From Polymorphum gilvum SL003B-26A1 (GTDB taxonomy: Bacteria; Pseudomonadota; Alphaproteobacteria; Rhizobiales; Stappiaceae), in NCBI RefSeq assembly GCF_000192745.1, contig NC_015259.1, forward strand, positions 2,619,001 to 2,683,000: a stretch of 64,000 nucleotides of DNA, read 5' to 3'. The stretch's first letter is position 1; the number at the start of each line of letters is the position of its first letter. Of the stretch, positions 1 to 64,000 are shown one piece after another. The notes beneath the pieces were generated by a model that had not been told where the DNA came from, did not search any database, and was given only the letters and a program-made list of their open reading frames with translations. The translations under genes were made by a program, and so were the position numbers.

Positions 1-1
1 C

Positions 2-391
2 GCCTTCGGCATGATCGAAGCGGGTGCCGACGTCATGTATGCTGAGCGTTTCGGCGTCTCGGATGCAGCCAAGGAAAAGGGCGTGCTGGCGATCGGCAAC
101 GTCATCGACACCCAGGCGGACTATCCCGACACGGTGGTCGCCTCTGCGCTGTGGCATTTCGAACCGACGCTCGACCGCGCCGTCGCCGCGGTCAAGGCCG
201 GCACCTTCAAGGCCGAGGACTACGGCGTCTATTCGCAAATGATTCACGGCGGCTGCTCGCTGGCGCCGCTCGGTACCTTCGAGGGCAAGGTGCCCGAAGC
301 GGCGCTGAAACTCGTCGCCGAACGCGAAGCCGCCATCCGCAGCGGAAGCTTCGTGGTCGCGATCAACGACGACGAGCCCAAGTCCTCCTGA
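2..391 (+). CDS. BMP-family ABC transporter substrate-binding protein (3' part)
   Basis: C-terminal 129 residues of a periplasmic binding protein; the gene begins before the window. The visible part matches the last third of the BMP/PnrA-like family, which binds nucleosides or related bases: an 'EAGADVMYAE' stretch, a strand ending in 'VIDTQADYPDTVVAS', and a closing lobe with 'GGCSLAPLGTFEGKVP'. It is the first visible gene of a run of five. The ATPase follows after 12 bases and two permeases and a deaminase come next, so it should deliver ligand to that importer. The ligand cannot be read from this fragment. The downstream cytosine-deaminase-like enzyme suggests a nucleobase or nucleoside. 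Confidence 0.85.
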   Translation, partial: AFGMIEAGADVMYAERFGVSDAAKEKGVLAIGNVIDTQADYPDTVVASALWHFEPTLDRAVAAVKAGTFKAEDYGVYSQMIHGGCSLAPLGTFEGKVPEAALKLVAEREAAIRSGSFVVAINDDEPKSS

Positions 392-403
392 CGGACCGCG
401 GCC

Positions 404-1930
404 ATGACCGAACACCAGGAGGCGCAGGTCGTCCTGCGCCTCGACGGCATCACCAAGCGTTTCGGTCCCGTTCTTGCCAACGACGACATCAGCCTGACGC
501 TGCGTGCCGGCGAGGTGGTGGCGCTTCTCGGCGAGAACGGCGCCGGCAAGACGACACTGATGAACATCCTCTTCGGCCAGTACACGGCCGATTCCGGCTC
601 CGTCGAGGTGTTCGGTCGCGCCCTGCCGCCCGGCAATCCGCGTGTGGCGCTGGCCGCCGGCGTCGGCATGGTGCACCAGCATTTCACGCTGGCCGACAGC
701 CTGACCGTCGCCGAGAACATCCTGCTCGGCACGGTGCCGCTCTGGCGGCCGGGCCTGGCACGCGCACAGGCGCATGCCAGGATCGCCGCGTTGTCACGCG
801 ATTTCGGCCTCGCGGTGCATCTCCATGCGCCGGTCGGCAGCCTGACGGTCGGCGAGCGCCAGCGGGTCGAGATCCTCAAGGCGCTCTATCGCGACGCGCG
901 CATCCTGATCCTCGACGAGCCGACGGCGGTTCTGACGCCACAGGAATCCGCTGCTCTGTTCGCCACGCTCAAGCAGGCGATCGCGCGCGGCCTGGCGGTG
1001 ATCTTCATCACCCACAAGCTGCACGAGGTCATGGCGGTGGCGGACCGGGTCGTCGTGCTGCGCCATGGCCGCGTCACCGGCGCCTGTCCGACCGCCGACA
1101 CCGACCGCCACCGTCTCGCCGAGATGATGGTCGGGGCCGAGATCGTCGCTCCGGCCGTCGCGCCCCAGGCGCCGGGCGAGGTGCTTCTGGCGCTCGAGGA
1201 CGTCTACACCCAAGCAAAAGGCACAGCCGTCGGCCTGAAAGGCCTTTCCCTGGAGCTTCGGGCGGGCCAGATCACCGGCCTCGCCGGCGTGGCCGGCAAC
1301 GGCCAGTCCCCGCTGGCGGACCTGGTTTCGGGCGTGCTGCGCCCTTCCTCCGGCCACATCCGCGGCGTCGACGGCGAATGGACGCCGCGGACCGCGCTCG
1401 CCATGGGCATCGGGCGCATCCCGGAAGACCGCCACAAGACGGGCACCATCGCCGATTTCACCCTGGCCGAGAACGCCATCCTGGAGGCCTACGACAAGCC
1501 TCCCTTCTCGCGGCGCGGCTGGATGAACCATGGCGCGGCCGACGCCTTCGCGCACCGGCTGATCGCGGAGTTCGACGTGCGCTGCCCCGGACCGGACATC
1601 CGCATCCGCCTGCTGTCGGGCGGCAACATGCAGAAGCTGATCCTCGGCCGCGTGCTGGCGCCCCATCCCAGGATCATCCTCGCCAACCAGCCCGTGCGCG
1701 GCCTCGACATCGGTGCGGTCACCTATATCCAGGAACGACTGCTCGCCGCGCGGGCGATGGGCGCCGCCGTCCTGCTCATTTCGGAAGACCTGGACGAGAT
1801 CATGGCCTTGTCCGACGTCATCCACGTCATCAGCGAGGGGCGCCTGTCGCCGGCATTTTCCCGCGGCACCATGAGCCCGGCCGACCTCGGCCGCTGGATG
1901 GCGGGAGAAGGGTTCGAGCATGCGGCTTGA
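404..1930 (+). CDS. Nucleoside/sugar-type ABC transporter ATPase, two ABC domains
   Basis: 508-residue ATPase with two tandem ABC domains, the form used by BMP/nucleoside and CUT2 sugar importers. The first domain has a good Walker A (GENGAGKT, residues 43-50), signature 'LTVGERQR' and Walker B 'ILILDEPTA'. The second has a degenerate Walker A ('GVAGNGQSP') and signature 'LLSGGNMQK', and 'ANQP' where a canonical Walker B would have DEP. Only the first site is therefore expected to hydrolyse ATP well, which is normal for this class. It overlaps the first permease gene by 11 bases, so translation is probably coupled. It energises uptake of the ligand caught by the binding protein upstream. Confidence 0.93.
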   Translation: MTEHQEAQVVLRLDGITKRFGPVLANDDISLTLRAGEVVALLGENGAGKTTLMNILFGQYTADSGSVEVFGRALPPGNPRVALAAGVGMVHQHFTLADSLTVAENILLGTVPLWRPGLARAQAHARIAALSRDFGLAVHLHAPVGSLTVGERQRVEILKALYRDARILILDEPTAVLTPQESAALFATLKQAIARGLAVIFITHKLHEVMAVADRVVVLRHGRVTGACPTADTDRHRLAEMMVGAEIVAPAVAPQAPGEVLLALEDVYTQAKGTAVGLKGLSLELRAGQITGLAGVAGNGQSPLADLVSGVLRPSSGHIRGVDGEWTPRTALAMGIGRIPEDRHKTGTIADFTLAENAILEAYDKPPFSRRGWMNHGAADAFAHRLIAEFDVRCPGPDIRIRLLSGGNMQKLILGRVLAPHPRIILANQPVRGLDIGAVTYIQERLLAARAMGAAVLLISEDLDEIMALSDVIHVISEGRLSPAFSRGTMSPADLGRWMAGEGFEHAA

Positions 1931-2969
1931 GCCGATCGCCAATCCCTCGCTCGCACGACGCCTGGGTCTGCCCGCGCTCGCGCTCGCCGCTACCGTGGCG
2001 ATCGGCTCCGCGCTCGCGATGGCCGCGGGGGCAGATCCCTTCGCCACCCTCGGCCTCATCGTCAAGGGCGCCTTCGGGTCTCGCTTCGCTCTGCTGGAAA
2101 CCCTGAACCGTGCGACGCCGCTGATCTTCACCGGGCTCGCCGTCGCGGTCGCCTTCCGCGCCAAGCTTTGGAACATCGGTGCCGAAGCCCAGCTCTACGC
2201 CGGCGCTGTCATGGCGGTCGTGCTCGGCACCGGCCTCCTCGCCTGGCCGATGCCGCTGCTGCTTCCGGCCATGGGTATTTCGGCCATGCTGGCCGGCGCG
2301 CTTGTCCTGCTCGGCCCCGCGCTTTTGAAGATCCGGCTCGGCGTCGACGAGGTGGTGACGACACTGCTGCTCAATTTCGTCGTGCTGCTGATTGTCTCGC
2401 TGCTGCTGGAAGGGCCGCTCAAGGATCCAATGGGCATGGGCTGGCCGCAATCCAGGCGGTTGGTTGCGGAGGCGCGCCTGCCACGCATCGTCGAGGAGCT
2501 ACGTCTGCATTGGGGCTTCGCCCTTGCCCTAATCGCCGCGGCAACGGTATGGCTGATCCAGGCGCGCACGACGCTCGGCTACGAGATGCGCGCGGTCGGG
2601 CTGAACCGGCGGGCGGCGGAATTCGCCGGCATCCCGGTCAACCGCGTGATCGTCAAGACGGCGCTGCTGTCGGGAGGTCTTGCCGCCCTCGCTGGATTTT
2701 CCGAGGTTTCCGGCCTCAAGGGCAACCTGACGCTCAACCTGTCGCCCGGCTTCGGTTACACAGGCGTCATCGTCGCCATGCTGGCCCTGCTCCACCCGCT
2801 CGGAGTCGTTGCTGCCGCGTTGTTCGTGGCGGGTGTCTTCGTCGGCTCCGATTCGATGAGCCGGGCCGCCGGCGTGCCGACCTACATCGCCGACATCCTG
2901 CTTGCCGTGGCGCTGCTGACGATGGTTCTCGCGATCGGACTGACCAGGATGCGGGTGAAGTGGCGATGA
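1920..2969 (+). CDS. ABC transporter permease 1 (nucleoside-type)
   Basis: 349-residue hydrophobic inner-membrane protein of the BPD_transp_2 permease family, with about eight to ten membrane segments. It has the typical 'EAQLYAGA' and 'GVDEVVTTLLLNF' stretches and, near the centre, the coupling-helix region 'LGYEMRAVGLNRRAAEFAGI', which contacts the ATPase. The ATG start lies inside the end of the ATPase gene. The stop overlaps the next permease start in an ATGA. With its partner it forms the heterodimeric channel of the importer. Confidence 0.9.
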   Translation: MRLEPIANPSLARRLGLPALALAATVAIGSALAMAAGADPFATLGLIVKGAFGSRFALLETLNRATPLIFTGLAVAVAFRAKLWNIGAEAQLYAGAVMAVVLGTGLLAWPMPLLLPAMGISAMLAGALVLLGPALLKIRLGVDEVVTTLLLNFVVLLIVSLLLEGPLKDPMGMGWPQSRRLVAEARLPRIVEELRLHWGFALALIAAATVWLIQARTTLGYEMRAVGLNRRAAEFAGIPVNRVIVKTALLSGGLAALAGFSEVSGLKGNLTLNLSPGFGYTGVIVAMLALLHPLGVVAAALFVAGVFVGSDSMSRAAGVPTYIADILLAVALLTMVLAIGLTRMRVKWR

Positions 2970-3913
2970 CCGAGATAGTCGATATCCTGCTTTCGGCCAG
3001 CTTCTGGGTCGCGGTGGTGCGCATCGCCTCGCCGCTTTTGTTTGCCACCATGGGCGAACTCATCTGCGAACGGGCGGGCGTGCTCAACCTCGGCATCGAG
3101 GGCATCATGGTCGTCGGCGCCTTCGCCGGCTGGATCGCGGTCTGGTCCGGCGCCGACCTGTGGACCGGCGTCGCGGTGGCCATGCTGGCCGGCATGGCGT
3201 TCGGCCTGCTGCACGGCGTGCTGACCGTCCCCTTCGGCCTGTCGCAGCATGTCGTCGGCCTCGGCATCACGCTGCTGGCCACGTCCGCGACCTATTTCGC
3301 CTACCGGCTCGCGCTGCCGCGGGTGACGACACCGCCGAAGATCGACCCCTTCGCGCCGTTGCCCGTTCCGCTGCTGTCCGAGATCCCGCTCGTCGGCCCT
3401 GCCCTGTTCGCACAGACGCCGCTGACCTATCTCGCCTTTGCCTGCGCCGCTCTGGTGTCGCTGGTGCTCTATCGCACGCCGCTCGGCCTCGCCTTGCGCG
3501 CGGCGGGCGAGAACCCGGCCGCAGTGGCGGCCCAGGGCCTGTCGGTGACCGGGCTTCGCCTCGGCGCCGTCGTCGTCGGGTCCGGCCTGATGGCCGTCGG
3601 CGGCGCCTTCCTGACCATGAGCGCGTTCAATTCCTTCTTCTTCGAGATGGTCAACGGGCGCGGCTGGATCTGCATCGCGCTGGTCGTCTTCGGCGCCTGG
3701 CGGCCAGGCAAGGCAGCGCTCGGCGCGTTGCTGTTCGCCGCCTTCGACGCGTTCCAGATCCGCCTGCAGCAGACCGCCATCGGCGCCGGCATCCCCTACC
3801 AGATCTTCCTGATGCTGCCGTTCCTGCTTTCGATTCTCGCACTCATCCTGATGTCGCGCCGGGCCGAGGTGCCGGCGGCCCTGATGGTGCCATTCAACAA
3901 GGGAGAGCGGTGA
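2966..3913 (+). CDS. ABC transporter permease 2 (nucleoside-type)
   Basis: 315-residue second permease of the importer, same superfamily as permease 1. Its N-terminus carries the signature region around 'GELICERAGVLNLGIEGIM', which marks the second permease in BMP-linked systems. Its coupling region is 'TPLGLALRAAGENPAAVAAQG'. The ATG start is fixed by the four-base ATGA overlap with permease 1, and its stop overlaps the deaminase start in the same way (TGATG). The gene set is one translationally coupled operon. Confidence 0.9.
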   Translation: MTEIVDILLSASFWVAVVRIASPLLFATMGELICERAGVLNLGIEGIMVVGAFAGWIAVWSGADLWTGVAVAMLAGMAFGLLHGVLTVPFGLSQHVVGLGITLLATSATYFAYRLALPRVTTPPKIDPFAPLPVPLLSEIPLVGPALFAQTPLTYLAFACAALVSLVLYRTPLGLALRAAGENPAAVAAQGLSVTGLRLGAVVVGSGLMAVGGAFLTMSAFNSFFFEMVNGRGWICIALVVFGAWRPGKAALGALLFAAFDAFQIRLQQTAIGAGIPYQIFLMLPFLLSILALILMSRRAEVPAALMVPFNKGER

Positions 3914-5190
3914 TGTTCGATCTTCTCGTCCGCGGCGGCACGCTGCCCGATGGCACCGTCGCCGACATCGGCATCCGGGGCGAGCGCATCGCGGCGGTCG
4001 GGCGCCTCGACGGCGCCGAGGCCGGCGAGGTGATCGACGCCGCGGGCGATCTCGTCAGCCCGCCGTTCGTCGATCCGCATTTTCACATGGATGCGGTGCT
4101 GAGCTACGGCACCCCGCGCGTCAATGCATCGGGAACGCTGCTGGAGGGCATTGCGCTGTGGGGCGAGTTGCGCGAGCTCGCGACGGTCGACGACCTGGTC
4201 GAACGCGCCCTGGCCTATTGCGACTGGGCCGTCAGCATGGGCCTGCTCGCCATCCGCAGCCATGTCGACACTACGCCCGACCATCTGCGCGGGGTCGAGG
4301 CCCTGCTGGAGGTGAAGCGCCGCGTCGCACCCTATCTCGACCTGCAATTGGTCGCCTTCCCCCAGGACGGCCTCTACCGCACGCCGACCGGACGGGCGAA
4401 CCTGATCCGGGCGCTCGACAGAGGCGTCGACGTGGTCGGCGGCATCCCGCATTTCGAACGCACGATGGAGGAGGGCCGCGCCTCCGTGCGCGACCTGTGC
4501 GAGATCGCCGCCGAGCGGGGCCTACGCATCGACCTGCATTGCGACGAGACCGACGACCCTCTCAGCCGGCACGTCGAGACGCTGGCCTTCGAGGTGCAGC
4601 GACTCGGGCTGCAGGGTCGAGCCGCCGGCAGTCACCTGACCTCGATGCACTCGATGGACAACTACTATGTCTCCAAGCTGCTGCCCCTGATCGCCGAGGC
4701 GGAGGTGGCGGCGATCCCGAACCCGCTGATCAACATCACGCTTCAGGGCCGGCACGACACCTATCCGAAGCGGCGCGGCCTGACGCGGGTGAAGGAGATG
4801 CAGGCCCACGGCATCACGGTCGGCTGGGGCCAGGACTGCGTTTTGGATCCGTGGTACTCGCTCGGCACCGCCGACATGCTGGACGTCGCCTTCATGGGCC
4901 TGCACGTCGCCCAGATGACCCATCCGGCCGAGATGCGCCGCTGCTTCGACATGGTGACGCTCGACAACGCCCGCATCCTCGGCCTGGACGGTTACGGCCT
5001 TGCGCCCGGCGACAGGGCCTCGCTGGTGGTTCTGGACGCAGGCGACCCCGTCGAGGCCCTGCGCCTGCGCCCCGCCCGCCTTGCCGTCGTGTCCGCAGGC
5101 AAGGTGGTCGCACGCGCGCCGCGCGGCGATGCGGCGCTCGCCCTGCCCGGCCGCGACGCGCGGGTCCGCCGCCGCCATCGACCCGCCTGA
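3913..5190 (+). CDS. Cytosine-deaminase-like amidohydrolase
   Basis: 425-residue metal-dependent amidohydrolase resembling E. coli cytosine deaminase (CodA) along its length. Metal motif 'DPHFHMD', substrate glutamine in 'VAFPQDG', catalytic 'HCDETDD', metal histidine in 'SHLTSMHS' and 'RHDTYPKRRGLTRVKEM' all line up. The distal motif is 'GQDCVLDPW' where CodA has 'GHDDVFDPW': the metal Asp is kept but neighbours differ, so the substrate may be another pyrimidine or related ring rather than cytosine. It sits last in the importer operon and its start overlaps the second permease stop. Likely role: deaminating the imported base in the cytoplasm. The C-terminal tail is short and Arg-rich. Confidence 0.82.
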   Translation: MFDLLVRGGTLPDGTVADIGIRGERIAAVGRLDGAEAGEVIDAAGDLVSPPFVDPHFHMDAVLSYGTPRVNASGTLLEGIALWGELRELATVDDLVERALAYCDWAVSMGLLAIRSHVDTTPDHLRGVEALLEVKRRVAPYLDLQLVAFPQDGLYRTPTGRANLIRALDRGVDVVGGIPHFERTMEEGRASVRDLCEIAAERGLRIDLHCDETDDPLSRHVETLAFEVQRLGLQGRAAGSHLTSMHSMDNYYVSKLLPLIAEAEVAAIPNPLINITLQGRHDTYPKRRGLTRVKEMQAHGITVGWGQDCVLDPWYSLGTADMLDVAFMGLHVAQMTHPAEMRRCFDMVTLDNARILGLDGYGLAPGDRASLVVLDAGDPVEALRLRPARLAVVSAGKVVARAPRGDAALALPGRDARVRRRHRPA

Positions 5191-5211
5191 ACGGGCGACC
5201 GGCTGGATCTC

Positions 5212-5970
5212 CTAACGATTCGGCAGCGCCAGGTCCGCTGCCCAGTCCTCGGCAATCGGCTTGGCCGCCGCGAGCAAGGCATCCACGGCGGTCTCCGCAG
5301 CGATCCCGGCCAGCTGCACGAGAGAAGCTGACGCCTGCGGATCGCAGCGCAGGTCGGACCCAGCCAGCGCGTGGAACCGATTGACCGCCTCGGCGCCGCC
5401 GCGGACGTCCGCAGCGATCAGGATCGAAGCTTCCGCAACGACCGCACCCTTACCGCCCCAGGCCTGGGACAGGCCGGCGACTTTCCGTCCGTCGACCGAA
5501 ATGTCGTAGCGTCCCCGGCAGAAGGCGTTCGCGATCTCGCCGACCCGCGACGGCATGCCCAGATTCGCCAGCCCCTGCCGGACCAGGCCGGCGAGACGAT
5601 CGTAGAGCCGGTCGAAATCGACGTCCGGCACGCCCTTGCGGGTCAGCAGCGAGACCTGCAGCGTGCCCGGTCCGATCGGAAAGGCGCTGCCGCCGCCGCG
5701 CCGCACGACGATGGGCCAGCCCGCGAGGTCAAGCCGTTCCAGGGCCTCGGCAAATGCGGGCAGACGAGCCTCCGACCGGGTGACCGACAGCGCCTGTGCC
5801 GTCCGCCACAGCACGACGCAGGGCGACTGACTACCCTGCGCGACGGTTTCGGACAAGACGGACAGGTCGTCGAACCTCCGTCTGGCGTCGAGGGGCTCCG
5901 TCTCGACCAGGATAGGGGCCGGCACCGCGCCGACCTCCGGCCGGTGCAACCTTCTTGCCGTCGTCTCCAT
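5212..5970 (-). CDS. Lipoate-protein ligase A family protein
   Basis: 252-residue protein of the biotin/lipoate A/B ligase fold. It keeps the 'VVRRGGGSAFPIGPGTLQ' loop, equivalent to the RRxTGGG nucleotide/lipoate loop of LplA, and the invariant lysine in 'DGRKVAGLSQ'. No C-terminal accessory domain is visible. The ATG at 5970 was chosen because homology starts there; an upstream extension would be low-complexity Arg-rich sequence. It lies 26 bases downstream of a stand-alone lipoyl-domain gene and ends the E1 alpha/E1 beta/lipoyl operon. The obvious inference is that it attaches or transfers lipoate (or octanoate) to that carrier. Octanoyltransferase activity would be the alternative. Confidence 0.8.
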   Translation of the reverse strand: METTARRLHRPEVGAVPAPILVETEPLDARRRFDDLSVLSETVAQGSQSPCVVLWRTAQALSVTRSEARLPAFAEALERLDLAGWPIVVRRGGGSAFPIGPGTLQVSLLTRKGVPDVDFDRLYDRLAGLVRQGLANLGMPSRVGEIANAFCRGRYDISVDGRKVAGLSQAWGGKGAVVAEASILIAADVRGGAEAVNRFHALAGSDLRCDPQASASLVQLAGIAAETAVDALLAAAKPIAEDWAADLALPNR

Positions 5971-5996
5971 CGGGCCCCTTCGGCTCCCTGTTCGTC

Positions 5997-6233
5997 CTAG
6001 CCGACCGTCCCGATCACCGATCCCGGCGTCACCACGCCGTCCTTGGGAACCGTGACGGTCAGCGTGCCGGACGCCGGGGCGACGATGTCGTAGCTGGTCT
6101 TCTCGACCATCAGCTCGGCCACGGTGTCGCCTTCCTCCACCGCGCTGCCCGATCGGTAGAACCAGTTGGCGACGATGCCTTCCGGCGTCTTGCCCGTGTC
6201 CCACAGGCCGGGCGGAATGACGATATCGACCAT
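5997..6233 (-). CDS. Stand-alone lipoyl-domain carrier protein
   Basis: 78-residue protein that is only a lipoyl domain. The attachment lysine is K45 in 'MVEKTSYDI', at the tip of the expected hairpin, followed by 'VAPASGTL'. No peripheral-subunit-binding or acyltransferase domain follows; the stop comes directly after the last strand ('SVIGTVG'). It follows E1 beta by 4 bases and precedes the ligase-like gene. In acetoin and pyruvate dehydrogenases this domain is the N-terminus of a large E2, so a free carrier is unusual. It may pass the acyl group to an E2 encoded elsewhere or to another acceptor. Confidence 0.85.
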   Translation of the reverse strand: MVDIVIPPGLWDTGKTPEGIVANWFYRSGSAVEEGDTVAELMVEKTSYDIVAPASGTLTVTVPKDGVVTPGSVIGTVG

Positions 6234-6237
6234 GATC

Positions 6238-7257
6238 CTACGCCGCCTTTCCGAGCGTTTGGCGGACGGCCGCGCCGATCTTGTCCGCATTGGGCAGGGC
6301 GAAGTCTTCCATCGGCCGGCTGTAGGGGATAGGGATATCCGGATAGGCGACCCGACGGGGTGCTGCCTTGAGCAGGGATATGTCGGTCTCCACGACCGAG
6401 GCGATCACCTCGGCGGTCAGGCCGTAGCTGGAGTAATCCTCGTCGACGACGACCAGGCGCCCGGTCTTGCGTACCGACTCCACCACCGTCTTGCGGTCGA
6501 GCGGCACCAGCGTGCGCAGGTCGATCACCTCCGCATCGATGCCGTCGGCGGCGAGCGCCTCGGCCGCCTCCATCGCCCTGTGCACCATCATCGAGATCGC
6601 GACGATGGTGACGTCCCTGCCCTCGCGCAGCACCTTGGCCTCGCCGAAGGGAATCGCATAGGCGTCCTCCGGCACGATCGCGGCCGCCGACTGCGGCCAG
6701 TTCATCCAGGCAAGGCCCTGAAGCCCCTTGTGGAACATGTAGATCACCGGGCTGTCGTCGCGGATCGCCGAGATCATCAATCCCTTGGCATCGTAGGCGT
6801 TGGAGGGCGCGACAACCTTCAGGCCCGGCAGGTGGGCGAAGGTCGCGTGCAGGGCCTGCGAATGCTGGCCGGCGTCGTTGTAGCCGCCGCCCGTGGCGGT
6901 CATCAGCACCATCGGCACCTTGCAGTTACCGCCTGAAAAATAGATGTTTTTTGCGGCCAGATTGGAGATGGAGTCCATGCACACGCCATAGAAGTCGACG
7001 AACATCAGTTCGGCGATCGGCCGCATGCCGGCCATCGCGGCGCCGACGGCGGCGCCGATGAATCCGGTCTCCGAGATCGGGGTGTCGCGCACCCGCTCTT
7101 CCCCGAACTCGTCGAGCAGGCCGGCGGTGGCGCCGAAGATGCCGCCGTAGGTGCCGATGTCCTCGCCCATGACGAAAACGGACGGGTCGGTGCGCATTTC
7201 CTGGGCGATGGCCTCCGCCATGGCCCGCGAAACGGTGAGTTCGCGATTGCTTTTCAT
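6238..7257 (-). CDS. 2-oxoacid (acetoin-type) dehydrogenase E1 beta
   Basis: 339-residue transketolase-like subunit that completes the TPP site of an alpha2beta2 E1 component. It shows 'MGEDIGTYGG' near the start, 'RVRDTPISETGFIGAAVGAAMAGMRP' (split here only for reference to the conserved ETGF-GAA core), and a C-terminal domain with 'EVIDLRTLVPLD'. A purine-rich ribosome site (cgaggaggc) precedes the ATG at 7257. It follows E1 alpha by 36 bases. Closest known roles are acetoin dehydrogenase (AcoB) and pyruvate or branched-chain 2-oxoacid dehydrogenase E1 beta; the sequence alone does not say which substrate. Confidence 0.9.
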   Translation of the reverse strand: MKSNRELTVSRAMAEAIAQEMRTDPSVFVMGEDIGTYGGIFGATAGLLDEFGEERVRDTPISETGFIGAAVGAAMAGMRPIAELMFVDFYGVCMDSISNLAAKNIYFSGGNCKVPMVLMTATGGGYNDAGQHSQALHATFAHLPGLKVVAPSNAYDAKGLMISAIRDDSPVIYMFHKGLQGLAWMNWPQSAAAIVPEDAYAIPFGEAKVLREGRDVTIVAISMMVHRAMEAAEALAADGIDAEVIDLRTLVPLDRKTVVESVRKTGRLVVVDEDYSSYGLTAEVIASVVETDISLLKAAPRRVAYPDIPIPYSRPMEDFALPNADKIGAAVRQTLGKAA

Positions 7258-7293
7258 CGTGGTGCCTCCTCGGGCGAAAGTCGTCGGGATCGG

Positions 7294-8280
7294 TCAGGCG
7301 AAGACATGCTCGAGCGCCTCTTCAGGCGCCGGATAGTCGCTGTCTCGGGCAAATTTTATTGCCGCATCAACACGTTGCCTCGCCTTCGCGGCGACTGCGT
7401 CGAGATCGGCACGCGTCGCCGCGCCGCTCTCCAGCATGTGTTTCGTCAGCCGGTCGATCGGGTCCTTCGCCTTCAGCGCGGCGACTTCGCCGGCCGGACG
7501 ATAGAGTTCCGGGTCGCCCTGGAAGTGGCCGTAGTAGCGGTAGGTCTCGATCTCGATCAGGGTCGGGCCGTCGCCGCGGCGGGCGCGGGCGACCGCTTCG
7601 CCGGCGGCCTTGAACACCTCCAGCGTGTCGTTATCCGCCACATGGACGCCGGGGATGCCGTAGGCGGCGGCACGCACGGCGTTGTCGCGGACGGCAGTAG
7701 ACTTCGCCTTCGGCACCGAGATGCCCCAAGCGTTATCCTCGATCACGAACACGACGCCGAGCTTCCACAGCGCGGCGAGGTTGAGCGCCTCGTGAAATGC
7801 GCCCTGGTTGGCCGCACCGTCGCCGACATAGGAGACGGCGACGGAGTCCCGCCCCTGCAGGCGGGCGGCAAGGGCAGCGCCCACGGCCGGCCCGGTGCCC
7901 TGGGCGATGATCCCCGAACAGGCAAAATTGACAGCCGGATCAAGCAGATGCATGTGGCCGCCGCGGCCTCCTGCAAGGCCCGTCTTCTTGCCGAAAATCT
8001 CCGCCGTCATGCGGTTGAGGTCGACACCCTTGGCGATCGCGGCGTGGTGCGGGCGATGGGTGGCGGTCACCGTGTCGTCGGCGCGCAGGTGCACGCAGAC
8101 GCCGGCGGCACAGGGTTCCTGGCCCGCCGCAAGGTGCATTTCCCCGGGTACCGGCCCCGAGCCGATGTCGAACTTCGGCGTCTTCCCCTCCATGTAGATG
8201 GCGGCAAGGCTGTCCTCGTAATAACGGGCCTCGACCATCTTGTCATACATCCAGATGAGCTGATCCTTGCCGGGCGTCAT
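7294..8280 (-). CDS. 2-oxoacid (acetoin-type) dehydrogenase E1 alpha
   Basis: 328-residue TPP-binding E1 alpha subunit. The diphosphate motif is 'GDGAANQGAFHEALNLA' ending in '...IEDNAWGIS', and the region 'GRGGHMHLLDP' is typical of AcoA/PdhA. The ATG at 8280 has a strong ribosome site (ggagga, 6 bases upstream), so longer starts were rejected. It is the first gene of the four-gene minus-strand operon E1 alpha, E1 beta, lipoyl protein, ligase. No E2 acyltransferase or E3 is next to it. The divergent small gene on the other side leaves about 200 bases for a promoter, in which I saw no clear operator. Confidence 0.9.
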   Translation of the reverse strand: MTPGKDQLIWMYDKMVEARYYEDSLAAIYMEGKTPKFDIGSGPVPGEMHLAAGQEPCAAGVCVHLRADDTVTATHRPHHAAIAKGVDLNRMTAEIFGKKTGLAGGRGGHMHLLDPAVNFACSGIIAQGTGPAVGAALAARLQGRDSVAVSYVGDGAANQGAFHEALNLAALWKLGVVFVIEDNAWGISVPKAKSTAVRDNAVRAAAYGIPGVHVADNDTLEVFKAAGEAVARARRGDGPTLIEIETYRYYGHFQGDPELYRPAGEVAALKAKDPIDRLTKHMLESGAATRADLDAVAAKARQRVDAAIKFARDSDYPAPEEALEHVFA

Positions 8281-8465
8281 GGCGTGTCCTCCTTGATGCG
8301 GGGGCCGTTGACGACCTCCCGATTTCTTCCAGGGTGAGTGTGCCGCAATCCTCTGCGAGCCGGTTTGACCGAGCGCAATCTGCAGGCGAATTGCTCGGCT
8401 GGTGCGTGACCTCCCACCACCGGCGCGGGGAACAAACCGCCCGCGACCGCGTTGGTGGAGGGTAG

Positions 8466-8708
<243 letters not shown>

Positions 8709-8728
8709 CGACACCGGAGCGTGTCCGG

Positions 8729-8761
8729 CTTCCCTCCGGCTTCCCTCCTGCTTCCCTCCGG
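8729..8761. repeat. Three tandem 11-base pyrimidine-rich units
   Basis: CTTCCCTCCGG occurs three times head to tail (middle copy ends CTG). It lies 20 bases after the small acidic gene. Read on the plus strand each unit contains CCTCC, the anti-Shine-Dalgarno core; on the minus strand it reads GGAGG. Confidence 0.9.
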
Positions 8762-8816
8762 AGACCTGTCGAACTCCTGTCGGAAACCTGCCGGACGAGT
8801 GCCAAAATCTGATGGA

Positions 8817-8842
8817 GGCGCGCCGGGAGATCCCGGCGCGCC
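8817..8842. terminator. Perfect 12-base inverted repeat, likely bidirectional terminator
   Basis: GGCGCGCCGGGA, a two-base loop, then its exact complement. It lies between the small plus-strand gene and the minus-strand GntR remnant, where a shared terminator is expected. There is no T-run on either side, so termination efficiency is uncertain. Confidence 0.6.
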
Positions 8843-8870
8843 GACCGTCGCCTCACGACAGGCCCGCAGT

Positions 8871-8898
8871 CAGGGGCTGCGGGTCAGGGGCCGCGGGT
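8871..8898. repeat. Tandem 14-base repeat spanning the GntR remnant stop codon
   Basis: CAGGGGCTGCGGGT followed directly by CAGGGGCCGCGGGT (one mismatch). The stop codon (tca on the plus strand) lies across the boundary and is regenerated by each unit, so the duplication did not change the reading frame end. Confidence 0.85.
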
Positions 8899-9436
8899 CA
8901 GATAGGCGGTATCCTCGACCCGGTATTCCTGGCGGATGAGCTCAACGCGCGCGATGGCGCGCTCACGCGAGTCGCGCAGGTGGAGTTCCAACGCGTCGGC
9001 CGCGTCGCGGACGCGACCGCCTTCGAGCAGGGCGACGATGACCAGATGCTCGGCGAGGAACGGTTCGGTCGCGAACAGCCGTGGCGTCCACCTGTACAGG
9101 AATCGGTGCGCGATGAGCAGCGACTGGTGCAGGGTGATGGCCTGCATCAGCGTCTCGTTGCGGCAATGGGCGAGAAGCTCGACGTGCATCTGGTGCTCCA
9201 GACGATCGAGCACACCGCCGGCATCCGGTGCCGCCTCGGCCATCGCGGCCTCCAGATCCGCGCGCATGCCGGCGAGGAAGCCGGCCGGAAGGTTCGCACA
9301 GGCCTTGACCAGGGCCGGCGGCTCCAGCAGCCAGCGCAATTCGTAGAGCTCGCCGATATGATCGGGGGTCAGGGCCGGCGCGACCCAGCGGCCGGCGTCA
9401 TCCTTGCGCACCAGACCCTTTTGCTGGAGCCGGAGG
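8884..9436 (-). pseudogene. GntR/FCD-family regulator, N-terminus deleted
   Basis: The reading frame encodes a complete FCD ligand-binding domain, from 'GLVRKDDAGRWVAPAL' through 'LYELRWLLEPPAL' to a helix with 'HLRDSRERAIARVE'. It picks up only at the last residues of the winged helix-turn-helix ('LRLQQKGLV'). Upstream of about position 9436 the frame continues into meaningless His/Arg-rich sequence because that DNA belongs to a TRAP permease read on the opposite strand. The DNA-binding domain and promoter are gone, so the gene should be dead as a repressor. The intact neighbour regulator at 34361-35071 shows what a full-length member of this family looks like. Confidence 0.85.
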
Positions 9437-9819
9437 CGATCGCCGGCTGGATCGGCGGGCTGACCGGCAACGTGTCGCTGGTCATGGTGCTGATTGCACT
9501 GCTGGTGCTGGCGGCGGGCCTGGTCATCGACGCGACGGTGCTGATCATCATGCTGACGCCGATCTTCCTGCCGCTGATCCGCAGCCTCGGCGGCGATCCG
9601 GTGCATTTCGGCGTGGTGTTCATCATCGCCGCGACGATCGGCAACTTCACGCCGCCGGTCGGCGCGGCCATGTATGCGGTGTGCTCGATCCTGAAGACCG
9701 GCATCGGTGACTATGCACACGAGTCCGTGCCGCTGATGCTGGCGGTGGCGATCGTCACGCTGGCGCTGGTATTCCTGCCGCAGGCGGCGCTGTTCCTGCC
9801 CAACCTCCTTGTTCGGCTG
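9437..9819 (+). pseudogene. dctM: TRAP transporter large permease (DctM), C-terminal remnant
   Basis: Only the last 120-odd residues of a DctM permease remain, beginning 'EAIAGWIGGLTGN' and ending 'ALFLPNLL', with the conserved 'TPPVGAAMYAVCSI' loop. It aligns with the C-terminus of the intact permease at 36725-38002, which ends 'LFLPNLAF' then stop. Here the frame runs past the expected end. One extra T in 'ctccttgttcggctga' would account for this, because removing it gives LLFG and a stop at 9819. Three quarters of the protein, any start codon and the small permease and binding-protein genes are missing. It abuts the GntR remnant back to back. Confidence 0.85.
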
Positions 9820-9847
9820 ACGGCCCGCGGCAGGTGCTGCGGGCCGT
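9820..9847. terminator. Inverted repeat after the dctM remnant
   Basis: ACGGCCCGC and GCGGGCCGT (9 of 9 complementary) around a 10-base loop, starting at the last base of the inferred original dctM stop. It fits an old terminator for the TRAP operon and now separates it from the convergent amidohydrolase gene. No T-run. Confidence 0.5.
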
Positions 9848-9850
9848 CGC

Positions 9851-9880
9851 AGGGCGTCTCAGGGCGTCTCAGGGCGTCTC
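9851..9880. repeat. Three tandem 10-base repeats at the amidohydrolase stop codon
   Basis: AGGGCGTCTC three times in a row, running into the gene's stop (tca, 9879-9881). Each unit boundary reads ...tctcagg..., so every copy recreates a stop codon in the minus strand. Confidence 0.9.
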
Positions 9881-11333
9881 AGGCGCGGAACAGGTCGCGC
9901 TCGATGGCGGCGGCCGCAAACAGGTGGTCGCGGCTCGCCTCCAGCTCGGCGCGCAGCCGGTCGAGGTCGAAGCCGAGGACGCTGCCCTGCCACTTCTTCA
10001 CCTTGCCGGCGACCAGCACCGTGTCGACGTTGGAACGCTCCATCAGCGTCACCACCGCGCCGGGCACGTGGTTGAGCGGGGCGACGTTGAGCGCCGTGGC
10101 GTCGAGCAGGATGATGTCGGCGTCCTTGCCGGGGGTCAGCGAGCCGGTGCGCGCGTCGAGCCTGAGCCCGCGGGCGCCCTCGATTGTGGCGAAGCGGATC
10201 GCGTCCATGGCGCTCAGGAGCTTGGGATAGTCCTCGCCGCGCAGCGCCATCTCGTTGGCGATGCTGCGCTGCAAGGTAACCGCGCTGCGCATCTGGGTGA
10301 ACATGTCGGCGGTCATCGTGCATTCGACGTCGGTCGACAGCGACGGCCTGAGGCCGTGGTCGAGCGCCTTCTGGATCGGCGGCATGCCGTGGCGCATCTG
10401 CATCTCGATCGGCACGGAGAGCGAGATGTGGGCACCGGCGTCGGCGGCGTATTTCCAGCCCTCCTCGCTCATGCCGGTCATGTGGATGAAGATGTTGTCG
10501 GGGCCGAAGCGGCCGGCGGCGCCAAGCGCGTCGAAGGTCGGCTGCATGCCGAAGGTGCCGACGACATGCAGCGCGATCGGGATGGCGAGCTCGCGGCCGA
10601 CGTCCCAGGCGGCCTCGTAGCCCGGCAGGTAGATCTCGCCGCCCATGACCATGGTCAGCAGCTGGTCGTCGCTGGCGAACCACTGGTCGCGGATGCGGCG
10701 GGCGTCCTGCGGGTATTTCGAGCGCTCGCCCCAGCCCTCGAAATAGCCGAAGGCGGCGCGCCGGCCGGCATCGCGCAGGGCGGAGAGCGCGGCGTCGGAA
10801 TGCTCCGGCGAATGATGGATCTGGCTGACGTCCATCACCGTGGTGACGCCGGCGTCGATCTGGGCGATCGAGCCGTAAAGCTCGTTGATGTAGACGTCCT
10901 CGGGCCGGTAGACGAGCGAGAACTTCTGCAGGATCGCCTCGTAGTAATTGTAGACGCTTTCCGGACGGCCGTCGTTGATCAGGATGCCGTCGGCGAGGAA
11001 GCTTCTGAGCGCCGTCTCGAACTGGTGGTGATGGGTATCGACGAAGCCGGGCATGACGATCATGCCGGCGGCCTCGATCACCGCGGCGTCGCCGGCGTCA
11101 ATGCGGGCCCCGACCTCCAGGATGCGGCGGCCCTCCAGCAGCACGTCGCCCTCGGCGAAGTTGCCGACGGCGTCGTCTACCGACAGCACGGCACCGCCGC
11201 GGATCAGGGTCCGGCGGCCGGGCTCGCCGATGCCGGCAGGCATGGGTCCCTTGTGCGGCGCGGGCGTGGCGGCAAAGCCGCCGCCCCCCGATCCGGCCGG
11301 TGCGCGAAGCAGCGCATCACAGAATCTGCACAT
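9879..11333 (-). CDS. Amidohydrolase of the TrzA/AtzA/8-oxoguanine deaminase type
   Basis: 484-residue metal-dependent hydrolase. Metal motif 'GFVDTHHHQFE', a later histidine in 'ALHVVGTFG', 'FIHMTGMSEEGW', and catalytic 'LSTDVECT' define the family that deaminates or dechlorinates s-triazines, 8-oxoguanine, S-adenosylhomocysteine and similar rings. The start at 11333 ('MCRFCDALL') has a strong ribosome site (aggggaggaag); upstream sequence is a promoter with a palindrome. The N-terminal Cys-rich 'MCRFCD' followed by a Gly/Pro-rich stretch is a loose extension before the barrel. It belongs, by its operator, to the IclR-controlled cluster. The substrate is not predictable from sequence. Confidence 0.82.
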   Translation of the reverse strand: MCRFCDALLRAPAGSGGGGFAATPAPHKGPMPAGIGEPGRRTLIRGGAVLSVDDAVGNFAEGDVLLEGRRILEVGARIDAGDAAVIEAAGMIVMPGFVDTHHHQFETALRSFLADGILINDGRPESVYNYYEAILQKFSLVYRPEDVYINELYGSIAQIDAGVTTVMDVSQIHHSPEHSDAALSALRDAGRRAAFGYFEGWGERSKYPQDARRIRDQWFASDDQLLTMVMGGEIYLPGYEAAWDVGRELAIPIALHVVGTFGMQPTFDALGAAGRFGPDNIFIHMTGMSEEGWKYAADAGAHISLSVPIEMQMRHGMPPIQKALDHGLRPSLSTDVECTMTADMFTQMRSAVTLQRSIANEMALRGEDYPKLLSAMDAIRFATIEGARGLRLDARTGSLTPGKDADIILLDATALNVAPLNHVPGAVVTLMERSNVDTVLVAGKVKKWQGSVLGFDLDRLRAELEASRDHLFAAAAIERDLFRA

Positions 11334-11348
11334 CGGTCTTCCTCCCCT

Positions 11349-11367
11349 AATTTCGCACTGCGAAATT
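11349..11367. promoter_or_regulatory. Palindromic operator, probable IclR site
   Basis: AATTTCGCA-C-TGCGAAATT: perfect 9-base arms around one base, just upstream of the amidohydrolase ribosome site. A second TTCGCA...TGCG element follows at 11371-11382. The same design occurs between the dioxygenase and the citryl-CoA-lyase-like gene. Confidence 0.7.
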
Positions 11368-11431
11368 TTCTTCGCATTTGCGTTAAAGAAAAAGACCCCC
11401 ACTCGCAGCCGCGCGAGTGGGGGCGGATCGT

Positions 11432-12235
11432 TCAGTCGGAGCCGAGGACGGCGGCGAGCGCCGGCACCCGCGCCGAGGCGGCCGCGATGCGCGTCGCGGC
11501 CATGCGCAGGTCCTGGAGTCGTTCGGCGACCATCTGGTCGGCAGTGACCAGGCCCGAATAGCCCGAGGAGTTCAGCGCCGCGAGCGTGCGCCCGTCGGGC
11601 GTGCGCACGGGCACGGCGAGCGCGGTGATGCCGTAGTCGAGCTGGTCGACGGTGGTGGCGTAGCCGAGTTCGCGCACCTTCCAGACGATGCGCCGCAACT
11701 CCTCCTTCGAGGTGACGGTGCGCGCGGTCAGCGCGACCGGCTCGACGGTCTCGAAATAGCGGTCGAGCGCCTCGTCGGCCAGGCCGGCGAGCAGGACGCG
11801 GCCGAGCGAGGTGGCGTGGGCGGGATAGCGCGCGCCGACGACCGCGCTCGCCCGGCGCGCGCGCTGGGTCGAGTGGTGGGCGATGTAGATGACGTCATGG
11901 CCGTCGAGGGTGGCGACGGAGGCCGCGTCGCCGTGCTTGTCGACGATCTGGCGCAATTCGGGCAGCAGCAGTTCGTCGATGCGCGCGGCGAAATAGAACC
12001 CGGAGCCGAGCGTCATCACCTTGGGCTTGAGGTGGAAGCGCTTGGCGGTCTGGCCGACATAGCCGAGGGTCGCCAGCGTGATCAGGCTGCGCCGGGCGGC
12101 GGCCGGCGACAGGCCGACCCGCCGCGCGATCTCGCTCAGCGTCATCTCGGGATGCGTCGCGTCGAAGCATTCGAGCACGGCGAGACCCTTCGCCAGGGCC
12201 TCCACGAATTCTGCCGGGCGCGGCGTGTCGGGCAA
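11432..12235 (-). CDS. IclR-family transcriptional regulator (PcaR/PobR type)
   Basis: 267-residue regulator with an N-terminal winged helix ('LSEIARRVGLSPAAARRSLITL') and an IclR effector domain ('GARYPAHATSLGRVLLAGL', 'YATTVDQLDYGITALAVPV'). 'FVEALAKGLAVLECFD' at the start is typical of the PcaR/PobR/CatR branch that controls aromatic catabolism. I chose a TTG start at 12235 because an AGGAGG lies five bases before it; the frame is also open a little further upstream. It is co-directional with, and 24 bases after, the intradiol dioxygenase gene. It probably binds the shared palindromes and senses a ring-cleavage intermediate. Confidence 0.88.
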   Translation of the reverse strand: MPDTPRPAEFVEALAKGLAVLECFDATHPEMTLSEIARRVGLSPAAARRSLITLATLGYVGQTAKRFHLKPKVMTLGSGFYFAARIDELLLPELRQIVDKHGDAASVATLDGHDVIYIAHHSTQRARRASAVVGARYPAHATSLGRVLLAGLADEALDRYFETVEPVALTARTVTSKEELRRIVWKVRELGYATTVDQLDYGITALAVPVRTPDGRTLAALNSSGYSGLVTADQMVAERLQDLRMAATRIAAASARVPALAAVLGSD

Positions 12236-12259
12236 GAGGACCTCCTGTGCAAGCAAGGC

Positions 12260-13123
12260 TCAGCCTTCCGGTGCGAGCACGAAGTCGAAGCGGCATCGGG
12301 CATCGGGGCGCTTTTCGACCGGGAAGCCGAGATCGTCCGCCTTCTTCACAGGTTCGAGCTTGGTGATCAACGATTTTCGCACACCGAAAACGGCGTCGTT
12401 GTCGATGTATTCCGTGTTGTCGAAGAACAGCTCGGTGGTGATGGCGCGCATGCCCGGCGCGCGAACGATGTAGTGCAGATGGGCGGCGCGCCAGGCATGG
12501 CGGTTGCCGGCGCGCAGCAGCGCGCCGACCGGGCCGTCGTAGGGAACCGTGTAGGGCTTGGGCAGGACGGTGGTGTACCAGTACTCGCCCTTGTCGTTGG
12601 CGGTCAGCTTGCCGCGCAGGTCGTACTTGTCCTGACCGCTGGCCTGTTCCTGGATCGGATAGGTGCCGGAGGCGTCCGCCTGCCAGGTGTCGACGATGGC
12701 GCCGGGAAGCGCGTTGCCGAGCGTGTCGCGGACGATGCCGTGCACCAGCACGGTGGCGCCGTCGCGGTCCTTGGCGAGATGGCCGCCGAGGGCGAGTTCG
12801 GGCGCGTTGTCGAGGTAGAACGGCCCGAGATTCGACCCCTCGGTCGCGCCGCCGCGGGTGTTGATCATGTCGACCAGGGCCGAGAAGCCGAGCACGTCCG
12901 ACAAGAGGATGAACTCGTGGCGCTCCGGCGTGGAAATCTTGCCGCAGTCGTAGAGGAAATTCAGGATCCCCATCCACTCGTCGTGGGTCAGGTTCACCTC
13001 GCGCGTGTAGTCGTGCAGGTGGTCGATGAATGTTTCCAGCAGGAACTTGAAACGGCTGCCCTCTTGTGTGCGGAACGACTGCTTGACCGCCTCCGTCAGG
13101 CTGAACTGATTGATATCGCGCAT
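12260..13123 (-). CDS. Intradiol ring-cleavage dioxygenase (hydroxyquinol/catechol type)
   Basis: 287-residue non-haem iron(III) dioxygenase. The N-terminal helical dimerisation domain ends at about residue 95 and is followed by 'GSNLGPFYLDNAP' and a beta-sandwich. The four iron ligands are visible: Tyr in 'GTYPIQ', Tyr in 'PKPYTVPYDGPVG', and the two His of 'AAHLHYIV'. The 'GPFY' loop and long N-terminal domain favour catechol 1,2-dioxygenase or hydroxyquinol 1,2-dioxygenase over protocatechuate 3,4-dioxygenase. It would open a diol ring between the hydroxyls to a muconate or maleylacetate. It is divergent from a citryl-CoA-lyase-like gene and leads into the iclR gene. Confidence 0.88.
   Translation of the reverse strand: MRDINQFSLTEAVKQSFRTQEGSRFKFLLETFIDHLHDYTREVNLTHDEWMGILNFLYDCGKISTPERHEFILLSDVLGFSALVDMINTRGGATEGSNLGPFYLDNAPELALGGHLAKDRDGATVLVHGIVRDTLGNALPGAIVDTWQADASGTYPIQEQASGQDKYDLRGKLTANDKGEYWYTTVLPKPYTVPYDGPVGALLRAGNRHAWRAAHLHYIVRAPGMRAITTELFFDNTEYIDNDAVFGVRKSLITKLEPVKKADDLGFPVEKRPDARCRFDFVLAPEG
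12374..12390. promoter_or_regulatory. Possible third, internal copy of the IclR-type palindrome
   Basis: TTTTCGCA-C-ACCGAAAA has the same one-base centre as the two promoter palindromes and matches 6 of 8 arm positions. It lies inside the dioxygenase coding region, near its 3' end, so it may be chance. Confidence 0.3.
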
Positions 13124-13231
13124 GGTTTCCTCCGCTTTAACCTGTGACCGAAGCCTCTCGTCATCCCTTCGGCCCAAAATGACGGTTGACGAGAAGCTAA
13201 AACGCGCCGTAGATTCCGGCAAGTGAAAAAT

Positions 13232-13248
13232 TTTTCGTTATGCGAAAA
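13232..13248. promoter_or_regulatory. Palindromic operator between dioxygenase and lyase-like genes
   Basis: TTTTCGTT-A-TGCGAAAA, 6 of 8 arm positions symmetric, same geometry as the 11349 site. It sits immediately before the ribosome site (aaaggagg) of the plus-strand operon and within the divergent promoter region of the dioxygenase, so one site could control both. Confidence 0.6.
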
Positions 13249-13258
13249 GGAGGCGCGC

Positions 13259-14056
13259 ATGCGCATCGGAAAGCAGGACGGTGCTTTCACGGCGATCGCC
13301 ACATCGGACGAACACAGCATCACGGTGCGCGGCCACGACCTGTGCCGCGACCTGATCGGCAAGATCGACTTCACCGACTATTTCTGGCTGCTGGTCACCG
13401 GCATGCGGCCGAGCCCGGCCCAGCTGGCGGCGATGAATTCCTGTCTCGTCGCCATTGCCGAGCACGGCCTGGTGCCGAGCGTGCAGGCCGCCCGCATGAC
13501 GCTGGCCGCGGCCCCGGAAGCCTGGCAGGGCGCGATGGCCGCCGGTCTGCTCGGCATGGGCACGGTCGTCGCCGGCAGTTCCGAGGTTGCCGGGCGCTAT
13601 CTGGCCGAGGTGATCGAGGAGGCCGGCGACGGCGACCTGGAACAGGCGGCGATCCGGTCGCTGGAGCGGCTGAAGGCGGCCCGCCGCAAGGTTCCCGGCC
13701 TCGGCCATCCGCAGCACAGCGGCGGCGACCCGCGCGCCGACCGGCTGCTTGCCATCGCCGACGAACTCGGCATCGCCGGCACGCATATCGCCGCGCTGCG
13801 CCATCTCGGCAGCCATGCCCCGCGCATCATGAACCGGCCGCTGCCGATCAACGTGTCGGGCGCCATTCCGGCCGTGATCCTGGACGCCGGCTGGCCGCTG
13901 GAAGCGCTGAAGGCGGTGCCGCTGCTGGCGCGCGCCGCCGGCCTGGCGGCACATCTCCACGAGGAATCGCAGCGGCCGATCGGCTTCATCCTGTCGCACA
14001 AGGCCGATCTCGCCATCGCCTATGACGGCGCGCCGGCAGCCAAGGGAGCCGAGTGA
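13259..14056 (+). CDS. Citryl-CoA-lyase-like / small citrate-synthase-fold protein
   Basis: 265 residues, all belonging to the catalytic part of the citrate synthase fold, as in citryl-CoA lyase. It keeps His equivalents H69 ('AEHGLVPS') and H150 ('GLGHPQHSGGDPR'). The position where synthases and lyases have the catalytic Asp (usually 'INVDGA') appears to be Ser, 'PINVSGA' (S200). The chemistry may therefore differ from citryl-CoA cleavage, for instance acting on another branched hydroxyacyl-CoA. The ATG at 13259 has a clear ribosome site. Its stop overlaps the CoA-transferase start (TGATG), so the two products probably act on the same acid: activation to a thioester, then C-C cleavage. Confidence 0.75.
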   Translation: MRIGKQDGAFTAIATSDEHSITVRGHDLCRDLIGKIDFTDYFWLLVTGMRPSPAQLAAMNSCLVAIAEHGLVPSVQAARMTLAAAPEAWQGAMAAGLLGMGTVVAGSSEVAGRYLAEVIEEAGDGDLEQAAIRSLERLKAARRKVPGLGHPQHSGGDPRADRLLAIADELGIAGTHIAALRHLGSHAPRIMNRPLPINVSGAIPAVILDAGWPLEALKAVPLLARAAGLAAHLHEESQRPIGFILSHKADLAIAYDGAPAAKGAE

Positions 14057-15201
14057 TGGCCAAGCTCCTCAGCAGCATCCGCGTGGTCGAGATGGGCACC
14101 TACATCACGGGCCCGGCGGCGGCGATGCAACTCGCCGACCTCGGCGCCGACGTGATCAAGGTCGAGCGGCCGGGCGAAGGCGACCCGTTCCGCGCCTTCA
14201 AGGGCGGGCTCTATTCGCCGCATTTCCAGACCTACAACCGCAACAAGCGCTCGATCGCGCTCGACACCCGCAATCCGGACGACCTGGCAGTGTTCAGGGA
14301 ACTGATCGCCGGGGCGGACGTGTTCATCCAGAACTTCCGGCCCGGCGTCGCCGAGAAGCTCGGCGCCGGCGAGGACGACCTGCGCCGGCTCAACCCGCGC
14401 CTGATCTACTGCGCCATCTCCGGCTTCGGCACCTCAGGTCCGGCGCGCGACCGCCCGGCCTACGACACCGTCGCCCAGGCCGCATCGGGCTTCCTGCGGC
14501 TGGTCACGCCTCCGGTCAAGCCTCGGGTCATCGGCCCAGCGATCGCCGACGCGGTAACCGGTCACTACGCCGCCACCGGCATCCTCGCCGCGCTGGTGCA
14601 GCGGGGCGTCACCGGCAAGGGGGCCCGGCTCGACATCTCGATGCTGGAAGCCATGTGCCATTTCAACCTGGACAGCTTCACGCACTACTACAGCGTCGAC
14701 GAGGTGATGGGCCCGCTGTCGCGGCCGGTGGTGTCGCAGAGCTACACGTTCGAATGCGCCGACGACAAATGGATCGCTTTCCACCTGTCGTCGCCGGCCA
14801 AGTTCTGGGACGGGCTGCTGGCGGCGACCGGCCAGGAGCAACTGGCGCGCGATCCGCGCTTCGCCGAGCGGCTGGAGCGGATCCAGCACCAGGACGAGCT
14901 GATCGAGATCCTGACGCCGGTGTTCAAGACCGCGCCGAGGGACGACTGGTGCGCCCGCTTCGAGACCCACGAGGTGCCCTATTCGCCGGCCTACGATTCC
15001 GACGAGGCACTCGAGGATCCGCAGGCAAAACACCTCGGCATCGCCGTAAGCGTGCCGCACGCGACGATGGGCCAGTTCACCACCGTGCGCGCGCCCTACA
15101 GCTTCGACGGCGAAGCCGACCGCGACCTGCTGCCGCCGCCGATGCTCGACGAGCACGGCGCCGAAATCCGCGCCGAGCTGGCGCGCCGCAAGACCGGCTG
15201 A
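14056..15201 (+). CDS. Family III CoA-transferase (CaiB/BaiF)
   Basis: 381-residue CaiB/BaiF family protein. 'MGTYITGPAAAMQLADLGADVIKVERPGEGDPFR' is the family's N-terminal CoA-binding region (quoted in part: 'LADLGADVIKVERP'). The 'NRNKRSIALD' and 'QNFRPGVAEKLG' blocks follow. The catalytic Asp is expected in the 'RLDISMLEAM' segment. It moves CoA between an acyl-CoA donor and a carboxylic acid. Coupled by stop/start overlap to the lyase-like gene. Formyl-CoA transferase or racemase activity is possible in the family, but the operon favours activation of a ring-cleavage product. Confidence 0.85.
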   Translation: MAKLLSSIRVVEMGTYITGPAAAMQLADLGADVIKVERPGEGDPFRAFKGGLYSPHFQTYNRNKRSIALDTRNPDDLAVFRELIAGADVFIQNFRPGVAEKLGAGEDDLRRLNPRLIYCAISGFGTSGPARDRPAYDTVAQAASGFLRLVTPPVKPRVIGPAIADAVTGHYAATGILAALVQRGVTGKGARLDISMLEAMCHFNLDSFTHYYSVDEVMGPLSRPVVSQSYTFECADDKWIAFHLSSPAKFWDGLLAATGQEQLARDPRFAERLERIQHQDELIEILTPVFKTAPRDDWCARFETHEVPYSPAYDSDEALEDPQAKHLGIAVSVPHATMGQFTTVRAPYSFDGEADRDLLPPPMLDEHGAEIRAELARRKTG

Positions 15202-15222
15202 GCGGGCATCCGGGAGGAAACG

Positions 15223-15621
15223 ATGACCGACGCACCGACCGCCCTGCCCGTCGCTGCCGTGATCGAGGCGAGCAGGCAGATGCTGCAGAAGCAGCTCTAC
15301 GCGATCTTCACGACGCCGGTGGCCGGGCTCGGACCGGTGCTGGCGCAGATGGAGGACCACCTCGCGTTCCAGGTCGCCCTGGAGCGCGACGGCATCCTGT
15401 TCGCCGCCGGGCCGATGTGGAGCGACGACGAACGGGACTGGCACGGCGAAGGCCTCGTCGTCGTGCGCGCCGGATCGAGGGCGGAGGCGGAAGCCATCGC
15501 CGTCCGCGATCCCATGCATGCATCCGGCGCCCGCACCTTCCGGGTACGGCCGTGGATGATCAACGAGGGAACCATGACCGTCCGGCTCGACCTGTCGAGC
15601 CAGCGCTTCGTGGTCGTATAG
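15223..15621 (+). CDS. YciI-like protein
   Basis: 132-residue protein with a single YCII-related domain (ferredoxin-like fold, same superfamily as muconolactone isomerase). It shows 'MEDHLAFQVALERDGILFAAGPMW' style strand-helix-strand, with the characteristic His ('EDHL') and Gly-Pro ('AGPMW'). A good ribosome site (gggaggaaacg) precedes the ATG. In a cluster with an intradiol dioxygenase, a muconolactone-isomerase-like step is an attractive idea but only an inference. Confidence 0.75.
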   Translation: MTDAPTALPVAAVIEASRQMLQKQLYAIFTTPVAGLGPVLAQMEDHLAFQVALERDGILFAAGPMWSDDERDWHGEGLVVVRAGSRAEAEAIAVRDPMHASGARTFRVRPWMINEGTMTVRLDLSSQRFVVV

Positions 15622-15643
15622 GACTTCAAGGGAGGAGGAACAC

Positions 15644-16723
15644 ATGAGGATCCTGTTCGGACTACTGGCAGCGGGGGCCATCGCCCTGCCGCTCGCCGCC
15701 CATGCCCAGGAAACGATCAAGCTGACGGTGGCGTCGAGCCACCCGACGACGATCCCCTGGGTCGGCATGATCAAGAGCCATTTCATGGCCGAGACCGACC
15801 GCATCCTGGCGGAAAAGGGCAATTACAAGATCGAGTGGCAGGAGGCCTTCGGCGGCACGCTGTACAAGGCCAACGCGACGCTGACGTCGGTCGAGCAGGG
15901 CGTCACCGACGTCGGCTGGGTGTTCTCGTTCCTGGAGGGCGCCAAACTGCCGCTGAGCCAGGTCAGCACCTACACGCCGTTCACCACCTCGAACCCGCCG
16001 GCCCAGCTCGCCACCATGGCTGAGTTGCTGGACGCCGTGCCCGAGTTCCGCAAGGAATGGGAGCAGTACAATCTCGTCGTGCTCGGGCTGACGGGAACCG
16101 ACGGCTACGACCTCTACACCAAGACGCCGATCACCAAGCTCGACGACCTCAACGGCATGAAGATCTCTGCTCCCGGCGTGCTCGGCACCTGGCTGCGCGG
16201 CACCGGCGCCAACGCGGTCGACGGCTCGCTGACCAGCTTCTACACCGACATCCAGACCGGCGTGTCCGACGGCGTGCTGTCGCTCGCCCTCGGCGTGCTG
16301 CCGGCCAAGCTCTACGAGGTCGCCCCCTACCTGACGCGTGTGCGCATGGGCGTCGCCTTCTCGGGGGCGGTCGCCATCAACCGCGACAGTTGGGACGGCC
16401 TGCCGGCCGAGGTACAGGAGGCCATGACCGCGGCCGGCGCCTTCTACACGGAGGCCCACGGCAAGGACCTGCTGGAACGCCACGAGATGGCGATCGCCAA
16501 GATCGTCGAGACCGGCGCGTCGCAGACGCCGCCCGTCGTCCTGTCCGAACTGCCGGCCGAGGAGCGCCAGCGCTGGGTCGACGCGCTGCCGGACCTCGCC
16601 GGCGAATGGGCGGCGGCGGCAGAGGCAAAGGGTCTGCCCGGCAAGGCCTTCCTCTCCGCCTACATGGACGGGCTGCGCAAGCGCGGCGAGACCCCGGCAC
16701 GCGCCTGGGACAAGGCCGAATGA
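15644..16723 (+). CDS. dctP: TRAP transporter substrate-binding protein (DctP)
   Basis: 359 residues with a cleavable signal peptide (about residues 1-22, ending 'AHAQE') and a DctP fold. The block 'YKIEWQEAFGGTLYK' and the closing 'ARAWDKAE' are shared with the binding protein at 43971, marking a common subfamily. It captures an organic acid in the periplasm for the DctQ/DctM channel encoded next. Strong ribosome site (gggaggagg). Likely ligand: the compound, or a breakdown product, handled by the upstream enzymes. Confidence 0.92.
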   Translation: MRILFGLLAAGAIALPLAAHAQETIKLTVASSHPTTIPWVGMIKSHFMAETDRILAEKGNYKIEWQEAFGGTLYKANATLTSVEQGVTDVGWVFSFLEGAKLPLSQVSTYTPFTTSNPPAQLATMAELLDAVPEFRKEWEQYNLVVLGLTGTDGYDLYTKTPITKLDDLNGMKISAPGVLGTWLRGTGANAVDGSLTSFYTDIQTGVSDGVLSLALGVLPAKLYEVAPYLTRVRMGVAFSGAVAINRDSWDGLPAEVQEAMTAAGAFYTEAHGKDLLERHEMAIAKIVETGASQTPPVVLSELPAEERQRWVDALPDLAGEWAAAAEAKGLPGKAFLSAYMDGLRKRGETPARAWDKAE

Positions 16724-16756
16724 CCGGCCGAGCGACCGCACGCGCCCGGAGCTGAC

Positions 16757-17326
16757 ATGGCCAAGGACGCCAACTCGAGAGCTGCCCCGCCCGCGGGGCA
16801 GCTCCTTGCCGGCCTCGACCGAGGCTGGACGCTGCTGGTCGACGGCCTGGCGGCGCTCGGAACCCTGATGATCGGCGTGCTGATGGCGATCATCTGCGCC
16901 GACGTCGTCGCCCGCAACCTGATGGGCGCCTCGCTGCCGCTGGTGTCGGAGCTCGGCGCGCTGACGCTGGTGATGATCGTCTACCTCCAGCTCGCCACCA
17001 CCGTGCGCCACGACCGGCTGGCGCGCACCGAACTGTTCTTCACCGGTTTCCGCGAACGGCTGCCGCGCGCCGGCGCGGTGCTCGCTTGCCTGTTCGACCT
17101 GACCGGCGCCGTGGCGCTCGCCGCCATCGCCTGGTCGACCGTCGGCATCATCGAGCGCGACCTGTCGTCCGGCCAGTTCATCGGCGTGACCGGCGTCATG
17201 ACGCTGCCGACCTGGCCGTTCCGCGCCCTGATCATCCTCGGCATGAGCGTCTCGGCGGTGCAGTTCCTGGTGATGGCGGCGAAGAACCTGCGCGCCGCTG
17301 CCCGAGGCAAGGGGGCCCGGACATGA
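16757..17326 (+). CDS. dctQ: TRAP transporter small permease (DctQ)
   Basis: 189-residue protein with four membrane segments, first at about residues 33-55 and last near the C-terminus. 'DVVARNLMGASLPLVSELG' is the DctQ signature. It supports the large permease. Four-base overlap (ATGA) with dctM. Confidence 0.9.
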   Translation: MAKDANSRAAPPAGQLLAGLDRGWTLLVDGLAALGTLMIGVLMAIICADVVARNLMGASLPLVSELGALTLVMIVYLQLATTVRHDRLARTELFFTGFRERLPRAGAVLACLFDLTGAVALAAIAWSTVGIIERDLSSGQFIGVTGVMTLPTWPFRALIILGMSVSAVQFLVMAAKNLRAAARGKGART

Positions 17327-18636
17327 CCGGCATCGAAATCGGGGCACTGGCCGTGGTCGGCCTGATCGTGCTGATCTACATCGGCCTGCCGATCGGCCTC
17401 GGCATGCTGGTCGTCTCCTACGCCGGCGTCGCGGCGATCCGCAACGAGGCGGTCGCCTTCCGCATGGCCGGCGCGGTGGCCAACGATTCCTTGCGCGAGT
17501 ACCTGTTCGCGGTGGTGCCGCTGTTCGTGCTGATGGGTCTGCTGGTCACCGTGTCGGGGGTCGGCAAGGACACATTCGACGTGTTCCAGCAGGCGCTGCG
17601 GCGGCTGCGCGCCGGCCTCGGCGTGGCGACCGTGTTCGCCAACGCGGTGTTCGCCTCGATCACCGGCATCTCGATCGCCTCGGCCTCGGTGTTCAGCCGG
17701 GTCGCCGTGCCGGAGATGACCCGCCATGGCTACACCAAGACGTTCGCCACCGGCGTGGTCGCCGGCAGCTCGGTGCTCGGCATGCTGATCCCGCCATCGC
17801 TGCTGATGATCGTCTATGCGGTGCTGGCCGAGGAATCGGTCGGGCGCATGTTCCTCGCCGGCGTGCTGCCCGGCCTGCTGCTCGCCGGCGTGTTCTCGCT
17901 GACGATCTTCCTGCTGGCGACCTTCAACCGGCGCTTCGTGTTCGACACGCCGGTCGACGGCGCAGCCTTCGAGAGCTTCGGCCTCGGCCGGCTGGCGGCC
18001 AAGGCGGTGCCGATCGCGACGCTGATGCTGCTGGTGCTCGGCGGCCTCTACGGCGGCTTCCTCAATCCGACCGAAGCGGGCGCGGTCGGCGCGCTCGGTG
18101 CGCTGGCGGTCGCCGCCATGCGGCGGTCGCTGACCGGCCGCTCGCTGTGGCGGCTGATGGTGGAGACCGGCCAGATCACCGTGTCGGTGCTGATCCTGAT
18201 CATGGCCGCGACCTATTTCAGCCGCATGCTGGCGATGTCGGGGCTGCCGACGGCCCTGGCCGACCTGCTGCTGTCGGGACCGATCGGGCCGATGGGCTTC
18301 CTGGTGCTGTTCCTGGCGCTGGTGATCGTGCTCGGCTGCATCATCGATTCCATCTCGATCATGCTGATCCTGCTGCCGATCGCGCTGCCGGTGGCAACCG
18401 CCGCCGGCTTCGACCTGATCTGGTTCGGCGTGCTGACGGTGATCGCGGTCGAGATCGGCCTGTTGACCCCGCCCTTCGGCCTGTCGGTCTACACCATCAA
18501 GTCGGCCATGGCCGACCCGACCCTGCGCGTCAGCGACATCTTCCGCGGCGCCCTGCCCTTCGTCGCGGCGATGATGCTGACGCTCGCCATCCTCATCGCC
18601 TTCCCCGCCATCACGACCTGGCTCGCCAGACTGTAA
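17323..18636 (+). CDS. dctM: TRAP transporter large permease (DctM)
   Basis: 437-residue sodium-coupled transport subunit with about 12 membrane segments. It has the family's 'VPLFVLMGLLV', 'AGSSVLGMLIPPSLLMIVYAVLAEESVGRMFLAGVLPG' (first part shown as key region) and 'TPPFGLSVYTIKSAM' blocks. The ATG is fixed by the ATGA overlap with dctQ. It resembles the permease at 45671-46999 closely, more than it resembles the one at 36725. Confidence 0.92.
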   Translation: MTGIEIGALAVVGLIVLIYIGLPIGLGMLVVSYAGVAAIRNEAVAFRMAGAVANDSLREYLFAVVPLFVLMGLLVTVSGVGKDTFDVFQQALRRLRAGLGVATVFANAVFASITGISIASASVFSRVAVPEMTRHGYTKTFATGVVAGSSVLGMLIPPSLLMIVYAVLAEESVGRMFLAGVLPGLLLAGVFSLTIFLLATFNRRFVFDTPVDGAAFESFGLGRLAAKAVPIATLMLLVLGGLYGGFLNPTEAGAVGALGALAVAAMRRSLTGRSLWRLMVETGQITVSVLILIMAATYFSRMLAMSGLPTALADLLLSGPIGPMGFLVLFLALVIVLGCIIDSISIMLILLPIALPVATAAGFDLIWFGVLTVIAVEIGLLTPPFGLSVYTIKSAMADPTLRVSDIFRGALPFVAAMMLTLAILIAFPAITTWLARL

Positions 18637-18654
18637 CGACCAACGGACGTCTCC

Positions 18655-19197
18655 ATGCCCCATCTCCTCGGTTTCTCCGGCAGCCTCAGGGCCGCCTCGT
18701 CGGCCACCGCCCTGCTGCGCGCGCTGATCGCGCGGCTCGAGGGCAAGGCGGAGGTCGAGATCGCCGACATCGCCAGCCTGCCGCACTACAACGCCGACCA
18801 CGACGGCGGAGCCGCGGTTGCCGCCCTGCTGGCGGCGATCGAGCGGGCCGACGGGCTCGTGTTCGTCACCCCGGAATACAACTACTCGGTCCCGGGCGTG
18901 CTGAAGAACGCCATCGACTGGGCATCGCGGCCGGCCTACCAGTCGGTGCTGAAGGGCAAGCCGGCCTTCGTGGCGACCGTGTCGGGCGGGCTGATCGGCG
19001 GCGCGCGGGCGCAGGCGCACCTGAAATACGTGCTCAACGCCGTGCTGGCCGAGGTCTATCCGTGCCAGGAGGTCGTCGTGCCGCAGGCACCGGCCAAGAT
19101 CGTCGACGGGGTGTTCGCCGACGCCGCCGTGCTCGACTTCGCCGGCGCCGCGCTCGATGGCTTCCTGGCCCGCATCGCGGCGACGCGGGGGCGCTGA
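18655..19197 (+). CDS. NADPH-dependent FMN reductase (chromate-reductase-like)
   Basis: 180-residue flavodoxin-like reductase. The FMN phosphate loop is 'GSLRAASSATALLRA' and the diagnostic 'TPEYNYSVPGVLKNAIDW' surrounds the isoalloxazine. Relatives reduce quinones, azo dyes or chromate with NAD(P)H. It follows dctM by 18 bases, so it is probably the last gene of the plus-strand operon. A paralogue lies at 23381, on the other side of the tct genes. In an aromatic-catabolism setting it may keep quinones reduced. Confidence 0.88.
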   Translation: MPHLLGFSGSLRAASSATALLRALIARLEGKAEVEIADIASLPHYNADHDGGAAVAALLAAIERADGLVFVTPEYNYSVPGVLKNAIDWASRPAYQSVLKGKPAFVATVSGGLIGGARAQAHLKYVLNAVLAEVYPCQEVVVPQAPAKIVDGVFADAAVLDFAGAALDGFLARIAATRGR

Positions 19198-19242
19198 GGC
19201 ACAGGCCCCGGACCGCCGGCGCGCCGGCAGGCGGGTCAGACC

Positions 19243-19295
19243 TGCGCCGGCTTGCGCCGGCGCGATATCAGGTTTGCGCCGGCTTGCGCCGGCGC
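19243..19295. repeat. 21-base direct repeat with 32-base period at tctA stop
   Basis: TGCGCCGGCTTGCGCCGGCGC occurs at 19243-19263 and 19275-19295. The second copy encodes the last residues of TctA ('RRRKPAQ') and the first is an untranslated duplicate of that tail. Each is followed on the minus strand by a stop codon. GC-rich and self-complementary, so it can also form hairpins between the convergent genes. Confidence 0.85.
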
Positions 19296-20767
19296 AGGGC
19301 AGAAACGACGACCCAGACGACGATCGCCAGGCCGATGGCGAGGATCGCCGCGCTCAGCGGCCGCTCGACGAACACCGCCGGATCGCCGCGCGACAGGAGC
19401 AGCGAGCGGCGCAGGTTGGTCTCGATCAGAGGCCCGAGCACCAGGCCGAGCAGGAGCGGCGCCGGCGAGAAGCGCATCAGGCGCATGGCGAAGCCGGCGA
19501 CGCCGAAGACGAGCGCCATCAGCACGTCGAACGCCGAGTTGTTGATCGAGTAGACGCCGATGCAGATGAACACCAGGATCGCCGGATAGAGCAGGCCGTA
19601 GGGGATCGACAGGATGCGCACCCACAGCCCGATCAGCGGCAGGTTCAGGATCAGCAGCATCACGTTGCCGATGAAGAAGCTGACGGTCAGGCCCCAGAAC
19701 AGCTCGGGCTGGTCGACGACCAGGCGCGGACCCGGCACGATGCCGTGGATGATCAGCGCGCCGAGCATGATGGCAACGATGGCATCGCCGGGAATGCCGA
19801 GGCTAAGTGTGGGGATGAAGGCGGCCTGGGCGGCGGCGTTGTTGGCCGCCTCGGGCGCGACGACGCCCTCGATGGCGCCCTTGCCGAAGCGCGAGGGATC
19901 CCTGGCGACGCGCTTTTCCAGGGCGTAGGCGACGAAGGTGGACAGGGCCGCGCCGGTGCCGGGCAGGATGCCGAGTACCGAGCCGACGCTGACGCCGCGC
20001 AGCGACGGCAGGACCGAGCGCCGCCAGTCGTCGGCGGTCGGCAGCATCGAGCGCCAGCTGACGTCGACCGGCCTGACCGAGCCGCGCTTGATCCGGCCGG
20101 CGTTGAGGATGACCTCGGAAATGCCGAACAGGCCGGTGGTCAGGATGACCAGGTTGACCCCGTCGCTGAGTTCCGGCAGGCCGCCGGTGAAGCGGCGCAC
20201 GCCGCTGTTGACGTCGGTGCCGACGATGCCGAGCAGCAGGCCGAGCACGACCATGGCAAGCGAGCGCGACGGCGAGCCGTCGCCGACCAGCGCGGCGGCG
20301 AGCAGCCCGACCACCATCAGCGAGAAATATTCCGGCGAGCCGAAGCTGAGCGCGACCCTGGCCAGCGCCGGCGCGAAGGCGGCGAGGATGACGATGCCGA
20401 CAATGCCGCCGAAGAAGGAGGCGATGGTGGTCATGAACAGGGCGACGCCGGCGCGACCCTGGCGAGCCATCGGATAGCCGTCGATGCAGGCGACCGCCGC
20501 GCCGGCGGTACCGGGCAGGTTGAGCAGGATCGAGGCGGTCGAGCCGCCATACATCGAGCCGTAGTAGATGCCGGCCAGCATGATGATGGCGTCGGTCGGC
20601 GCGGCGTAGAAGGTCAGCGGCAGGAGCATGCCGACCGTGGCCAGCGGGCCGATGCCCGGCAGCACGCCGATCAGCATGCCGAGCGTCACGCCGAGGCCGC
20701 AATACATCAGGGCCGACAGGCTGAGCGCGACCGAGAAGCCGAGCGTCAGGTTGGAGATCAGATCCAT
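19268..20767 (-). CDS. tctA: Tripartite tricarboxylate transporter large permease (TctA)
   Basis: 499-residue inner-membrane permease with about 12 segments. It has the TctA hallmarks: 'GVLPGIGPLATVGMLLPLTF' near the N-terminus, 'LNLPGTAGAAVACIDGYPMA', and the repeated half 'GILPGTGAALSTFVAYALE' around residue 300. It follows tctB by 5 bases. With TctB and a periplasmic TctC it imports a carboxylate using the ion gradient. The gene's extreme 3' end is duplicated downstream. Confidence 0.92.
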   Translation of the reverse strand: MDLISNLTLGFSVALSLSALMYCGLGVTLGMLIGVLPGIGPLATVGMLLPLTFYAAPTDAIIMLAGIYYGSMYGGSTASILLNLPGTAGAAVACIDGYPMARQGRAGVALFMTTIASFFGGIVGIVILAAFAPALARVALSFGSPEYFSLMVVGLLAAALVGDGSPSRSLAMVVLGLLLGIVGTDVNSGVRRFTGGLPELSDGVNLVILTTGLFGISEVILNAGRIKRGSVRPVDVSWRSMLPTADDWRRSVLPSLRGVSVGSVLGILPGTGAALSTFVAYALEKRVARDPSRFGKGAIEGVVAPEAANNAAAQAAFIPTLSLGIPGDAIVAIMLGALIIHGIVPGPRLVVDQPELFWGLTVSFFIGNVMLLILNLPLIGLWVRILSIPYGLLYPAILVFICIGVYSINNSAFDVLMALVFGVAGFAMRLMRFSPAPLLLGLVLGPLIETNLRRSLLLSRGDPAVFVERPLSAAILAIGLAIVVWVVVSALRRRKPAQT

Positions 20768-20772
20768 GGAAC

Positions 20773-21228
20773 TCACCAGACGATGGGCGCGAGCGGCAGC
20801 TTGAGGAAGGTGACGAAGATCAGCGTGCAGGCGACGGCGAGGCCGACGGCGAGCACCAGCACGGTGCGCGGGGCGAGCGAGCGGTCGGCCAGGCTGGAGA
20901 TGACGACGCTGGCGACGATCGCCGGCGCCAGGCCGAAGCGTTCGACCAGCAGCGCGAAGGCGAGCGGCCCGCCGGCGACTGCGGCGATGCTGGCCAGCGG
21001 CACGCGCGGCAACGGCTCGTCGGTCGCCGGGGCGCGAAGGTCCTCGACAAGAATGGCGAGACCGGCGAGGATCATCAGAAGCGATAATCCGAGCGGGAAG
21101 ATCGCCGGACCGATCTGGCGCGCCGTCCCGAACGGATAGGCGGTCGATTCCCACAGGGCGATCAGGCCGACGGCGAGCGCCGAGCCGCCGGCCATCAGCG
21201 AACCGCGTGAAAGTCTTGGCATGTGCAT
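20773..21228 (-). CDS. tctB: Tripartite tricarboxylate transporter small permease (TctB)
   Basis: About 151 residues with four membrane segments and the TctB pattern 'GTARQIGPAIFPLGLSLLMILAG'. The start is uncertain: ATG at 21228 or 21222, after a weak GGCAGG site. The frame remains open upstream but is not protein-like there. It is the first gene of the minus-strand tctBA unit, divergent from the iclR gene with a perfect palindrome between them. Confidence 0.85.
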   Translation of the reverse strand: MHMPRLSRGSLMAGGSALAVGLIALWESTAYPFGTARQIGPAIFPLGLSLLMILAGLAILVEDLRAPATDEPLPRVPLASIAAVAGGPLAFALLVERFGLAPAIVASVVISSLADRSLAPRTVLVLAVGLAVACTLIFVTFLKLPLAPIVW

Positions 21229-21319
21229 GATCCTGCCGGTGCCTCCCCAGGTCCCCGTCCCGACCCGTCCCCGCGGCAAGATGACTGTTGCGCGCCGGTT
21301 CTGATGTGCTAAATATGTC

Positions 21320-21335
21320 GTTCACAAGTGTGAAC
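21320..21335. promoter_or_regulatory. Palindromic operator between tctB and iclR
   Basis: GTTCACA-AG-TGTGAAC: perfect 7-base arms. It lies 11 bases upstream of the iclR start and about 90 bases from tctB, the right place for an IclR protein to control itself and the divergent transporter. Confidence 0.7.
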
Positions 21336-21346
21336 AAGTTTATCTC

Positions 21347-22114
21347 ATGAAAAAGACCTCCGTCCGAAAAGTCAAGTCCGCCGATCGCACGCTCGACCTG
21401 CTCGAACTGCTCGCCCACGCGCCGGCAGCGATGAGCGCGGCAGCCCTGTCAGACGCCCTCGGCATCCCGAAGAGCAGCCTGTTCCACCTGGTCGGCACGC
21501 TGACCGAACGCCGTTACCTGACGCTTGTCGACGGCAAGGCCTACCGGCTCGGCCCGATGATCGCCGAGCTGGCGCGCGGCGTGGAACCCGACCGCCACCT
21601 GGCACGACTGGTCGAGCCAGTGCTCGAGGAGTTGTGCGCGGCAATCAACGAGAGCTGCGCCTTCAACGTCCAACGCGGCGACGACGTCGAGGTGGTCGCA
21701 ACCCGGGCCGGACGGCAGGCGCTGACCTACACCATGCAGGTCGGCGACCTCGCCCCGCTCTATGCGGTCTCGGGCGGCAAGATCATGCTCGCCTACAAGG
21801 ATCAGGCCTGGCTCGACGGCTACCTGAAGCGGGTCCGGTTCGAGAAGTTCACCCCCAACACGATCCAGTCGCACGAACGGCTGCTGCGCGAGATCGAGCG
21901 CGCCCGGGTCGAGGGCTTCGGCTTCGTCGAGGAGGAATTCACCCATGGGATCGTCGGCATCGCGGCGGCGGTACGGCAGGGCGACAGTGTGGTCGGCGCC
22001 CTCAATGTCGCCGTGCCGAGCCCGCGCTTCGACAGCCAGAAAGCGTCCCAGATCCGCCAGCAGCTGCGTGGCGCGGTCAGCCGCGCCGAAGCGCTGATCG
22101 CGCGCCTGAGATGA
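21347..22114 (+). CDS. IclR-family regulator of the tct locus
   Basis: 255 residues: winged helix at about 10-65 ('AALSDALGIPKSSLFHLVGTL') and IclR effector domain ('MQVGDLAPLYAVSGGKIMLAY', 'FVEEEFTHGIVGIAAAV', 'ALNVAVPSPRF'). It sits between tctBA and tctC, unlike the usual arrangement of the three transporter genes together. Probably senses the transported carboxylate or a derivative. Confidence 0.9.
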   Translation: MKKTSVRKVKSADRTLDLLELLAHAPAAMSAAALSDALGIPKSSLFHLVGTLTERRYLTLVDGKAYRLGPMIAELARGVEPDRHLARLVEPVLEELCAAINESCAFNVQRGDDVEVVATRAGRQALTYTMQVGDLAPLYAVSGGKIMLAYKDQAWLDGYLKRVRFEKFTPNTIQSHERLLREIERARVEGFGFVEEEFTHGIVGIAAAVRQGDSVVGALNVAVPSPRFDSQKASQIRQQLRGAVSRAEALIARLR

Positions 22115-22219
22115 TTCCCCCCACCGGACCTCCCACCCGCCCCGCGCCCTGCGCGCCACGTTCCCGTCGGCACGCACAGCGGGTTGACAAGGCGCATTTT
22201 GCCATGCTTCCTGTTCACG

Positions 22220-22236
22220 GATGAAAATTATTCATC
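22220..22236. promoter_or_regulatory. Palindrome upstream of tctC
   Basis: GATGAA-AATTA-TTCATC, perfect 6-base arms, in the 190-base gap before tctC. It differs in sequence from the GTTCACA palindrome, although a GTTCAC half-site lies just before it (22213-22218). Confidence 0.5.
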
Positions 22237-22304
22237 TAATGAAACTGCGCTGCACCTGGGAGGGCGGGACGACACTGCCCGCGGCAAGAGGAGGAAACTC
22301 GAAG

Positions 22305-23279
22305 ATGACACAGCGGACGACCCTGGTGGCCGGGCTTTGCGGCCTGGCGTTGATGGCGGCCGGCGCCGCGGCGCAGGCCCAGAGCTGGCCGGAACGCCCG
22401 GTCTCGATGATCGTCGCCTATGGCGCCGGCGGCGGCACCGACACGCTGGCGCGGATCGTCGCCGACCCGCTTTCGCGGGTGATCGGCCAGCCGGTCGTGG
22501 TCGAGAACCGGCCCGGTGCCGGCGGCACCATCGGCGCCGACGCGGCCGCCAAGGCGTCCCCCGACGGCCACACGCTCTACATGATGGCCAACGGTCACAC
22601 GGTCGCCGGCGCCATGTATGCCAGCCTGCCCTACGACACGGTCGCCGACTTCCAGGGCATTTCCGAGGTCGCGTCCATGCCGCTGGTAGTGATCGCGCGT
22701 CCGGACTTCCCGGCGAATACCTTCGCCGAACTGGTCGAGCTGGCCAAGAAGCAGCCCGGCGAGCTGGATTTCGCCAGCATCGGCGTCGGCTCGTCGCAGC
22801 ATTTCGCCGGTGCGCTGCTGGCCGAGACCGCAGGCATCGAGATGGTCCACATTCCCTACCAGAAGACGCCGGAAGCGCTCGCCGCCGTGCTGTCGGGCGA
22901 GGTCGACCTGCTGGTCGAGGTGCTGGCGCCGATGCTCGGCCAGATCGCCAGCGGCGAGATCAAGGCGATCACGGTGACCAGCGCCGAGCGCCACCCCAAG
23001 CTGCCGGACGTCGGCACCGTCGCCGAAGCCGGCTACGCGGACTACGACGTGGCGACCTGGTACGGCATCGCCATGCCGAGCGGCGCCGAAGCGGCGCTGG
23101 TCGACAAGGTCTCGGCTGCCGTCCAGGAGGCGCTGAAGGACGATGCCGTCACCGCCAAGCTGGTCGAATCCGGCTATGTGACCGGCGCCTCGAGCCCGGC
23201 CGACTTCACCGCCAAGATCGCCTCCGAAACGGAGCGCTGGCGCGCGGTGCGCGAAAAGGCCGGCATCGAGACCCGCTGA
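22305..23279 (+). CDS. tctC: Tripartite tricarboxylate transporter binding protein (TctC/Bug)
   Basis: 324-residue periplasmic protein: signal peptide to about residue 26 ('AGAAAQAQS'), then the Bug family opening 'WPERPVSMIVAYGAGGGTDTLARIV'-type block (key part 'GAGGGTDT'), 'VVVENRPGAGG' and 'HIPYQKTPEALAAVLSGEVD'. The start has a strong ribosome site (aagaggagg). It would deliver a carboxylate to TctAB, encoded on the other side of iclR on the opposite strand. Confidence 0.93.
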   Translation: MTQRTTLVAGLCGLALMAAGAAAQAQSWPERPVSMIVAYGAGGGTDTLARIVADPLSRVIGQPVVVENRPGAGGTIGADAAAKASPDGHTLYMMANGHTVAGAMYASLPYDTVADFQGISEVASMPLVVIARPDFPANTFAELVELAKKQPGELDFASIGVGSSQHFAGALLAETAGIEMVHIPYQKTPEALAAVLSGEVDLLVEVLAPMLGQIASGEIKAITVTSAERHPKLPDVGTVAEAGYADYDVATWYGIAMPSGAEAALVDKVSAAVQEALKDDAVTAKLVESGYVTGASSPADFTAKIASETERWRAVREKAGIETR

Positions 23280-23380
23280 CCTCGCCGGGGCCGCGCGGAC
23301 GCCTTGCGGACGTTTCCGCCGCCGGGCGGCCCTCCCCTCCCCGTCGAACCGCGCCCGAGCGCGCTACCCACACGGTGACA

Positions 23381-23950
23381 ATGTCCAGACCCCTCACCTT
23401 TCTCAGCCTCTGCGGCAGCCTGCGGCAGGGATCGTTCAACCGCATGATCGCCGACACGCTGCCCGATCTCGCCCCCGACGGAGTGACCATCCGCCCCGCA
23501 CCGCCGATCGGCGCCATCCCGCTCTACAACGCGGACGTCCAGACCAGGGACGGCTTCCCGCAGGCGGTCACCGACCTCGCCGAGGCGGTGCGTGCGGCCG
23601 ACGGCGTCGTGATCGTGTCGCCGGAATACAATTTCTCGGTGCCGGGCGTGCTCAAGAACGCCATCGACTGGGTGTCGCGCGTGCCCGACCAGCCGTTCAA
23701 GGACAGGCCGGTGGCGCTGCAGTCGGCGGCGACCGGCATGCTCGGCGGCGCGCGCGCTCAGTATCACATGCGCCAGATCATGGTGTTCCTCGACGCGCTC
23801 GTGTTCACCAAGCCGGAGGTGTTCGTCTCCTTCGCCGGCCAGAAGGTCGATGCCGCCGCCGGGCGCCTGACCGACGAGGACGCGCGCAAGGTGATTTCCG
23901 CCCAGCTCGCCGGCTTCGCCAGGTTCGTCCACCGCGTCGGCGCCGCCTGA
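23381..23950 (+). CDS. NADPH-dependent FMN reductase, second copy
   Basis: 189 residues, paralogous to the protein at 18655: 'CGSLRQGSFNRMIADTLP' phosphate loop and 'SPEYNFSVPGVLKNAIDWVSR'. It also has 'GMLGGARAQYHMRQI', matching 'GGARAQAHLKYVL' in the other copy. Likely a cytoplasmic quinone or flavin reductase. Upstream are 100 bases without a gene, downstream a SnoaL-like gene after 33 bases. Confidence 0.88.
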   Translation: MSRPLTFLSLCGSLRQGSFNRMIADTLPDLAPDGVTIRPAPPIGAIPLYNADVQTRDGFPQAVTDLAEAVRAADGVVIVSPEYNFSVPGVLKNAIDWVSRVPDQPFKDRPVALQSAATGMLGGARAQYHMRQIMVFLDALVFTKPEVFVSFAGQKVDAAAGRLTDEDARKVISAQLAGFARFVHRVGAA

Positions 23951-23983
23951 GCGCCTCCCCTCTTTCCAGGAGAATTCCAGATC

Positions 23984-24604
23984 ATGAGCCTATCTGCAGA
24001 CCTGCTCGACCGCCTCGCCATCCGCGATCTGGTCGAGAACTGGGCCGTCTGGCGCGACGCCGGCGACTGGGAGCGTTTCCGCACCGTCTGGCACGACGAC
24101 GGCGTCATGCAGGCGACCTGGTTCCAGGGCGTCGCCGACGACTTCATCCGGGTCAGCCGCGAGGGCTTCGACAAGGGGGTGAGCATCCTGCACTTCCTCG
24201 GCGGCACCTCGATCGACCTCGCCGGCACGCGGGCGATCGCGCAGACCAAGATGACCATCTCGCAGCGCGGGCCGGTCGACGGGGTGATGTGTGACGTCGT
24301 CTGCACCGGGCGCTTCTACGACTTCCTGGAAAAGCGCCAGGGCACATGGGGCGTCGTGCTGCGCCAGCCGATCTACGAGAAGGACCGGCTCGATCCGCTC
24401 GACCCGGCGGCGGAGCTGAAGCTCGACCGGGAGCTGCTGGCCACCTTCCCGGAGGGCTACCGGCATCTGGCCTATATCCAGACCAAGCTCGGTTTCACGG
24501 TGAAGCGCGACATGCCCGGCCTGAAGGGGCCGGCGGTCGAGGCGCTGTACCGGCGCGGCGCGGCCTGGCTCGCCGGCGAGGCGGTGGACAAGATCGCCAG
24601 CTGA
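23984..24604 (+). CDS. SnoaL/NTF2-like domain protein
   Basis: 206-residue protein with an NTF2-like fold at the N-terminal two thirds: 'LLDRLAIRDLVENWAVWRDAGDWERF' (key part 'IRDLVENWAVWRDAGDW'), 'DGVMQATWFQG', then strands with 'HFLGGTSIDLAGTRA'. Such folds serve as small dehydratases, isomerases or ring-hydroxylation partners. The C-terminal 60 residues ('LATFPEGYRHLAYIQTKLGF') are conserved in a family of aromatic-catabolism SnoaL proteins. The reaction cannot be assigned. Ribosome site caggagaa. Confidence 0.75.
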   Translation: MSLSADLLDRLAIRDLVENWAVWRDAGDWERFRTVWHDDGVMQATWFQGVADDFIRVSREGFDKGVSILHFLGGTSIDLAGTRAIAQTKMTISQRGPVDGVMCDVVCTGRFYDFLEKRQGTWGVVLRQPIYEKDRLDPLDPAAELKLDRELLATFPEGYRHLAYIQTKLGFTVKRDMPGLKGPAVEALYRRGAAWLAGEAVDKIAS

Positions 24605-24615
24605 GGCATCGAGGG

Positions 24616-24648
24616 CGGGCGGGACGCAAGGCATTCCGCCCGAGTTTT
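24616..24648. terminator. Terminator between SnoaL-like gene and qhpE
   Basis: CGGGCGG and CCGCCCG around a 13-base loop, followed by agtttt on the plus strand. It serves the plus-strand tct-linked operon and perhaps the convergent qhp operon. Confidence 0.65.
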
Positions 24649-24655
24649 CAAGGAG

Positions 24656-25288
24656 TCAGGCACCGCACCGCTCGCGCCCGAGATAACGCACCGCCGGGGA
24701 TAGCGCGTCGAGCGCTTCGGCGGCGGAGCCGGACCAGCGGGCGGCGAGCAGGCCGCTCAGGTGGGCTGCGGCGGCGCTGGCGCCGCGCACCTGCGGATGG
24801 CCGAGCGCGACCGGACAGGCGCCCCAGGCGGCCTGCGGCAGGTCGAGGCGCGACAGCTCTCCGGGGCCGCAGCGGGCGTCGCCCTGGACCGACACGACGT
24901 CGGCCAAGGCTGCCGGAAAGACCGGCCCGCCGCGCGCCGGCGCGGAAGCGACGACGAGGCTACCGGCCTCCTGTAAGATCCTGATCCTCAAAGCGATTTC
25001 GGCCGATGGCCGGGCCAGTCCGAAGGAGCAGTGGACGATCTGCGGCGGCTCCTCGCGCAACCAGTCGAGGGCGTCCGCCAGCGCCTCGACCGTGGTCGAC
25101 AGACGGCCGGGAAACACCACTGCGTTGACGACACGCACGGCGCCGGAAAAGTGCCGGATGGTCGCCGACAAGGCTCCGGCATGGCGCCGGGCCGCTGCCG
25201 ATCCGTCGTCACGGCAGAACCAGGCCTGCGCGGCAAGGCCGGACGCGTCCGCGGCCAGGGCGCCGTCGAGGAGCGCGAGGCGGATCAT
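24656..25288 (-). CDS. qhpE: QhpE, subtilisin-like protease for amine dehydrogenase maturation
   Basis: 210-residue reduced subtilisin-like protein, last gene of the qhp operon. In Paracoccus, QhpE cuts the leader from the crosslinked gamma subunit QhpC in the cytoplasm. Here the protein starts 'MIRLALLDGALAAD' (catalytic Asp region), has 'VVNAVVFPGRLSTT' and 'VHCSFGLARPSAEI' (equivalent to the oxyanion Asn/Ser strand), and ends with 'VRGASAAAAHLSGLLA', in which 'GASAAAAH' takes the place of the subtilisin GTS-A nucleophile motif. Its start overlaps the qhpF stop by four bases. Assignment rests on position and these motifs. Confidence 0.85.
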   Translation of the reverse strand: MIRLALLDGALAADASGLAAQAWFCRDDGSAAARRHAGALSATIRHFSGAVRVVNAVVFPGRLSTTVEALADALDWLREEPPQIVHCSFGLARPSAEIALRIRILQEAGSLVVASAPARGGPVFPAALADVVSVQGDARCGPGELSRLDLPQAAWGACPVALGHPQVRGASAAAAHLSGLLAARWSGSAAEALDALSPAVRYLGRERCGA

Positions 25289-27039
25289 GCCGGCGGCTCC
25301 CGGACGGCGAAGCGGGCAAGATCGATCTCGGCGTCGAAGCCGCCGTAGCGGCCCGCCTCGCCATGGGTGACGACGAGGCGGGTGCGGCCGGCGAAGCGGG
25401 CGTCGAGGGCAGCCATGATGCGCGCCGTGCGCTCCGCATCGACCTCCGACAGGCTTTCGTCGAGCAGCAGGACGCGGAACGGGGCGAGCAAGGCCCGGGC
25501 AAGGCAGAGCCGCTGGCGCTCGCCGCCGGAAAGCTCCAGCCCGCCCTCGCCGAGACGGGCGGCGAGGCCGTCGGCGGCGAAGCGGCCATCAAGCTCGACA
25601 AGGCGCAGCACCTCCAGCATGTCGGCCTCGCCCGCCTCGGGGGCGGCGAGACGGAGGTTGTCGGCCAGCGTGCCGGAGAAGACGTGGCCCTTCTGCGGCA
25701 CCAGGGCGACGGCGCGGCGCAGGTCGGCCAGGGCGAGGCGGCGCAGGTCGATGCCGTCGAGGCGGATGGTGCCGGCGTCGGGATCCATGTGGCGCTGGAG
25801 CAGCGCCAGCAGCGACGACTTGCCGATGCCGGACGGGCCGGCGAGCCGGACCTTGGCGCCGGCCGGGACGGTCGCCTCCAGCCCCTCGAACAACGGCCGG
25901 CCGGGGACCGGGCCGAAGCCGACGCCGGACAGCGCCAGCGCGCCGCCGCCGGCCGGCAGGGCGAGCGGACGGACGGGGTCGCTGACCTCGGGGGCGGCGC
26001 TCATGACCTCGTCGAGCCGGTCGAGCGCGGCGCGCATGCGGGCCTGGCCGTGCCACAGCGCGATCAGCGACTGCATCGGCCCGATCAGGAAACCGAGATA
26101 GGCGGTGAAGGCGATCAGCGAGCCGAGCGGCATGCGGCCGTCGATGACGGCGAACCCGCCGACCAGGAACACCGCGCCGCGCAGGATCGCGGTCAGCATC
26201 AGCGGCACGGCGCGGGTGACCTCGGTCCAGACCTGCGCCGCCAGGAGCGCGCCGACCAGGCCTTGCTGGCGGCGCTCGATCTCGCCGGCCGCAACGGCGC
26301 CGGCCCCCAGCGCCCGCAGCGCGCCGAGGCCGGCGACGGTCTCTGCGAGGGTAGCTGCGAGCCGGCCGCGGGCGGTGCGCACGTCCCGCGCCTTGTCGTG
26401 CGTGACCGGCCGGGCGCGGGCGAAGAAGGCGAGTTCGACCGGCGCCAGCGCCAGCGCCAGCAGCGCCAGCAGGGGGTCGAGCACGAACAGCATGGCCGTG
26501 CCGCCGGCGAGCCTGAAGAGGCTGCCGCCGCCGCTGACCAGGGCCGCGAAGGCGAACTGCTGCACCTCGCCGGCGTCGCCGTCGAGCCGGCTCATCAGCT
26601 CGCCGGTCTTCTGGCGCGCCTGCCAGCGCGGCGACTGGGCGAGGATGCGGTCGACCGCGGCACGGCGCAGGTCGGCCAGCAGCCGGGCCGAGAAACGCAG
26701 GTGCAGCAGGGAATTGGCCGCGCCCAGCGCCAGCGCTCCGAGGCCGACGGCGAACAGCAGCAGGACGAAGCCGACAAGGGCGTGGCGGTCGCCGGCCATC
26801 AGGCCGCGGTCGATGACCAGCTTGGTCAGCCAGGGCGGCACCAGAGCGGCGGCGGCGGCGACGAGCGACAGGGCAAACAGCGCGGCGAGCGGCCGGCGGT
26901 AGGGCGCAAGCAGCGGCGCCAGCCAGCCGGCCTCGCGCGCGCCGACCAGGCGGACGATGAGCGCGCGCAGCAGAGGGCGCCGCGGCGGGGTGACCGCTCT
27001 CGTCGGCTGCGGTTCAGCCGTTGTCGTCGCCGGTCTCAT
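25285..27039 (-). CDS. qhpF: QhpF, ABC transporter of the amine dehydrogenase cluster
   Basis: 584-residue half-transporter with a six-helix membrane domain (about 45-330) and an ATPase domain (Walker A 'GPSGIGKSSLL', signature 'LSGGERQRLCLARALL', Walker B 'RVLLLDESLSEVD'). Note DES instead of DEP after the Walker B glutamate. QhpF is needed to bring the processed QhpC subunit to the periplasm. A start at 27039 with ggaagcagg upstream was preferred over a longer frame of low-complexity sequence. It is separated from qhpB by 227 bases holding a strong hairpin, the only large gap inside the operon. Confidence 0.88.
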   Translation of the reverse strand: MRPATTTAEPQPTRAVTPPRRPLLRALIVRLVGAREAGWLAPLLAPYRRPLAALFALSLVAAAAALVPPWLTKLVIDRGLMAGDRHALVGFVLLLFAVGLGALALGAANSLLHLRFSARLLADLRRAAVDRILAQSPRWQARQKTGELMSRLDGDAGEVQQFAFAALVSGGGSLFRLAGGTAMLFVLDPLLALLALALAPVELAFFARARPVTHDKARDVRTARGRLAATLAETVAGLGALRALGAGAVAAGEIERRQQGLVGALLAAQVWTEVTRAVPLMLTAILRGAVFLVGGFAVIDGRMPLGSLIAFTAYLGFLIGPMQSLIALWHGQARMRAALDRLDEVMSAAPEVSDPVRPLALPAGGGALALSGVGFGPVPGRPLFEGLEATVPAGAKVRLAGPSGIGKSSLLALLQRHMDPDAGTIRLDGIDLRRLALADLRRAVALVPQKGHVFSGTLADNLRLAAPEAGEADMLEVLRLVELDGRFAADGLAARLGEGGLELSGGERQRLCLARALLAPFRVLLLDESLSEVDAERTARIMAALDARFAGRTRLVVTHGEAGRYGGFDAEIDLARFAVREPPA

Positions 27040-27082
27040 GCGTGCCTGCTTCCGTGTTCGACATCCCGGGTCGAAAGAAACG

Positions 27083-27110
27083 GCCCCCTCTGCCCCGGGG
27101 CGAAGGGGGC
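27083..27110 (-). terminator. Strong hairpin in the qhpB-qhpF gap
   Basis: Nested inverted repeat: GCCCCCT/AGGGGGC outside and GCCCC/GGGGC inside, followed on the minus strand by tttctttc. It could be a partial terminator or an RNA-stabilising 3' hairpin, lowering qhpFE expression relative to the structural subunits. Confidence 0.5.
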
Positions 27111-27266
27111 GCCGAGGGGCGCAGGAGCGCGGCGAGGCGCGGCGAGCCCTGCAACCGGCGCTCTGCAAGCGAGTGGGCACCGGGTCTCGCGATGCTTGCC
27201 CGGGGTGACGGCGGTGGGTGTGGCGGGGGCGGCAAGGCCCCTGCCCCATCCTGTCGTCATGGCTGC

Positions 27267-28355
27267 CTAGCTCCCCGTGTTGATCACGTGCATGGTGCCG
27301 GCGGCCATGTCGCCGCCGGACGGCAGAAGGATCTCGCCGATGCGCTCCAGCGTCTCGGAGTCATAGACGCCGATGTCGTCGTTGGTGCCGCCGACGTAGA
27401 GCTCCCTGCCGTCGGAGGAGATGTTGATGCAGTAGTAGGTGTGCGGCAGGTCGACCCGCTTGATCAGTTCCTTGGTGTCGACGTTGTGCTTGGACAGCTG
27501 GGTGTAGACGCCGTAGAGCTTCGACTTGTCGTTGGGATCGCGCACGGCGGAGAACATGATCACCTCGAAGCTGGCGAAATCCTCGATCTTCGCCTGGCCG
27601 GTGGTCAGGTCGACCGTCTGGTAGCCCCAGACGAAATCGGCCAGTTCGCTCTGGCTGGCGTCGGTGAACACCGCCGCCGAATAGAGCAGCAGGAACTCGT
27701 CGGCCTGACTGCCGATCGGCCAGAAGGCGAGCACGTCAGGGCCGGAATAGGTCGGCCGGTCCCAGGAGGCGTTGGCGATCTTGATCGAGACCTCGCCGGT
27801 CTTCGGGTCGATGGCGTAGACCTCGTGGCCGCCGGCATAAACCATGCCGGAGCGGTCGGTCGCCATGACGGTCATGCGACGCGGCGCCGGGAAGGTGCGC
27901 GCCGGTTTCGCGTCAAGGCCCGCGGCCGCCTCGTAGACGGCAAACTCCGGCTCCAGCACCTCGTAGCGGTCGGGCAGGATGCGCACCGGATTGCGCACCG
28001 TGTAGACCTCCGTGCCGTCCTTGGACACGGCGAGCGAGGCGATGGTCTTGCGGCGGATGTCGCCTTCCGACTGATGGGCGGAAAAGACCGTCCGGCAGGT
28101 GGCGAGTTCGATGCCGAAGACGTCCTCCCAGCGGTTGGCGAGCACGTAGGCGATCGCATTGTCCGGCGACATGGCGATGACGCCGGGGATGAGGTTGAAG
28201 TCGAGCTTGCAGTCGGTCTGGACGGTGCGGGCGGCCGCGTCGATGACATAGAGCCGGTCGGGCTTGGCGACGGTGACGATCAGGTCCTTGGCCAGCGCCG
28301 GCAGGGCGCCAAGGCCCACGCACAGGGCCGCCGTTGCTGCGATCAGGTTGCGCAT
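27267..28355 (-). CDS. qhpB: QhpB, beta subunit of quinohemoprotein amine dehydrogenase
   Basis: 362 residues with a signal peptide (about 1-21, 'LGALPALAK') and a seven-bladed beta-propeller: YVTN-like repeats such as 'PDRLYVIDAAARTVQ', 'GMVYAGGHEVYAIDPKTGEV' and 'GRELYVGGTNDDIGVYDSETLERIG'. In the known enzyme the beta propeller contributes to the active site over the gamma subunit. It lies between qhpC and qhpF in the order seen in Paracoccus. Confidence 0.92.
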   Translation of the reverse strand: MRNLIAATAALCVGLGALPALAKDLIVTVAKPDRLYVIDAAARTVQTDCKLDFNLIPGVIAMSPDNAIAYVLANRWEDVFGIELATCRTVFSAHQSEGDIRRKTIASLAVSKDGTEVYTVRNPVRILPDRYEVLEPEFAVYEAAAGLDAKPARTFPAPRRMTVMATDRSGMVYAGGHEVYAIDPKTGEVSIKIANASWDRPTYSGPDVLAFWPIGSQADEFLLLYSAAVFTDASQSELADFVWGYQTVDLTTGQAKIEDFASFEVIMFSAVRDPNDKSKLYGVYTQLSKHNVDTKELIKRVDLPHTYYCINISSDGRELYVGGTNDDIGVYDSETLERIGEILLPSGGDMAAGTMHVINTGS

Positions 28356-28386
28356 CGGTGTCTCCTTGAACAGGCGGGCGCGCCGC

Positions 28387-28719
28387 TCAGGTTTCGCTGT
28401 CGGACGGGAACACGGTGCCGAGCGAGCGCCAGTCCTTGCCCGCGTTGTCGGCGCCGGCGTTCCAGTCCTTGTACGAGTTGATCGTGTCCGGCACTTGGGC
28501 CGGCCACCAGCACGGGTCGGAGCAGCCGTAGAGATCGGCCTCCATCGGCTGGCACAGGGCGGCGACGCCGCCGAAGGGATCGACCTCCCAGCCCGGATCG
28601 AGCGTCGAGGTGCAGCCGGCGACGATAGTCTGCATGGCGCGGACCTCGTCCATGGCGTCGGTCTCGACCGCGCTGACGACACGGTCGGCCTTCTGGTTCA
28701 GGGGTTTCAGGTGTCTCAT
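28387..28719 (-). CDS. qhpC: QhpC, gamma subunit carrying cysteine tryptophylquinone
   Basis: 110-residue precursor. After a leader of about 28 residues, the mature part matches the Paracoccus gamma subunit and keeps every crosslink residue: C36-E45, C56-D62 and C70-D78 for the three Cys-to-acid thioethers, and C66-W72 for the cysteine tryptophylquinone cofactor ('[14 protein letters not shown]'). Spacings are identical to the known protein. The leader has no signal-peptide hydrophobic core, in line with export by the dedicated system after modification. The ATG overlaps the qhpD stop by four bases. A C-terminal 'FPSDSET' tail extends slightly. Confidence 0.97.
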
Positions 28720-30152
28720 TTGCCGTATGCCCTCCGCGGCATGATGTGATCGGTGAAGAAGGCCGGCGCGCCGGCGATGAGGTCGCCGTAGACGCCGATG
28801 CCGAAGTCGACCCAGTCGCGCATGAGGTCGCAGTAGTGATAGGTCGGCTTCATCGGGTCGGAGAAATGGGCGTAGCTCTCGTGGTAGCAGCCGCCGGCGC
28901 AGAGGTTGCGGATGCGGCAGGTCGAGCAGCCCTTGTCGGTGCGGTCGGCGCGGTCCTCGATGAAGCGGGCGAGCTTCGCCTTCTCGATCCCCGTGTCGAC
29001 CGTGCCGTAGGTGTCCATGCCGGAGCCGGTGAAGCGGTGGCAGAGGTTGAGGCCGCCTTCGTGATCGACCGCCAGCATGCCGAGGCCGGCCCCGCAGGGC
29101 AGCGCCTTGGAGCGCCCCTCGTGGAGGTCGGTCATCAGCTGGTGCATGTTGGAAAAGCCGATGTTGCGGCCGTTGAGCGCCTCGTCGCGGTAGTACCTGC
29201 CGAGCCGCTTCATCTCGTCGAACACCGTCGCCAGATCGTCGCCGGTCAGGTTGAAGGGGGCGACCGGACCGGAGGTCACCGGCGCGAAGCCGACCTCGTG
29301 GAAACCGATGTCGTTCTTCAGGTGATCCCAGATCTCGGTGACCGCGGTGACGCCCCTAGTCAGCGTCACCCGCCCGCCGACAGGCCGCGCGGTGTAGCGC
29401 TCCAGCAGCATCCTGGCCTTGGCGGCGACGACGTCATAGGTGCCCTTGCCGCCGACGGTCCTGCGGTTCCTGTCGTGCAGCGCCCTGGGCCCGTCCATCG
29501 ACACGGTCAGGCCGAAGCGATGGGCATTGAGCCAGTCGACGATCTCCTCGGTGAGCAGCGTCGCGTTGGTGGTCAGCGTGAAGTCGACGCGCTTGCCGAG
29601 CGCGCCGAACCGGTCCTCGGCATAGGCGACCACGTCGCGGATCAGCGCCAGGTTGCTCAGCGGCTCGCCGCCGAAGAACACGATGTTGTAGCTGTCGCGG
29701 TCCGGGCTTTCGGCGAGCAGCAGCTCGATCGAGCGTTTCGCCGTCTCCAGCTCCATGCGCCGGCCCTTCGACGGCGTGTCGAGATCCTCCTTGTAGCAGT
29801 AGGTGCAGGACAGGTTGCAGCCGGTGTTGACGTTGAGAACCATCGTCGTCAGCGGGAAGGTCTCGATGCGAACCGGCGGCCGTTCCGCCCTGGGCGGGCG
29901 GCCGTCGGTGACGATGTCGAGGTCGAGCAGGGCGCGGATGCGCTCGGTGACAAGGTCGGGGTCGACCCGGCCCTCGAAGCGGTCGCGCACGTCCGCCGCG
30001 CTGACCTGCCGGCGATCGGCGAACAGGTCGAGGACGTCGGTGTCGAGGCGGTCGATCTCGAACAGCGCGGTGGTCGGCACGTGGAACAGCAGCTGGCGTC
30101 CGTCGACCTCGACCCGATGCGCGTTGTGCGGCTGGTAGAAGAGATAACCCAT
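28716..30152 (-). CDS. qhpD: QhpD, radical SAM enzyme forming Cys-acid thioethers
   Basis: 478-residue radical SAM/SPASM protein. The SAM cluster motif is C112-x3-C116-x2-C119 ('CNLSCTYC'). 'FFGGEPL' follows, and a C-terminal Cys-rich region ('[11 protein letters not shown]', '[18 protein letters not shown]', 'YHYCDLM') binds two auxiliary clusters. The N-terminal 90 residues look like a peptide-binding (RRE-like) domain. In Paracoccus, QhpD installs the three thioether bridges in QhpC. Located between qhpA and qhpC and overlapping qhpC. Confidence 0.95.
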
Positions 30153-30163
30153 GGTGCGCTCCT

Positions 30164-31729
30164 TCAGCGGATCGGGGGATCGTTCCAGCGCTGGACGGTG
30201 ACGATGAGCTGTGCCTCGCCCGCCGCCTCGCCGCTCCTGGCCAGCACCTTCAGGTTGCCCGCGTTGTTGGTGGAGAACGGCCGGTCGGGGTTCGGCCCGG
30301 CGACCGCCGGCATGAAGATGCCGCTCGTCTCATCCATCGCGCCGGCGTGTTCGACGTCCTTCAGGGTCTCGGCCTCCTCGTTGAAGGGTTCGACCGACCA
30401 CGACGCCGGGACCGCGCCGATGCGCACGTCGTCGTCGGTGCCGGGTTCGCCGTCCGGGCCGTTCCAGTAGCCGATCGCCTCGAAGCGGGCCGGCACCTTG
30501 CCGGCCGAACCGCCGCCGCCGCCGACGCGGGCGACGGCATAGGCCGGCTCGACCCTGAGGCTGTCGATGCGGCTGTAGACGGCGAGCGCGGCGTCGGCCG
30601 TGGCCGGGCCCGAGGCGACCGCGACCGGGCCGTCGGCGCCGGCGGCCGGACTGACGTCCAGGGCGATGCCGAAGGCGTTGGCGGTGCCGCCGGAGGCCTG
30701 AAGCGTGCCCGACAGGCTGGCGCTTTCAAGACCGGTGCCGACGACCTGAACCGTGGCCGGCGACCCAGCGACGAGCGTCGAGGGCACGACGCCGGCGATC
30801 GCCGGCGCGCCGCCGGCCCTGACCGCCCGGAAGGGGGCGCCGAGACTGTCCTCGGCATGCAGGAACTGACGGCCGGCGACGGTGGCGCCGTCCTCGGCGA
30901 GGGCCAGCACCTGGCGGTAGAGCGTGTCGCCGACGGTCAGGTTGGCGCGCCATTCGTAGCCGGTGTAGAGATTGAGCCGGCCGGAGACGGCGAGCTCCTC
31001 GCCGGCGGCGGTCTTCAGCGTGCCGGCGACCGCATAGGGCTGGGCGTCGCCGGAAACGGTCAGGGTGCCGTAGGCTTCGCCCTTGCCAGGCAGGCGGGTG
31101 ACGAAGGTCCAGTCGCCGAGCGCCGTCGGCTTGGCGGCCTCCTGCCAGGCGGTCCAGGCGTCGGTCTCGAAGGGATAGCGCTCGGCGAGCAGCGGCACGA
31201 CCTCCTCGCGGGCGAGCTTCAGCCATTCGCGGTCGCGGGCGAGCGCCTGATATTCCAGCGTCGGCCACTGGCCGACGTGGAAGTCGACGTGCAGGTTCCA
31301 TTCCTCCTGCGTGCGGCGCTGCAGGCCGACGCGGGCGAGCGTGTGGCAGCGCGCGCACATTTCGCCGAGCGGGGCCTCCGCCGCTTCGACCGTGTTCGGC
31401 TCGCGTTCGAGCGCGTAGCGGAACTCTGCCGCCTCCGAGGGGGCGAGGCCCTGGGTGTCGGCGAGATAGCGCACCAGTTGGGCCTGCGCATCGGCCTCGA
31501 TCGGCATGCCGTGGAACAGGCGCATGCGCACGATGGTCATCAGCCAGCCCTCGGGCGTCTTGCGCTGGCCGGCGACGCGGCTCAGCGCGCCGGAGGCGTC
31601 GGCCTCGTGGCAGCCGGCGCAATTGGCCTCCAGAAGGGCGGCGCCGTCCTGCGCCGCGGCCGGGGCGGCGGTCAGCAGAAGCCCTCCGGCGAGACCGGCG
31701 AGAGACCCCTTTCGCAGTCGTTTCATCAT
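30164..31729 (-). CDS. qhpA: QhpA, dihaem alpha subunit of quinohemoprotein amine dehydrogenase
   Basis: 521-residue periplasmic protein with a signal peptide ('LLLTAAPAAAQ', cleavage near residue 27). Two haem c sites are visible, C37-x2-C40-H41 ('CAGCH') and C125-x2-C128-H129 ('CARCH'), followed by three beta-rich domains, as in the crystal structures of the family. It carries electrons from the CTQ cofactor to a periplasmic acceptor. The start has two adjacent ATGs; I used the upstream one (31729), 8 bases after gaggg. Confidence 0.95.
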   Translation of the reverse strand: MMKRLRKGSLAGLAGGLLLTAAPAAAQDGAALLEANCAGCHEADASGALSRVAGQRKTPEGWLMTIVRMRLFHGMPIEADAQAQLVRYLADTQGLAPSEAAEFRYALEREPNTVEAAEAPLGEMCARCHTLARVGLQRRTQEEWNLHVDFHVGQWPTLEYQALARDREWLKLAREEVVPLLAERYPFETDAWTAWQEAAKPTALGDWTFVTRLPGKGEAYGTLTVSGDAQPYAVAGTLKTAAGEELAVSGRLNLYTGYEWRANLTVGDTLYRQVLALAEDGATVAGRQFLHAEDSLGAPFRAVRAGGAPAIAGVVPSTLVAGSPATVQVVGTGLESASLSGTLQASGGTANAFGIALDVSPAAGADGPVAVASGPATADAALAVYSRIDSLRVEPAYAVARVGGGGGSAGKVPARFEAIGYWNGPDGEPGTDDDVRIGAVPASWSVEPFNEEAETLKDVEHAGAMDETSGIFMPAVAGPNPDRPFSTNNAGNLKVLARSGEAAGEAQLIVTVQRWNDPPIR

Positions 31730-31745
31730 GCTGTTTCCCTCGTTG

Positions 31746-33080
31746 TCATGACAGTGGTCGGGTGGCCGGCGGCGGGCGAGCAAGCCCACGGCTGGCGAGC
31801 CAGCCGGCGGCCGGATCGGGAACGCTGCCCGCCCCGTCGCGCAGGCGGGCGAGCAGGTCGGCGACCGGCAGGCCGGCGACGAAGGCGACGCCGTCGGGAT
31901 CGCGCGGCGTGACCAGCACGTCGCGCTCGGCCAGCCGGTCGCCGTCGACGACGACGCGGCGCTCAAGCCGGGTCTCGGTCGGCGCGGCATGGGCGGGGCG
32001 ATCGTCGGGCCAGGCGGCGCGGGCGGCCCAGAACGGATACTCGGCGAGGCCGCGCTCCAGGCGGTAGAAGTCGCGGCCGATGCGCGCCTGGCGCCAGAAG
32101 GTTCCGACGACGCGGTCGCGGTGAAAGCGTGCGGCGCGCCCGGCTCCCTGCCCGGGATCATCGAGCAGCGTGCGCACCATCGGCGCGGCGGCGAGCGCGG
32201 AGGACAGTGCCCAGAACAGGCCGTGGCCGGACAAGGGATCGATGGCGGCGGCGGCATCGCCGACCGGCACGAGCGGCGGCGCCAGGTCGGGGGCGGAGAG
32301 CGTCAGCGCGCAATGGCGCGCGACGGGCTGCCCATCTGCGACGGCGCCGGCGTAGCGGCCGTCGAGACACGGCTGGGCGAGGAAGCCGGCCAGACGGGCA
32401 GCGAGCGCCGCCGGGCCGCTGCCGGGCAATTCGCCCGACAGATCGCCCGACAGATCTCCGGCGTCGATGCAGATCTGGATCCAGCGGCCGAAGCCGGGAT
32501 CGCAGGCATCCCACAACCAGCCCTGCGGCGTCGCCGCGACGCGGATACCGGGCTCGACCGGCAGGCCGGCAACGCGCCCGGCGACGGCGAGCGTCGCGGG
32601 TCCCCTTGCCCGCCTCAGCGCGCGAGCATGCGAATGGGCGTGGCGGCCGCGGGCGTCGAGCATCAGCCGGGCGCGAAGCGCCGTTCCGTCGGACAGGCGC
32701 AGGGCGACGCCGCGGGCGACATCGGCGTCGTCGATGCGGCTGACGCGGGCGGTCAGGAGACAGGCGCCGGCCGCCTGCGCGGCGGCGCGCAGCGCGGCGT
32801 CGAAGGCGTCGCGACGCACCAGCCGCTCGCCGTTCTCGCTGCCGGTCAGGCCCGCCCAGCGCACCGTGCGCGGCAGGCGCGGGCCGGCGGCGGCGAGCGC
32901 GGCATCAAGCCCCTTCGCGGCGAGCAGGCCGGCGACGCGCTCGCCGAGGCCTTCGAGCCGCGGACGGGTCGTGCCCGGATCGATCAGAACCACACTGAAG
33001 CCGGCCTGCGCGAGCTCTCGCGCAGCAAACGCCCCGGCGGGTCCCCCGCCGGCGACGGCCACGTCCCAAGGTACGGCCAC
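31746..33080 (-). CDS. qhpG: QhpG, FAD-dependent tryptophan hydroxylase of QhpC
   Basis: 444-residue flavoprotein monooxygenase: 'VAVAGGGPAGAFAARELA' dinucleotide-binding motif at the N-terminus and 'PLVPVGDAAAAIDPLSGHGLFWAL' with the GD motif that binds FAD ribitol. In the characterised system QhpG dihydroxylates the QhpC tryptophan on the way to CTQ. Here it is first in the operon, ahead of qhpA, whereas in Paracoccus it is near the end. A 12-base tandem duplication in the middle adds four residues (DLSGDLSGELPG). Confidence 0.9.
   Translation of the reverse strand: MAVPWDVAVAGGGPAGAFAARELAQAGFSVVLIDPGTTRPRLEGLGERVAGLLAAKGLDAALAAAGPRLPRTVRWAGLTGSENGERLVRRDAFDAALRAAAQAAGACLLTARVSRIDDADVARGVALRLSDGTALRARLMLDARGRHAHSHARALRRARGPATLAVAGRVAGLPVEPGIRVAATPQGWLWDACDPGFGRWIQICIDAGDLSGDLSGELPGSGPAALAARLAGFLAQPCLDGRYAGAVADGQPVARHCALTLSAPDLAPPLVPVGDAAAAIDPLSGHGLFWALSSALAAAPMVRTLLDDPGQGAGRAARFHRDRVVGTFWRQARIGRDFYRLERGLAEYPFWAARAAWPDDRPAHAAPTETRLERRVVVDGDRLAERDVLVTPRDPDGVAFVAGLPVADLLARLRDGAGSVPDPAAGWLASRGLARPPPATRPLS
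32431..32454. repeat. 12-base tandem duplication inside qhpG
   Basis: TCGCCCGACAGA twice in a row. In frame, it adds four residues to a loop, so the gene stays intact. Confidence 0.9.
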
Positions 33081-33190
33081 GTCTTTCCCCTCCGCCGGAC
33101 GCCCGTGTGTTCACGGTGCGGCTCCGGCTGTCTCTGTGCCGTCCATTAAGAAAGCCGGCCGACGCGGCTTCTCGACATTTTTGGCCAAAC

Positions 33191-33230
33191 TTGCGCCATG
33201 CGTAAAATCAGGGCGCAGACGGATTGCGCC
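33191..33230. promoter_or_regulatory. Candidate QhpR direct-repeat sites in the qhpG-qhpR gap
   Basis: TTGCGCC occurs at 33191-33197 and 33224-33230, 33 bases apart (about three helical turns), with an inverted GGCGCA between them at 33212-33217. AraC proteins typically bind such direct repeats; the 248-base divergent gap holds the promoters of both qhpG and qhpR. Confidence 0.4.
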
Positions 33231-33328
33231 GGTACGCCGGTTTTGCTTTGCTTCGAAAGGGAGCGACACTTTATCGCGGGGCTGCCGGCCGCGGGCCGGC
33301 CCGGCGCACCCGGTCGGGATCGACGGCC

Positions 33329-34354
33329 ATGCCGACAGGCGCAACAATCGTTTCGGGGGCCCTCGCCGGGCTTCAGCACGTGCTGGCCGACCGCGGCCTC
33401 GAGCCGGCCGACCTCGGCCGGCAGAGCGGCGTGCCCGCCGGCGCATGGTCCAATGCGCGCACGCAGATCCCGCTGACCTCCTTCGTGGCGCTCTACGAAC
33501 AGGGCGCCGACCGCCTCGCCCTGCCGGGTCTCGGCTGGCAGTCCGGGCCGCTGCTCGACCTTGCCGATCTCGGCGACCTCGGCACCGCCATCCTGTCGGC
33601 GCCGACCGTCGGCCAGGCGCTGAAGACCTTCGTGCGCTTCATCGGCTTCGTCCAGAGCGAGACGGACATGCGCCTAGAGGTCGAGGACGGCGTCGCCATG
33701 CTGAGCTACCGGATCCTCAATCCGGACATCTGGCCGCGCCGGCAGGACGCGGAATTCACCCTGTCGGTGCTGGCTGCCCTGATCCGCCGCGGCGCCGGGC
33801 CCGACTGGAGCCCTGACCTGGTCTGTTTCGAACACGCCGCGGCACGCCCGGCGCGCCACTGGCGCGAGGCGGTCGGCGCGCCCTGCCTGTTCGACTGCGA
33901 GACCAACTGGATGAGCTTCTCCGACACGCTGCTCGACTGTCCGATGGCGCGCGAGGACGCCGGGCTGCACCGCTCGGCGCTGGACGCGCTGACGCACCGG
34001 CTGGTCGCCTCGACCCGCGCCCGCTCGCTGTCGGGCCGGATCCGCATGGCGATCTATGCCGGCCTCGGGCAGGGCACGGTCGACCAGGAGACGATCGCGC
34101 GCGACCTCGGCCTGTCGCGACGCAGCCTGCACCGGCACCTGAGCGAGGAAGGCACGCGCTTCTCGGCCCTGCTGGAGGACTGCCGGTTCCGCGTCGCCCG
34201 CCACGCGCTGGCCGACACGGCGCATCCGCTGACGCAGATCGCGCTGGAACTGAACTATTCGGACCAGACCGCCTTCGAGCGGGCGTTCAAGCGCCACACC
34301 GGCCTGACGCCACGCCAGTACCGCAAGGCGTTCGGCCGGCCGCCCCACTCGTAG
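33329..34354 (+). CDS. qhpR: QhpR, AraC-family activator
   Basis: 341-residue regulator with an N-terminal OruR/Arabinose_bd-type domain and a C-terminal double helix-turn-helix at about 245-335 ('IARDLGLSRRSLHRHLSEEGTRFSALLEDCR' region; 'LNYSDQTAFERAFKRHTGLTPRQYRK' second helix set). QhpR is the known activator of the qhp operon in response to amines. It is divergent from qhpG. The ATG at 33329 starts the domain; the open frame upstream is promoter DNA. Confidence 0.88.
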   Translation: MPTGATIVSGALAGLQHVLADRGLEPADLGRQSGVPAGAWSNARTQIPLTSFVALYEQGADRLALPGLGWQSGPLLDLADLGDLGTAILSAPTVGQALKTFVRFIGFVQSETDMRLEVEDGVAMLSYRILNPDIWPRRQDAEFTLSVLAALIRRGAGPDWSPDLVCFEHAAARPARHWREAVGAPCLFDCETNWMSFSDTLLDCPMAREDAGLHRSALDALTHRLVASTRARSLSGRIRMAIYAGLGQGTVDQETIARDLGLSRRSLHRHLSEEGTRFSALLEDCRFRVARHALADTAHPLTQIALELNYSDQTAFERAFKRHTGLTPRQYRKAFGRPPHS

Positions 34355-34360
34355 GCGGCG

Positions 34361-35071
34361 TCAGTCGTCGAACAGGTCGGAGAAGTCCTCGGCGATCCGG
34401 GGCAGCGAGGTGAGGATCTCGCGCAGATGGCCGCTCATGGCGGCGGCAGCGGCGTCCGGGTCGTGCGCCTCGATAGCGGCGACAATGTCGGCGTGCTGGG
34501 CGACCAGCGTCGCCATCGGGGTCGCCGCCGGCAGGCTGAGGAAGCGCACCCGGTCCATCTGAACCTTCAGATCCTCCACCACCAGCCAGGCGCGCCGGCA
34601 GTCGACGCTGTCGGCGATCGCCTCGTGGAAGCGCTCGTCGAGCTGGAGGAACTCCGAATGCTGGCCGGCGGCGGCCGCGGCCTCCTGGCGGCGCAGCAGC
34701 CCCTTGAAGGCGTCGATGCTGGCCGGCGAGGCCTCGAGCGCGGCCTTGCGCACCAGCGCGACCTCGATCGCCTCGCGGATGAAACGGGCGTTCTCCACCT
34801 CCTTGCGCGAGATCAGTTCCACGAACGTGCCGCGCTGGGGGCGGACCTGGACCAGGCCGACGTCGGCAAGCTTGATGAAGGCCTCGCGCACCGGCTGGCG
34901 CGACACGCCGAGCTTCCTCGCCACGTCGGCCTCCGACAGCGAATTTCCGGGGCGCAGCTGCAACTGCACGATCGCCTGCTTCAGGGTCCGGTAGACGCGA
35001 TTGCCGAAGGACGCCTGGCGCCGCGACGCCGGATCCTCGGTCAGGGTTTCAAGGTCGAGTTCGATCTTCAT
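34361..35071 (-). CDS. GntR/FCD-family regulator of the TRAP-uxuA operon
   Basis: 236 residues: winged helix at about 25-90 ('LSEADVARKLGVSRQPVREAFIKLADVGLVQVRPQRGTFV', key 'VSRQPVREA') and an FCD effector domain with metal-binding 'DERFHEAIA' and 'QHADIVAAIEAHD'. It is divergent from a TRAP transporter and mannonate dehydratase, the normal place for a sugar-acid-responsive UxuR/ExuR-like repressor. It ends 7 bases from qhpR (convergent). The intact layout matches what the pseudogene pair at 8884-9819 must once have been. Confidence 0.9.
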   Translation of the reverse strand: MKIELDLETLTEDPASRRQASFGNRVYRTLKQAIVQLQLRPGNSLSEADVARKLGVSRQPVREAFIKLADVGLVQVRPQRGTFVELISRKEVENARFIREAIEVALVRKAALEASPASIDAFKGLLRRQEAAAAAGQHSEFLQLDERFHEAIADSVDCRRAWLVVEDLKVQMDRVRFLSLPAATPMATLVAQHADIVAAIEAHDPDAAAAAMSGHLREILTSLPRIAEDFSDLFDD

Positions 35072-35083
35072 GTTGACTCAAGA

Positions 35084-35097
35084 ATACTACCATACTA
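35084..35097. promoter_or_regulatory. AT-rich direct repeat in the GntR/dctP divergent promoter
   Basis: ATACTA-cc-ATACTA just before the GntR start, in an otherwise GC-rich setting. Likely a promoter or the operator of the adjacent GntR protein. Confidence 0.4.
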
Positions 35098-35163
35098 GTC
35101 TCCCGACAATGCAGAAGTGACCGGGATGGAGGGTCGCTTCTGGCTGACCGGGAGGAGACCATC

Positions 35164-36138
35164 GTGAAACGCTTTCGTACGATCCTGGCCGCGGGCCTTT
35201 TCGCCGCGACCGCCAGCCTACAGGCGATTGCCGCCGACTACACCCTCAATGTGAACACCGCGCTGACGCCCGAAGACCCGCTGTTCAAGGGCCTGGAGGC
35301 GTTCCGCGACACTGTCGCCGCGCGCACCGACGGCAAGGTCGAGATCCGCATCTTCCCCAGCTCGCAGCTCGGCAAGGACGAGGACGTGCTGGAACAGGCG
35401 CGCGCCGGCGCGCCGGTCGCGGTCGTCGTCGACGGCGGGCGGCTCGCCGTGTTCCAGAAGGAATTCGGCGCCCTCGGCGCGCCGTTCCTCGCGAGCGGCT
35501 ACGACGGCATCCGCAAGGTCGTCACCTCCGACCTGTTCGCCGACTGGGTCAAGCAGCTGCACGACACCGCCGGCCTGCAGGTGCTGTCGTTCAACTGGTG
35601 GCAGGGCGAACGCCACCTGCTGACCAAGAAGCCGGTCGCCTCGCCGGCAGACCTCGCCGGCGTGCGCATGCGCACCCCCGGCGCGCCGGTCTGGATGGAG
35701 ACGATCCGCGCGATGGGCGCGACGCCGACGCCGATGGGCTGGACCGAGGTCTACAGCGCGCTGCAGCAAGGCGTCATCGACGCCGCCGAAGCGCAGCATC
35801 CCGCAACGCTCGGCGCCAAGCTGGACGAGGTCATCACCCACATCACCAAGACCGGCCACATCAACCTGATCACCGGCCTGGTCGCGGGAGCCGCCTGGTA
35901 CGACAGCCTGCCGGAGGACCTGCGCCAGATCGTCAGCGAGGAAGCGTTGAAGGCCGGCGACATCGCCTCCTACGGCACCCAGGACGCGCTCTCCAGCATC
36001 GAGGCCAAGCTGACCGAGAACGGCGTCACCATCGCCGAGATCGACACGACCGTGTTCCGCGAGGCGACGGCACCGGTCTACGACATGCTCGGCTACGGCG
36101 ACCTGCGCGACACGCTGAGGGGCATCGCCGCGCAGTGA
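35164..36138 (+). CDS. dctP: TRAP transporter substrate-binding protein (DctP)
   Basis: 324 residues; signal peptide to about residue 24 ('ASLQAIAADY'), then the DctP fold with 'IFPSSQLGKDEDVLEQARAG' (key 'SSQLGKDEDV'), the carboxylate-contacting 'GVRMRTPGAPVW' and 'TPMGWTEVYSALQQGVIDAAEAQ'. GTG start, 6 bases after ggaggag. This is the sugar-acid-type DctP subfamily, different from the two at 15644 and 43971. With the uxuA gene downstream, a hexuronate or aldonate is the probable ligand. Confidence 0.92.
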   Translation: MKRFRTILAAGLFAATASLQAIAADYTLNVNTALTPEDPLFKGLEAFRDTVAARTDGKVEIRIFPSSQLGKDEDVLEQARAGAPVAVVVDGGRLAVFQKEFGALGAPFLASGYDGIRKVVTSDLFADWVKQLHDTAGLQVLSFNWWQGERHLLTKKPVASPADLAGVRMRTPGAPVWMETIRAMGATPTPMGWTEVYSALQQGVIDAAEAQHPATLGAKLDEVITHITKTGHINLITGLVAGAAWYDSLPEDLRQIVSEEALKAGDIASYGTQDALSSIEAKLTENGVTIAEIDTTVFREATAPVYDMLGYGDLRDTLRGIAAQ

Positions 36139-36154
36139 TGCCCGTGCGACACTG

Positions 36155-36183
36155 ACGGGCGCGGCCTCGCCGCGCCCGTTTTT
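36155..36183 (+). terminator. Intrinsic terminator between dctP and dctQ
   Basis: Perfect 11-base stem ACGGGCGCGGC/GCCGCGCCCGT with a CTC loop and five T. Inside an operon it should terminate part of transcription, giving more binding protein than membrane subunits. Confidence 0.85.
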
Positions 36184-36218
36184 CGTCCGCCGACCCCGGA
36201 ACCTGTCCAGGACAGCCC

Positions 36219-36728
36219 ATGACCGCGCGCCTCGCCCGACTGGAACTCTGTGTCGCGGTGGCCCTGCTGGCCGCCATCGTCGTCCTCGTCTTCGCCGCCG
36301 CGCTGATGCGGTTCTTCGGCCGGCCGCTGATCTGGTCGGTCGACCTGGCGCAGCTGCTGTTCATCTGGCTGTGCTTCCTTGGCGCGGCCCGCGCCCTGCG
36401 GTCACGCGCCCATCTGGGCGTCGACCTGATCGTCCGCCACCTTCCGGCCCGGCGCCGGCAAGCGCTCGAATTCGCACTGGCCGCGTGCTGCCTCGCCTTC
36501 CTGGCGGTGCTGTTCGTCGAGGGCATCGACCTGACGCTGCTCAACCGCCAGCGTCTGTTCGGCGACAGCGGGTTGTCCTACGCCTATGTCACGGTGGCGG
36601 TGCCGGTCGGCAGCCTGCTACTCGCGGCCTCGATCCTCGCCAACATGGTCGAGGCGTGGTGCGGGCGCGACAAAGGCCTGCTGGTATTCACGCGCACGGG
36701 CAACGGCCAGGCGGGAGACGGCCTGTGA
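36219..36728 (+). CDS. dctQ: TRAP transporter small permease (DctQ)
   Basis: 169 residues, four membrane segments; 'ALMRFFGRPLIWSVDLAQLLFIW' carries the DctQ signature (arginine before the second helix, then W-E/D-L pattern), and 'RSRAHLGVDLIVRHLP' the cytoplasmic loop. It overlaps dctM by four bases (GTGA). Confidence 0.9.
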   Translation: MTARLARLELCVAVALLAAIVVLVFAAALMRFFGRPLIWSVDLAQLLFIWLCFLGAARALRSRAHLGVDLIVRHLPARRRQALEFALAACCLAFLAVLFVEGIDLTLLNRQRLFGDSGLSYAYVTVAVPVGSLLLAASILANMVEAWCGRDKGLLVFTRTGNGQAGDGL

Positions 36729-38002
36729 TCACCATCAGCCTCGTCTTCCTCGCCTTCCTGCTACTCGGCATGCCGGTCGCCTTCGCCATCGGCATCTCCG
36801 GCTTCCTGTTCTTCGTGCTGTCCGACGTCATGCCGACCTCGATCGGCGTGCAGAAGATCGCCAGCGTATCGCAGAGCTTCCCGCTGCTGGCAGTACCGTT
36901 CTTCGTGCTTGCCGGCCACCTGATGAACGAGAGCGGCATCACCGAGCGGCTGTTCCGCTTCTCGCACGTCGCCGTGTCGTGGATGGCCGGCGGGCTCGCC
37001 CAGGTGTCGATCATCCTGTCGACGCTGATGGGCGGCGTGTCCGGCTCGGCGGTCGCCGACGCGGCCATGGAGGCGCGCGTGCTCGGACCGACCATGATCG
37101 AGAAGGGCTATTCGCGCGGCTATTCGGCCGCCGTCATCGCGCTGAGCTCGCTGATCACCGCGACCATCCCGCCGAGCCTGGGGCTGATCCTGTACGGCTA
37201 TGTCGGCAACGTGTCGATCGGCCGGCTGTTCCTCGCCGGCATCGTGCCCGGCCTGCTGATGATGGTCTTCCTGATGGTGGCCGCCTATGTCGTCGCCAGG
37301 CGGCGCGGCTATGTCGACGCGGCGGCCAAGCGGCCGACGGCGCGCGCGCTCTTCTCGGCGACGCTCGACGCCAAATGGGCCATCGCCTTCCCGATCCTGC
37401 TGGTCGTCTCGATCCGCGGCGGCGTGTTCACGCCTTCCGAGGTCGGCGCCTTCGCGGTCGTCTACGCGGTCCTCGTCGGCCTGTTCGCCCACCGCGCCCT
37501 GACGCCCGCAAAGATGCTGCGGGCGGCGGGCCACGCGGTCGAGGACATCGGCATGATCATGCTAATCATCCTGATGTCGGGCATGATCGGCTTCGCCATC
37601 ATCTTCGACCAGGTGCCGCAGGCGATCGCCGGAACCCTGCTCGGCGGCCTGTCGCAGCCGCAGATGATCGTCGCCGCGATCCTGGCGATGCTGTTCGTCG
37701 CCGGCCTGTTCGTCGAGAGCACCGTGCTGGTGCTGCTGCTGACGCCGATCTTCGTGCCGATCATCCAGAAGATCGGCTTCGACCCGGTACATTTCGGCAT
37801 CCTGATGATGACCATCGTCACGCTCGGCTCGATGACGCCGCCGGTCGGCGTCGCGATGTACACCGTGTGCAGCCTGATCGACTGCCGGGTCGAGGACTAC
37901 ATCCGCGAGTCTATCCCCTTCCTCGTCGCCATCGTGGTGCTGGTCGCGCTGTTGCTGTTCGTGCCGCAGCTGTCGCTGTTCCTGCCGAACCTCGCCTTCT
38001 GA
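36725..38002 (+). CDS. dctM: TRAP transporter large permease (DctM)
   Basis: 425 residues with about 12 membrane segments; 'LLAVPFFVLAGHLMNESGI', 'GGVSGSAVADAA', 'ATIPPSLGLILYGY' and 'TPPVGVAMYTVCSL' are all family blocks. GTG start fixed by overlap with dctQ. Ends 'LFLPNLAF', the same ending expected for the broken copy at 9437-9819, which is its closest relative in the window. Confidence 0.92.
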   Translation: MITISLVFLAFLLLGMPVAFAIGISGFLFFVLSDVMPTSIGVQKIASVSQSFPLLAVPFFVLAGHLMNESGITERLFRFSHVAVSWMAGGLAQVSIILSTLMGGVSGSAVADAAMEARVLGPTMIEKGYSRGYSAAVIALSSLITATIPPSLGLILYGYVGNVSIGRLFLAGIVPGLLMMVFLMVAAYVVARRRGYVDAAAKRPTARALFSATLDAKWAIAFPILLVVSIRGGVFTPSEVGAFAVVYAVLVGLFAHRALTPAKMLRAAGHAVEDIGMIMLIILMSGMIGFAIIFDQVPQAIAGTLLGGLSQPQMIVAAILAMLFVAGLFVESTVLVLLLTPIFVPIIQKIGFDPVHFGILMMTIVTLGSMTPPVGVAMYTVCSLIDCRVEDYIRESIPFLVAIVVLVALLLFVPQLSLFLPNLAF

Positions 38003-38059
38003 GGAAAGGCCCGCGCCGATGACCTGCCCTACCCCCCTTCCCGTCCTGGAGCCCAACGC

Positions 38060-39286
38060 ATGAAAGCCACCTGGCGCTGGTTCGGTCCGTCCGACCGTGT
38101 CTCGATCTCCGACGTCCGCCAGGCCGGCGCCACCGGCGTCGTCACGGCGCTGCATCACGTGCCCGACGGCACGGTGTGGAGCGTGGAGGAGATCCGCAAG
38201 CGCCAGCAGGACGTGGAACAGACCGCCGACGGCTCGCCGAGCGGGCTCGCCTGGGAGGTGGTCGAGAGCCTGCCGGTGTCGGAGGCGATCAAGCAACAGA
38301 AAGGCGACTGGCGGGCGCATGTCGAGGCCTACAAGACCAGCCTGCGCCATCTCGCCGGCTGCGGCATTCAGGTCGTCTGCTACAACTTCATGCCGGTGCT
38401 CGACTGGACGCGCACCGAGTTGAAATGGCGGCTGGCGAGCGGCGTCACCTGCATGCGCTTCGACCTGACCGACTTCGTCGTCTTCGACGTGCACCTGGTC
38501 GGCCGGGCGGCGGCGCGCGAGGCCTTTCCCGAAGCGGTGCTTGCGGCCGCCGAACGGCGCTTCGCCGGCATGGCCGACGCCGAGCGGGCGCGGCTCGCCG
38601 CCAACATCACCTGCGGCCTGCCGGGGGCGGCGAGCGTGCCCTCGCTCGACGACGTCAAGGCGCTGCTGGCGCAATACGACGGCATCTCGGCGGAGCGGCT
38701 GCGGGCGCATTTCGTCGCCTTCCTGGAGGAAGTCGTGCCGGTTGCCGAAGAGCTCGGCCTGCGGCTGTGCTGCCACCCAGACGATCCGCCCTTCCCGCTG
38801 CTCGGCCTGCCGCGCATCATGTCGACGGAGGCCGACTGCCGCGCCGTGCTGGCGGCCGTCGACAGCCCGGCGAACGGCGTGACGCTGTGCTCGGGCTCAC
38901 TTGGCGTGCGCTCCGACAACGACCTGCCTGGCATGATGGAACGGCTCGGGCCGCGGGTGCATTTCCTGCACCTGCGCAACGTGCAGAGCGATCCGGGCCT
39001 CACCGCCGACGAGACGCGGCGCCTGCATTCCTTTCACGAGAGCGAGCATCTGTCGGGCAACACCGACATGATCGCGCTGATCGCGGCGGTCGGGCGGGAG
39101 GAGGCGCGCCGGCGCGCTGAGTGCCGCGCCGATGCGGAGATCCCGATGCGGCCCGATCACGGCCAGGACATGCTGGACGACCTCAACCGCGACGCCCAGC
39201 CCGGCTATCCGACCATCGGCCGCATGAAGGGCCTCGCCGAACTGCTGGCGGTCGAACGCACCCTCGCCCGCGTCGGCACGCTGTGA
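38060..39286 (+). CDS. uxuA: Mannonate dehydratase
   Basis: 408 residues matching UxuA throughout: 'KATWRWFGPSDRVSISDVRQAG' start (key 'WRWFGPSD'), 'NFMPVLDWTRT', metal-binding 'CCHPDDPP', 'SGSLGVRSDND', 'HFLHLRNV' and 'MRPDHGQDM'. It dehydrates D-mannonate to 2-keto-3-deoxygluconate in glucuronate breakdown. It follows dctM by 57 bases. No mannonate oxidoreductase or KDG kinase is in the window, so the rest of the pathway must be elsewhere, or the cell imports mannonate or fructuronate directly. Confidence 0.94.
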   Translation: MKATWRWFGPSDRVSISDVRQAGATGVVTALHHVPDGTVWSVEEIRKRQQDVEQTADGSPSGLAWEVVESLPVSEAIKQQKGDWRAHVEAYKTSLRHLAGCGIQVVCYNFMPVLDWTRTELKWRLASGVTCMRFDLTDFVVFDVHLVGRAAAREAFPEAVLAAAERRFAGMADAERARLAANITCGLPGAASVPSLDDVKALLAQYDGISAERLRAHFVAFLEEVVPVAEELGLRLCCHPDDPPFPLLGLPRIMSTEADCRAVLAAVDSPANGVTLCSGSLGVRSDNDLPGMMERLGPRVHFLHLRNVQSDPGLTADETRRLHSFHESEHLSGNTDMIALIAAVGREEARRRAECRADAEIPMRPDHGQDMLDDLNRDAQPGYPTIGRMKGLAELLAVERTLARVGTL

Positions 39287-39301
39287 CGCGAAAACCGCGT
39301 C
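39285..39301. terminator. Small hairpin between uxuA and the tetR gene
   Basis: GACGCG-aaaac-CGCGTC spans the uxuA stop and the tetR stop. Short stem, no T-run; possible weak bidirectional terminator. Confidence 0.35.
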
Positions 39302-39983
39302 AGCCGGCCGGCAGGGCCGCGCCAGCGGCAGGCAGCGCCTCGGCCTGGGCGCAGGCGACGGCGGGCCGGGCGCCAATCTCGAACGCGTCGAGGAAGCGGT
39401 CGATGGCGGCGGCGATCGCCGGGCCGGAGTCGTCCGGACAAGGCATCTGATAGACGTAGCGGCGGATGCCAATGTAGACGATGCCGCCGTGCAGATTCCA
39501 CAGGTCCTCCATCTCCGGCTTGCGTGCGGCGCGGGCCTCGTGGCGGAACTCCTGCAGCAGCGGCTTCAGCAGCAGCGTGCTGACGTGCTGGAGGTAGCGC
39601 CGGTTCAGTTCCGCGCCGGCGAGGCCCGAGAACATGAAGATGCGCATCCACTCGTAGCTGAAGATCGCGCCGGTGTACTCGCGATAGAAGGTGAGCGCGC
39701 GCTCGCGGATCGGGCGGGCGCGGTCGGCGATCACGCCCGGCCAGTCGGGCGAGATCCGGTCCAGGTAGACGCTGCGGTAGACCGCTTCCAGGAGATCGGT
39801 CTTGGTGGCGAAATAGTTGAAGATCAGGGATTGGGTGACGCCGAGGCGCTTGGACAGCTCGCGCGTGTTGCCGTCCAGCCCGACCTCCGAGAAATAGGCG
39901 GTCGCGCCGGCGATGATGAGGGCCCGGCGCTCCTCCGGCGACAGGCGCCTGCGGTCGCCGGGCGATGTGTCCCGTGTCGTCAT
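39300..39983 (-). CDS. TetR-family regulator of the molybdenum hydroxylase operon
   Basis: 227 residues: N-terminal helix-turn-helix ('NTRELSKRLGVTQSLIFNYFATKTDLLEAVY' region, key 'GVTQSLIFNYFATK') and a C-terminal ligand domain with several aromatic residues. The ATG at 39983 (MTTRDTSPGD) follows aggggcc; longer frames are unlikely. Divergent from the coxMSL-like genes with a palindrome between, so it probably represses them and responds to their substrate. Confidence 0.87.
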   Translation of the reverse strand: MTTRDTSPGDRRRLSPEERRALIIAGATAYFSEVGLDGNTRELSKRLGVTQSLIFNYFATKTDLLEAVYRSVYLDRISPDWPGVIADRARPIRERALTFYREYTGAIFSYEWMRIFMFSGLAGAELNRRYLQHVSTLLLKPLLQEFRHEARAARKPEMEDLWNLHGGIVYIGIRRYVYQMPCPDDSGPAIAAAIDRFLDAFEIGARPAVACAQAEALPAAGAALPAG

Positions 39984-40090
39984 GGCCCCTGTCTGCCGCA
40001 TTCGCGCGCCCCGGAAAACCCTTTTCTTACAGCCCGCGCAGCGACGCGCGTGGCATGGACAAGAATGCGCTTGCAATTTTGCGATCTGCA

Positions 40091-40108
40091 ATAGATCATT
40101 TGATCAAT
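40091..40108. promoter_or_regulatory. Palindromic operator upstream of the molybdenum hydroxylase
   Basis: ATAGATCA-TT-TGATCAAT, arms identical at 7 of 8 positions. Located in the 209-base divergent gap; size and two-base centre fit a TetR operator. The layout resembles the RutR box (TTGACCANNTGGTCAA), although the regulator does not look like RutR itself. Confidence 0.65.
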
Positions 40109-40192
40109 AAGCGCGAGACACAGTCCCCTGCCCCGCAGGACCGCCGGAGGAGCGGAGCGGACCGGCGTCTTGCGAGAGGGAGGACATCGTCA

Positions 40193-41029
40193 ATGAAAGC
40201 CGCAACGGCCGGATACGTCCGGGCGACATCTCTTTCCCATGCCGTCACACTGCTCGCCGCCTCGAAGGGCCAGGCGCGCCTGCTCGCCGGCGGCCAGAGC
40301 CTGGTGGCGGCGATGAACCTCAGGCTGGCGGGCGAGACCGCCCTGATCGACATCAACGGCCTTTCCGAGCTTGGCGGCATCACCGCCGACGGCGCGGTGC
40401 TGCGCATCGGCGCGCTGACGCGCCACCGGGAGCTGGCGACCTCGCCGCTGGTCGCCTCGCTGGCGCCGGCGATCGCCCAGGCCGCGCCGCTGATCGCCCA
40501 TGCCGCGATCCGCACCCGGGGCACCATCGGCGGCTCGCTCGCCTATGCCGATCCGGCCGCCGAACTGCCGGCCTGCATGCTGGCGCTCGGCGCCACCATC
40601 GTCGTCGCCGGGCCGCAGGGCCTGCGGCGGGTGGCGGCGGAGGACTTCTTCGTCGACCTGTTCACCACGGCGCTGGCCGAGGACGAGATGATCACCGCCG
40701 TCGAGGTGCCGTTCGCGGAGCCCGGCGAGCGCCAGGCGACGTTGGAGCTGGCGCGCCGGTCGGGCGACTACGCGCTCGCCGGCATCGTGCTGGCGCGCAA
40801 GGCCGACGGACCGCGGATCGCCTTCTTCGGCGTCGGGCCGACCGCCCGGCTGGCGCGCAGCGCCATGGCGGTGCTGGCCTCGGGCGGCGACGGCGAGGCG
40901 GCCGCGGCCGTCCTCGATCGCGACCTCGATCCGCCGGACGACGTCCACGCCCCCGCCGCCGTGCGCCTGCACCTGGCGCGCGTTCTGCTGCGCCGCGCGC
41001 TGGCCGCCACACAGACCGGAGACGCCTGA
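40193..41029 (+). CDS. Molybdenum hydroxylase medium subunit (FAD)
   Basis: 278-residue FAD-binding subunit of a xanthine oxidase-family hydroxylase: 'ARLLAGGQSLVAAMNLRLA' and 'RTRGTIGGSLAYADPAAELPA' are the two FAD loops. It takes electrons from the FeS subunit. ATG preceded by gagggagga. It is first of a tight three-gene operon (1-base gap to the next gene). Confidence 0.92.
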   Translation: MKAATAGYVRATSLSHAVTLLAASKGQARLLAGGQSLVAAMNLRLAGETALIDINGLSELGGITADGAVLRIGALTRHRELATSPLVASLAPAIAQAAPLIAHAAIRTRGTIGGSLAYADPAAELPACMLALGATIVVAGPQGLRRVAAEDFFVDLFTTALAEDEMITAVEVPFAEPGERQATLELARRSGDYALAGIVLARKADGPRIAFFGVGPTARLARSAMAVLASGGDGEAAAAVLDRDLDPPDDVHAPAAVRLHLARVLLRRALAATQTGDA

Positions 41030-41030
41030 G

Positions 41031-41543
41031 ATGACCGACATGCCCCCCGACTTTGCGCGCAAGGTCGACATCCGCCTGACCGTCAACGGCGAGACGGTCG
41101 AGGCCCGCGTCGACGCCGGCCGGCACCTGGTCGACTTCCTGCGCCTCGACCTCGGCCTGACCGGCGCCCATGCCGGCTGCGAGCACGGCGTATGCGGCGC
41201 CTGCACCCTGAAGGTCGACGGCGACATCGTGCGTGGCTGCCTGGTTCTCGCCGCCCAGCTCGACGGCGCCGAGGTATGGACCGTCGAGGGCCTGACCGAC
41301 AGCGGCGCGCTGGCCGACCTGCAGGACGCCTTCGTGGCGCGCAACGCGCTGCAATGCGGCTTCTGCACGCCCGGCATGCTGGTCGCCGCCGCCGACCTGC
41401 TGGCCGACGGCGGCGTGCCGAGCCGGGCCGAGATCCGCGAGCACATCTCGGGCAACTACTGCCGCTGCACGGGCTACGAGGCGATCGTCGACGCGATCGA
41501 GACCGTCGCCCGCGCGCGCGCCGGCACGGAGGCGGCGGCATGA
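41031..41543 (+). CDS. Molybdenum hydroxylase small subunit (two [2Fe-2S])
   Basis: 170 residues. Plant-type cluster: C50, C55, C58 ('CEHGVCGAC') and C70. Second helical cluster: C109, C112 ('CGFC') and C144, C146 ('CRCTGYE'). It passes electrons from molybdenum to FAD. Four-base overlap with the large subunit. Confidence 0.95.
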   Translation: MTDMPPDFARKVDIRLTVNGETVEARVDAGRHLVDFLRLDLGLTGAHAGCEHGVCGACTLKVDGDIVRGCLVLAAQLDGAEVWTVEGLTDSGALADLQDAFVARNALQCGFCTPGMLVAAADLLADGGVPSRAEIREHISGNYCRCTGYEAIVDAIETVARARAGTEAAA

Positions 41544-43924
41544 GCATCGATTTCGGCAATCCCGACCGTCCCAACAGCTACATCGGCCGCACCGTGCCGC
41601 GCCCCAACGCGCGCCGGCTGGTCGAGGGCCGCGGCCGCTACGTCGACGACATCGTGCTGCCGCGCATGCTGCATGTCGCCTTCGTGCGCAGCCCGCACGC
41701 CCATGCCCGCATCCTGTCGATCGACACCGAGGCCGCCAGGGCGGTGCCGGGCGTACGGCGGATCTTCACCGGCGCCGAGCTTGCCGCCCATTGCACGCCG
41801 TGGGTCGCCGTGCTGGCGCATCTCAAGGGCCTGAAGTCGGCGCCCCAGCACGCGATCGCGGTCGACCGGGCGACCTGGACCGGCGAGGCGGTGGCGGCGG
41901 TGGTCGCGGACAGCCGGGCGGCCGCCGAGGACGGCGCCGCCCTGGTCGAGGTCGGCTACGAGCCGCTGGCGGTGGTCACCGACATGCGCACGGCGCTCGA
42001 TCCCGACACGCCGCTGATCCATCCCGAGCTCGGCGACAACCTGACCTTCCGCCGGCTGCACGAGCAGGGCGACGTCGAGGCTGCCTTCGCCGGCGCGCAC
42101 AAGGTCGTCTCGGCGTCGTTCAAGACCGGCCGCCACACCGGCGTGTGCGTCGAGCCGCGCTCGATTCTGGCCGACTACAACCGCGCCGAGGATCAGCTCA
42201 CGGTCTATCATTCGACCCAGGCGCCGCACATGATGCAGACGGTCATCGCCAAGCATCTCGACCTGCCCGAGGGCCGGGTGCGCGTGGTGTGCGGCGACGT
42301 CGGCGGCTCCTACGGCATCAAGGTGCACGTCTATCCCGACGAGATGGCGACCGTCGCCATCTCCAAAGTCATGGGCCGCCCGGTGAAGTTCATTGCCGAC
42401 CGGCTGGAGAGCTTCGCCACCGACATCCACGCCCGAGACCACGAGATCGACGGCCGCATCGCTGTGGATGCCGACGGCCGCATCCTCGCCATCGACATCG
42501 ACGACTACACCGGCATCGGCCCCTATTCGGTCTATCCGCGCACCTCGGCGATCGAGGGCAACCAGGTCGTCAACCTGTGCGGCGGCCCCTACCATTTCGC
42601 CCACTATCGCGCCCGCACCACGGTGGTGCTGCAGAACAAGACGCCGACCTGCCAGTATCGCGCCGTCGGCCACCCGATCGCCGCCGCGGTGACCGAGGGC
42701 CTGGTCGACTTCGCCGCCGAGGCGCTCGGCCTCGACCCGGCCGAGATGCGCCGGCGCAACCTGATCGCCGACGACGCCTATCCCTACACCTCGCCGGCCA
42801 ACATGCGCTTCGAGGGCCTGTCGCACCAGGCCTCGCTCGCCAAGCTGCTGGAGATGATGGACTACGACGGGCTGCGCGCCGAACAGGCGCGGTTGCGCGC
42901 GCAAGGCATCCACCGCGGCATCGGCCTGGCGAGCTTCATCGAGCTGACCAATCCGAGCCCGTTCATGTACGGTATCGGCGGCGCGCGCATCTCGGCGCAG
43001 GACGGCTGCACCGTGCGCATGGACCCGGACGGCAGCGTCGTCGCCCTGTCGGGCGTGACCGAACAGGGCCAGGGCACGGAGGCGATGCTGGCGCAGGTGG
43101 TCGCCGAGGCGGTCGGCGTGCCGGTCACCCGCGTGCGGGTGATTACCGGCGACACGCAGGTCACCCCCTATGGCGGCGGCACCTGGGCCTCGCGCGGCGC
43201 CGGCATCGGCGGCGAGGCCGCGCTGCAGGCGGGCCTGGCCTTGAAGGACAGCATCCTGACCGTCGCCGGCGCCATGCTGCAATGTCCGCCGGACAGCCTC
43301 GACGTGGTCGAAGGCACAGTCATCGACCGCGCCGGCGGCGAGGCGCGAATGCCGCTGGAGGAACTCGGCCGGATCGTCTATTTCCGCGGCGACACCCTGC
43401 CCAAGGGCCTGCCGCGCGAGCTGGTGCAGACCCGCCATTTCATCACCTCGGACTACCCCTTCGCCTTCACCAACGGCGTCCAGGCGAGCTACCTGGAGGT
43501 CGACGTCGAGACCGGCTTCGTCAGGCTGCTGAAGCACTGGTGCGTGGAGGACTGCGGGCGGGTGATCAATCCGCAACTGGTAGACGAACAGATCCGCGGC
43601 GGCATCGTCCAGGGCCTCGGCGGCGCGCTCTACGAGGAATGCCTCTACGACGCCGACGGCCAGCTGCTCAACGCCAACATGGCCGACTACCTGGTGCCGA
43701 TGGCGGCCGAAATGCCGGACATGGCGATCGGGCACATCGAGACGCCAACGCGGGAATCGCTGCTCGGCGCCAAGGGCGCCGGCGAGGCCGGCACCGCCGG
43801 TGCGCCGGCCGCCGTCATGAACGCCATCAACGACGCGCTTCGCCCGTTCGGCGGGCGGGTCACCGAAATGCCCTTCACGCCGGCACGGATCCTGGCCGCG
43901 CTCGGCGTCGTGGGGAAGGCCTGA
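41540..43924 (+). CDS. Molybdenum hydroxylase large subunit (molybdopterin)
   Basis: 794 residues of the CoxL/xanthine dehydrogenase type. The catalytic Glu is E749 in 'KGAGEAGTAGAP', and the molybdopterin regions 'GDVGGSYGIK', 'EQGQGTEAMLAQ' and 'GTWASRGAGIGG' are present. The active-site loop reads 'CQYRAVGHPI' (C371), not the AYRCSFR of true CO dehydrogenase nor the AYRGAGR of form II, so CO is not the substrate. It should hydroxylate an aldehyde or N-heterocycle (nicotinate-, purine- or quinoline-like). The TRAP transporter following in the same direction may import it. Confidence 0.9.
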   Translation: MSIDFGNPDRPNSYIGRTVPRPNARRLVEGRGRYVDDIVLPRMLHVAFVRSPHAHARILSIDTEAARAVPGVRRIFTGAELAAHCTPWVAVLAHLKGLKSAPQHAIAVDRATWTGEAVAAVVADSRAAAEDGAALVEVGYEPLAVVTDMRTALDPDTPLIHPELGDNLTFRRLHEQGDVEAAFAGAHKVVSASFKTGRHTGVCVEPRSILADYNRAEDQLTVYHSTQAPHMMQTVIAKHLDLPEGRVRVVCGDVGGSYGIKVHVYPDEMATVAISKVMGRPVKFIADRLESFATDIHARDHEIDGRIAVDADGRILAIDIDDYTGIGPYSVYPRTSAIEGNQVVNLCGGPYHFAHYRARTTVVLQNKTPTCQYRAVGHPIAAAVTEGLVDFAAEALGLDPAEMRRRNLIADDAYPYTSPANMRFEGLSHQASLAKLLEMMDYDGLRAEQARLRAQGIHRGIGLASFIELTNPSPFMYGIGGARISAQDGCTVRMDPDGSVVALSGVTEQGQGTEAMLAQVVAEAVGVPVTRVRVITGDTQVTPYGGGTWASRGAGIGGEAALQAGLALKDSILTVAGAMLQCPPDSLDVVEGTVIDRAGGEARMPLEELGRIVYFRGDTLPKGLPRELVQTRHFITSDYPFAFTNGVQASYLEVDVETGFVRLLKHWCVEDCGRVINPQLVDEQIRGGIVQGLGGALYEECLYDADGQLLNANMADYLVPMAAEMPDMAIGHIETPTRESLLGAKGAGEAGTAGAPAAVMNAINDALRPFGGRVTEMPFTPARILAALGVVGKA

Positions 43925-43936
43925 GACAGGCCGATC

Positions 43937-43951
43937 GGCCCCGAAGGGGCC
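43937..43951. terminator. Short hairpin between the hydroxylase and TRAP genes
   Basis: GGCCCC-gaa-GGGGCC in the 46-base gap; no T-run. Possible partial terminator or RNA-processing site. Confidence 0.35.
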
Positions 43952-43970
43952 ACGCTCTGGGAGGAAAGAC

Positions 43971-45029
43971 ATGTATTTGAAGCATCTGTTCGTCGCGGCG
44001 GCCCTGGCCGGCACGACCCTCGCCGCCCCGGTCTCGGCGCAGCAGGCCATCACCGTCAACATCGGCTCCAGCCATCCGGAGGCCAACATCTGGGTGTGGG
44101 CGATGAAGAACGCCTTCCAGCCGGAGGTCGACCGGCTGCTGGCCCAGACCGGCGCCTACAAGATCAACTGGGTCGAGTCCTACGGCGGCACGCTCTACAA
44201 GTTCACCGACACCCGCGCCGCGGTGAAGGACGGCATCGTCGACGTCGGCATGGTCGGCACGGTGTGGGAAGGCGCCAGCATGCCGCTGCAGAACGTCACC
44301 TATTTCACGCCCTTCGCCACGTCGAACCACGAGTTGCTGATCGACATCTTCGACAAGCTGACCGACGAACTGCCGGAACTGCGCGACAGCTGGGCGGCTC
44401 AGAACATGGTGCACCTGTCGTCTCTGATCACCGACAGCTACGACATCTACGCCAATTTCGAGGTCAAGACGCTCGCCGACCTGCAGAACCGCAAGATCAA
44501 CGCGCCGGGTACTTCGGCCAACTGGCTGCGCGACACCGGGGCGACGCCGATCGACGGCGCGCTGACCACCTACTACACCAACATCCAGACCGGCGTGTCC
44601 GAGGGCGCGCTGTCCTTCGCCTCCGGCATCCTGCCGACCCGCGTCTACGAGGTCGCGCCGCACCTGACCCGCGTCGGTATCGGCGCGATGTATTTCGGCG
44701 GCATCGCGGTCAACAAGAGCTTCTTCGACAAGCTGCCGGAGGACGTGCAGACGGCGTTCCGCGCCGCCGGCAAGGAGACCTCCAAGCGCCACGGCGCCTA
44801 TGTGACGGAAAAGGCGACCAGCGCCATCACCGCCATGGAGGCGGCCGGGCTGAAGATCACCGAGCTGCCCGCCGAGGAGAAGCAGAAGTGGGTGAACAAC
44901 CTGCCGAACATCGTCGAGCCCTGGCTGCAGAGCGGCGGCGAGCCGGCCCGGACCGTGCTCAAGGCCTATTTCGCCGCCCTGCGCGCCAGCGGCATCGAGC
45001 CGCTGCGGGCCTGGGACGCCGGCCTTTGA
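43971..45029 (+). CDS. dctP: TRAP transporter substrate-binding protein (DctP)
   Basis: 352 residues with signal peptide (to about residue 24, 'AAPVSAQQ'). Same subfamily as the protein at 15644: 'YKINWVESYGGTLYK', 'YYTNIQTGVSEGALS', 'LPAEEKQKWV' and a final 'LRAWDAGL'. The gene follows the hydroxylase by 46 bases; strong ribosome site (gggagga). Confidence 0.92.
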   Translation: MYLKHLFVAAALAGTTLAAPVSAQQAITVNIGSSHPEANIWVWAMKNAFQPEVDRLLAQTGAYKINWVESYGGTLYKFTDTRAAVKDGIVDVGMVGTVWEGASMPLQNVTYFTPFATSNHELLIDIFDKLTDELPELRDSWAAQNMVHLSSLITDSYDIYANFEVKTLADLQNRKINAPGTSANWLRDTGATPIDGALTTYYTNIQTGVSEGALSFASGILPTRVYEVAPHLTRVGIGAMYFGGIAVNKSFFDKLPEDVQTAFRAAGKETSKRHGAYVTEKATSAITAMEAAGLKITELPAEEKQKWVNNLPNIVEPWLQSGGEPARTVLKAYFAALRASGIEPLRAWDAGL

Positions 45030-45047
45030 GCCTTTCCTGCACTCTTG

Positions 45048-45079
45048 CCCTTCCCGGACCCGGTCCGGGAAGGGTTTAA
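45048..45079 (+). terminator. Intrinsic terminator between dctP and dctQ
   Basis: Perfect 13-base inverted repeat CCCTTCCCGGACC/GGTCCGGGAAGGG around one base, then TTTAAT. Same position and likely function as the one at 36155. Confidence 0.8.
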
Positions 45080-45116
45080 TCGCAGCGCGGGCCGGCGCGA
45101 CGGGAGGGCGAGGACA

Positions 45117-45674
45117 GTGAGCGACGAGACCAACCTCGACAGCGTGGTGGACGCACCGCCCGCCCGGCGCGGTGGCGGCCCGTTCGCCCTTGCGGCGAAC
45201 GCTCTGGCCGCCATCGGCACCGTCTGGATCTTCCTGATGATGCTGGTCATCGTCGCAGACGTCGCCGGCCGCAACCTGTTCGATGCCCCGATCACCGGCG
45301 TGGCGGAGGTCTGCGCCCGCTCGGTCGTCGCCATCGTGTTCCTGCAAATCGCCTCGGCGGTGCTCGCCGGACGCATGACCCGCGCCGACTTCCTGATCCG
45401 CCCGGTCAGCCGCCGATTCCCGGGCCTGACGCGCGTCATGGAGGCGCTGTTCGCGCTTGCCGGCGTCGCCGTCTACGTCGCCATCCTCCTGGCCGCCTGG
45501 CCCGACACGGCCGAAGCCTGGCGCAGCGGCGAGTATTTCGGCGTCCAGGGCGTGTTCACCATCCCGACGCTGCCGTTCCGGGCGATCATCGTGATCGGCG
45601 CGGGCTTCGCCGCCCTCGCCTACCTGATCGCCGCCGCCGCCTCCCTCCTGCGCGACCGGACCCTGCCCGCATGA
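45117..45674 (+). CDS. dctQ: TRAP transporter small permease (DctQ)
   Basis: 185 residues, four membrane segments, signature 'DVAGRNLFDAPITGVAEVC'. GTG start at 45117 after gggagggcgagg; an ATG upstream lies in the terminator and was rejected. ATGA overlap with dctM. Confidence 0.9.
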   Translation: MSDETNLDSVVDAPPARRGGGPFALAANALAAIGTVWIFLMMLVIVADVAGRNLFDAPITGVAEVCARSVVAIVFLQIASAVLAGRMTRADFLIRPVSRRFPGLTRVMEALFALAGVAVYVAILLAAWPDTAEAWRSGEYFGVQGVFTIPTLPFRAIIVIGAGFAALAYLIAAAASLLRDRTLPA

Positions 45675-46999
45675 CCGCCCTCACCGTCGGTGCCCTGCTG
45701 ATCGCCGCGCTGGTGCTCCTCGTCCTGATCGGGATGGAGATCGCCGTCGCCCTGTTCGCCGTCGCCTTCGCCGGCGTGTGGATCATCCGCGACAACTTCG
45801 ACCTGGCCATGCGGCTGTTGTCGATCACCGCCTACAACGGCATCGCCGACTACCTGTTCGCGACCATCCCGCTGTTCGTGCTGATGGGGCTGCTGGTCAG
45901 CATCTCCAACGTCGGCCGAGACACGTTCGAGGTGGCCGAGCAGTTGCTGCGCCGCCTGGCCGGCGGCCTCGGCGTCGCGACCGTCGCCGCCAACACGGTG
46001 TTCGCCGCCGTCACCGGCGTGTCGATCGCCTCGGCCGCCGTATTCACCCGCGTCGCGGTGCCCGAAATGCGCCGCCACGGCTACCGCGCCGGCTTCGCGG
46101 CCGGCACGGTGGCAGGCAGCTCGGTGCTCGGCATGCTGATCCCGCCGAGCCTGCTGCTGATCATCTACGGCGTGCTGGCCGAGGTCTCGATCGGCCAGAT
46201 GTTCGTCGCCGGCGTCATTCCCGGCCTGATCCTCGCCTTCGGCTTCGTGACCATGATCGTGCTGATGGCCCGCCTGCGGCCCGGCTTCGTGTTCGACCAG
46301 GCGGGGCGCGCCGAGAGTGCGCCGGCCGCTGCGGATATCCCGGCGCTCGGCACGCGCGAGATCGCGGTCAAGCTGGTGCCGATCCTGCTCCTGGTCGCGC
46401 TCGTGCTCGGCGGTCTCTACAGCGGCTTCTTCACGCCGACGGAGGCCGGCGGCGTCGGCGCTTTCGGCGCCTTCCTGATCGCGCTCGCGCGACGCAAGCT
46501 CGACCGCAACCGGATCTGGGAAGTGCTGCGCCAGACCGGGACCGTCTCGGTTGCCATCCTGATCCTGCTGATCGCGGCCGGCTTCTACAGCCGCATGCTG
46601 TCGGTCGCCGGCATCCCCAACGCCATCGGCGATCTGGTGCGCATGGGCGGCATCGGCCCCTATGGCTTCCTGCTGCTCTATGCGGTGTTGCTGCTGCTGC
46701 TCGGCATGATCCTCGACAGCAGCTCGATCCTGCTGATCATGGTGCCGATCGCGGCGCCGATCGCCCAGTCGATGGGCTTCGACCTGATCCATTTCGGCAT
46801 CGTCACGGTGATTGCAGTCGAGATCGGCCTACTGACGCCGCCGTTCGGCATCTCGGTGTTCACCGTGCACAACACGCTGGCCGACCGCAACGTCGGCGTC
46901 GAGCAGGTGTTCCTCGGCACCGCGCCGTTCATCCTGGTGATGCTGGCGGCGCTTTTGGCGATCGCCCTGTTTCCCGCGCTGACACTCGCGCTGTTGTGA
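45671..46999 (+). CDS. dctM: TRAP transporter large permease (DctM)
   Basis: 442 residues, about 12 membrane segments, with 'IPLFVLMGLLVSISNVGRDTFEV', 'GSSVLGMLIPPSLLLIIYGVLAE' and 'LLTPPFGISVFTVHNTLA' (key parts shared almost word for word with the permease at 17323). The two TRAP systems are therefore paralogues. It ends 40 bases from the convergent quiC-like gene. Confidence 0.92.
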   Translation: MTALTVGALLIAALVLLVLIGMEIAVALFAVAFAGVWIIRDNFDLAMRLLSITAYNGIADYLFATIPLFVLMGLLVSISNVGRDTFEVAEQLLRRLAGGLGVATVAANTVFAAVTGVSIASAAVFTRVAVPEMRRHGYRAGFAAGTVAGSSVLGMLIPPSLLLIIYGVLAEVSIGQMFVAGVIPGLILAFGFVTMIVLMARLRPGFVFDQAGRAESAPAAADIPALGTREIAVKLVPILLLVALVLGGLYSGFFTPTEAGGVGAFGAFLIALARRKLDRNRIWEVLRQTGTVSVAILILLIAAGFYSRMLSVAGIPNAIGDLVRMGGIGPYGFLLLYAVLLLLLGMILDSSSILLIMVPIAAPIAQSMGFDLIHFGIVTVIAVEIGLLTPPFGISVFTVHNTLADRNVGVEQVFLGTAPFILVMLAALLAIALFPALTLALL

Positions 47000-47039
47000 G
47001 CCGACGCCGCCGCGCGCCGGCGGCCCCCATCCCGGCGCC

Positions 47040-48956
47040 TCACGCCCTCGGCATGCCGCTCGGCCGCATGATGCGCTTCTGTGCGGCGATGCGGAACGGC
47101 GCGTTGGCGGCACCATAGCCGCGGTAGCCGCCGCGCCGTTCGACGATCTCGAAGAAGAAGCCCTCGCCATAGGGACGGCTGTAGAGCTGGAAATACTCGC
47201 CGTGCTCATCGCGGTCATAGAGGATGCAGGCCGCGCGCAGGCGCTGCAGAAGGTCGCCGTCAAGGGCGAAGCGGGCGTCGAGGTCGTCGTAGTAGTTGGG
47301 CGAGATCGGCAGCGGGTCGAAGCCGTTCGTTGCCAGTGCGGCTGCGGCGGCGAAGATGTCGCGGCAGGAAAAGGCGACGTGCTGCACCGCCGAACCGAAG
47401 CTTTCGGCGATGAAATGGCCGGCGAGCGTGCGCCGGTTCTCCGCCCCGTTGAGGGTCAGCCGCAGCGTGCCCTCGGCGTTCTCGATCGCCTGGCTGCGCA
47501 CGACGCCGGCCGGGTCGATGACGTCGACCATCGGCAGCTTCCGCGTCTCGAAGATCGCCGTGTAGAACAGCAGCCAGGTCAGCATCTCCTCGTAGTTCAT
47601 GGTCTGGGCGAGATGGTCGATGCGTTCCAGCCCGGCCTCCGCCGCCGCGCCCGTCTCGGTGCCCGTATCGGCGAGCGCATCGGCGAGCGGCTCGAACTCG
47701 ATCTCCCACACGCGGGCGAGGTCACCGGCATCGTCGACGACATGGATCAGCCCGCCGCCGACGCCGCGGATCGCCGGGATCTCCAGTTCGCCGGGTCCGA
47801 TCGGCTGGCCGAACGGCTGCGCGTCGAGCGCGGTGGCGCGCGCGACCGTCGCCCTGGCATCCTCGACCCTTATGCCGATGTCGCACACCGAGGTGCCGTG
47901 CAGCACGTAGGCGGAATGGGCGAAGCCTTCGCGCTCGGTGTTGACGACAATGTTGATGCCGCCCTGGCGCCAGAGCGTGACGTCCTTGGCGATGTGGCGG
48001 CCGGCCTTGCGGAAACCGAGGGTCGACAGCAGGGCGCCGAGCGTCTCGGCCTCGTCCTCGTCGGCGGTGAATTCGACGAATTCGACGCCGAGGGCCCGCG
48101 CGCGCGCCGGCATGGCCGGCACCTCGATGCGGATGTCCGGCTCCTGGCGGCGCACAACGTCCATCAGGTTGAGCAGCGAGCGGTGGCCGTCCAGCGCGAT
48201 CGACCGCGGGCTGCCGCCGCGGAACTGGTCGTTGAAGATCTCCAGCGACAGCGGCCCGGCGTAGCCGGTGGCGGCGACGGCGCGCATGAAGTCGGTGACC
48301 GGCAGGTCGCCCTCGCCCGGCATGGTGCGGAAGTGGCGCGACCAGTAGAGCAGGTCCATCTCGATCATCGGCGCGTCGGCGAGCTGGACGAAGAAGATCC
48401 GCTCGCCGGGAATGGCGCGGATGGACTGCGGGTCGAGCCGGCGCGCCAAGGTGTGGAAGCTGTCGAGGATCAGGCCGACATTGGGATGGCCGGCGCGCCG
48501 GACGATCTCCCAGGCGTCGCGGTGGTCGCTGACGTGCCGGCCCCAGGCCAGCGCCTCGTAGCCGATGCGCAAGCCGCGCCGCGCCGCACGCTCGCCGAGG
48601 GCGCGCAGATCCTCCGCCGCCCGGTCGATGCCGCCGAGCGCCAGCGGCGAGACGTTGGAGCAGACCAGCACCAGGTCGGTACCGAGCTCCTGCATCAGGT
48701 CGAATTTGCGCTCGGCGCGGTCGAAGGCGCGCGCGCGCTGCGGCTCGGGCAGGCCCTCGAAATCGCGGAACGGCTGGAACAGCATGACCTCCAGGCCATG
48801 GTCGCGCACCATCGCGCCGACCTGGCGCGGCGGCCGGTCGTAGGCGAGGAAGTCGGCCTCGAAGATCTCCACGCCGTCGAAGCCGGCGGCGGCGATGGCG
48901 GCCAGCTTCTCCCTCAGGTCGCCGGAGATCGACACGGTTGCGATCGCGGTCTTCAT
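47040..48956 (-). CDS. quiC: Two-domain 3-dehydroshikimate dehydratase (QuiC-type)
   Basis: 638 residues. Domain 1 (about 1-270) is an AP-endonuclease-2-like TIM barrel with metal ligands in 'IGYEALAWG', 'LILDSFHTL', 'FVQLADAP' and 'SLEIFND'. Domain 2 (about 290-620) is a VOC/4-hydroxyphenylpyruvate dioxygenase-like half with 'ERIDHLAQTM', 'VQHVAFSC' and 'FFFEIVERRGGYRGYG'. This fusion is the known QuiC1 form in Pseudomonas, where only the barrel is needed to dehydrate 3-dehydroshikimate to protocatechuate. Preceded by its own 140-base promoter region and the LysR gene. No protocatechuate dioxygenase is in the window. Confidence 0.88.
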   Translation of the reverse strand: MKTAIATVSISGDLREKLAAIAAAGFDGVEIFEADFLAYDRPPRQVGAMVRDHGLEVMLFQPFRDFEGLPEPQRARAFDRAERKFDLMQELGTDLVLVCSNVSPLALGGIDRAAEDLRALGERAARRGLRIGYEALAWGRHVSDHRDAWEIVRRAGHPNVGLILDSFHTLARRLDPQSIRAIPGERIFFVQLADAPMIEMDLLYWSRHFRTMPGEGDLPVTDFMRAVAATGYAGPLSLEIFNDQFRGGSPRSIALDGHRSLLNLMDVVRRQEPDIRIEVPAMPARARALGVEFVEFTADEDEAETLGALLSTLGFRKAGRHIAKDVTLWRQGGINIVVNTEREGFAHSAYVLHGTSVCDIGIRVEDARATVARATALDAQPFGQPIGPGELEIPAIRGVGGGLIHVVDDAGDLARVWEIEFEPLADALADTGTETGAAAEAGLERIDHLAQTMNYEEMLTWLLFYTAIFETRKLPMVDVIDPAGVVRSQAIENAEGTLRLTLNGAENRRTLAGHFIAESFGSAVQHVAFSCRDIFAAAAALATNGFDPLPISPNYYDDLDARFALDGDLLQRLRAACILYDRDEHGEYFQLYSRPYGEGFFFEIVERRGGYRGYGAANAPFRIAAQKRIMRPSGMPRA

Positions 48957-49055
48957 GGCTGCGGCCCCTCTCCCGAAACGATCCGGATCGGCCGGCCGTC
49001 GCGGCGGCCCGGCGGGGCCCGCGGGCCGGATCGACGCCACTGTCGCCGGCTTGCT

Positions 49056-49106
49056 GAAATAACGCAAATACCGATTATTCTCTATTCTATAACTTCGCGT
49101 TATTTC
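49056..49106. promoter_or_regulatory. Long inverted repeat before quiC, probable LysR target
   Basis: GAAATAACGC (49056-49065) and GCGTTATTTC (49097-49106) are exact complements, 31 bases apart, with AT-rich DNA between that could hold the quiC promoter. The right arm overlaps the end of the LysR gene. Confidence 0.6.
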
Positions 49107-50020
49107 CCAGCTTCCGTCTGCATCATCTCCCGACGCAGGCAGTCGATGAAGGCGGACGAGAAGCCGGACGGCTCGATGTCGTTGCGGATGGCGACATAGG
49201 TCTGGAACGGCGTCGGCTCGTCGATCGGCAGCACGACCAGACCGTCGCTGTCGTCCTGAAGGTCCTGGGTGGTGAAGCTGTCCAGCACGGCGATGCCGAG
49301 GTTCTGGCGCACCAGCCCGATCACCGTGACGCCGAAGCGGGCGCGGATGACGATGTCGTAGGCGAGCCCCCGGCTGTCCAGCAAGCCGGCGAGGATGCCG
49401 CCGTAGGGATCCTTGGGATCGATGCCGATCAGCGGGTAGCGGGCGATGTCCGCGGCGCTGACCGCAGCCTGCGCCGCGATCGGGTGGTCCTTGTGGGCGA
49501 GGCAGACCAACTCGCCGCGCGCCAGCGGCAGGAAGGCGATTGAGGGATGGTCGAAGCGGTAGCTCATGCACACGAGCTCGCCCTTGCGCAGCATCAGGAA
49601 GTCGACCGCCTCCTCGACCTTGAGCAGCTCGATGTTGACCCGGATGTCGGGAAAGCGCGCCTTCAGGCGCGTGATGGCGCGCGGCACCATCGCCTGGGCG
49701 ATGCTCGGCACCGAGCCGAGCGACAGCTCGACGTCCTGGCCGCGCCGGAACTGCTCGACCGTGTGGTTGAGGTTCTCCAGGCCGCGGTAGACCTCCTGCA
49801 CCTGGGCGAAGATGTCCTTGGCTTCGGGCGCGGGCACCAGCCGCCCGGCCTGGCGGACGAACAGGTTGATGCCGAGCCCCGCCTCCATGTGCTTGAGCAT
49901 GCGGCTGACGCCGGGTTGGGCGACGCCGAGGAAGCGCGCCGCGCCGGTGATCGAGCCGGTGATCATGATCGCGCGCAGGATCTCGATCTGGCGCAGGGTG
50001 AGCGTGAACTTGGTCAGCAT
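49100..50020 (-). CDS. LysR-family regulator
   Basis: 306 residues: N-terminal helix-turn-helix ('LRQIEILRAIMITGSITGAARFLGVAQPGVSRMLKHME' region, key 'ARFLGVAQPGVSRMLKHME') and a periplasmic-binding-like effector domain with 'DVELSLGSVPSIAQAMVP'. It lies upstream of and in the same direction as the dehydratase gene, so it may activate quinate or shikimate breakdown; the effector is not known. Confidence 0.88.
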   Translation of the reverse strand: MLTKFTLTLRQIEILRAIMITGSITGAARFLGVAQPGVSRMLKHMEAGLGINLFVRQAGRLVPAPEAKDIFAQVQEVYRGLENLNHTVEQFRRGQDVELSLGSVPSIAQAMVPRAITRLKARFPDIRVNIELLKVEEAVDFLMLRKGELVCMSYRFDHPSIAFLPLARGELVCLAHKDHPIAAQAAVSAADIARYPLIGIDPKDPYGGILAGLLDSRGLAYDIVIRARFGVTVIGLVRQNLGIAVLDSFTTQDLQDDSDGLVVLPIDEPTPFQTYVAIRNDIEPSGFSSAFIDCLRREMMQTEAGK

Positions 50021-50073
50021 GGCGCCAGCCTACACCGGGTCGCGGCCGCGTGTCCTCCCGGGCGACGGCGCGC

Positions 50074-50490
50074 CTATATCAGCGACATGACGAACAGGTA
50101 GAGCAGGATGAACAGCGGCGGCACGCCGAGATAGGCGTCGCCGAACAGGAACAGCTTGAGGAAGAAGAACAGGAAGGCGCCGTAGAGCGAGACGGCGAAG
50201 GGCAGCAGGAAGCCCGGCGTGATCGGCGCGACCAGGGCCAGCAGCGGGTCGGTCAGCTTGCGCAGCACCACGAAGAACGTGATGTTGCGGTCCGCTCCGA
50301 CGACGAACTCCAGCACCCCGCGCGAGAACAGGAAGGCGGCCAGCGCGGTCAGCGCATAGGTGCCGCCGAGATAGACCGCCACCGTGCCGGGCGCACCGCC
50401 CAGGATGAAGGTCACGACCGCAAGCAGGTAGGTCGCGGCAAGAAGGAGGAGGCCGCTGAGGGCAGACGCCTGGTGCATCGTTGGATCCAT
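50074..50490 (-). CDS. Uncharacterised membrane protein
   Basis: 138 residues with about four hydrophobic segments (9-30, 38-60, 78-96, 112-136). No motif I recognise beyond 'FVVLRKLTDPLLALVAPITPGF', which resembles YggT-like proteins, so it may belong near that group. Start uncertain between two in-frame ATGs (50490, 50478). It follows the symporter gene on the same strand after a terminator, so it is probably transcribed separately or by read-through. Confidence 0.6.
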   Translation of the reverse strand: MDPTMHQASALSGLLLLAATYLLAVVTFILGGAPGTVAVYLGGTYALTALAAFLFSRGVLEFVVGADRNITFFVVLRKLTDPLLALVAPITPGFLLPFAVSLYGAFLFFFLKLFLFGDAYLGVPPLFILLYLFVMSLI

Positions 50491-50494
50491 CCGT

Positions 50495-50528
50495 CACAAA
50501 AGAAACGCAGGGCCCGGAGGCCCTGCGT
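50495..50528 (-). terminator. Terminator after the symporter gene
   Basis: ACGCAGGGCC-loop-GGCCCTGCGT, perfect 10-base stem, followed on the minus strand by ttcttttgt. Ends the small-subunit/symporter operon. Confidence 0.85.
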
Positions 50529-50548
50529 CGTCGCTTATAGGTCGATCG

Positions 50549-52408
50549 TCAGTGACCCGCCACCATCATCGTGCCGCCTTTCGGCAGACGCAGACGGTCG
50601 ACGAAGTCCTGCATCTCCTGGCTGGGCGCCGGGGTCACCAGCGACACCACGTAGGTGACGACGAAGGCGACCGGGACGCCGAACACGCCGGCGGAGATCG
50701 ACGCCACGCCGAACCACGAGATCTCGTCGCCGGTGCCCTTGACGAAGTCGAAGCCGTACACGTTGCCGATCAGGTAGTACATGGTCGTGGCGAAGCCGGC
50801 GGCCATGCCGAGGATGCCCCCGAGCGTGGTCGTACGCTTCCACCAGACGCCCATCACCAGCGGCGCGAACAGGCCGGCCGCGGCGATCGAGAACGCCCAA
50901 GCCACCATCGACAGGATGTCCGACGGCTTGGTGCGCGCCAGGAACGCGGCGGCGAGCGCCACGACGACGAGCAGGATCTTCGCAACCATCAGACGGCGCT
51001 TGGCGTCGGCCTTGGGGTCGATCATCTTGTAGTAGACGTCGTGCGACAGGGCGTTGGCGATGGCGAGCAGCAGGCCGTCCGCGGTCGACAGCGCCGCGGC
51101 GAAACCGCCCGCGCCGACGAGGCCCACGACCCAGATCGGCATGCCGGCGATCGACGGGGTCGACAGCACGATCATGTCGTTGTTGAGCCGCAGTTCGTTG
51201 TACGGGAAGCCGCCCGTCAGTCCCTTCGCCTCGCAGGCCGCCTGGATGGCGGCGAGCGTCTCGGCCTTGACGCCGCAGATCGTCACCAGCTGGTGGCCGG
51301 CGATCGAACCCCAGTCCAGCATCCACTGCGGGATCGCAGAGAAGGCAAGCTGGTAGCTGGTGTCGGCGCCGGAGGCGACGAACAGACCCATCAGGTTGAA
51401 CTTCGAGAACGCGGCATAGGCCGGCGCCGTGAAGTACAGCAGGAAGATGAAGAACAGCGACCAGCCGACCGACTTGCGCGCCTCACGAACCGTCGGGGTC
51501 GTGAAGAAGCGCATCAGGATGTGCGGCAGCGATGCGGTGCCGACCATCAGGCAGAAGATCAGGAAGAAGTAGTCGCGCGGCGAGTAGGTGGTGAACGGCT
51601 GGACGTGGCTCTTGGCGACGTTCAGCAGTCTTTCGTACTCGGCGATCTGGCTCAGCGCGCCGCCGTAGGTCAACTGCGGGATCGGAATGCCGAACTGCAC
51701 GGTCGACATCCAGATCGCCGGCAGCAGGTAGGCGACGATCAGAACGATGTACTGCGCCACCTGCGTCCAGGTCACCGCCTTCATGCCGCCGAGCATCGAG
51801 CACACCAGGATGCCCGCCAGACCCGCGAACACCGCCCATTCGAAGGCAATGCCGAGGAACTGCGAGGCGATGATGCCCGAGGCATAGACCTGCGCGGTAA
51901 TATAGGTGAAGGAGCAGCAGAACAGCACGACGATACCGACCAGACGCGCGGCATTGCCGCTGTAGCGGGTGCCGAGGAAGTCGGGCACCGTGTAGGCGCC
52001 GAACTTGCGCAGGTACGGGGCGAGCAGCACCGCCACCAGCACGTAACCGCCGGTCCAGCCGAGCACGAAGGCGAGGCCGTCGTAGCCGAGCACGAACAGC
52101 GTGCCGGCCATGCCGACGAAGCTTGCACCGGACATCCAGTCCGCGCCGGTCGCCATGCCGTTGTAGACGGCTGGAACCGAGCGTCCCGCGACGTAGTATT
52201 CCGACACCTGGGCCGTGCGCGACATGATGCCGATGAAGGCATAGATGCCGATCGTCGCGGCCATGTAGGCCCACAGGATGAAGCGATCGGGAATGCCCAG
52301 CATGGACAGGATCGCCATGAGGACGACGAAGCCGGCAAAGCCTCCGACATAAATGCCGTAGATCTTGCCGAGGTTGTCGGTGAAATCACCTTTCATAGAC
52401 AAAGCCAT
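50549..52408 (-). CDS. Sodium:solute symporter, acetate (ActP/VC2705) subfamily
   Basis: 619-residue symporter of the SSS family with about 13-15 membrane segments. 'YYVAGRSVPAVYNGMATGADWMSGASFVGMAG' (key 'GATGADWMSGASF'-like region), 'GGMKAVTWTQVAQY' and 'GGFAAALSTADGLLLAIANALSHDVYY' fit the acetate-type branch. A long insert (about residues 390-440, Cys-containing) lies between helices. It pairs with the DUF4212 small subunit encoded 13 bases upstream. Ribosome site ggggag. Confidence 0.9.
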   Translation of the reverse strand: MALSMKGDFTDNLGKIYGIYVGGFAGFVVLMAILSMLGIPDRFILWAYMAATIGIYAFIGIMSRTAQVSEYYVAGRSVPAVYNGMATGADWMSGASFVGMAGTLFVLGYDGLAFVLGWTGGYVLVAVLLAPYLRKFGAYTVPDFLGTRYSGNAARLVGIVVLFCCSFTYITAQVYASGIIASQFLGIAFEWAVFAGLAGILVCSMLGGMKAVTWTQVAQYIVLIVAYLLPAIWMSTVQFGIPIPQLTYGGALSQIAEYERLLNVAKSHVQPFTTYSPRDYFFLIFCLMVGTASLPHILMRFFTTPTVREARKSVGWSLFFIFLLYFTAPAYAAFSKFNLMGLFVASGADTSYQLAFSAIPQWMLDWGSIAGHQLVTICGVKAETLAAIQAACEAKGLTGGFPYNELRLNNDMIVLSTPSIAGMPIWVVGLVGAGGFAAALSTADGLLLAIANALSHDVYYKMIDPKADAKRRLMVAKILLVVVALAAAFLARTKPSDILSMVAWAFSIAAAGLFAPLVMGVWWKRTTTLGGILGMAAGFATTMYYLIGNVYGFDFVKGTGDEISWFGVASISAGVFGVPVAFVVTYVVSLVTPAPSQEMQDFVDRLRLPKGGTMMVAGH

Positions 52409-52421
52409 TGGTGGTCTCCCC

Positions 52422-52688
52422 TCAGTCCTCGGCCACGCCGAATTCCTCGTCGATCGCGTTCTGCCGGTGCGAGAACCAGAAGATCAGGATCACGAAGATG
52501 ATGAGCGAGCCCTGCGCGGCCATGTAGAAGCCGAGCGGGAAGCCCAGGATGACGACGTTGTTCAACGCCGAAACGAAAAAGTGGATGAAGAAGCTGAAGA
52601 TCGCCCAGACCGCGAGCGTGACCCACATGAGGTTCCGCGTCTTGGTCCAGTGCGCCTCTGCCACTTCGGGTGGCAATTTGTCAGTCAA
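52422..52688 (-). CDS. DUF4212 small subunit of the sodium symporter
   Basis: 88 residues, two membrane helices (about 20-42 and 50-72), 'NLMWVTLAVWAIFSFFIHF' and 'LGFPLGFYMAAQGSLI' typical of the small protein always found before VC2705-type symporters. First gene of the operon, 256 bases from the divergent regulatory-like operon. Confidence 0.9.
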   Translation of the reverse strand: MTDKLPPEVAEAHWTKTRNLMWVTLAVWAIFSFFIHFFVSALNNVVILGFPLGFYMAAQGSLIIFVILIFWFSHRQNAIDEEFGVAED

Positions 52689-52789
52689 GATCGATCCTCC
52701 CGATGCTGAATTCAGGGAGGCGAAAGCGCCCGCGACGCATCACCCTCCCATTCCCCCGAACAGCAAACCATGCTCATGCTGCAACACGG

Positions 52790-52806
52790 AAAAACGGGCC
52801 GTTTTT
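52790..52806. promoter_or_regulatory. Perfect palindrome in the symporter promoter region
   Basis: AAAAACGG-G-CCGTTTTT, exact 8-base arms. It lies 102 bases upstream of the small-subunit start. It ends in T-runs on both strands, so it could be an operator or a bidirectional attenuator. Confidence 0.5.
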
Positions 52807-52882
52807 GCAGGTGCGAGATTCATGGATACTGCTTCGAAGGGATACTTGCGCAGCGGGAATATTCTGTCAAATGTAGACAAGG

Positions 52883-52899
52883 GTCTTTATCCTAAAGAC
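52883..52899. promoter_or_regulatory. Palindrome before the exonuclease-nucleotidyltransferase operon
   Basis: GTCTTTA-TCC-TAAAGAC, exact 7-base arms, 45 bases before the TTG start at 52945. Operator-like; no regulator gene is adjacent. Confidence 0.5.
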
Positions 52900-52944
52900 T
52901 AATTTCGAATTCCGGGGACCAAACCCCGACCGGGAGGCTGTTTC

Positions 52945-53571
52945 TTGCTCGACCTGATTGGAACGCTGCTGCCGAAACGGCGCACGTCGGACTGGCCGTC
53001 GGCCGTGGAGGCAATCCGCGCCGGCGCCGCCTTCCTGGCGCAGGGCGCCAGCTATTCGTACCTGCGCGCCCGCACCCTGCTCGCCGGCCCGAAGCTGTTT
53101 CAGGACCCCGATTTCGGCTTTGCGTTGCAGATCTGCAAGTGGGAGGCCTTCGCCATCGCCGTGCAGGACCTGATCCTGATCCTGGAGGCGGACCTGCGCC
53201 CGGCGCTGCCCGCCGATCCGGCGGCCCGCGCCCGCGGCCTTGCCGCGCTCTACCGCGAGGTGCTGGCCAGCGAGACAGTGCCCGAGCATCGCGCCGACAC
53301 GGGTTGGGACGACGTCATCACCGCCTTCGACGAGCGGCTGGCCGTCTACATGGACAAGCCGCCGCTGAAGCCGGATGCGATCTCCATCGCCACCGCACTG
53401 GCCATCCTGGAGCACGCCCCGATCGAGGACAGCGTGCGCGAGGCCGACAAGATGATGGTGGTCAACAACGTCGCCTTCCGCTTCATCGACTACCAGGCGG
53501 CGCTGCGCAAGCGGATCGACCTCGACGCCTTCGCCCGCGACCTCACGAAGCGGATGGAGGGTGAGCGGTGA
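52945..53571 (+). CDS. Uncharacterised helical protein linked to the symporter
   Basis: 208 residues, predicted mostly helical, soluble. TTG start at 52945, seven bases after gggagg; no better start exists. 'AIRAGAAFLAQGASYSYLRARTLLAGPKLF' (key 'ASYSYLRART') and 'FRFIDYQAALRKRID' are the most conserved-looking parts. It overlaps the next gene (GTGA) and so is translated with the exonuclease-CBS-nucleotidyltransferase protein. I know this type only as a companion of acetate-type symporters; no function is established. Confidence 0.72.
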   Translation: MLDLIGTLLPKRRTSDWPSAVEAIRAGAAFLAQGASYSYLRARTLLAGPKLFQDPDFGFALQICKWEAFAIAVQDLILILEADLRPALPADPAARARGLAALYREVLASETVPEHRADTGWDDVITAFDERLAVYMDKPPLKPDAISIATALAILEHAPIEDSVREADKMMVVNNVAFRFIDYQAALRKRIDLDAFARDLTKRMEGER

Positions 53572-55727
53572 GGCGCGGGCCCGTCGCCGGCACCAGTGCC
53601 GCGGCGCCGCTGATCGCGCTTGACGTCGTCGTCCTCGACACCGAGACGACCGGCCTCGACGTGCGCCACGACCGCATCGTCCAGATCGGCGCGGTGCGCA
53701 TGCACGGCGCGGAGATCGACGAAACCGCGGTGTTCGAGGTCACCGTCGACCCGGGCATCCCGATTCCCGAGGTGGCGAGCCGCATCCACGGCCTCGCCGA
53801 CGCCGACGTCGCCGGCAAGCCCGGCCTGGCGGCGGTGATGCCGGATCTGGTCGCCTTCATCGGCGATGCAGTGGTCGTCGGCCATTCGATCCATTTCGAC
53901 ATGGCGGTGCTGCGCCACGAAGCGGAGCGCCACGGCTTCGTCTGGAAAGAGCCGCGCGCGCTCGACGTGGCGCTGATGGCCGCCGGGCTCGACCGGGAAC
54001 TGGTCGACACCTCGCTCGACAGCCTCGCCCTCGGCCTCGGGGTGACGATCACCGGCCGCCACACGGCGCTCGGCGACGCGCTTGCCACCGCCCGGGTCTA
54101 TGCCGCGCTGCAGCCGAAGCTGCTCGTCGGCGGCGTGCGCACGCTGGGCGAGACAGAAACGCTGTGCCGGCGCGCGACCGGGCTGATCGCCCGCCAGGAG
54201 GACGCCGGCTGGTTCGCCCGGCCGAGCGAGCGGCCCGACTTCGCCCTCGCCGTGCTGCGCACCGGCAGCCAGCGGGCGATCGACAGCTACCTCTACCGCC
54301 AGCGCCTCGTCGACGTTATGAGCAGCCCGCCGATCGCGATCGGTGCCGACGCGACCCTGCACGAGGCGACCCGGCTGATGGCCGCCCGCGGCATCGGCTG
54401 CGTGATCGTCGACGGCACCGGCGGCGCGCCGGGCATCGTGACCGAGCGCGACGTGCTGGCGGTGATGGCCGACAAGGGACCCGAGGCCAGCGGCGTGATC
54501 GTGCGCGACATCATGAGCGCACCGGTGATCACGGCCCCGGCCGACACCTATCTCTACCGTGCCCTCGGCCTGATGGCGCGGCGCAACCTGCGCTATCTCG
54601 GCGTCACCGACGCTGGCGGCCGGCTCGCCGGCATCTTCACCCTGCGCACCCTGCTGCGCGAGCGCGCGCTGGCCACGCTGACCGTCGGCGACGAGATCGC
54701 CGAGGCGACCCGCCCGCGCGAGCTGGCCCGGGTGCAGGCCGCCCTGCCCTCGCTCGCCAGCGGCCTGCTCGCCGACGGGCTCGACGCGCGCGCCGTCGCC
54801 GGCATCATCGCCGCCGAGGGCCGCGCCATGACCGCGCGCGCCGCCGAGATCGCGGAAGGCGAACTGGCCAGGGCCGGCTACGGCCCGCCGCCGGCCGACT
54901 ATGCCCTGCTGGTGCTCGGTTCGGGCGGGCGCGGCGAGAGCCTGCTTGCTCCCGACCAGGACAACGCCCTAATCATCGCCGGCGACTATGCCGGCGACCT
55001 CGATTCGCCCGAGGACTGGTTCGTGCGCTTCGCGACCCGCGTCAACGAGATCCTCGACCGCGCCGGCATCCCCTACTGCAAGGGCGGCGTCATGGCGAAG
55101 AACCGGGCCTGGCGCCGGACGCTGCCGGAATGGCTCGACCAGGTCCGTGGCTGGACGCACAAGCCGACGCCGCAGGCCCTGCTCAACGTCGACATCTTCT
55201 ACGACTTCACCCCGGCGCATGTGTCGTCCCAGGCCGGCGCCGAACTCGCCGAGACGCTGCGCACGGAGGCGGTCGAGATCGCCCGCGGCTCGCTGTCGAT
55301 GCTGCGCACCATGGGCGAAAGCGCCGGCTCGCACAGCCCGCCGCTCGGCATGTTCGGCCGCATCCGCAAGGACGACGCCGGCCGGGTCGACCTCAAGGGC
55401 GGCGGCCTGCTGCCGCTCGTCGCCGGCGCGCGGGCGATCGCGCTGCGCCACGGAGTGCTGGCGCTGGCAACGCCCGAGCGCATCCTGCAGGCGTCGCACA
55501 AGGCCGGCCGCTCGCAGGCCGATGCGGAGCTGCTCGCCGACATCCACGGCTTCCTGATGCGGCTGATCCTGACCCAGCAGATCGCCGACATCGAGGCCGG
55601 CGTGAAGCCGAGCAACCGGATCGACGTCAACCGGCTCGGCCACCAGGACCACGACCAGTTGCGCGACGCGCTCGGCCGCATCGAGCTGATCCGCGACATC
55701 CTGCGCGACCTGCTGCAGGGGATCTGA
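53568..55727 (+). CDS. DEDDh exonuclease - CBS pair - DUF294 nucleotidyltransferase fusion
   Basis: 719 residues. (a) 18-185: DnaQ-like exonuclease with all five active-site residues, D24, E26 ('DTETTG'), D111 ('HFD'), H165 and D170. (b) About 245-375: two CBS modules ('DVMSSPPIAIG', 'DIMSAPVITAPADTYLYRA'), which usually bind AMP, ATP or SAM. (c) About 390-570: DUF294 nucleotidyltransferase, GlnD-like, with 'GSGGRGES' (451-458) and DQD (463-465). (d) About 580-715: DUF294 C-terminal helices. GTG start overlapping the upstream gene. Divergent from the symporter, so a nucleotide-sensing controller of acetate uptake is the best guess. Confidence 0.85.
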   Translation: MRRGPVAGTSAAAPLIALDVVVLDTETTGLDVRHDRIVQIGAVRMHGAEIDETAVFEVTVDPGIPIPEVASRIHGLADADVAGKPGLAAVMPDLVAFIGDAVVVGHSIHFDMAVLRHEAERHGFVWKEPRALDVALMAAGLDRELVDTSLDSLALGLGVTITGRHTALGDALATARVYAALQPKLLVGGVRTLGETETLCRRATGLIARQEDAGWFARPSERPDFALAVLRTGSQRAIDSYLYRQRLVDVMSSPPIAIGADATLHEATRLMAARGIGCVIVDGTGGAPGIVTERDVLAVMADKGPEASGVIVRDIMSAPVITAPADTYLYRALGLMARRNLRYLGVTDAGGRLAGIFTLRTLLRERALATLTVGDEIAEATRPRELARVQAALPSLASGLLADGLDARAVAGIIAAEGRAMTARAAEIAEGELARAGYGPPPADYALLVLGSGGRGESLLAPDQDNALIIAGDYAGDLDSPEDWFVRFATRVNEILDRAGIPYCKGGVMAKNRAWRRTLPEWLDQVRGWTHKPTPQALLNVDIFYDFTPAHVSSQAGAELAETLRTEAVEIARGSLSMLRTMGESAGSHSPPLGMFGRIRKDDAGRVDLKGGGLLPLVAGARAIALRHGVLALATPERILQASHKAGRSQADAELLADIHGFLMRLILTQQIADIEAGVKPSNRIDVNRLGHQDHDQLRDALGRIELIRDILRDLLQGI

Positions 55728-55741
55728 CGGGACCGCCGGCC

Positions 55742-56677
55742 TCAGGCGAAGGGATCGGCGGCGAGCGCGGCCAGGGCGGCGCGGTATTCCGCGGCCAGCC
55801 GCCGGCACAGATCGCCGGCCGCCGGCACGTCGGCGATGGTGCCAGTGCCGTGGCCGGCCGACCAGATGGTCTTCCACACCTTCGCCTCGCTGGCCATGTC
55901 GAGGGCCCCGGCATGGGCGAGGTTGTCCGGATCAAGGCCGGCGCGCTCGAGGCTCGGGCGCAGGAAGTTGGCGTTCACGCCGCTGATCGCCGGCGTGTAG
56001 AGGATGTCGGCGGCGCTCGCGTCGAGGATCATCTGCTTGTAGTCGTCGACGATCGTCGCCTCCTTGGTGGCCAGGAAGCGCGTGCCCATGTAGGCGAGGT
56101 CGGCGCCCATGGCGCGCGCGGCGAGGATCTGCGCACCGGTGTTGATGGCGCCGGCAAGCACCAGCGTGCCGTCGTAGAAGGCGCGGATCTCGGCGGCGAG
56201 CGCGAACGGGCTCAGCGTGCCGGCATGCCCGCCCGCCCCCGCGCAGACGGCGATGATGCCGTCGACCCCGGCCTCGGCCGCCTTGCGCGCGTGGCGGGCG
56301 TTAATGACGTCGTGGAACACCAGCCCGCCGTAGGAATGGACCGCCTCGATGACGTCCCTGACGGCGCCGAGCGAGGTGATCACCAGCGGCACCTTCTGCT
56401 CCACCGTCACCTGAAGATCCGCCTCCAACCTCTTGTTCGACTTGTGGACAATCAGGTTGACGCCATAGGGCGCCGCCGCGCCGTCCGCCAGCCTTGCCTC
56501 GATCTCGCCGAGCCAGTCGCGATAGCCCTCGGAGCTGCGCTGGTTGAGCGCGGGAAAGGTCCCGACGACACCCGCCCGGCAGGTCTCGACCACCAGGTCG
56601 GGCCCGGAGGCGAGGAACATCGGCGAGGCGATGGCCGGCACCTGCAAGCGGCCCTGGAACGACTTCGGCATGCCCAT
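55742..56677 (-). CDS. Nitronate monooxygenase (2-nitropropane dioxygenase family)
   Basis: 311-residue FMN-dependent TIM-barrel enzyme: 'PMFLASGPDLVVETCRAGVVGTFPALN' opening (key 'GVVGTFPALNQRS'), 'AVCAGAGGHAGTLSPFAL' phosphate loop and 'YMGTRFLATKEA'. Family members oxidise alkyl nitronates, and some are enoyl-reductase-like. Last gene of the minus-strand acyl-CoA operon, convergent with the exonuclease fusion; it may detoxify 3-nitropropionate-like compounds. Confidence 0.85.
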   Translation of the reverse strand: MGMPKSFQGRLQVPAIASPMFLASGPDLVVETCRAGVVGTFPALNQRSSEGYRDWLGEIEARLADGAAAPYGVNLIVHKSNKRLEADLQVTVEQKVPLVITSLGAVRDVIEAVHSYGGLVFHDVINARHARKAAEAGVDGIIAVCAGAGGHAGTLSPFALAAEIRAFYDGTLVLAGAINTGAQILAARAMGADLAYMGTRFLATKEATIVDDYKQMILDASAADILYTPAISGVNANFLRPSLERAGLDPDNLAHAGALDMASEAKVWKTIWSAGHGTGTIADVPAAGDLCRRLAAEYRAALAALAADPFA

Positions 56678-56725
56678 CAGCGGTCTCCTCGGTTTCGGCG
56701 GATCCGGTTACCCGCCCTGTTGGTA

Positions 56726-57868
56726 TCAGATCGCCCCGGACGCCGTCAGCGCGGCGATGCGCGCGGCGTCGAGGCCCCAGTCGGCGAGCACGGCCAGCGT
56801 GTCGGCGCCGGGTTGCGGCGGCGGCGCCGGCCGGTCCGGCACGGTGCGGCTGAAGCGCGGCGCGGGCGCCGGCTGCGGCACGCCGGCGACCGTCACATAG
56901 GTGCCGCGCGCGGCGTTGTGCGGATGCGCCATCGCCTCGTCCCAGTCGAGCACCGGCGCCACGCAGGCGTCGCTGCCGGCAAACAGCGCCGCCCAGTGGT
57001 CGCGCGGCTCTTGCGCGAACACCGCCGCGAGCCGCTGCCGAAACTCGGGCCAGCGCGCCGGGTCGTTCTGCGGCTCGAAGGCGGCCGGGTCGAGCCCGAG
57101 CATGTCCAGGAACAGGCGGTAGAACTTCGGCTCGATGGCGCCGACGGCGAGGTAGCGGCCGTCCTTGCAGGCATAGGTGCCGTAGAAATGCGCCGCGCCG
57201 TCGAGCAAGTTGGCCTCGCGCGCGTTCGACCAGCCGCCGCCGGCCTTGAAGCCGGACATCATGGCGCCGAGCAGCGCCGCGCCGTCGGTCATCGCCGCGT
57301 CGATCACCTGGCCCTGGCCCGAGCGCGCCGTCTCCAGCAGCGCGCAGACCATGCCGAAGGCGAGCAGCAGCCCGCCGCCGCCGAAGTCGCCGACCAGGTT
57401 GAGCGGCACCGCCGGCGGGCGGTCCTTCGGGCCGATGGCGTGCAGGACGCCGGCAAGCGCGATGTAGGTGATGTCGTGGCCGGCAGTCGGCGCCAGCGGT
57501 CCGTCCTGGCCCCAGCCGGTCATGCGGCCGTAGACGAGGCGCGGGTTGCAGGCGAGACAGACGTCCGGGCCGAGCCCGAGGCGTTCCATGACGCCCGGCC
57601 GGAAGCCCTCGACAAGGCCGTCGGCCTTTTCCACCAGGTCGAGCAGCGCCTCGCGCGCGCCCGCCACCTTGAGGTCGATGGCGAGCGAGCGGCGTCCGCG
57701 CGCCAGCACGTCGAACTCGGTGTCGATCAGCGGCACCGCTGGGCGGGCGCCCTTGGCATGCACGCGCACCACCTCCGCCCCCATGTCGGAAAGCATCATG
57801 GCGCAGAACGGCGCCGGCCCGAGGCCGACCATCTCGATCAGACGCAGCCCGGTCAGCGGCCCGCTCAT
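56726..57868 (-). CDS. CaiB/BaiF CoA-transferase (alpha-methylacyl-CoA racemase-like)
   Basis: 380 residues. '[26 protein letters not shown]' and '[28 protein letters not shown]' (key '[14 protein letters not shown]') match alpha-methylacyl-CoA racemase rather than the classic CoA-transferases. In a beta-oxidation operon it would epimerise 2-methylacyl-CoA so that chain degradation can continue. It overlaps the enoyl-CoA hydratase gene by four bases. Confidence 0.87.
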
Positions 57869-58671
57869 CGGCCCTTGAACTCCGGCGCCCGCTTGGCGAG
57901 GAAGGCCGCGACGCCCTCGCGGAAGTCGTCGGTCGCGGTCATCGCCACGAAGGACGCGCGCTCGGCCTCCAGATGAGCGGCGAGCGGACGATCGCAGGCG
58001 GCGTCGACCAGGCTGCGATAGGCGCCGAACGCCCGCGTCGGCCCGCGCGCGACCTTGGCCGCGATCTCCGCCACCGTCGCCTCGAAATCCTCCGGCGCCA
58101 CCACCGTGCTGACGATGCCGGCCGCGCAGGCGGCCTCGGCGTCGAGGGTCTGCGACAGCAGCATCAGTTCCATCGCCCTGGCCCGGCCGACCTTGCGCGG
58201 CAGGAACCAGGTCGCGCCGCAGTCCGGCGAGGTGCCGATGCGGTCGTAGGCGACGACGAAGCGGGCGCCCTCCTCCGCCACCACCAGGTCGGCGGCGAGC
58301 GCCAGGCTGAGGCCGGCGCCGGCGGCGACGCCGCGCACGGCGGCGATCACCGGCGCGGGGCCGGCGCGCAGCGCCAGCAGTGCGGGATGCAGCGCGTCGA
58401 GGATGTCATGGACGACGCCGGCGGAGCTTCCGGGATCGGCGCCGAAGGCAGAGATGTCGCCGCCGGCGACGAAGGCGCGCCCCGCCCCGGTCAGCACGAT
58501 GCAGCGCACGTCGTCGCGCGCCGTGACCGCGCGCACGGCATCGAGGAACGCCCAGGCGGTCGGACCGTCGACGGCGTTGAGCAGCTTCGGCCGGTTGAGC
58601 GTGATCGTCGCGATGCCGCTGTCCGCCTCGACCCGGGTCAGGACCAGGTCGTCGTTGCGCTCGCCGTTCAT
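57865..58671 (-). CDS. Enoyl-CoA hydratase/isomerase
   Basis: 268-residue crotonase-fold enzyme: '[15 protein letters not shown]' oxyanion strand, '[20 protein letters not shown]' and '[22 protein letters not shown]' (second block; Asp/Glu positions suggest PaaG-like isomerase or hydratase). The 'FKGR' C-terminus is typical. Overlaps both neighbours in the operon. Confidence 0.9.
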
Positions 58672-60050
58672 GCCGCCGCCTCCCCCGGGCTGTGGAAGCT
58701 GCCGCCGCTGCGCGCCAGCGCGGCCAGCCGCTCCGGCACGTCCTGGCCTTCGCCGGTGGCGTCGAGCACCATGGCGGCCGCGCCGATGCGGTCGATCAGG
58801 GTGAGCGGGCCGCCGGTCCAGGCCGGATAGCCGGCGACGTCGATGGCATGGACGTCGGCCTCGTCGGCATCCCCAACAAGCCCGGCGTCGAGCGCGGCAA
58901 CGGCGGCAAGCGCGACGGCGCGCAGCAGGCGCTCGCCGGTCGGGCGCAGCGTGGCGCGGTCGGTCCCGCGCGCCGGCGCCGCTTCGACCGTTTCGAACGG
59001 CCCGGCGGCGAAGCCTGCGACGAGGGCCGCATTCTGCACGAAGGCAGGGCTCAGCCCGCCGCCGACCAGCCGCTGAGCCTCCCGCACGAAGGCCGCGCGC
59101 AGCGCGGCGGCATAGGCGCCGCCCGGATCGGCCTTGCCGCGTCCGGTCTTGGCCAGCCGCTGGCGGGCGAAGAACAGCGTGCGGATCATCGCCTGGGCAA
59201 CGTCGCCGTGGACCAGATGGCCGAAATAATGCCGCTCGATCTTCAGCGCCTTGTCGGTCGGCAGGCGGATGCCCTCGTAGACGCAGGACAGGATCGCCTT
59301 CAGCGCCGGATAGTTGCCGCGCCCGCGCGCATGCGCCTGGGCGTTGGCGACCAGGAACGTGTCGCCGACCGCAGTCGAGTTGGCCGCCGGTCCCGGCAGC
59401 GCGAAGCCCTTCTGGTCCCAGCGGGCGATCGAAGGCACGCGGCCCTCCTTCAGCGCGCGCCTGGCCGCCGCGACCAGGTCGTCCGGCTCGACCACCTCGT
59501 CGAGGAAGCCGGCCTTGAGGGCCTCCTCGGCCGACACGCCCTTGCCTTCCAGCAACAGCGGCAGCGCATAGGCGACGCCGGTCAGGCGCGGCAGGCGCTG
59601 GGTGCCGCCGCCGCCGGGCAGCAGCCCGAGCTTGACCTCCGGCAGGCCGAAGACCGCCTTGTCGTTCCGCGCCGCGATCCGGTAGTGGCAGGCGAGCATC
59701 AGTTCCAGCCCGCCGCCGAGCGCCGTGCCGCTGGCCGCCGCGACCACCGGCTTGCCGCAGGTCTCGAGCGCGCGGAAGCCCTCGGACAGGCGGCCGATCA
59801 TGTCGGCGGCCGTCTTGGGCGAGGTGCCGGGACCGACGAAATCGGCCATGATGGCGAGATCCGCGCCGGCGATGAAGCTCGACTTGCCGGAGGCGAAGAC
59901 GATGCCGGTGACGGCCGGATCGCCGGCGAGCCGGGCGATCTCGGCGCGCAGCGCGTCGGCGAGCGGCCAGTCGATGACGTTCATCGACCGGCCGGGCATG
60001 TCGATAGTGACGAGCGCGATGCCGTCCTGGTCGATGTCGGTTGTCAGCAT
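58668..60050 (-). CDS. FadB/FadJ-like protein lacking the NAD-binding domain
   Basis: 460 residues; normal FadB/J proteins have about 700. Residues 1-200 are an enoyl-CoA hydratase domain with both catalytic Glu (E115 in 'GGGLEL', E138 in 'LPEVKLG'). The linker to about 300 ('[17 protein letters not shown]') is as in FadJ. Then, where the Rossmann domain (GxGxxG) should begin, the protein jumps to the C-terminal dehydrogenase helices ('[23 protein letters not shown]', '[23 protein letters not shown]', '[14 protein letters not shown]'). It should hydrate enoyl-CoA but cannot oxidise the product. The short-chain dehydrogenase two genes upstream could do so. Confidence 0.85.
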
Positions 60051-60061
60051 GGCGCTCCTCC

Positions 60062-61270
60062 TCAGACCCGTTCGATGATGGTGGCGACACCCATGCCGGC
60101 GCCGACGCACAGGGTGACCAGGGCGGTCGCCTTGCCGGTCCGCTCCAGTTCGTCCAGCGCCGTGCCGAGGATGATCGCGCCGGTTGCGCCCAGCGGGTGG
60201 CCCATGGCGATCGCGCCGCCGTTGACGTTGACGGCGTCCGGATCGGCGTCCATCGCCTCGATGAAGCGGATCGCCACCGAGGCGAAGGCCTCGTTGATCT
60301 CGTAGAGGTCGATATCCTTCGCGCTCATGCCGGCCCGCTTCAGCGCCTTCTCGGCGGCGAAGGACGGCGCCGTCAGCATGATGGTCGGCTCCGAGCCGAT
60401 CTCGGCGAAGGCGCGGATGCGCGCGCGCGGACGCAGACCCGCGGCCGACCCGGCCTCGCGGGTACCGATCAGCACGGCCGCCGCACCGTCGACGATGCCC
60501 GAGGAGTTGCCGGCATGATGGACGTGGTGGATCTCCGCCAGGTCCGGATAGCGTTCGAGCGCGATGCGGTCGAAGCCGCCGGCCTCGCCCATGGCGGCGA
60601 AGGACGGCTTCAGCCGGGCCAGGTCCTCAAGGGTGGAATTGCCGCGGATGGTCTCGTCGCGGGCGAGCAGGATGTCGCCGACCCGGTCGTGGACGGCAAC
60701 CACGCTGCGGTCGAAGCGGCCTTCCGACCAGGCCCGCGCCGCCCGGCGATGGCTTTCGACGGCGAAGGCGTCGAGCCGCTCGCGGTCGTAGCCCCATCTG
60801 GTGGCGATCAGGTCGGCGGAAATGCCCTGCGGGACGAAATAGGTTCCGAAGGCAATCTGCGGATCGGCGCCCCAGGCGCCGCCGTCGGACAGGATCGGCA
60901 CGCGCGACATGGATTCCACGCCGCCGGTCACCACCATGTCGGCCTGACCCGCCATCACCTTGGCTGCGCCGATGTTGCAGGCCTCCAGGCCCGAGGCGCA
61001 GAAGCGGTTCACCTGCACGCCCGCCGTCTGCTCGGCATAGCCGGCGGCGACGGCGGCGACGCGCGGCAGGCACTGGCCCTGCTCGCCGACGGGCATGACG
61101 ATGCCCATCACCACGTCGTCGACGAGCGCGGTATCGAGCCCGTTGCGGTCGCGCACCGCGTCCAGCACGGTCGTTGCCAGCCGGATCGGCGTCACTTCGT
61201 GCAGGGCCCCGTCCGGCTTGCCCTTGCCGCGCGGCGTGCGCACATGATCATAGATGAAGGCGTCGGCCAT
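60062..61270 (-). CDS. Acetyl-CoA acyltransferase (3-ketoacyl-CoA thiolase)
   Basis: 402-residue thiolase with nucleophile C91 ('[10 protein letters not shown]'), '[10 protein letters not shown]', '[11 protein letters not shown]', '[18 protein letters not shown]' (catalytic His) and C-terminal '[13 protein letters not shown]'. It cleaves 3-ketoacyl-CoA in the last beta-oxidation step. Next to the FadJ-like gene (11-base gap). Confidence 0.94.
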
Positions 61271-61303
61271 TCTCGCGTCCTTGCTTGGGGGCGGCAGCGC
61301 GGC

Positions 61304-62065
61304 TCAGCGCGGCGCCAGGCGCAGCGCGCCGTCGATGCGGATTGTCTCGCCGTTGAGCATGACGTTGTCGACGATGTGCGTGACCAGCTTGGCAAACTCG
61401 GCCGGCTCGCCGAGCCGCGAGGGGAACGGCACGGCCGCGCCCAGGCTCTGCTGCGCCGCCTCGGGAAGCGCCTTCAGCATGGCCGTCTCGAAGATGCCCG
61501 GCGCGATGGTGCACACCCGGATGCCGGAGGCGGCGAACTCGCGCGCCGCCGGCAGGGTCAGGCCAACGACACCGGCCTTGGACGAGGCATAGGCGGTCTG
61601 GCCGATCTGGCCCTCGTAGGCGGCGACCGAGGCGGTGTTGACGATAACGCCGCGCTCGCCGGTCTCCAGCGGGTCGAGCGCGCTCGCCGCGGCGGCGAAC
61701 AGGCGCAGGCAGTTGAAGGTGCCGATCAGGTTGACCTCGATCACCCGGCGATACTCGTCGAGCGGCATGACGCCGGCCTTGCTCAGCACCTTCTTGGCCG
61801 GGCCGACGCCGGCGCAGTTGACCAGGATGCGGGCTGGGCCGTGCGCCTTCGCCGCTTCGGCCATCGCGGCTTCGACGGTGTCGGCGTTGGCGACGTCGCA
61901 GCCGACCGCGATCCCGCCGATCTCGGCGGCGACCGCCCGGGCAGCCTCCTCGTTGAAATCGAAGATCGCGACCTTCGCCCCGCCGGCGGTCAGCGCGCGC
62001 GCCGTGGCGGCACCGAGACCCGATCCGCCGCCGGTGACGATGGCGGACATGTCCTTGAGCTTCAT
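61304..62065 (-). CDS. Short-chain dehydrogenase, 3-hydroxyacyl-CoA dehydrogenase type 2
   Basis: 253 residues: 'AIVTGGGSGLGAATARAL' NAD motif, 'NCAGVG', and the catalytic 'YASSKAG'. Length and 'CDVANADTVEAAM', 'FPSRLGEPAEFAKLVTHIVDN', 'MLNGETIRIDGALR' blocks match the HSD17B10-like 3-hydroxyacyl-CoA dehydrogenase II group, including 2-methyl-3-hydroxybutyryl-CoA dehydrogenase. It supplies the oxidation step that the truncated FadJ-like protein lacks. Confidence 0.9.
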   Translation of the reverse strand: MKLKDMSAIVTGGGSGLGAATARALTAGGAKVAIFDFNEEAARAVAAEIGGIAVGCDVANADTVEAAMAEAAKAHGPARILVNCAGVGPAKKVLSKAGVMPLDEYRRVIEVNLIGTFNCLRLFAAAASALDPLETGERGVIVNTASVAAYEGQIGQTAYASSKAGVVGLTLPAAREFAASGIRVCTIAPGIFETAMLKALPEAAQQSLGAAVPFPSRLGEPAEFAKLVTHIVDNVMLNGETIRIDGALRLAPR

Positions 62066-62133
62066 GACGTTTCCCTTGTTTTTCTTGGGCTGATGAGGCA
62101 CCCAGGCGCACCCGCCGGGGCGTGCGGCCGGGA

Positions 62134-63948
62134 TCAGGCGGCGGAATAGAGGCCGGCGATCTCGGTGGCGTATTTGGTCTGGATGTTGGAGCGGCGCACC
62201 TTCATGGTCGCCGTGACCTCGTCGTCGTCGTGGTCGAGTTCCTTGGTCAGCAAGTGGAAGCGGCGGATGTGGGCGACCTGGGCCAGTTGGCTGTTGGCGG
62301 CCTTGATCTCCGCGTCGACCAGTTCGCGCACGGCCGGGTTCTCCGCCAGGTTGCGGAAGTTGGTGAAGGAGATGCGATGCTCCTCCGCCCACTTGCCGAC
62401 CGTCTCGAAGTCGATCTGGATCAGCGCGGAGACGTATTTGCGTCCCTCGCCGATGACGATGCACTCCTTGATGTAGGGGCTGCTCTTGACCGTGTTCTCG
62501 ATCTCCGAGGGGCTGAGGTTCTTGCCGCCGGCGGTGATCATGATGTCCTTCAGCCGGTCGACGATGCGGAACTGGCCGTCCTCGGCCTGGACCACGTCGC
62601 CGGTGTGCAGCCAGCCGTCCTTCAGCGCCCCCGCGGTGGCGCCGTCGTTCTTGTAGTAGCCGACGAACACCGTGTCGCCCTTGAGCAGCAGCTCGCCGTG
62701 CTCGCCGATCCTCGCCTCGACGTCGGCGACCACCGGACCGACCGAACCCGGGATCAGCCGGTCGAGCGTCTGGCCAAGCGCGATGCCGCTCGATTCCGTG
62801 GCGCCGTAGACCTCGACCAGCGGCACGCCGAGGGTGCGGAAGAAGCGCACGATCTTGGGCGAGATCGGCGCCGCGCCGGTCATGGCGATGCGCGCGCGGC
62901 GCAGGCCGATGTAGTTCTGCAGGGCGCGGAACACCAGCAGGTAGCACAGCGCGAAGGTCAGCCGCTGGCGCAGGGACCGGCGCGCGCGCGGCGTCTCGGC
63001 GAAGGGCTCGCAGGCCCGGTAGGCCCAGTCGAACAGCGCCTTGCGGTAGCCGCCGGCCTCCAGCATGCGGATGTAGATGGAGGAATGCAGCTTCTCCCAG
63101 ATGCGCGGCACGCCGAGGAACATCGACGGCGCCACCTCGCGCAGGTCCTCCTGCACGGTGCGGATCGACTCGCCGAAGGCGATCTGCGAGCCGAGATAGA
63201 CCGGTCCCATGACCGTGCAGATCTGCTCGGCAACGTGGCACAGCGGCAGGTAGGACAGGTGCGTGCTGTCCGCCGTCACCTGGATGCGATCGGCAAAGGC
63301 GATCGCCTGGGCGCGGATGTTGCGGTAGGACAGCATCGCGCCCTTCGGCTTGCCGGTCGAGCCCGAGGTGTAGATCATCAGCGCGATGTCATCGAGGCCC
63401 TGCGCGGAAAGCCGCTCGTCGACCAGGCCCGGATGCGCCGCGCGGTGTGCCCTGCCCTCGGCCTCCAGCGCCTCGAAGGCGACCACGAAGTCGGCCGGAT
63501 AGGTGCGCAGGCCCTTGGTCTCCATGACCACGACGCAGCGCAGCCGGGGCAGCTCGTCGCGCACCTCGATCACCTTGTCGAGCTGCTCCTGGTCCTCGCA
63601 GACGATGATCTCGCTGTCGGAATGGGCGAGCACATAGGCGACCTCGTTGGCCGGGCTGGTCGGGTAGACGCCGATCGTCACCGCGCCGACGCAGCCGGCG
63701 CCGAGCTGGGCGAGCACCCATTCGACGCGGTTTTCCGACAGCACGGCGACATGGCCGCCCCTGTCGAGGCCGCGGGCGACGAGGCCGTGGCCGACATTGC
63801 AGGCGCGCTCGAAATAGTCGCGCCAGGTGACGGGGTTCCAGATGCCGAAGTCCTTCTGCAGGACGGCGATCCGCTCGGGCCGGCTGTCGGCCTGGGCGCG
63901 TAGCATCTGCGGCAGGGTCAGGTCGGGGAGGGTCAGGGTCAGGGTCAT
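62134..63948 (-). CDS. Long-chain acyl-CoA synthetase (AMP-forming)
   Basis: 604-residue adenylate-forming enzyme: P-loop 'IYTSGSTGKPKGAM', 'VEVYGATESSG' and C-terminal 'ITAGGKNLSPSEIEN' (with the catalytic Lys nearby). The FACS-type 'HTGDVVQAEDGQFRIVDRLKD' is present. N-terminus has a short TL-repeat from tandem gggtca units. It activates fatty or related acids as the first step for the genes downstream. Confidence 0.92.
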   Translation of the reverse strand: MTLTLTLPDLTLPQMLRAQADSRPERIAVLQKDFGIWNPVTWRDYFERACNVGHGLVARGLDRGGHVAVLSENRVEWVLAQLGAGCVGAVTIGVYPTSPANEVAYVLAHSDSEIIVCEDQEQLDKVIEVRDELPRLRCVVVMETKGLRTYPADFVVAFEALEAEGRAHRAAHPGLVDERLSAQGLDDIALMIYTSGSTGKPKGAMLSYRNIRAQAIAFADRIQVTADSTHLSYLPLCHVAEQICTVMGPVYLGSQIAFGESIRTVQEDLREVAPSMFLGVPRIWEKLHSSIYIRMLEAGGYRKALFDWAYRACEPFAETPRARRSLRQRLTFALCYLLVFRALQNYIGLRRARIAMTGAAPISPKIVRFFRTLGVPLVEVYGATESSGIALGQTLDRLIPGSVGPVVADVEARIGEHGELLLKGDTVFVGYYKNDGATAGALKDGWLHTGDVVQAEDGQFRIVDRLKDIMITAGGKNLSPSEIENTVKSSPYIKECIVIGEGRKYVSALIQIDFETVGKWAEEHRISFTNFRNLAENPAVRELVDAEIKAANSQLAQVAHIRRFHLLTKELDHDDDEVTATMKVRRSNIQTKYATEIAGLYSAA

Positions 63949-63958
63949 GATCGCAGTC

Positions 63959-64000
63959 TCAGGACAGCCAGCGCTTGCGGCGCTTGTAATGCTTGATGTC
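63959..64000 (-). CDS. C-terminal end of an ABC transporter ATPase (partial)
   Basis: Only the last 13 residues ('DIKHYKRRKRWLS') before the stop are in the window. A basic 'HYxRRKRWL' tail is typical, in my experience, of Liv-type ATPase genes that precede acyl-CoA synthetase genes in alphaproteobacteria. It lies 10 bases from the synthetase start, so it is in the same operon. Weak assignment. Confidence 0.45.
   Translation of the reverse strand, partial: DIKHYKRRKRWLS

Follow-up and report, generated by a model that had tools for sequence, protein, structure and literature searches.

The closest described relatives of the locus analysed here are gene pairs of Pseudomonas (PP_0354-PP_0353 in P. 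putida, PFLU5625 in P. fluorescens and PA3233-PA3232 in P. aeruginosa), which share its core domains, include an RNase_T exonuclease partner, and occur in the company of an acetate/pyruvate symporter and of the same sort of regulatory DNA site. The acetate two-component system CrbS/R (MxtR/ErdR) counts PP_0354, which is the CBS-DUF294 gene, PP_0353 and PFLU5625 among its targets (PMC5715377, PMC8402216, PMC9927547), and the exonuclease/CBS-DUF294 pair of P. putida and P. fluorescens lies near glcB, apart from actP, in the same regulon (PMC9927547, PMC5715377). Deletion of the exonuclease gene PP_0353 slows growth on pyruvate, and the authors of that study proposed mRNA degradation as the role of its product (PMC9927547). 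Deletion of the P. putida CBS-DUF294 gene has no acetate or pyruvate phenotype, such an effect being confined to the exonuclease deletion (PMC9927547), which counts against the reading favoured below; so does a literature search in which no enzymology of any DUF294 protein was found. The search likewise found no biochemical study of DUF4212 or VC2705. The module is thus already known as a Pseudomonas gene pair with uncharacterised biochemistry, and the window (the whole 64,000-nucleotide stretch of Polymorphum gilvum SL003B-26A1 DNA that was analysed) contains a fused variant of it. The initial annotation had considered the fused protein to have no established function, which holds at the biochemical level but not for the split form, with its known regulation and pyruvate growth phenotype.

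In the window, the exonuclease, two CBS modules and the DUF294 nucleotidyltransferase form a single 719-residue protein (53568..55727, + strand), with coordinates and reading frames as initially annotated and with Pfam domains that agree. The chain consists of an exonuclease region (residues 1-205), a CBS pair (about 245-370), DUF294 (392-536) and a HEPN-like DUF294_C domain (578-713). The corresponding Pfam matches are RNase_T at residues 21-178 (53628..54101, + strand; E 2.8e-28), two CBS modules from residue 249, DUF294 at 392-536 (54741..55175, + strand; E 3.3e-39) and DUF294_C at 578-713 (E 1.1e-31). The catalytic residues and motifs picked out at the outset, including GSGGRGES and DQD, are all present, and the ten positions checked are invariant or nearly so among 78 fused homologues: D24, E26, D111, H165, D170, G451, S452, D463 and D465 are invariant, and the third acid, D542, just past the DUF294 domain boundary, is kept in 76. 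All five DEDDh residues, found in 78/78 within an RNase_T fold, place the first domain in the DEDDh superfamily, and the G451-S452 pair, D463-x-D465, the third acid and the HEPN-like C-terminal domain mark a predicted protein nucleotidyltransferase of the GlnE/GlnD type. The first CBS module retains the G-h-x-T-x-x-D nucleotide-binding motif. The Pseudomonas form differs in comprising two genes, with the exonuclease downstream, in its annotated N-terminal cNMP-like domain, which the fusion lacks, in the absence of the 208-residue partner described below, and in its ActP symporter with a DUF485 protein, as opposed to the VC_2705 type with DUF4212 in the window.

The AF2 model of the fusion (pLDDT 88.8, pTM 0.87) adds a second set of relatives. 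For residues 222-719 of this predicted structure, the best matches among those listed are protein adenylyltransferases, and both halves of GlnE are similar to it (Z 23.7-25.0), with 337 residues aligned at 3.4 A for the N-terminal domain (Z 25.0) and Z 23.7 for the C-terminal domain; residues 379-719 resemble the AMPylation domain of Legionella DrrA (Z 24.3, 295 aligned, 3.5 A). This proximity to protein AMPylators lends real support to the earlier suggestion that DUF294 transfers nucleotides. GlnE (adenylyltransferase/adenylyl-removase) and GlnD (uridylyltransferase/uridylyl-removase) share with the fusion a G-S...D-x-D...D nucleotidyltransferase followed by a HEPN-like helical domain, as well as the logic of a bifunctional regulatory enzyme. 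However, the fusion has a DEDDh exonuclease where GlnE has a second nucleotidyltransferase and GlnD an HD domain, and it would sense via CBS modules whereas GlnE and GlnD do so via ACT/PII. DrrA differs in being an injected effector that acts on host Rab proteins and has neither CBS nor exonuclease domains.

The other half of the protein is an excellent match to the DnaQ/Pol III epsilon, RNase T and ERI exonucleases (Z 21.8 in VIA for the E. coli Pol III epsilon exonuclease, 2gui; RNase T and ERI enzymes are also found by structure search), which favours control at the RNA level. The exonuclease would then trim or degrade specific RNAs (for example, mRNAs of transporters or of central carbon metabolism), while 3' nucleotides would be added or restored by the nucleotidyltransferase, with gating by adenine nucleotides bound to the CBS modules. 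The suggestion of mRNA degradation for PP_0353 and the restriction of the P. putida phenotype to the exonuclease mutant (PMC9927547) point the same way. Against this, the nucleotidyltransferase half is nearest to protein AMPylators, no RNA-tailing enzyme is present among the 50 matches listed for the fusion, most of which are exonucleases, and Pfam shows no added RNA-binding domain, so that we regard RNA-level control as unlikely.

The gene neighborhood offers further clues. The symporter encoded divergently from the fusion consists of a large subunit (50549..52408, - strand) and a DUF4212 small subunit (52422..52688, - strand), which score above the curated NCBIfam cut-offs of the VC_2705-family model TIGR03648 (682.9 vs 320.75 bits) and of TIGR03647 (91 vs 26.05 bits), respectively, in line with the family named at the outset. 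A 138-residue membrane protein downstream of the symporter (50074..50490, - strand), in a position conserved in many relatives, is the third member of this operon. The epithet 'acetate-type' from the initial annotation is too strong because the ActP models miss their cut-offs by far (TIGR02711, 156.6 vs 1099 bits; NF006903 (PRK09395), 191 vs 750 bits), and an ActP identity was rejected on this ground. A link to acetate/pyruvate metabolism, also proposed there, draws support from what has been published on how the two-gene form is regulated and on its phenotype (PMC8402216, PMC9927547, PMC5715377).

Upstream of the fusion, and coupled to it, is the gene for a 208-residue all-helical protein with a TTG start (52945..53571, + strand). 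The previously noted GTGA overlap is confirmed, with the fusion GTG start at 53568 and the partner TGA stop at 53569-53571, and the same 4-base overlap recurs in loci of four other genera, Pannonibacter, Stappia, Hoeflea and Roseococcus. The partner family has at least 39 members, in which Q33, P159 and D168 are invariant and Y39 is kept in 38 of 39. The protein has no match in Pfam, NCBIfam or PDB sequences; for its fold, Foldseek found no PDB match at E<=0.001, and VIA-align gave weak helical matches only (best Z 6.1). A role of the partner as a dedicated companion of the fusion was rejected as the main link: at several loci it lies beside the symporter and away from the fusion, and its tie to the symporter is the closer one, as four genomes, all small and/or incomplete assemblies, keep partner and symporter without a detected DUF294 gene.

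The fusion is in one frame at 79 of the 80 best genome loci. At 22 of 30 other proteobacterial loci, the exonuclease and CBS-DUF294 are neighboring separate genes. In the tree, the split form, with the same order (exonuclease, then CBS-DUF294), adjoins the fusions, whose placement fits a single and likely common origin. Co-occurrence with the symporter in other genomes, on which the initial annotation had staked its reading in advance, is strong. In a 249-genome phylum sample, DUF294_C is present in 53 of the 66 genomes with the small subunit (43 within 20 kb), and among 190 alphaproteobacterial genomes, DUF294 is found in 27/42 with the small subunit vs 9/148 without it. In the latter set, the DUF4212 small subunit is present in all 28 genomes that encode the partner, in most cases as a divergent gene at a distance of 200-500 bp. 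Many lineages have the fusion next to DUF4212/SSS genes, in several orientations and much more often than the background would give, and the arrangement is not due to chance. Placed next to an importer of small organic acids in many bacteria, the fusion probably tunes the uptake or use of organic acids.

The distribution also has a side that favours a target encoded elsewhere (acetyl-CoA synthetase, pyruvate dehydrogenase or a PII-like protein) for the same signalling enzyme, with the symporter merely co-regulated. At 11 of 52 long fusion loci, about a fifth, both the partner and the small subunit are absent within 6 kb, so that the target may lie elsewhere; gammaproteobacterial fusion loci have gatA/gatB-like genes alongside; and the P. 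putida and P. fluorescens pair is located near glcB, away from actP, yet belongs to the same regulon (PMC9927547, PMC5715377). The recurrent adjacency to DUF4212/SSS genes argues against a distant target, which we consider no more probable than RNA-level control.

The divergent promoter suggests a link between the locus and the CrbS/R regulon. The two perfect palindromes reported in this gap, AAAAACGG-g-CCGTTTTT (52790..52806) and GTCTTTA-tcc-TAAAGAC (52883..52899), both exist and are unusual for its sequence (P about 0.004 in dinucleotide shuffles), but neither is kept in close relatives, and they were rejected as the regulatory element. The first is not conserved in relatives; the right half alone of the second is conserved, within an ACTU (CrbR)-like site, TTATCCTAAAGACTAAT (52887..52903, + strand), which lies 42 bases ahead of the partner start codon and is the element that is conserved instead. 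The conserved stretch of the gap, TTATCC[TG]AAAGACTAAT, includes the right arm of the second palindrome. With a score of 15.1, the site at 52887 is the top ACTU-like site of the window, although its core is GAC vs the consensus GTC and it departs at conserved columns from the six gammaproteobacterial sites on which the scoring is built. Such sites are enriched in divergent promoters: scores of at least 10 occur in 13 of 35 non-redundant ones, compared with 1.5 on average, and never more than 5, in the controls. Upstream of acs in the same genome, the best ACTU score is 7.3, and the six-site gammaproteobacterial motif gives nothing convincing; a genome-wide scan for the local element, with up to 3 mismatches, found no site beyond this gap. 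The genome encodes homologues of CrbS (an SLC5-kinase) and CrbR (a LuxR-type regulator), which share 59% and 70% identity, respectively, with their counterparts encoded next to the fusion in another genome, and such homologues adjoin the fusion in several relatives. The likeness to the CrbS/CrbR-ACTU system lies in the site and in both regulators, with the difference that the motif was defined in Gammaproteobacteria and that the link in the window comes from sequence.

Taken with the predicted fold, these observations are compatible with a reading that we favour tentatively, as plausible but short of probable: a protein nucleotidylyltransferase resembling GlnE that senses energy state, carries its own phosphodiesterase and controls monocarboxylate uptake or use. 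The fusion would be the single-polypeptide version of a module in which an exonuclease gene precedes a CBS-DUF294 gene and which belongs to the CrbS/CrbR acetate/pyruvate-utilisation regulon. Its CBS pair would sense adenine-nucleotide status, and the GlnE-fold domain would transfer AMP (the most likely nucleotide), or possibly UMP, from an NTP onto a protein that governs the uptake or early metabolism of short-chain monocarboxylates. The DEDDh domain would cleave a nucleotide phosphodiester, possibly the very bond made by the GlnE-fold domain, and the 208-residue helical protein, the constant companion of the DUF4212 symporter, may serve as an adaptor or acceptor. In this reading we infer that the protein is catalytic, what it binds, which acceptor it modifies and that its exonuclease domain undoes the modification. 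Tyrosyl-AMP has a P-O5' linkage and a free 3'-OH, as do DEDDh substrates, so that reversal is chemically conceivable; however, the DEDDh enzymes known to us act on nucleic acids, which counts against the favoured reading, and we know of no precedent for a DEDDh domain as an eraser of a protein modification. The most specific version, in which one polypeptide acts as AMPylase and DEDDh-type de-AMPylase, senses energy charge through CBS and reversibly modifies the 208-residue protein (candidate Tyr39) or a symporter subunit, appears quite unlikely.

Alternatively, the nucleotidyltransferase might synthesise a small nucleotide signal that the exonuclease domain destroys and the CBS modules sense. 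CBS modules bind nucleotides, dinucleotides among them, oligoribonuclease breaks down linear dinucleotides, and the two active sites of the fusion are always retained together; the architecture is nevertheless that of GlnE and DrrA, in which substrate binding falls to a HEPN-like domain, and not that of dinucleotide cyclases, and we find a second messenger of this kind improbable. A DNA-maintenance, proofreading-like exonuclease joined to an unrelated protein and without a role in transport is highly improbable: despite the strong sequence match to DnaQ-like exonucleases, the domain falls far under the equivalog cut-off for DnaQ, the replicative Pol III epsilon (TIGR01406, 83.2 vs 222.7 bits), separate exonuclease genes adjoin CBS-DUF294 genes at the 22 of 30 other proteobacterial loci mentioned above, and the separate exonuclease gene of P. 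putida has a carbon-source phenotype (PMC9927547).

The CBS-DUF294/exonuclease pair is widespread and, in several model bacteria, is regulated together with the use of acetate and pyruvate; its fusion into one chain indicates that neither activity is meant to act without the other. From the AMPylator-like fold follows a specific hypothesis, and from the strict co-occurrence between the 208-residue protein and the DUF4212 symporter a specific candidate target, which together open a long-standing orphan module to direct tests on a single purified protein. Should the exonuclease domain strip nucleotides from protein, DEDDh function would extend outside nucleic-acid processing, and the AMPylase/de-AMPylase pairing, if true, would amount to a new type of post-translational control over nutrient uptake and would give the DEDDh fold a new chemistry.

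The gene at 53568–55727 (plus strand) encodes, by translation and Pfam search, the exonuclease-CBS-DUF294 fusion described in the initial annotation, consisting of RNase_T (residues 21–178), a CBS pair, DUF294 (392–536) and DUF294_C (578–713), with no cNMP-binding domain. The reported translational coupling to the upstream gene of a 208-aa partner (52945–53571, TTG start) is likewise found, the end of the partner gene overlapping the GTG start of the fusion in GTGA. Divergent from this pair are the genes of a small subunit (TIGR03647/DUF4212) and a symporter (TIGR03648/VC_2705), both well over the curated cut-offs, whereas ActP models score far under their own cut-offs on the symporter, so that the label ‘VC_2705-type' is right and ‘acetate-type' is unestablished. 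The 138-aa membrane protein encoded downstream of the symporter gene (50074–50490, minus strand), with a sub-threshold YGGT as its sole domain match, occupies the same place in 36 of the 80 fusion loci, many of which are truncated, and is probably a third part of the transport operon.

The fused arrangement is a genuine, conserved architecture. When a five-sequence alignment was scanned against 84,980 species genomes, the exonuclease and CBS-DUF294 were in a single frame in 79 of the best 80 loci; the nearest fusion homologues come from Stappia and Pannonibacter (70–74% identity), and more distant ones (39–45%) from Hyphomicrobiales, Rhodospirillales and some gammaproteobacterial MAGs. Across 78 clean fusion sequences, D24, E26, D111, H165, D170, G451, S452, D463 and D465 are invariant and D542 is kept in 76, which argues that the exonuclease and nucleotidyltransferase sites are jointly under strong selection. 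In CBS1, the usual nucleotide-binding loop is conserved as well (I290, E293, R294 and D295 in 78/78; T292 in 75, with Ser in the other three). In one close relative (L185; G258:C1:4534012-4536149), a frameshift near residue 505 splits the fusion gene, through either recent loss or a sequencing error.

The small subunit is encoded in 66 of the 249 genomes sampled across the phylum; 53 of these 66 encode a DUF294_C protein, at most 20 kb away in 43. Among 190 alphaproteobacterial genomes, the partner family is present in 28, all with the small subunit, compared with 14 of the 162 genomes without the partner; the two genes are nearly always divergent in these 28 genomes, 200–500 bp apart. A CBS-DUF294 gene is found in 24 of the 28 partner-bearing genomes, and in 27 of 42 small-subunit genomes versus 9 of 148 others; the Fisher values for co-occurrence in this sample are tiny, but related genomes are not independent. 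In four genomes that keep partner and symporter, all with small and/or incomplete assemblies, no DUF294 gene was found, which suggests that the partner belongs to the symporter first. In the small (1.4–2.2 Mb), incomplete genomes G464, G467 and G347 (loci L203, L204 and L205), the partner and DUF4212 genes are divergent, and no DUF294 gene was found. Within ~6 kb of the fusion, the 52 loci longer than 12 kb contain the partner (38), the small subunit (36), the 138-aa membrane protein (27), a CrbS-like kinase (15) and a CrbR-like regulator (10), with neither partner nor small subunit in 11. In Pseudorhizobium/Rhizobium (L069:132-2285, L076:2072-4207), the fusion lies close to a gene judged by eye to be methylmalonyl-CoA mutase-like, a neighbour that would point to a connection with propionate.

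The two palindromes previously noted in the divergent gap are real, and unusual by comparison with shuffled sequence, but are not conserved among the relatives' aligned divergent promoters. The element common to those promoters is TTATCC[TG]AAAGACTAAT, and a second site in several relatives, e.g. CTAGACTAAAGTCTAAT, resembles the published CrbR-dependent ACTU motif (TACGACTAAAGTCTAAA, CTAGACTTACGTCCAAT; PMC5715377). Under a matrix of six published sites, 52887–52903 has the top score of the whole 64 kb (15.1), with GAC at the GTC of ACTU. Scores of at least 10 and at least 13 are reached in 13 and 10, respectively, of 35 non-redundant divergent promoters, compared with means of 1.5 (maximum 5) and 0.3 (maximum 2) for 60 column-permuted controls. 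The GAC at 52887–52903 is one weak point, and another is the acs promoter of this genome, which contains no convincing ACTU site. Homologues of the CrbS-like kinase and the CrbR-like protein that adjoin the fusion in locus L119 are also present in this genome: a full-length SLC5-histidine kinase (59% identity to the former) and, in a gene convergent with that of the kinase, a LuxR-type regulator (70% identity to the latter).

In other proteobacteria with separate genes, the exonuclease is 3' of the CBS-DUF294 gene in 22 of 30 sampled loci; in an alphaproteobacterial subset (genomes G366, G429, G441, G473, G343, G388, G402, G337 and G008), it is immediately upstream, often overlapping or at most ~50 bp apart. 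A tree of 110 CBS-DUF294 sequences groups the fusions on one side of a branch with modest support (84), adjoining these upstream-exonuclease pairs. The simplest reading is a single in-frame joining of such an exonuclease-then-CBS-DUF294 pair, and by Rosetta-stone logic their union in one chain points to joint action of the two proteins. In other alphaproteobacteria (L047:12413-14614, L050:4997-6427, L058:11986-14097, L059:12494-14641), the nearest exonuclease homologue (38–43% identity) is found as a C-terminal domain in a larger protein. In L058 and L059 this larger protein is membrane-anchored and sensor-like and is encoded near CBS-DUF294 with an adjacent response-regulator gene, another case of this exonuclease being joined to a signalling protein. 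Two back-to-back divergent CBS-DUF294 genes adjoin the symporter in G157 (L056:7369-11259), G185 and G069, each trailed by its own exonuclease gene in G157.

AF2 gave a good model of the fusion (pLDDT 88.8, pTM 0.87). The top three VIA-align matches of this model are protein adenylyltransferases, GlnE and DrrA being the best-matching folds (GlnE N-terminal half, Z 25.0, 337 residues, 3.4 Å; DrrA, Z 24.3, 295 residues, 3.5 Å; GlnE C-terminal half, Z 23.7), and its exonuclease domain matches Pol III epsilon (Z 21.8, 1.5 Å). DUF294_C has been grouped with the GlnD/GlnE C-terminal domains in a HEPN survey (PMC3710099); a literature search found no DUF294 enzymology. The partner is confidently modelled (93.5) as all helical, with no clear PDB match (best Z 6.1); Q33, P159 and D168 are invariant in its family, and Y39 is present in 38 of 39 sequences.

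The two-gene form has been studied in Pseudomonas. The P. fluorescens cNMP-CBS-DUF294 gene PFLU5625 is CrbS/R-controlled, and its mutant has no phenotype (PMC5715377); PP_0354 of P. putida is acetate-induced and has a promoter to which ErdR binds (PMC8402216), and P. aeruginosa PA3232–PA3235 rise jointly on propionate (PMC9765439). PP_0354 forms one operon with PP_0353 (RNase_T), and growth on pyruvate is slowed by deletion of PP_0353, not of PP_0354, and likewise by deletion of actP-I (PMC9927547). Because the P. putida phenotype comes from the exonuclease deletion alone, the sole one of this gene pair with an effect, RNA-level control by the fusion is the strongest rival explanation.

Most likely, the fusion is a GlnE-like protein nucleotidyltransferase that would be gated by the CBS pair and may act alongside the attached DEDDh phosphodiesterase, with monocarboxylate uptake or early metabolism as the predicted target process. 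Removal of a nucleotide from Tyr by a DEDDh domain is chemically conceivable, since a 5'-phosphate-linked nucleotide shares with the terminal residue of an oligomer both the P-O bond and the free 3'-OH; we know of no precedent for such removal from a protein. We infer removal by the exonuclease domain, and the identities of the acceptor and the nucleotide are equally conjectural. Of the role initially proposed, nucleotide writing gains support, as does the link to transport; the proposed eraser activity, target and acetate label have so far gained none. The underlying module, a biochemical orphan, is already known, and its fused, partner-bearing form is a new variant.
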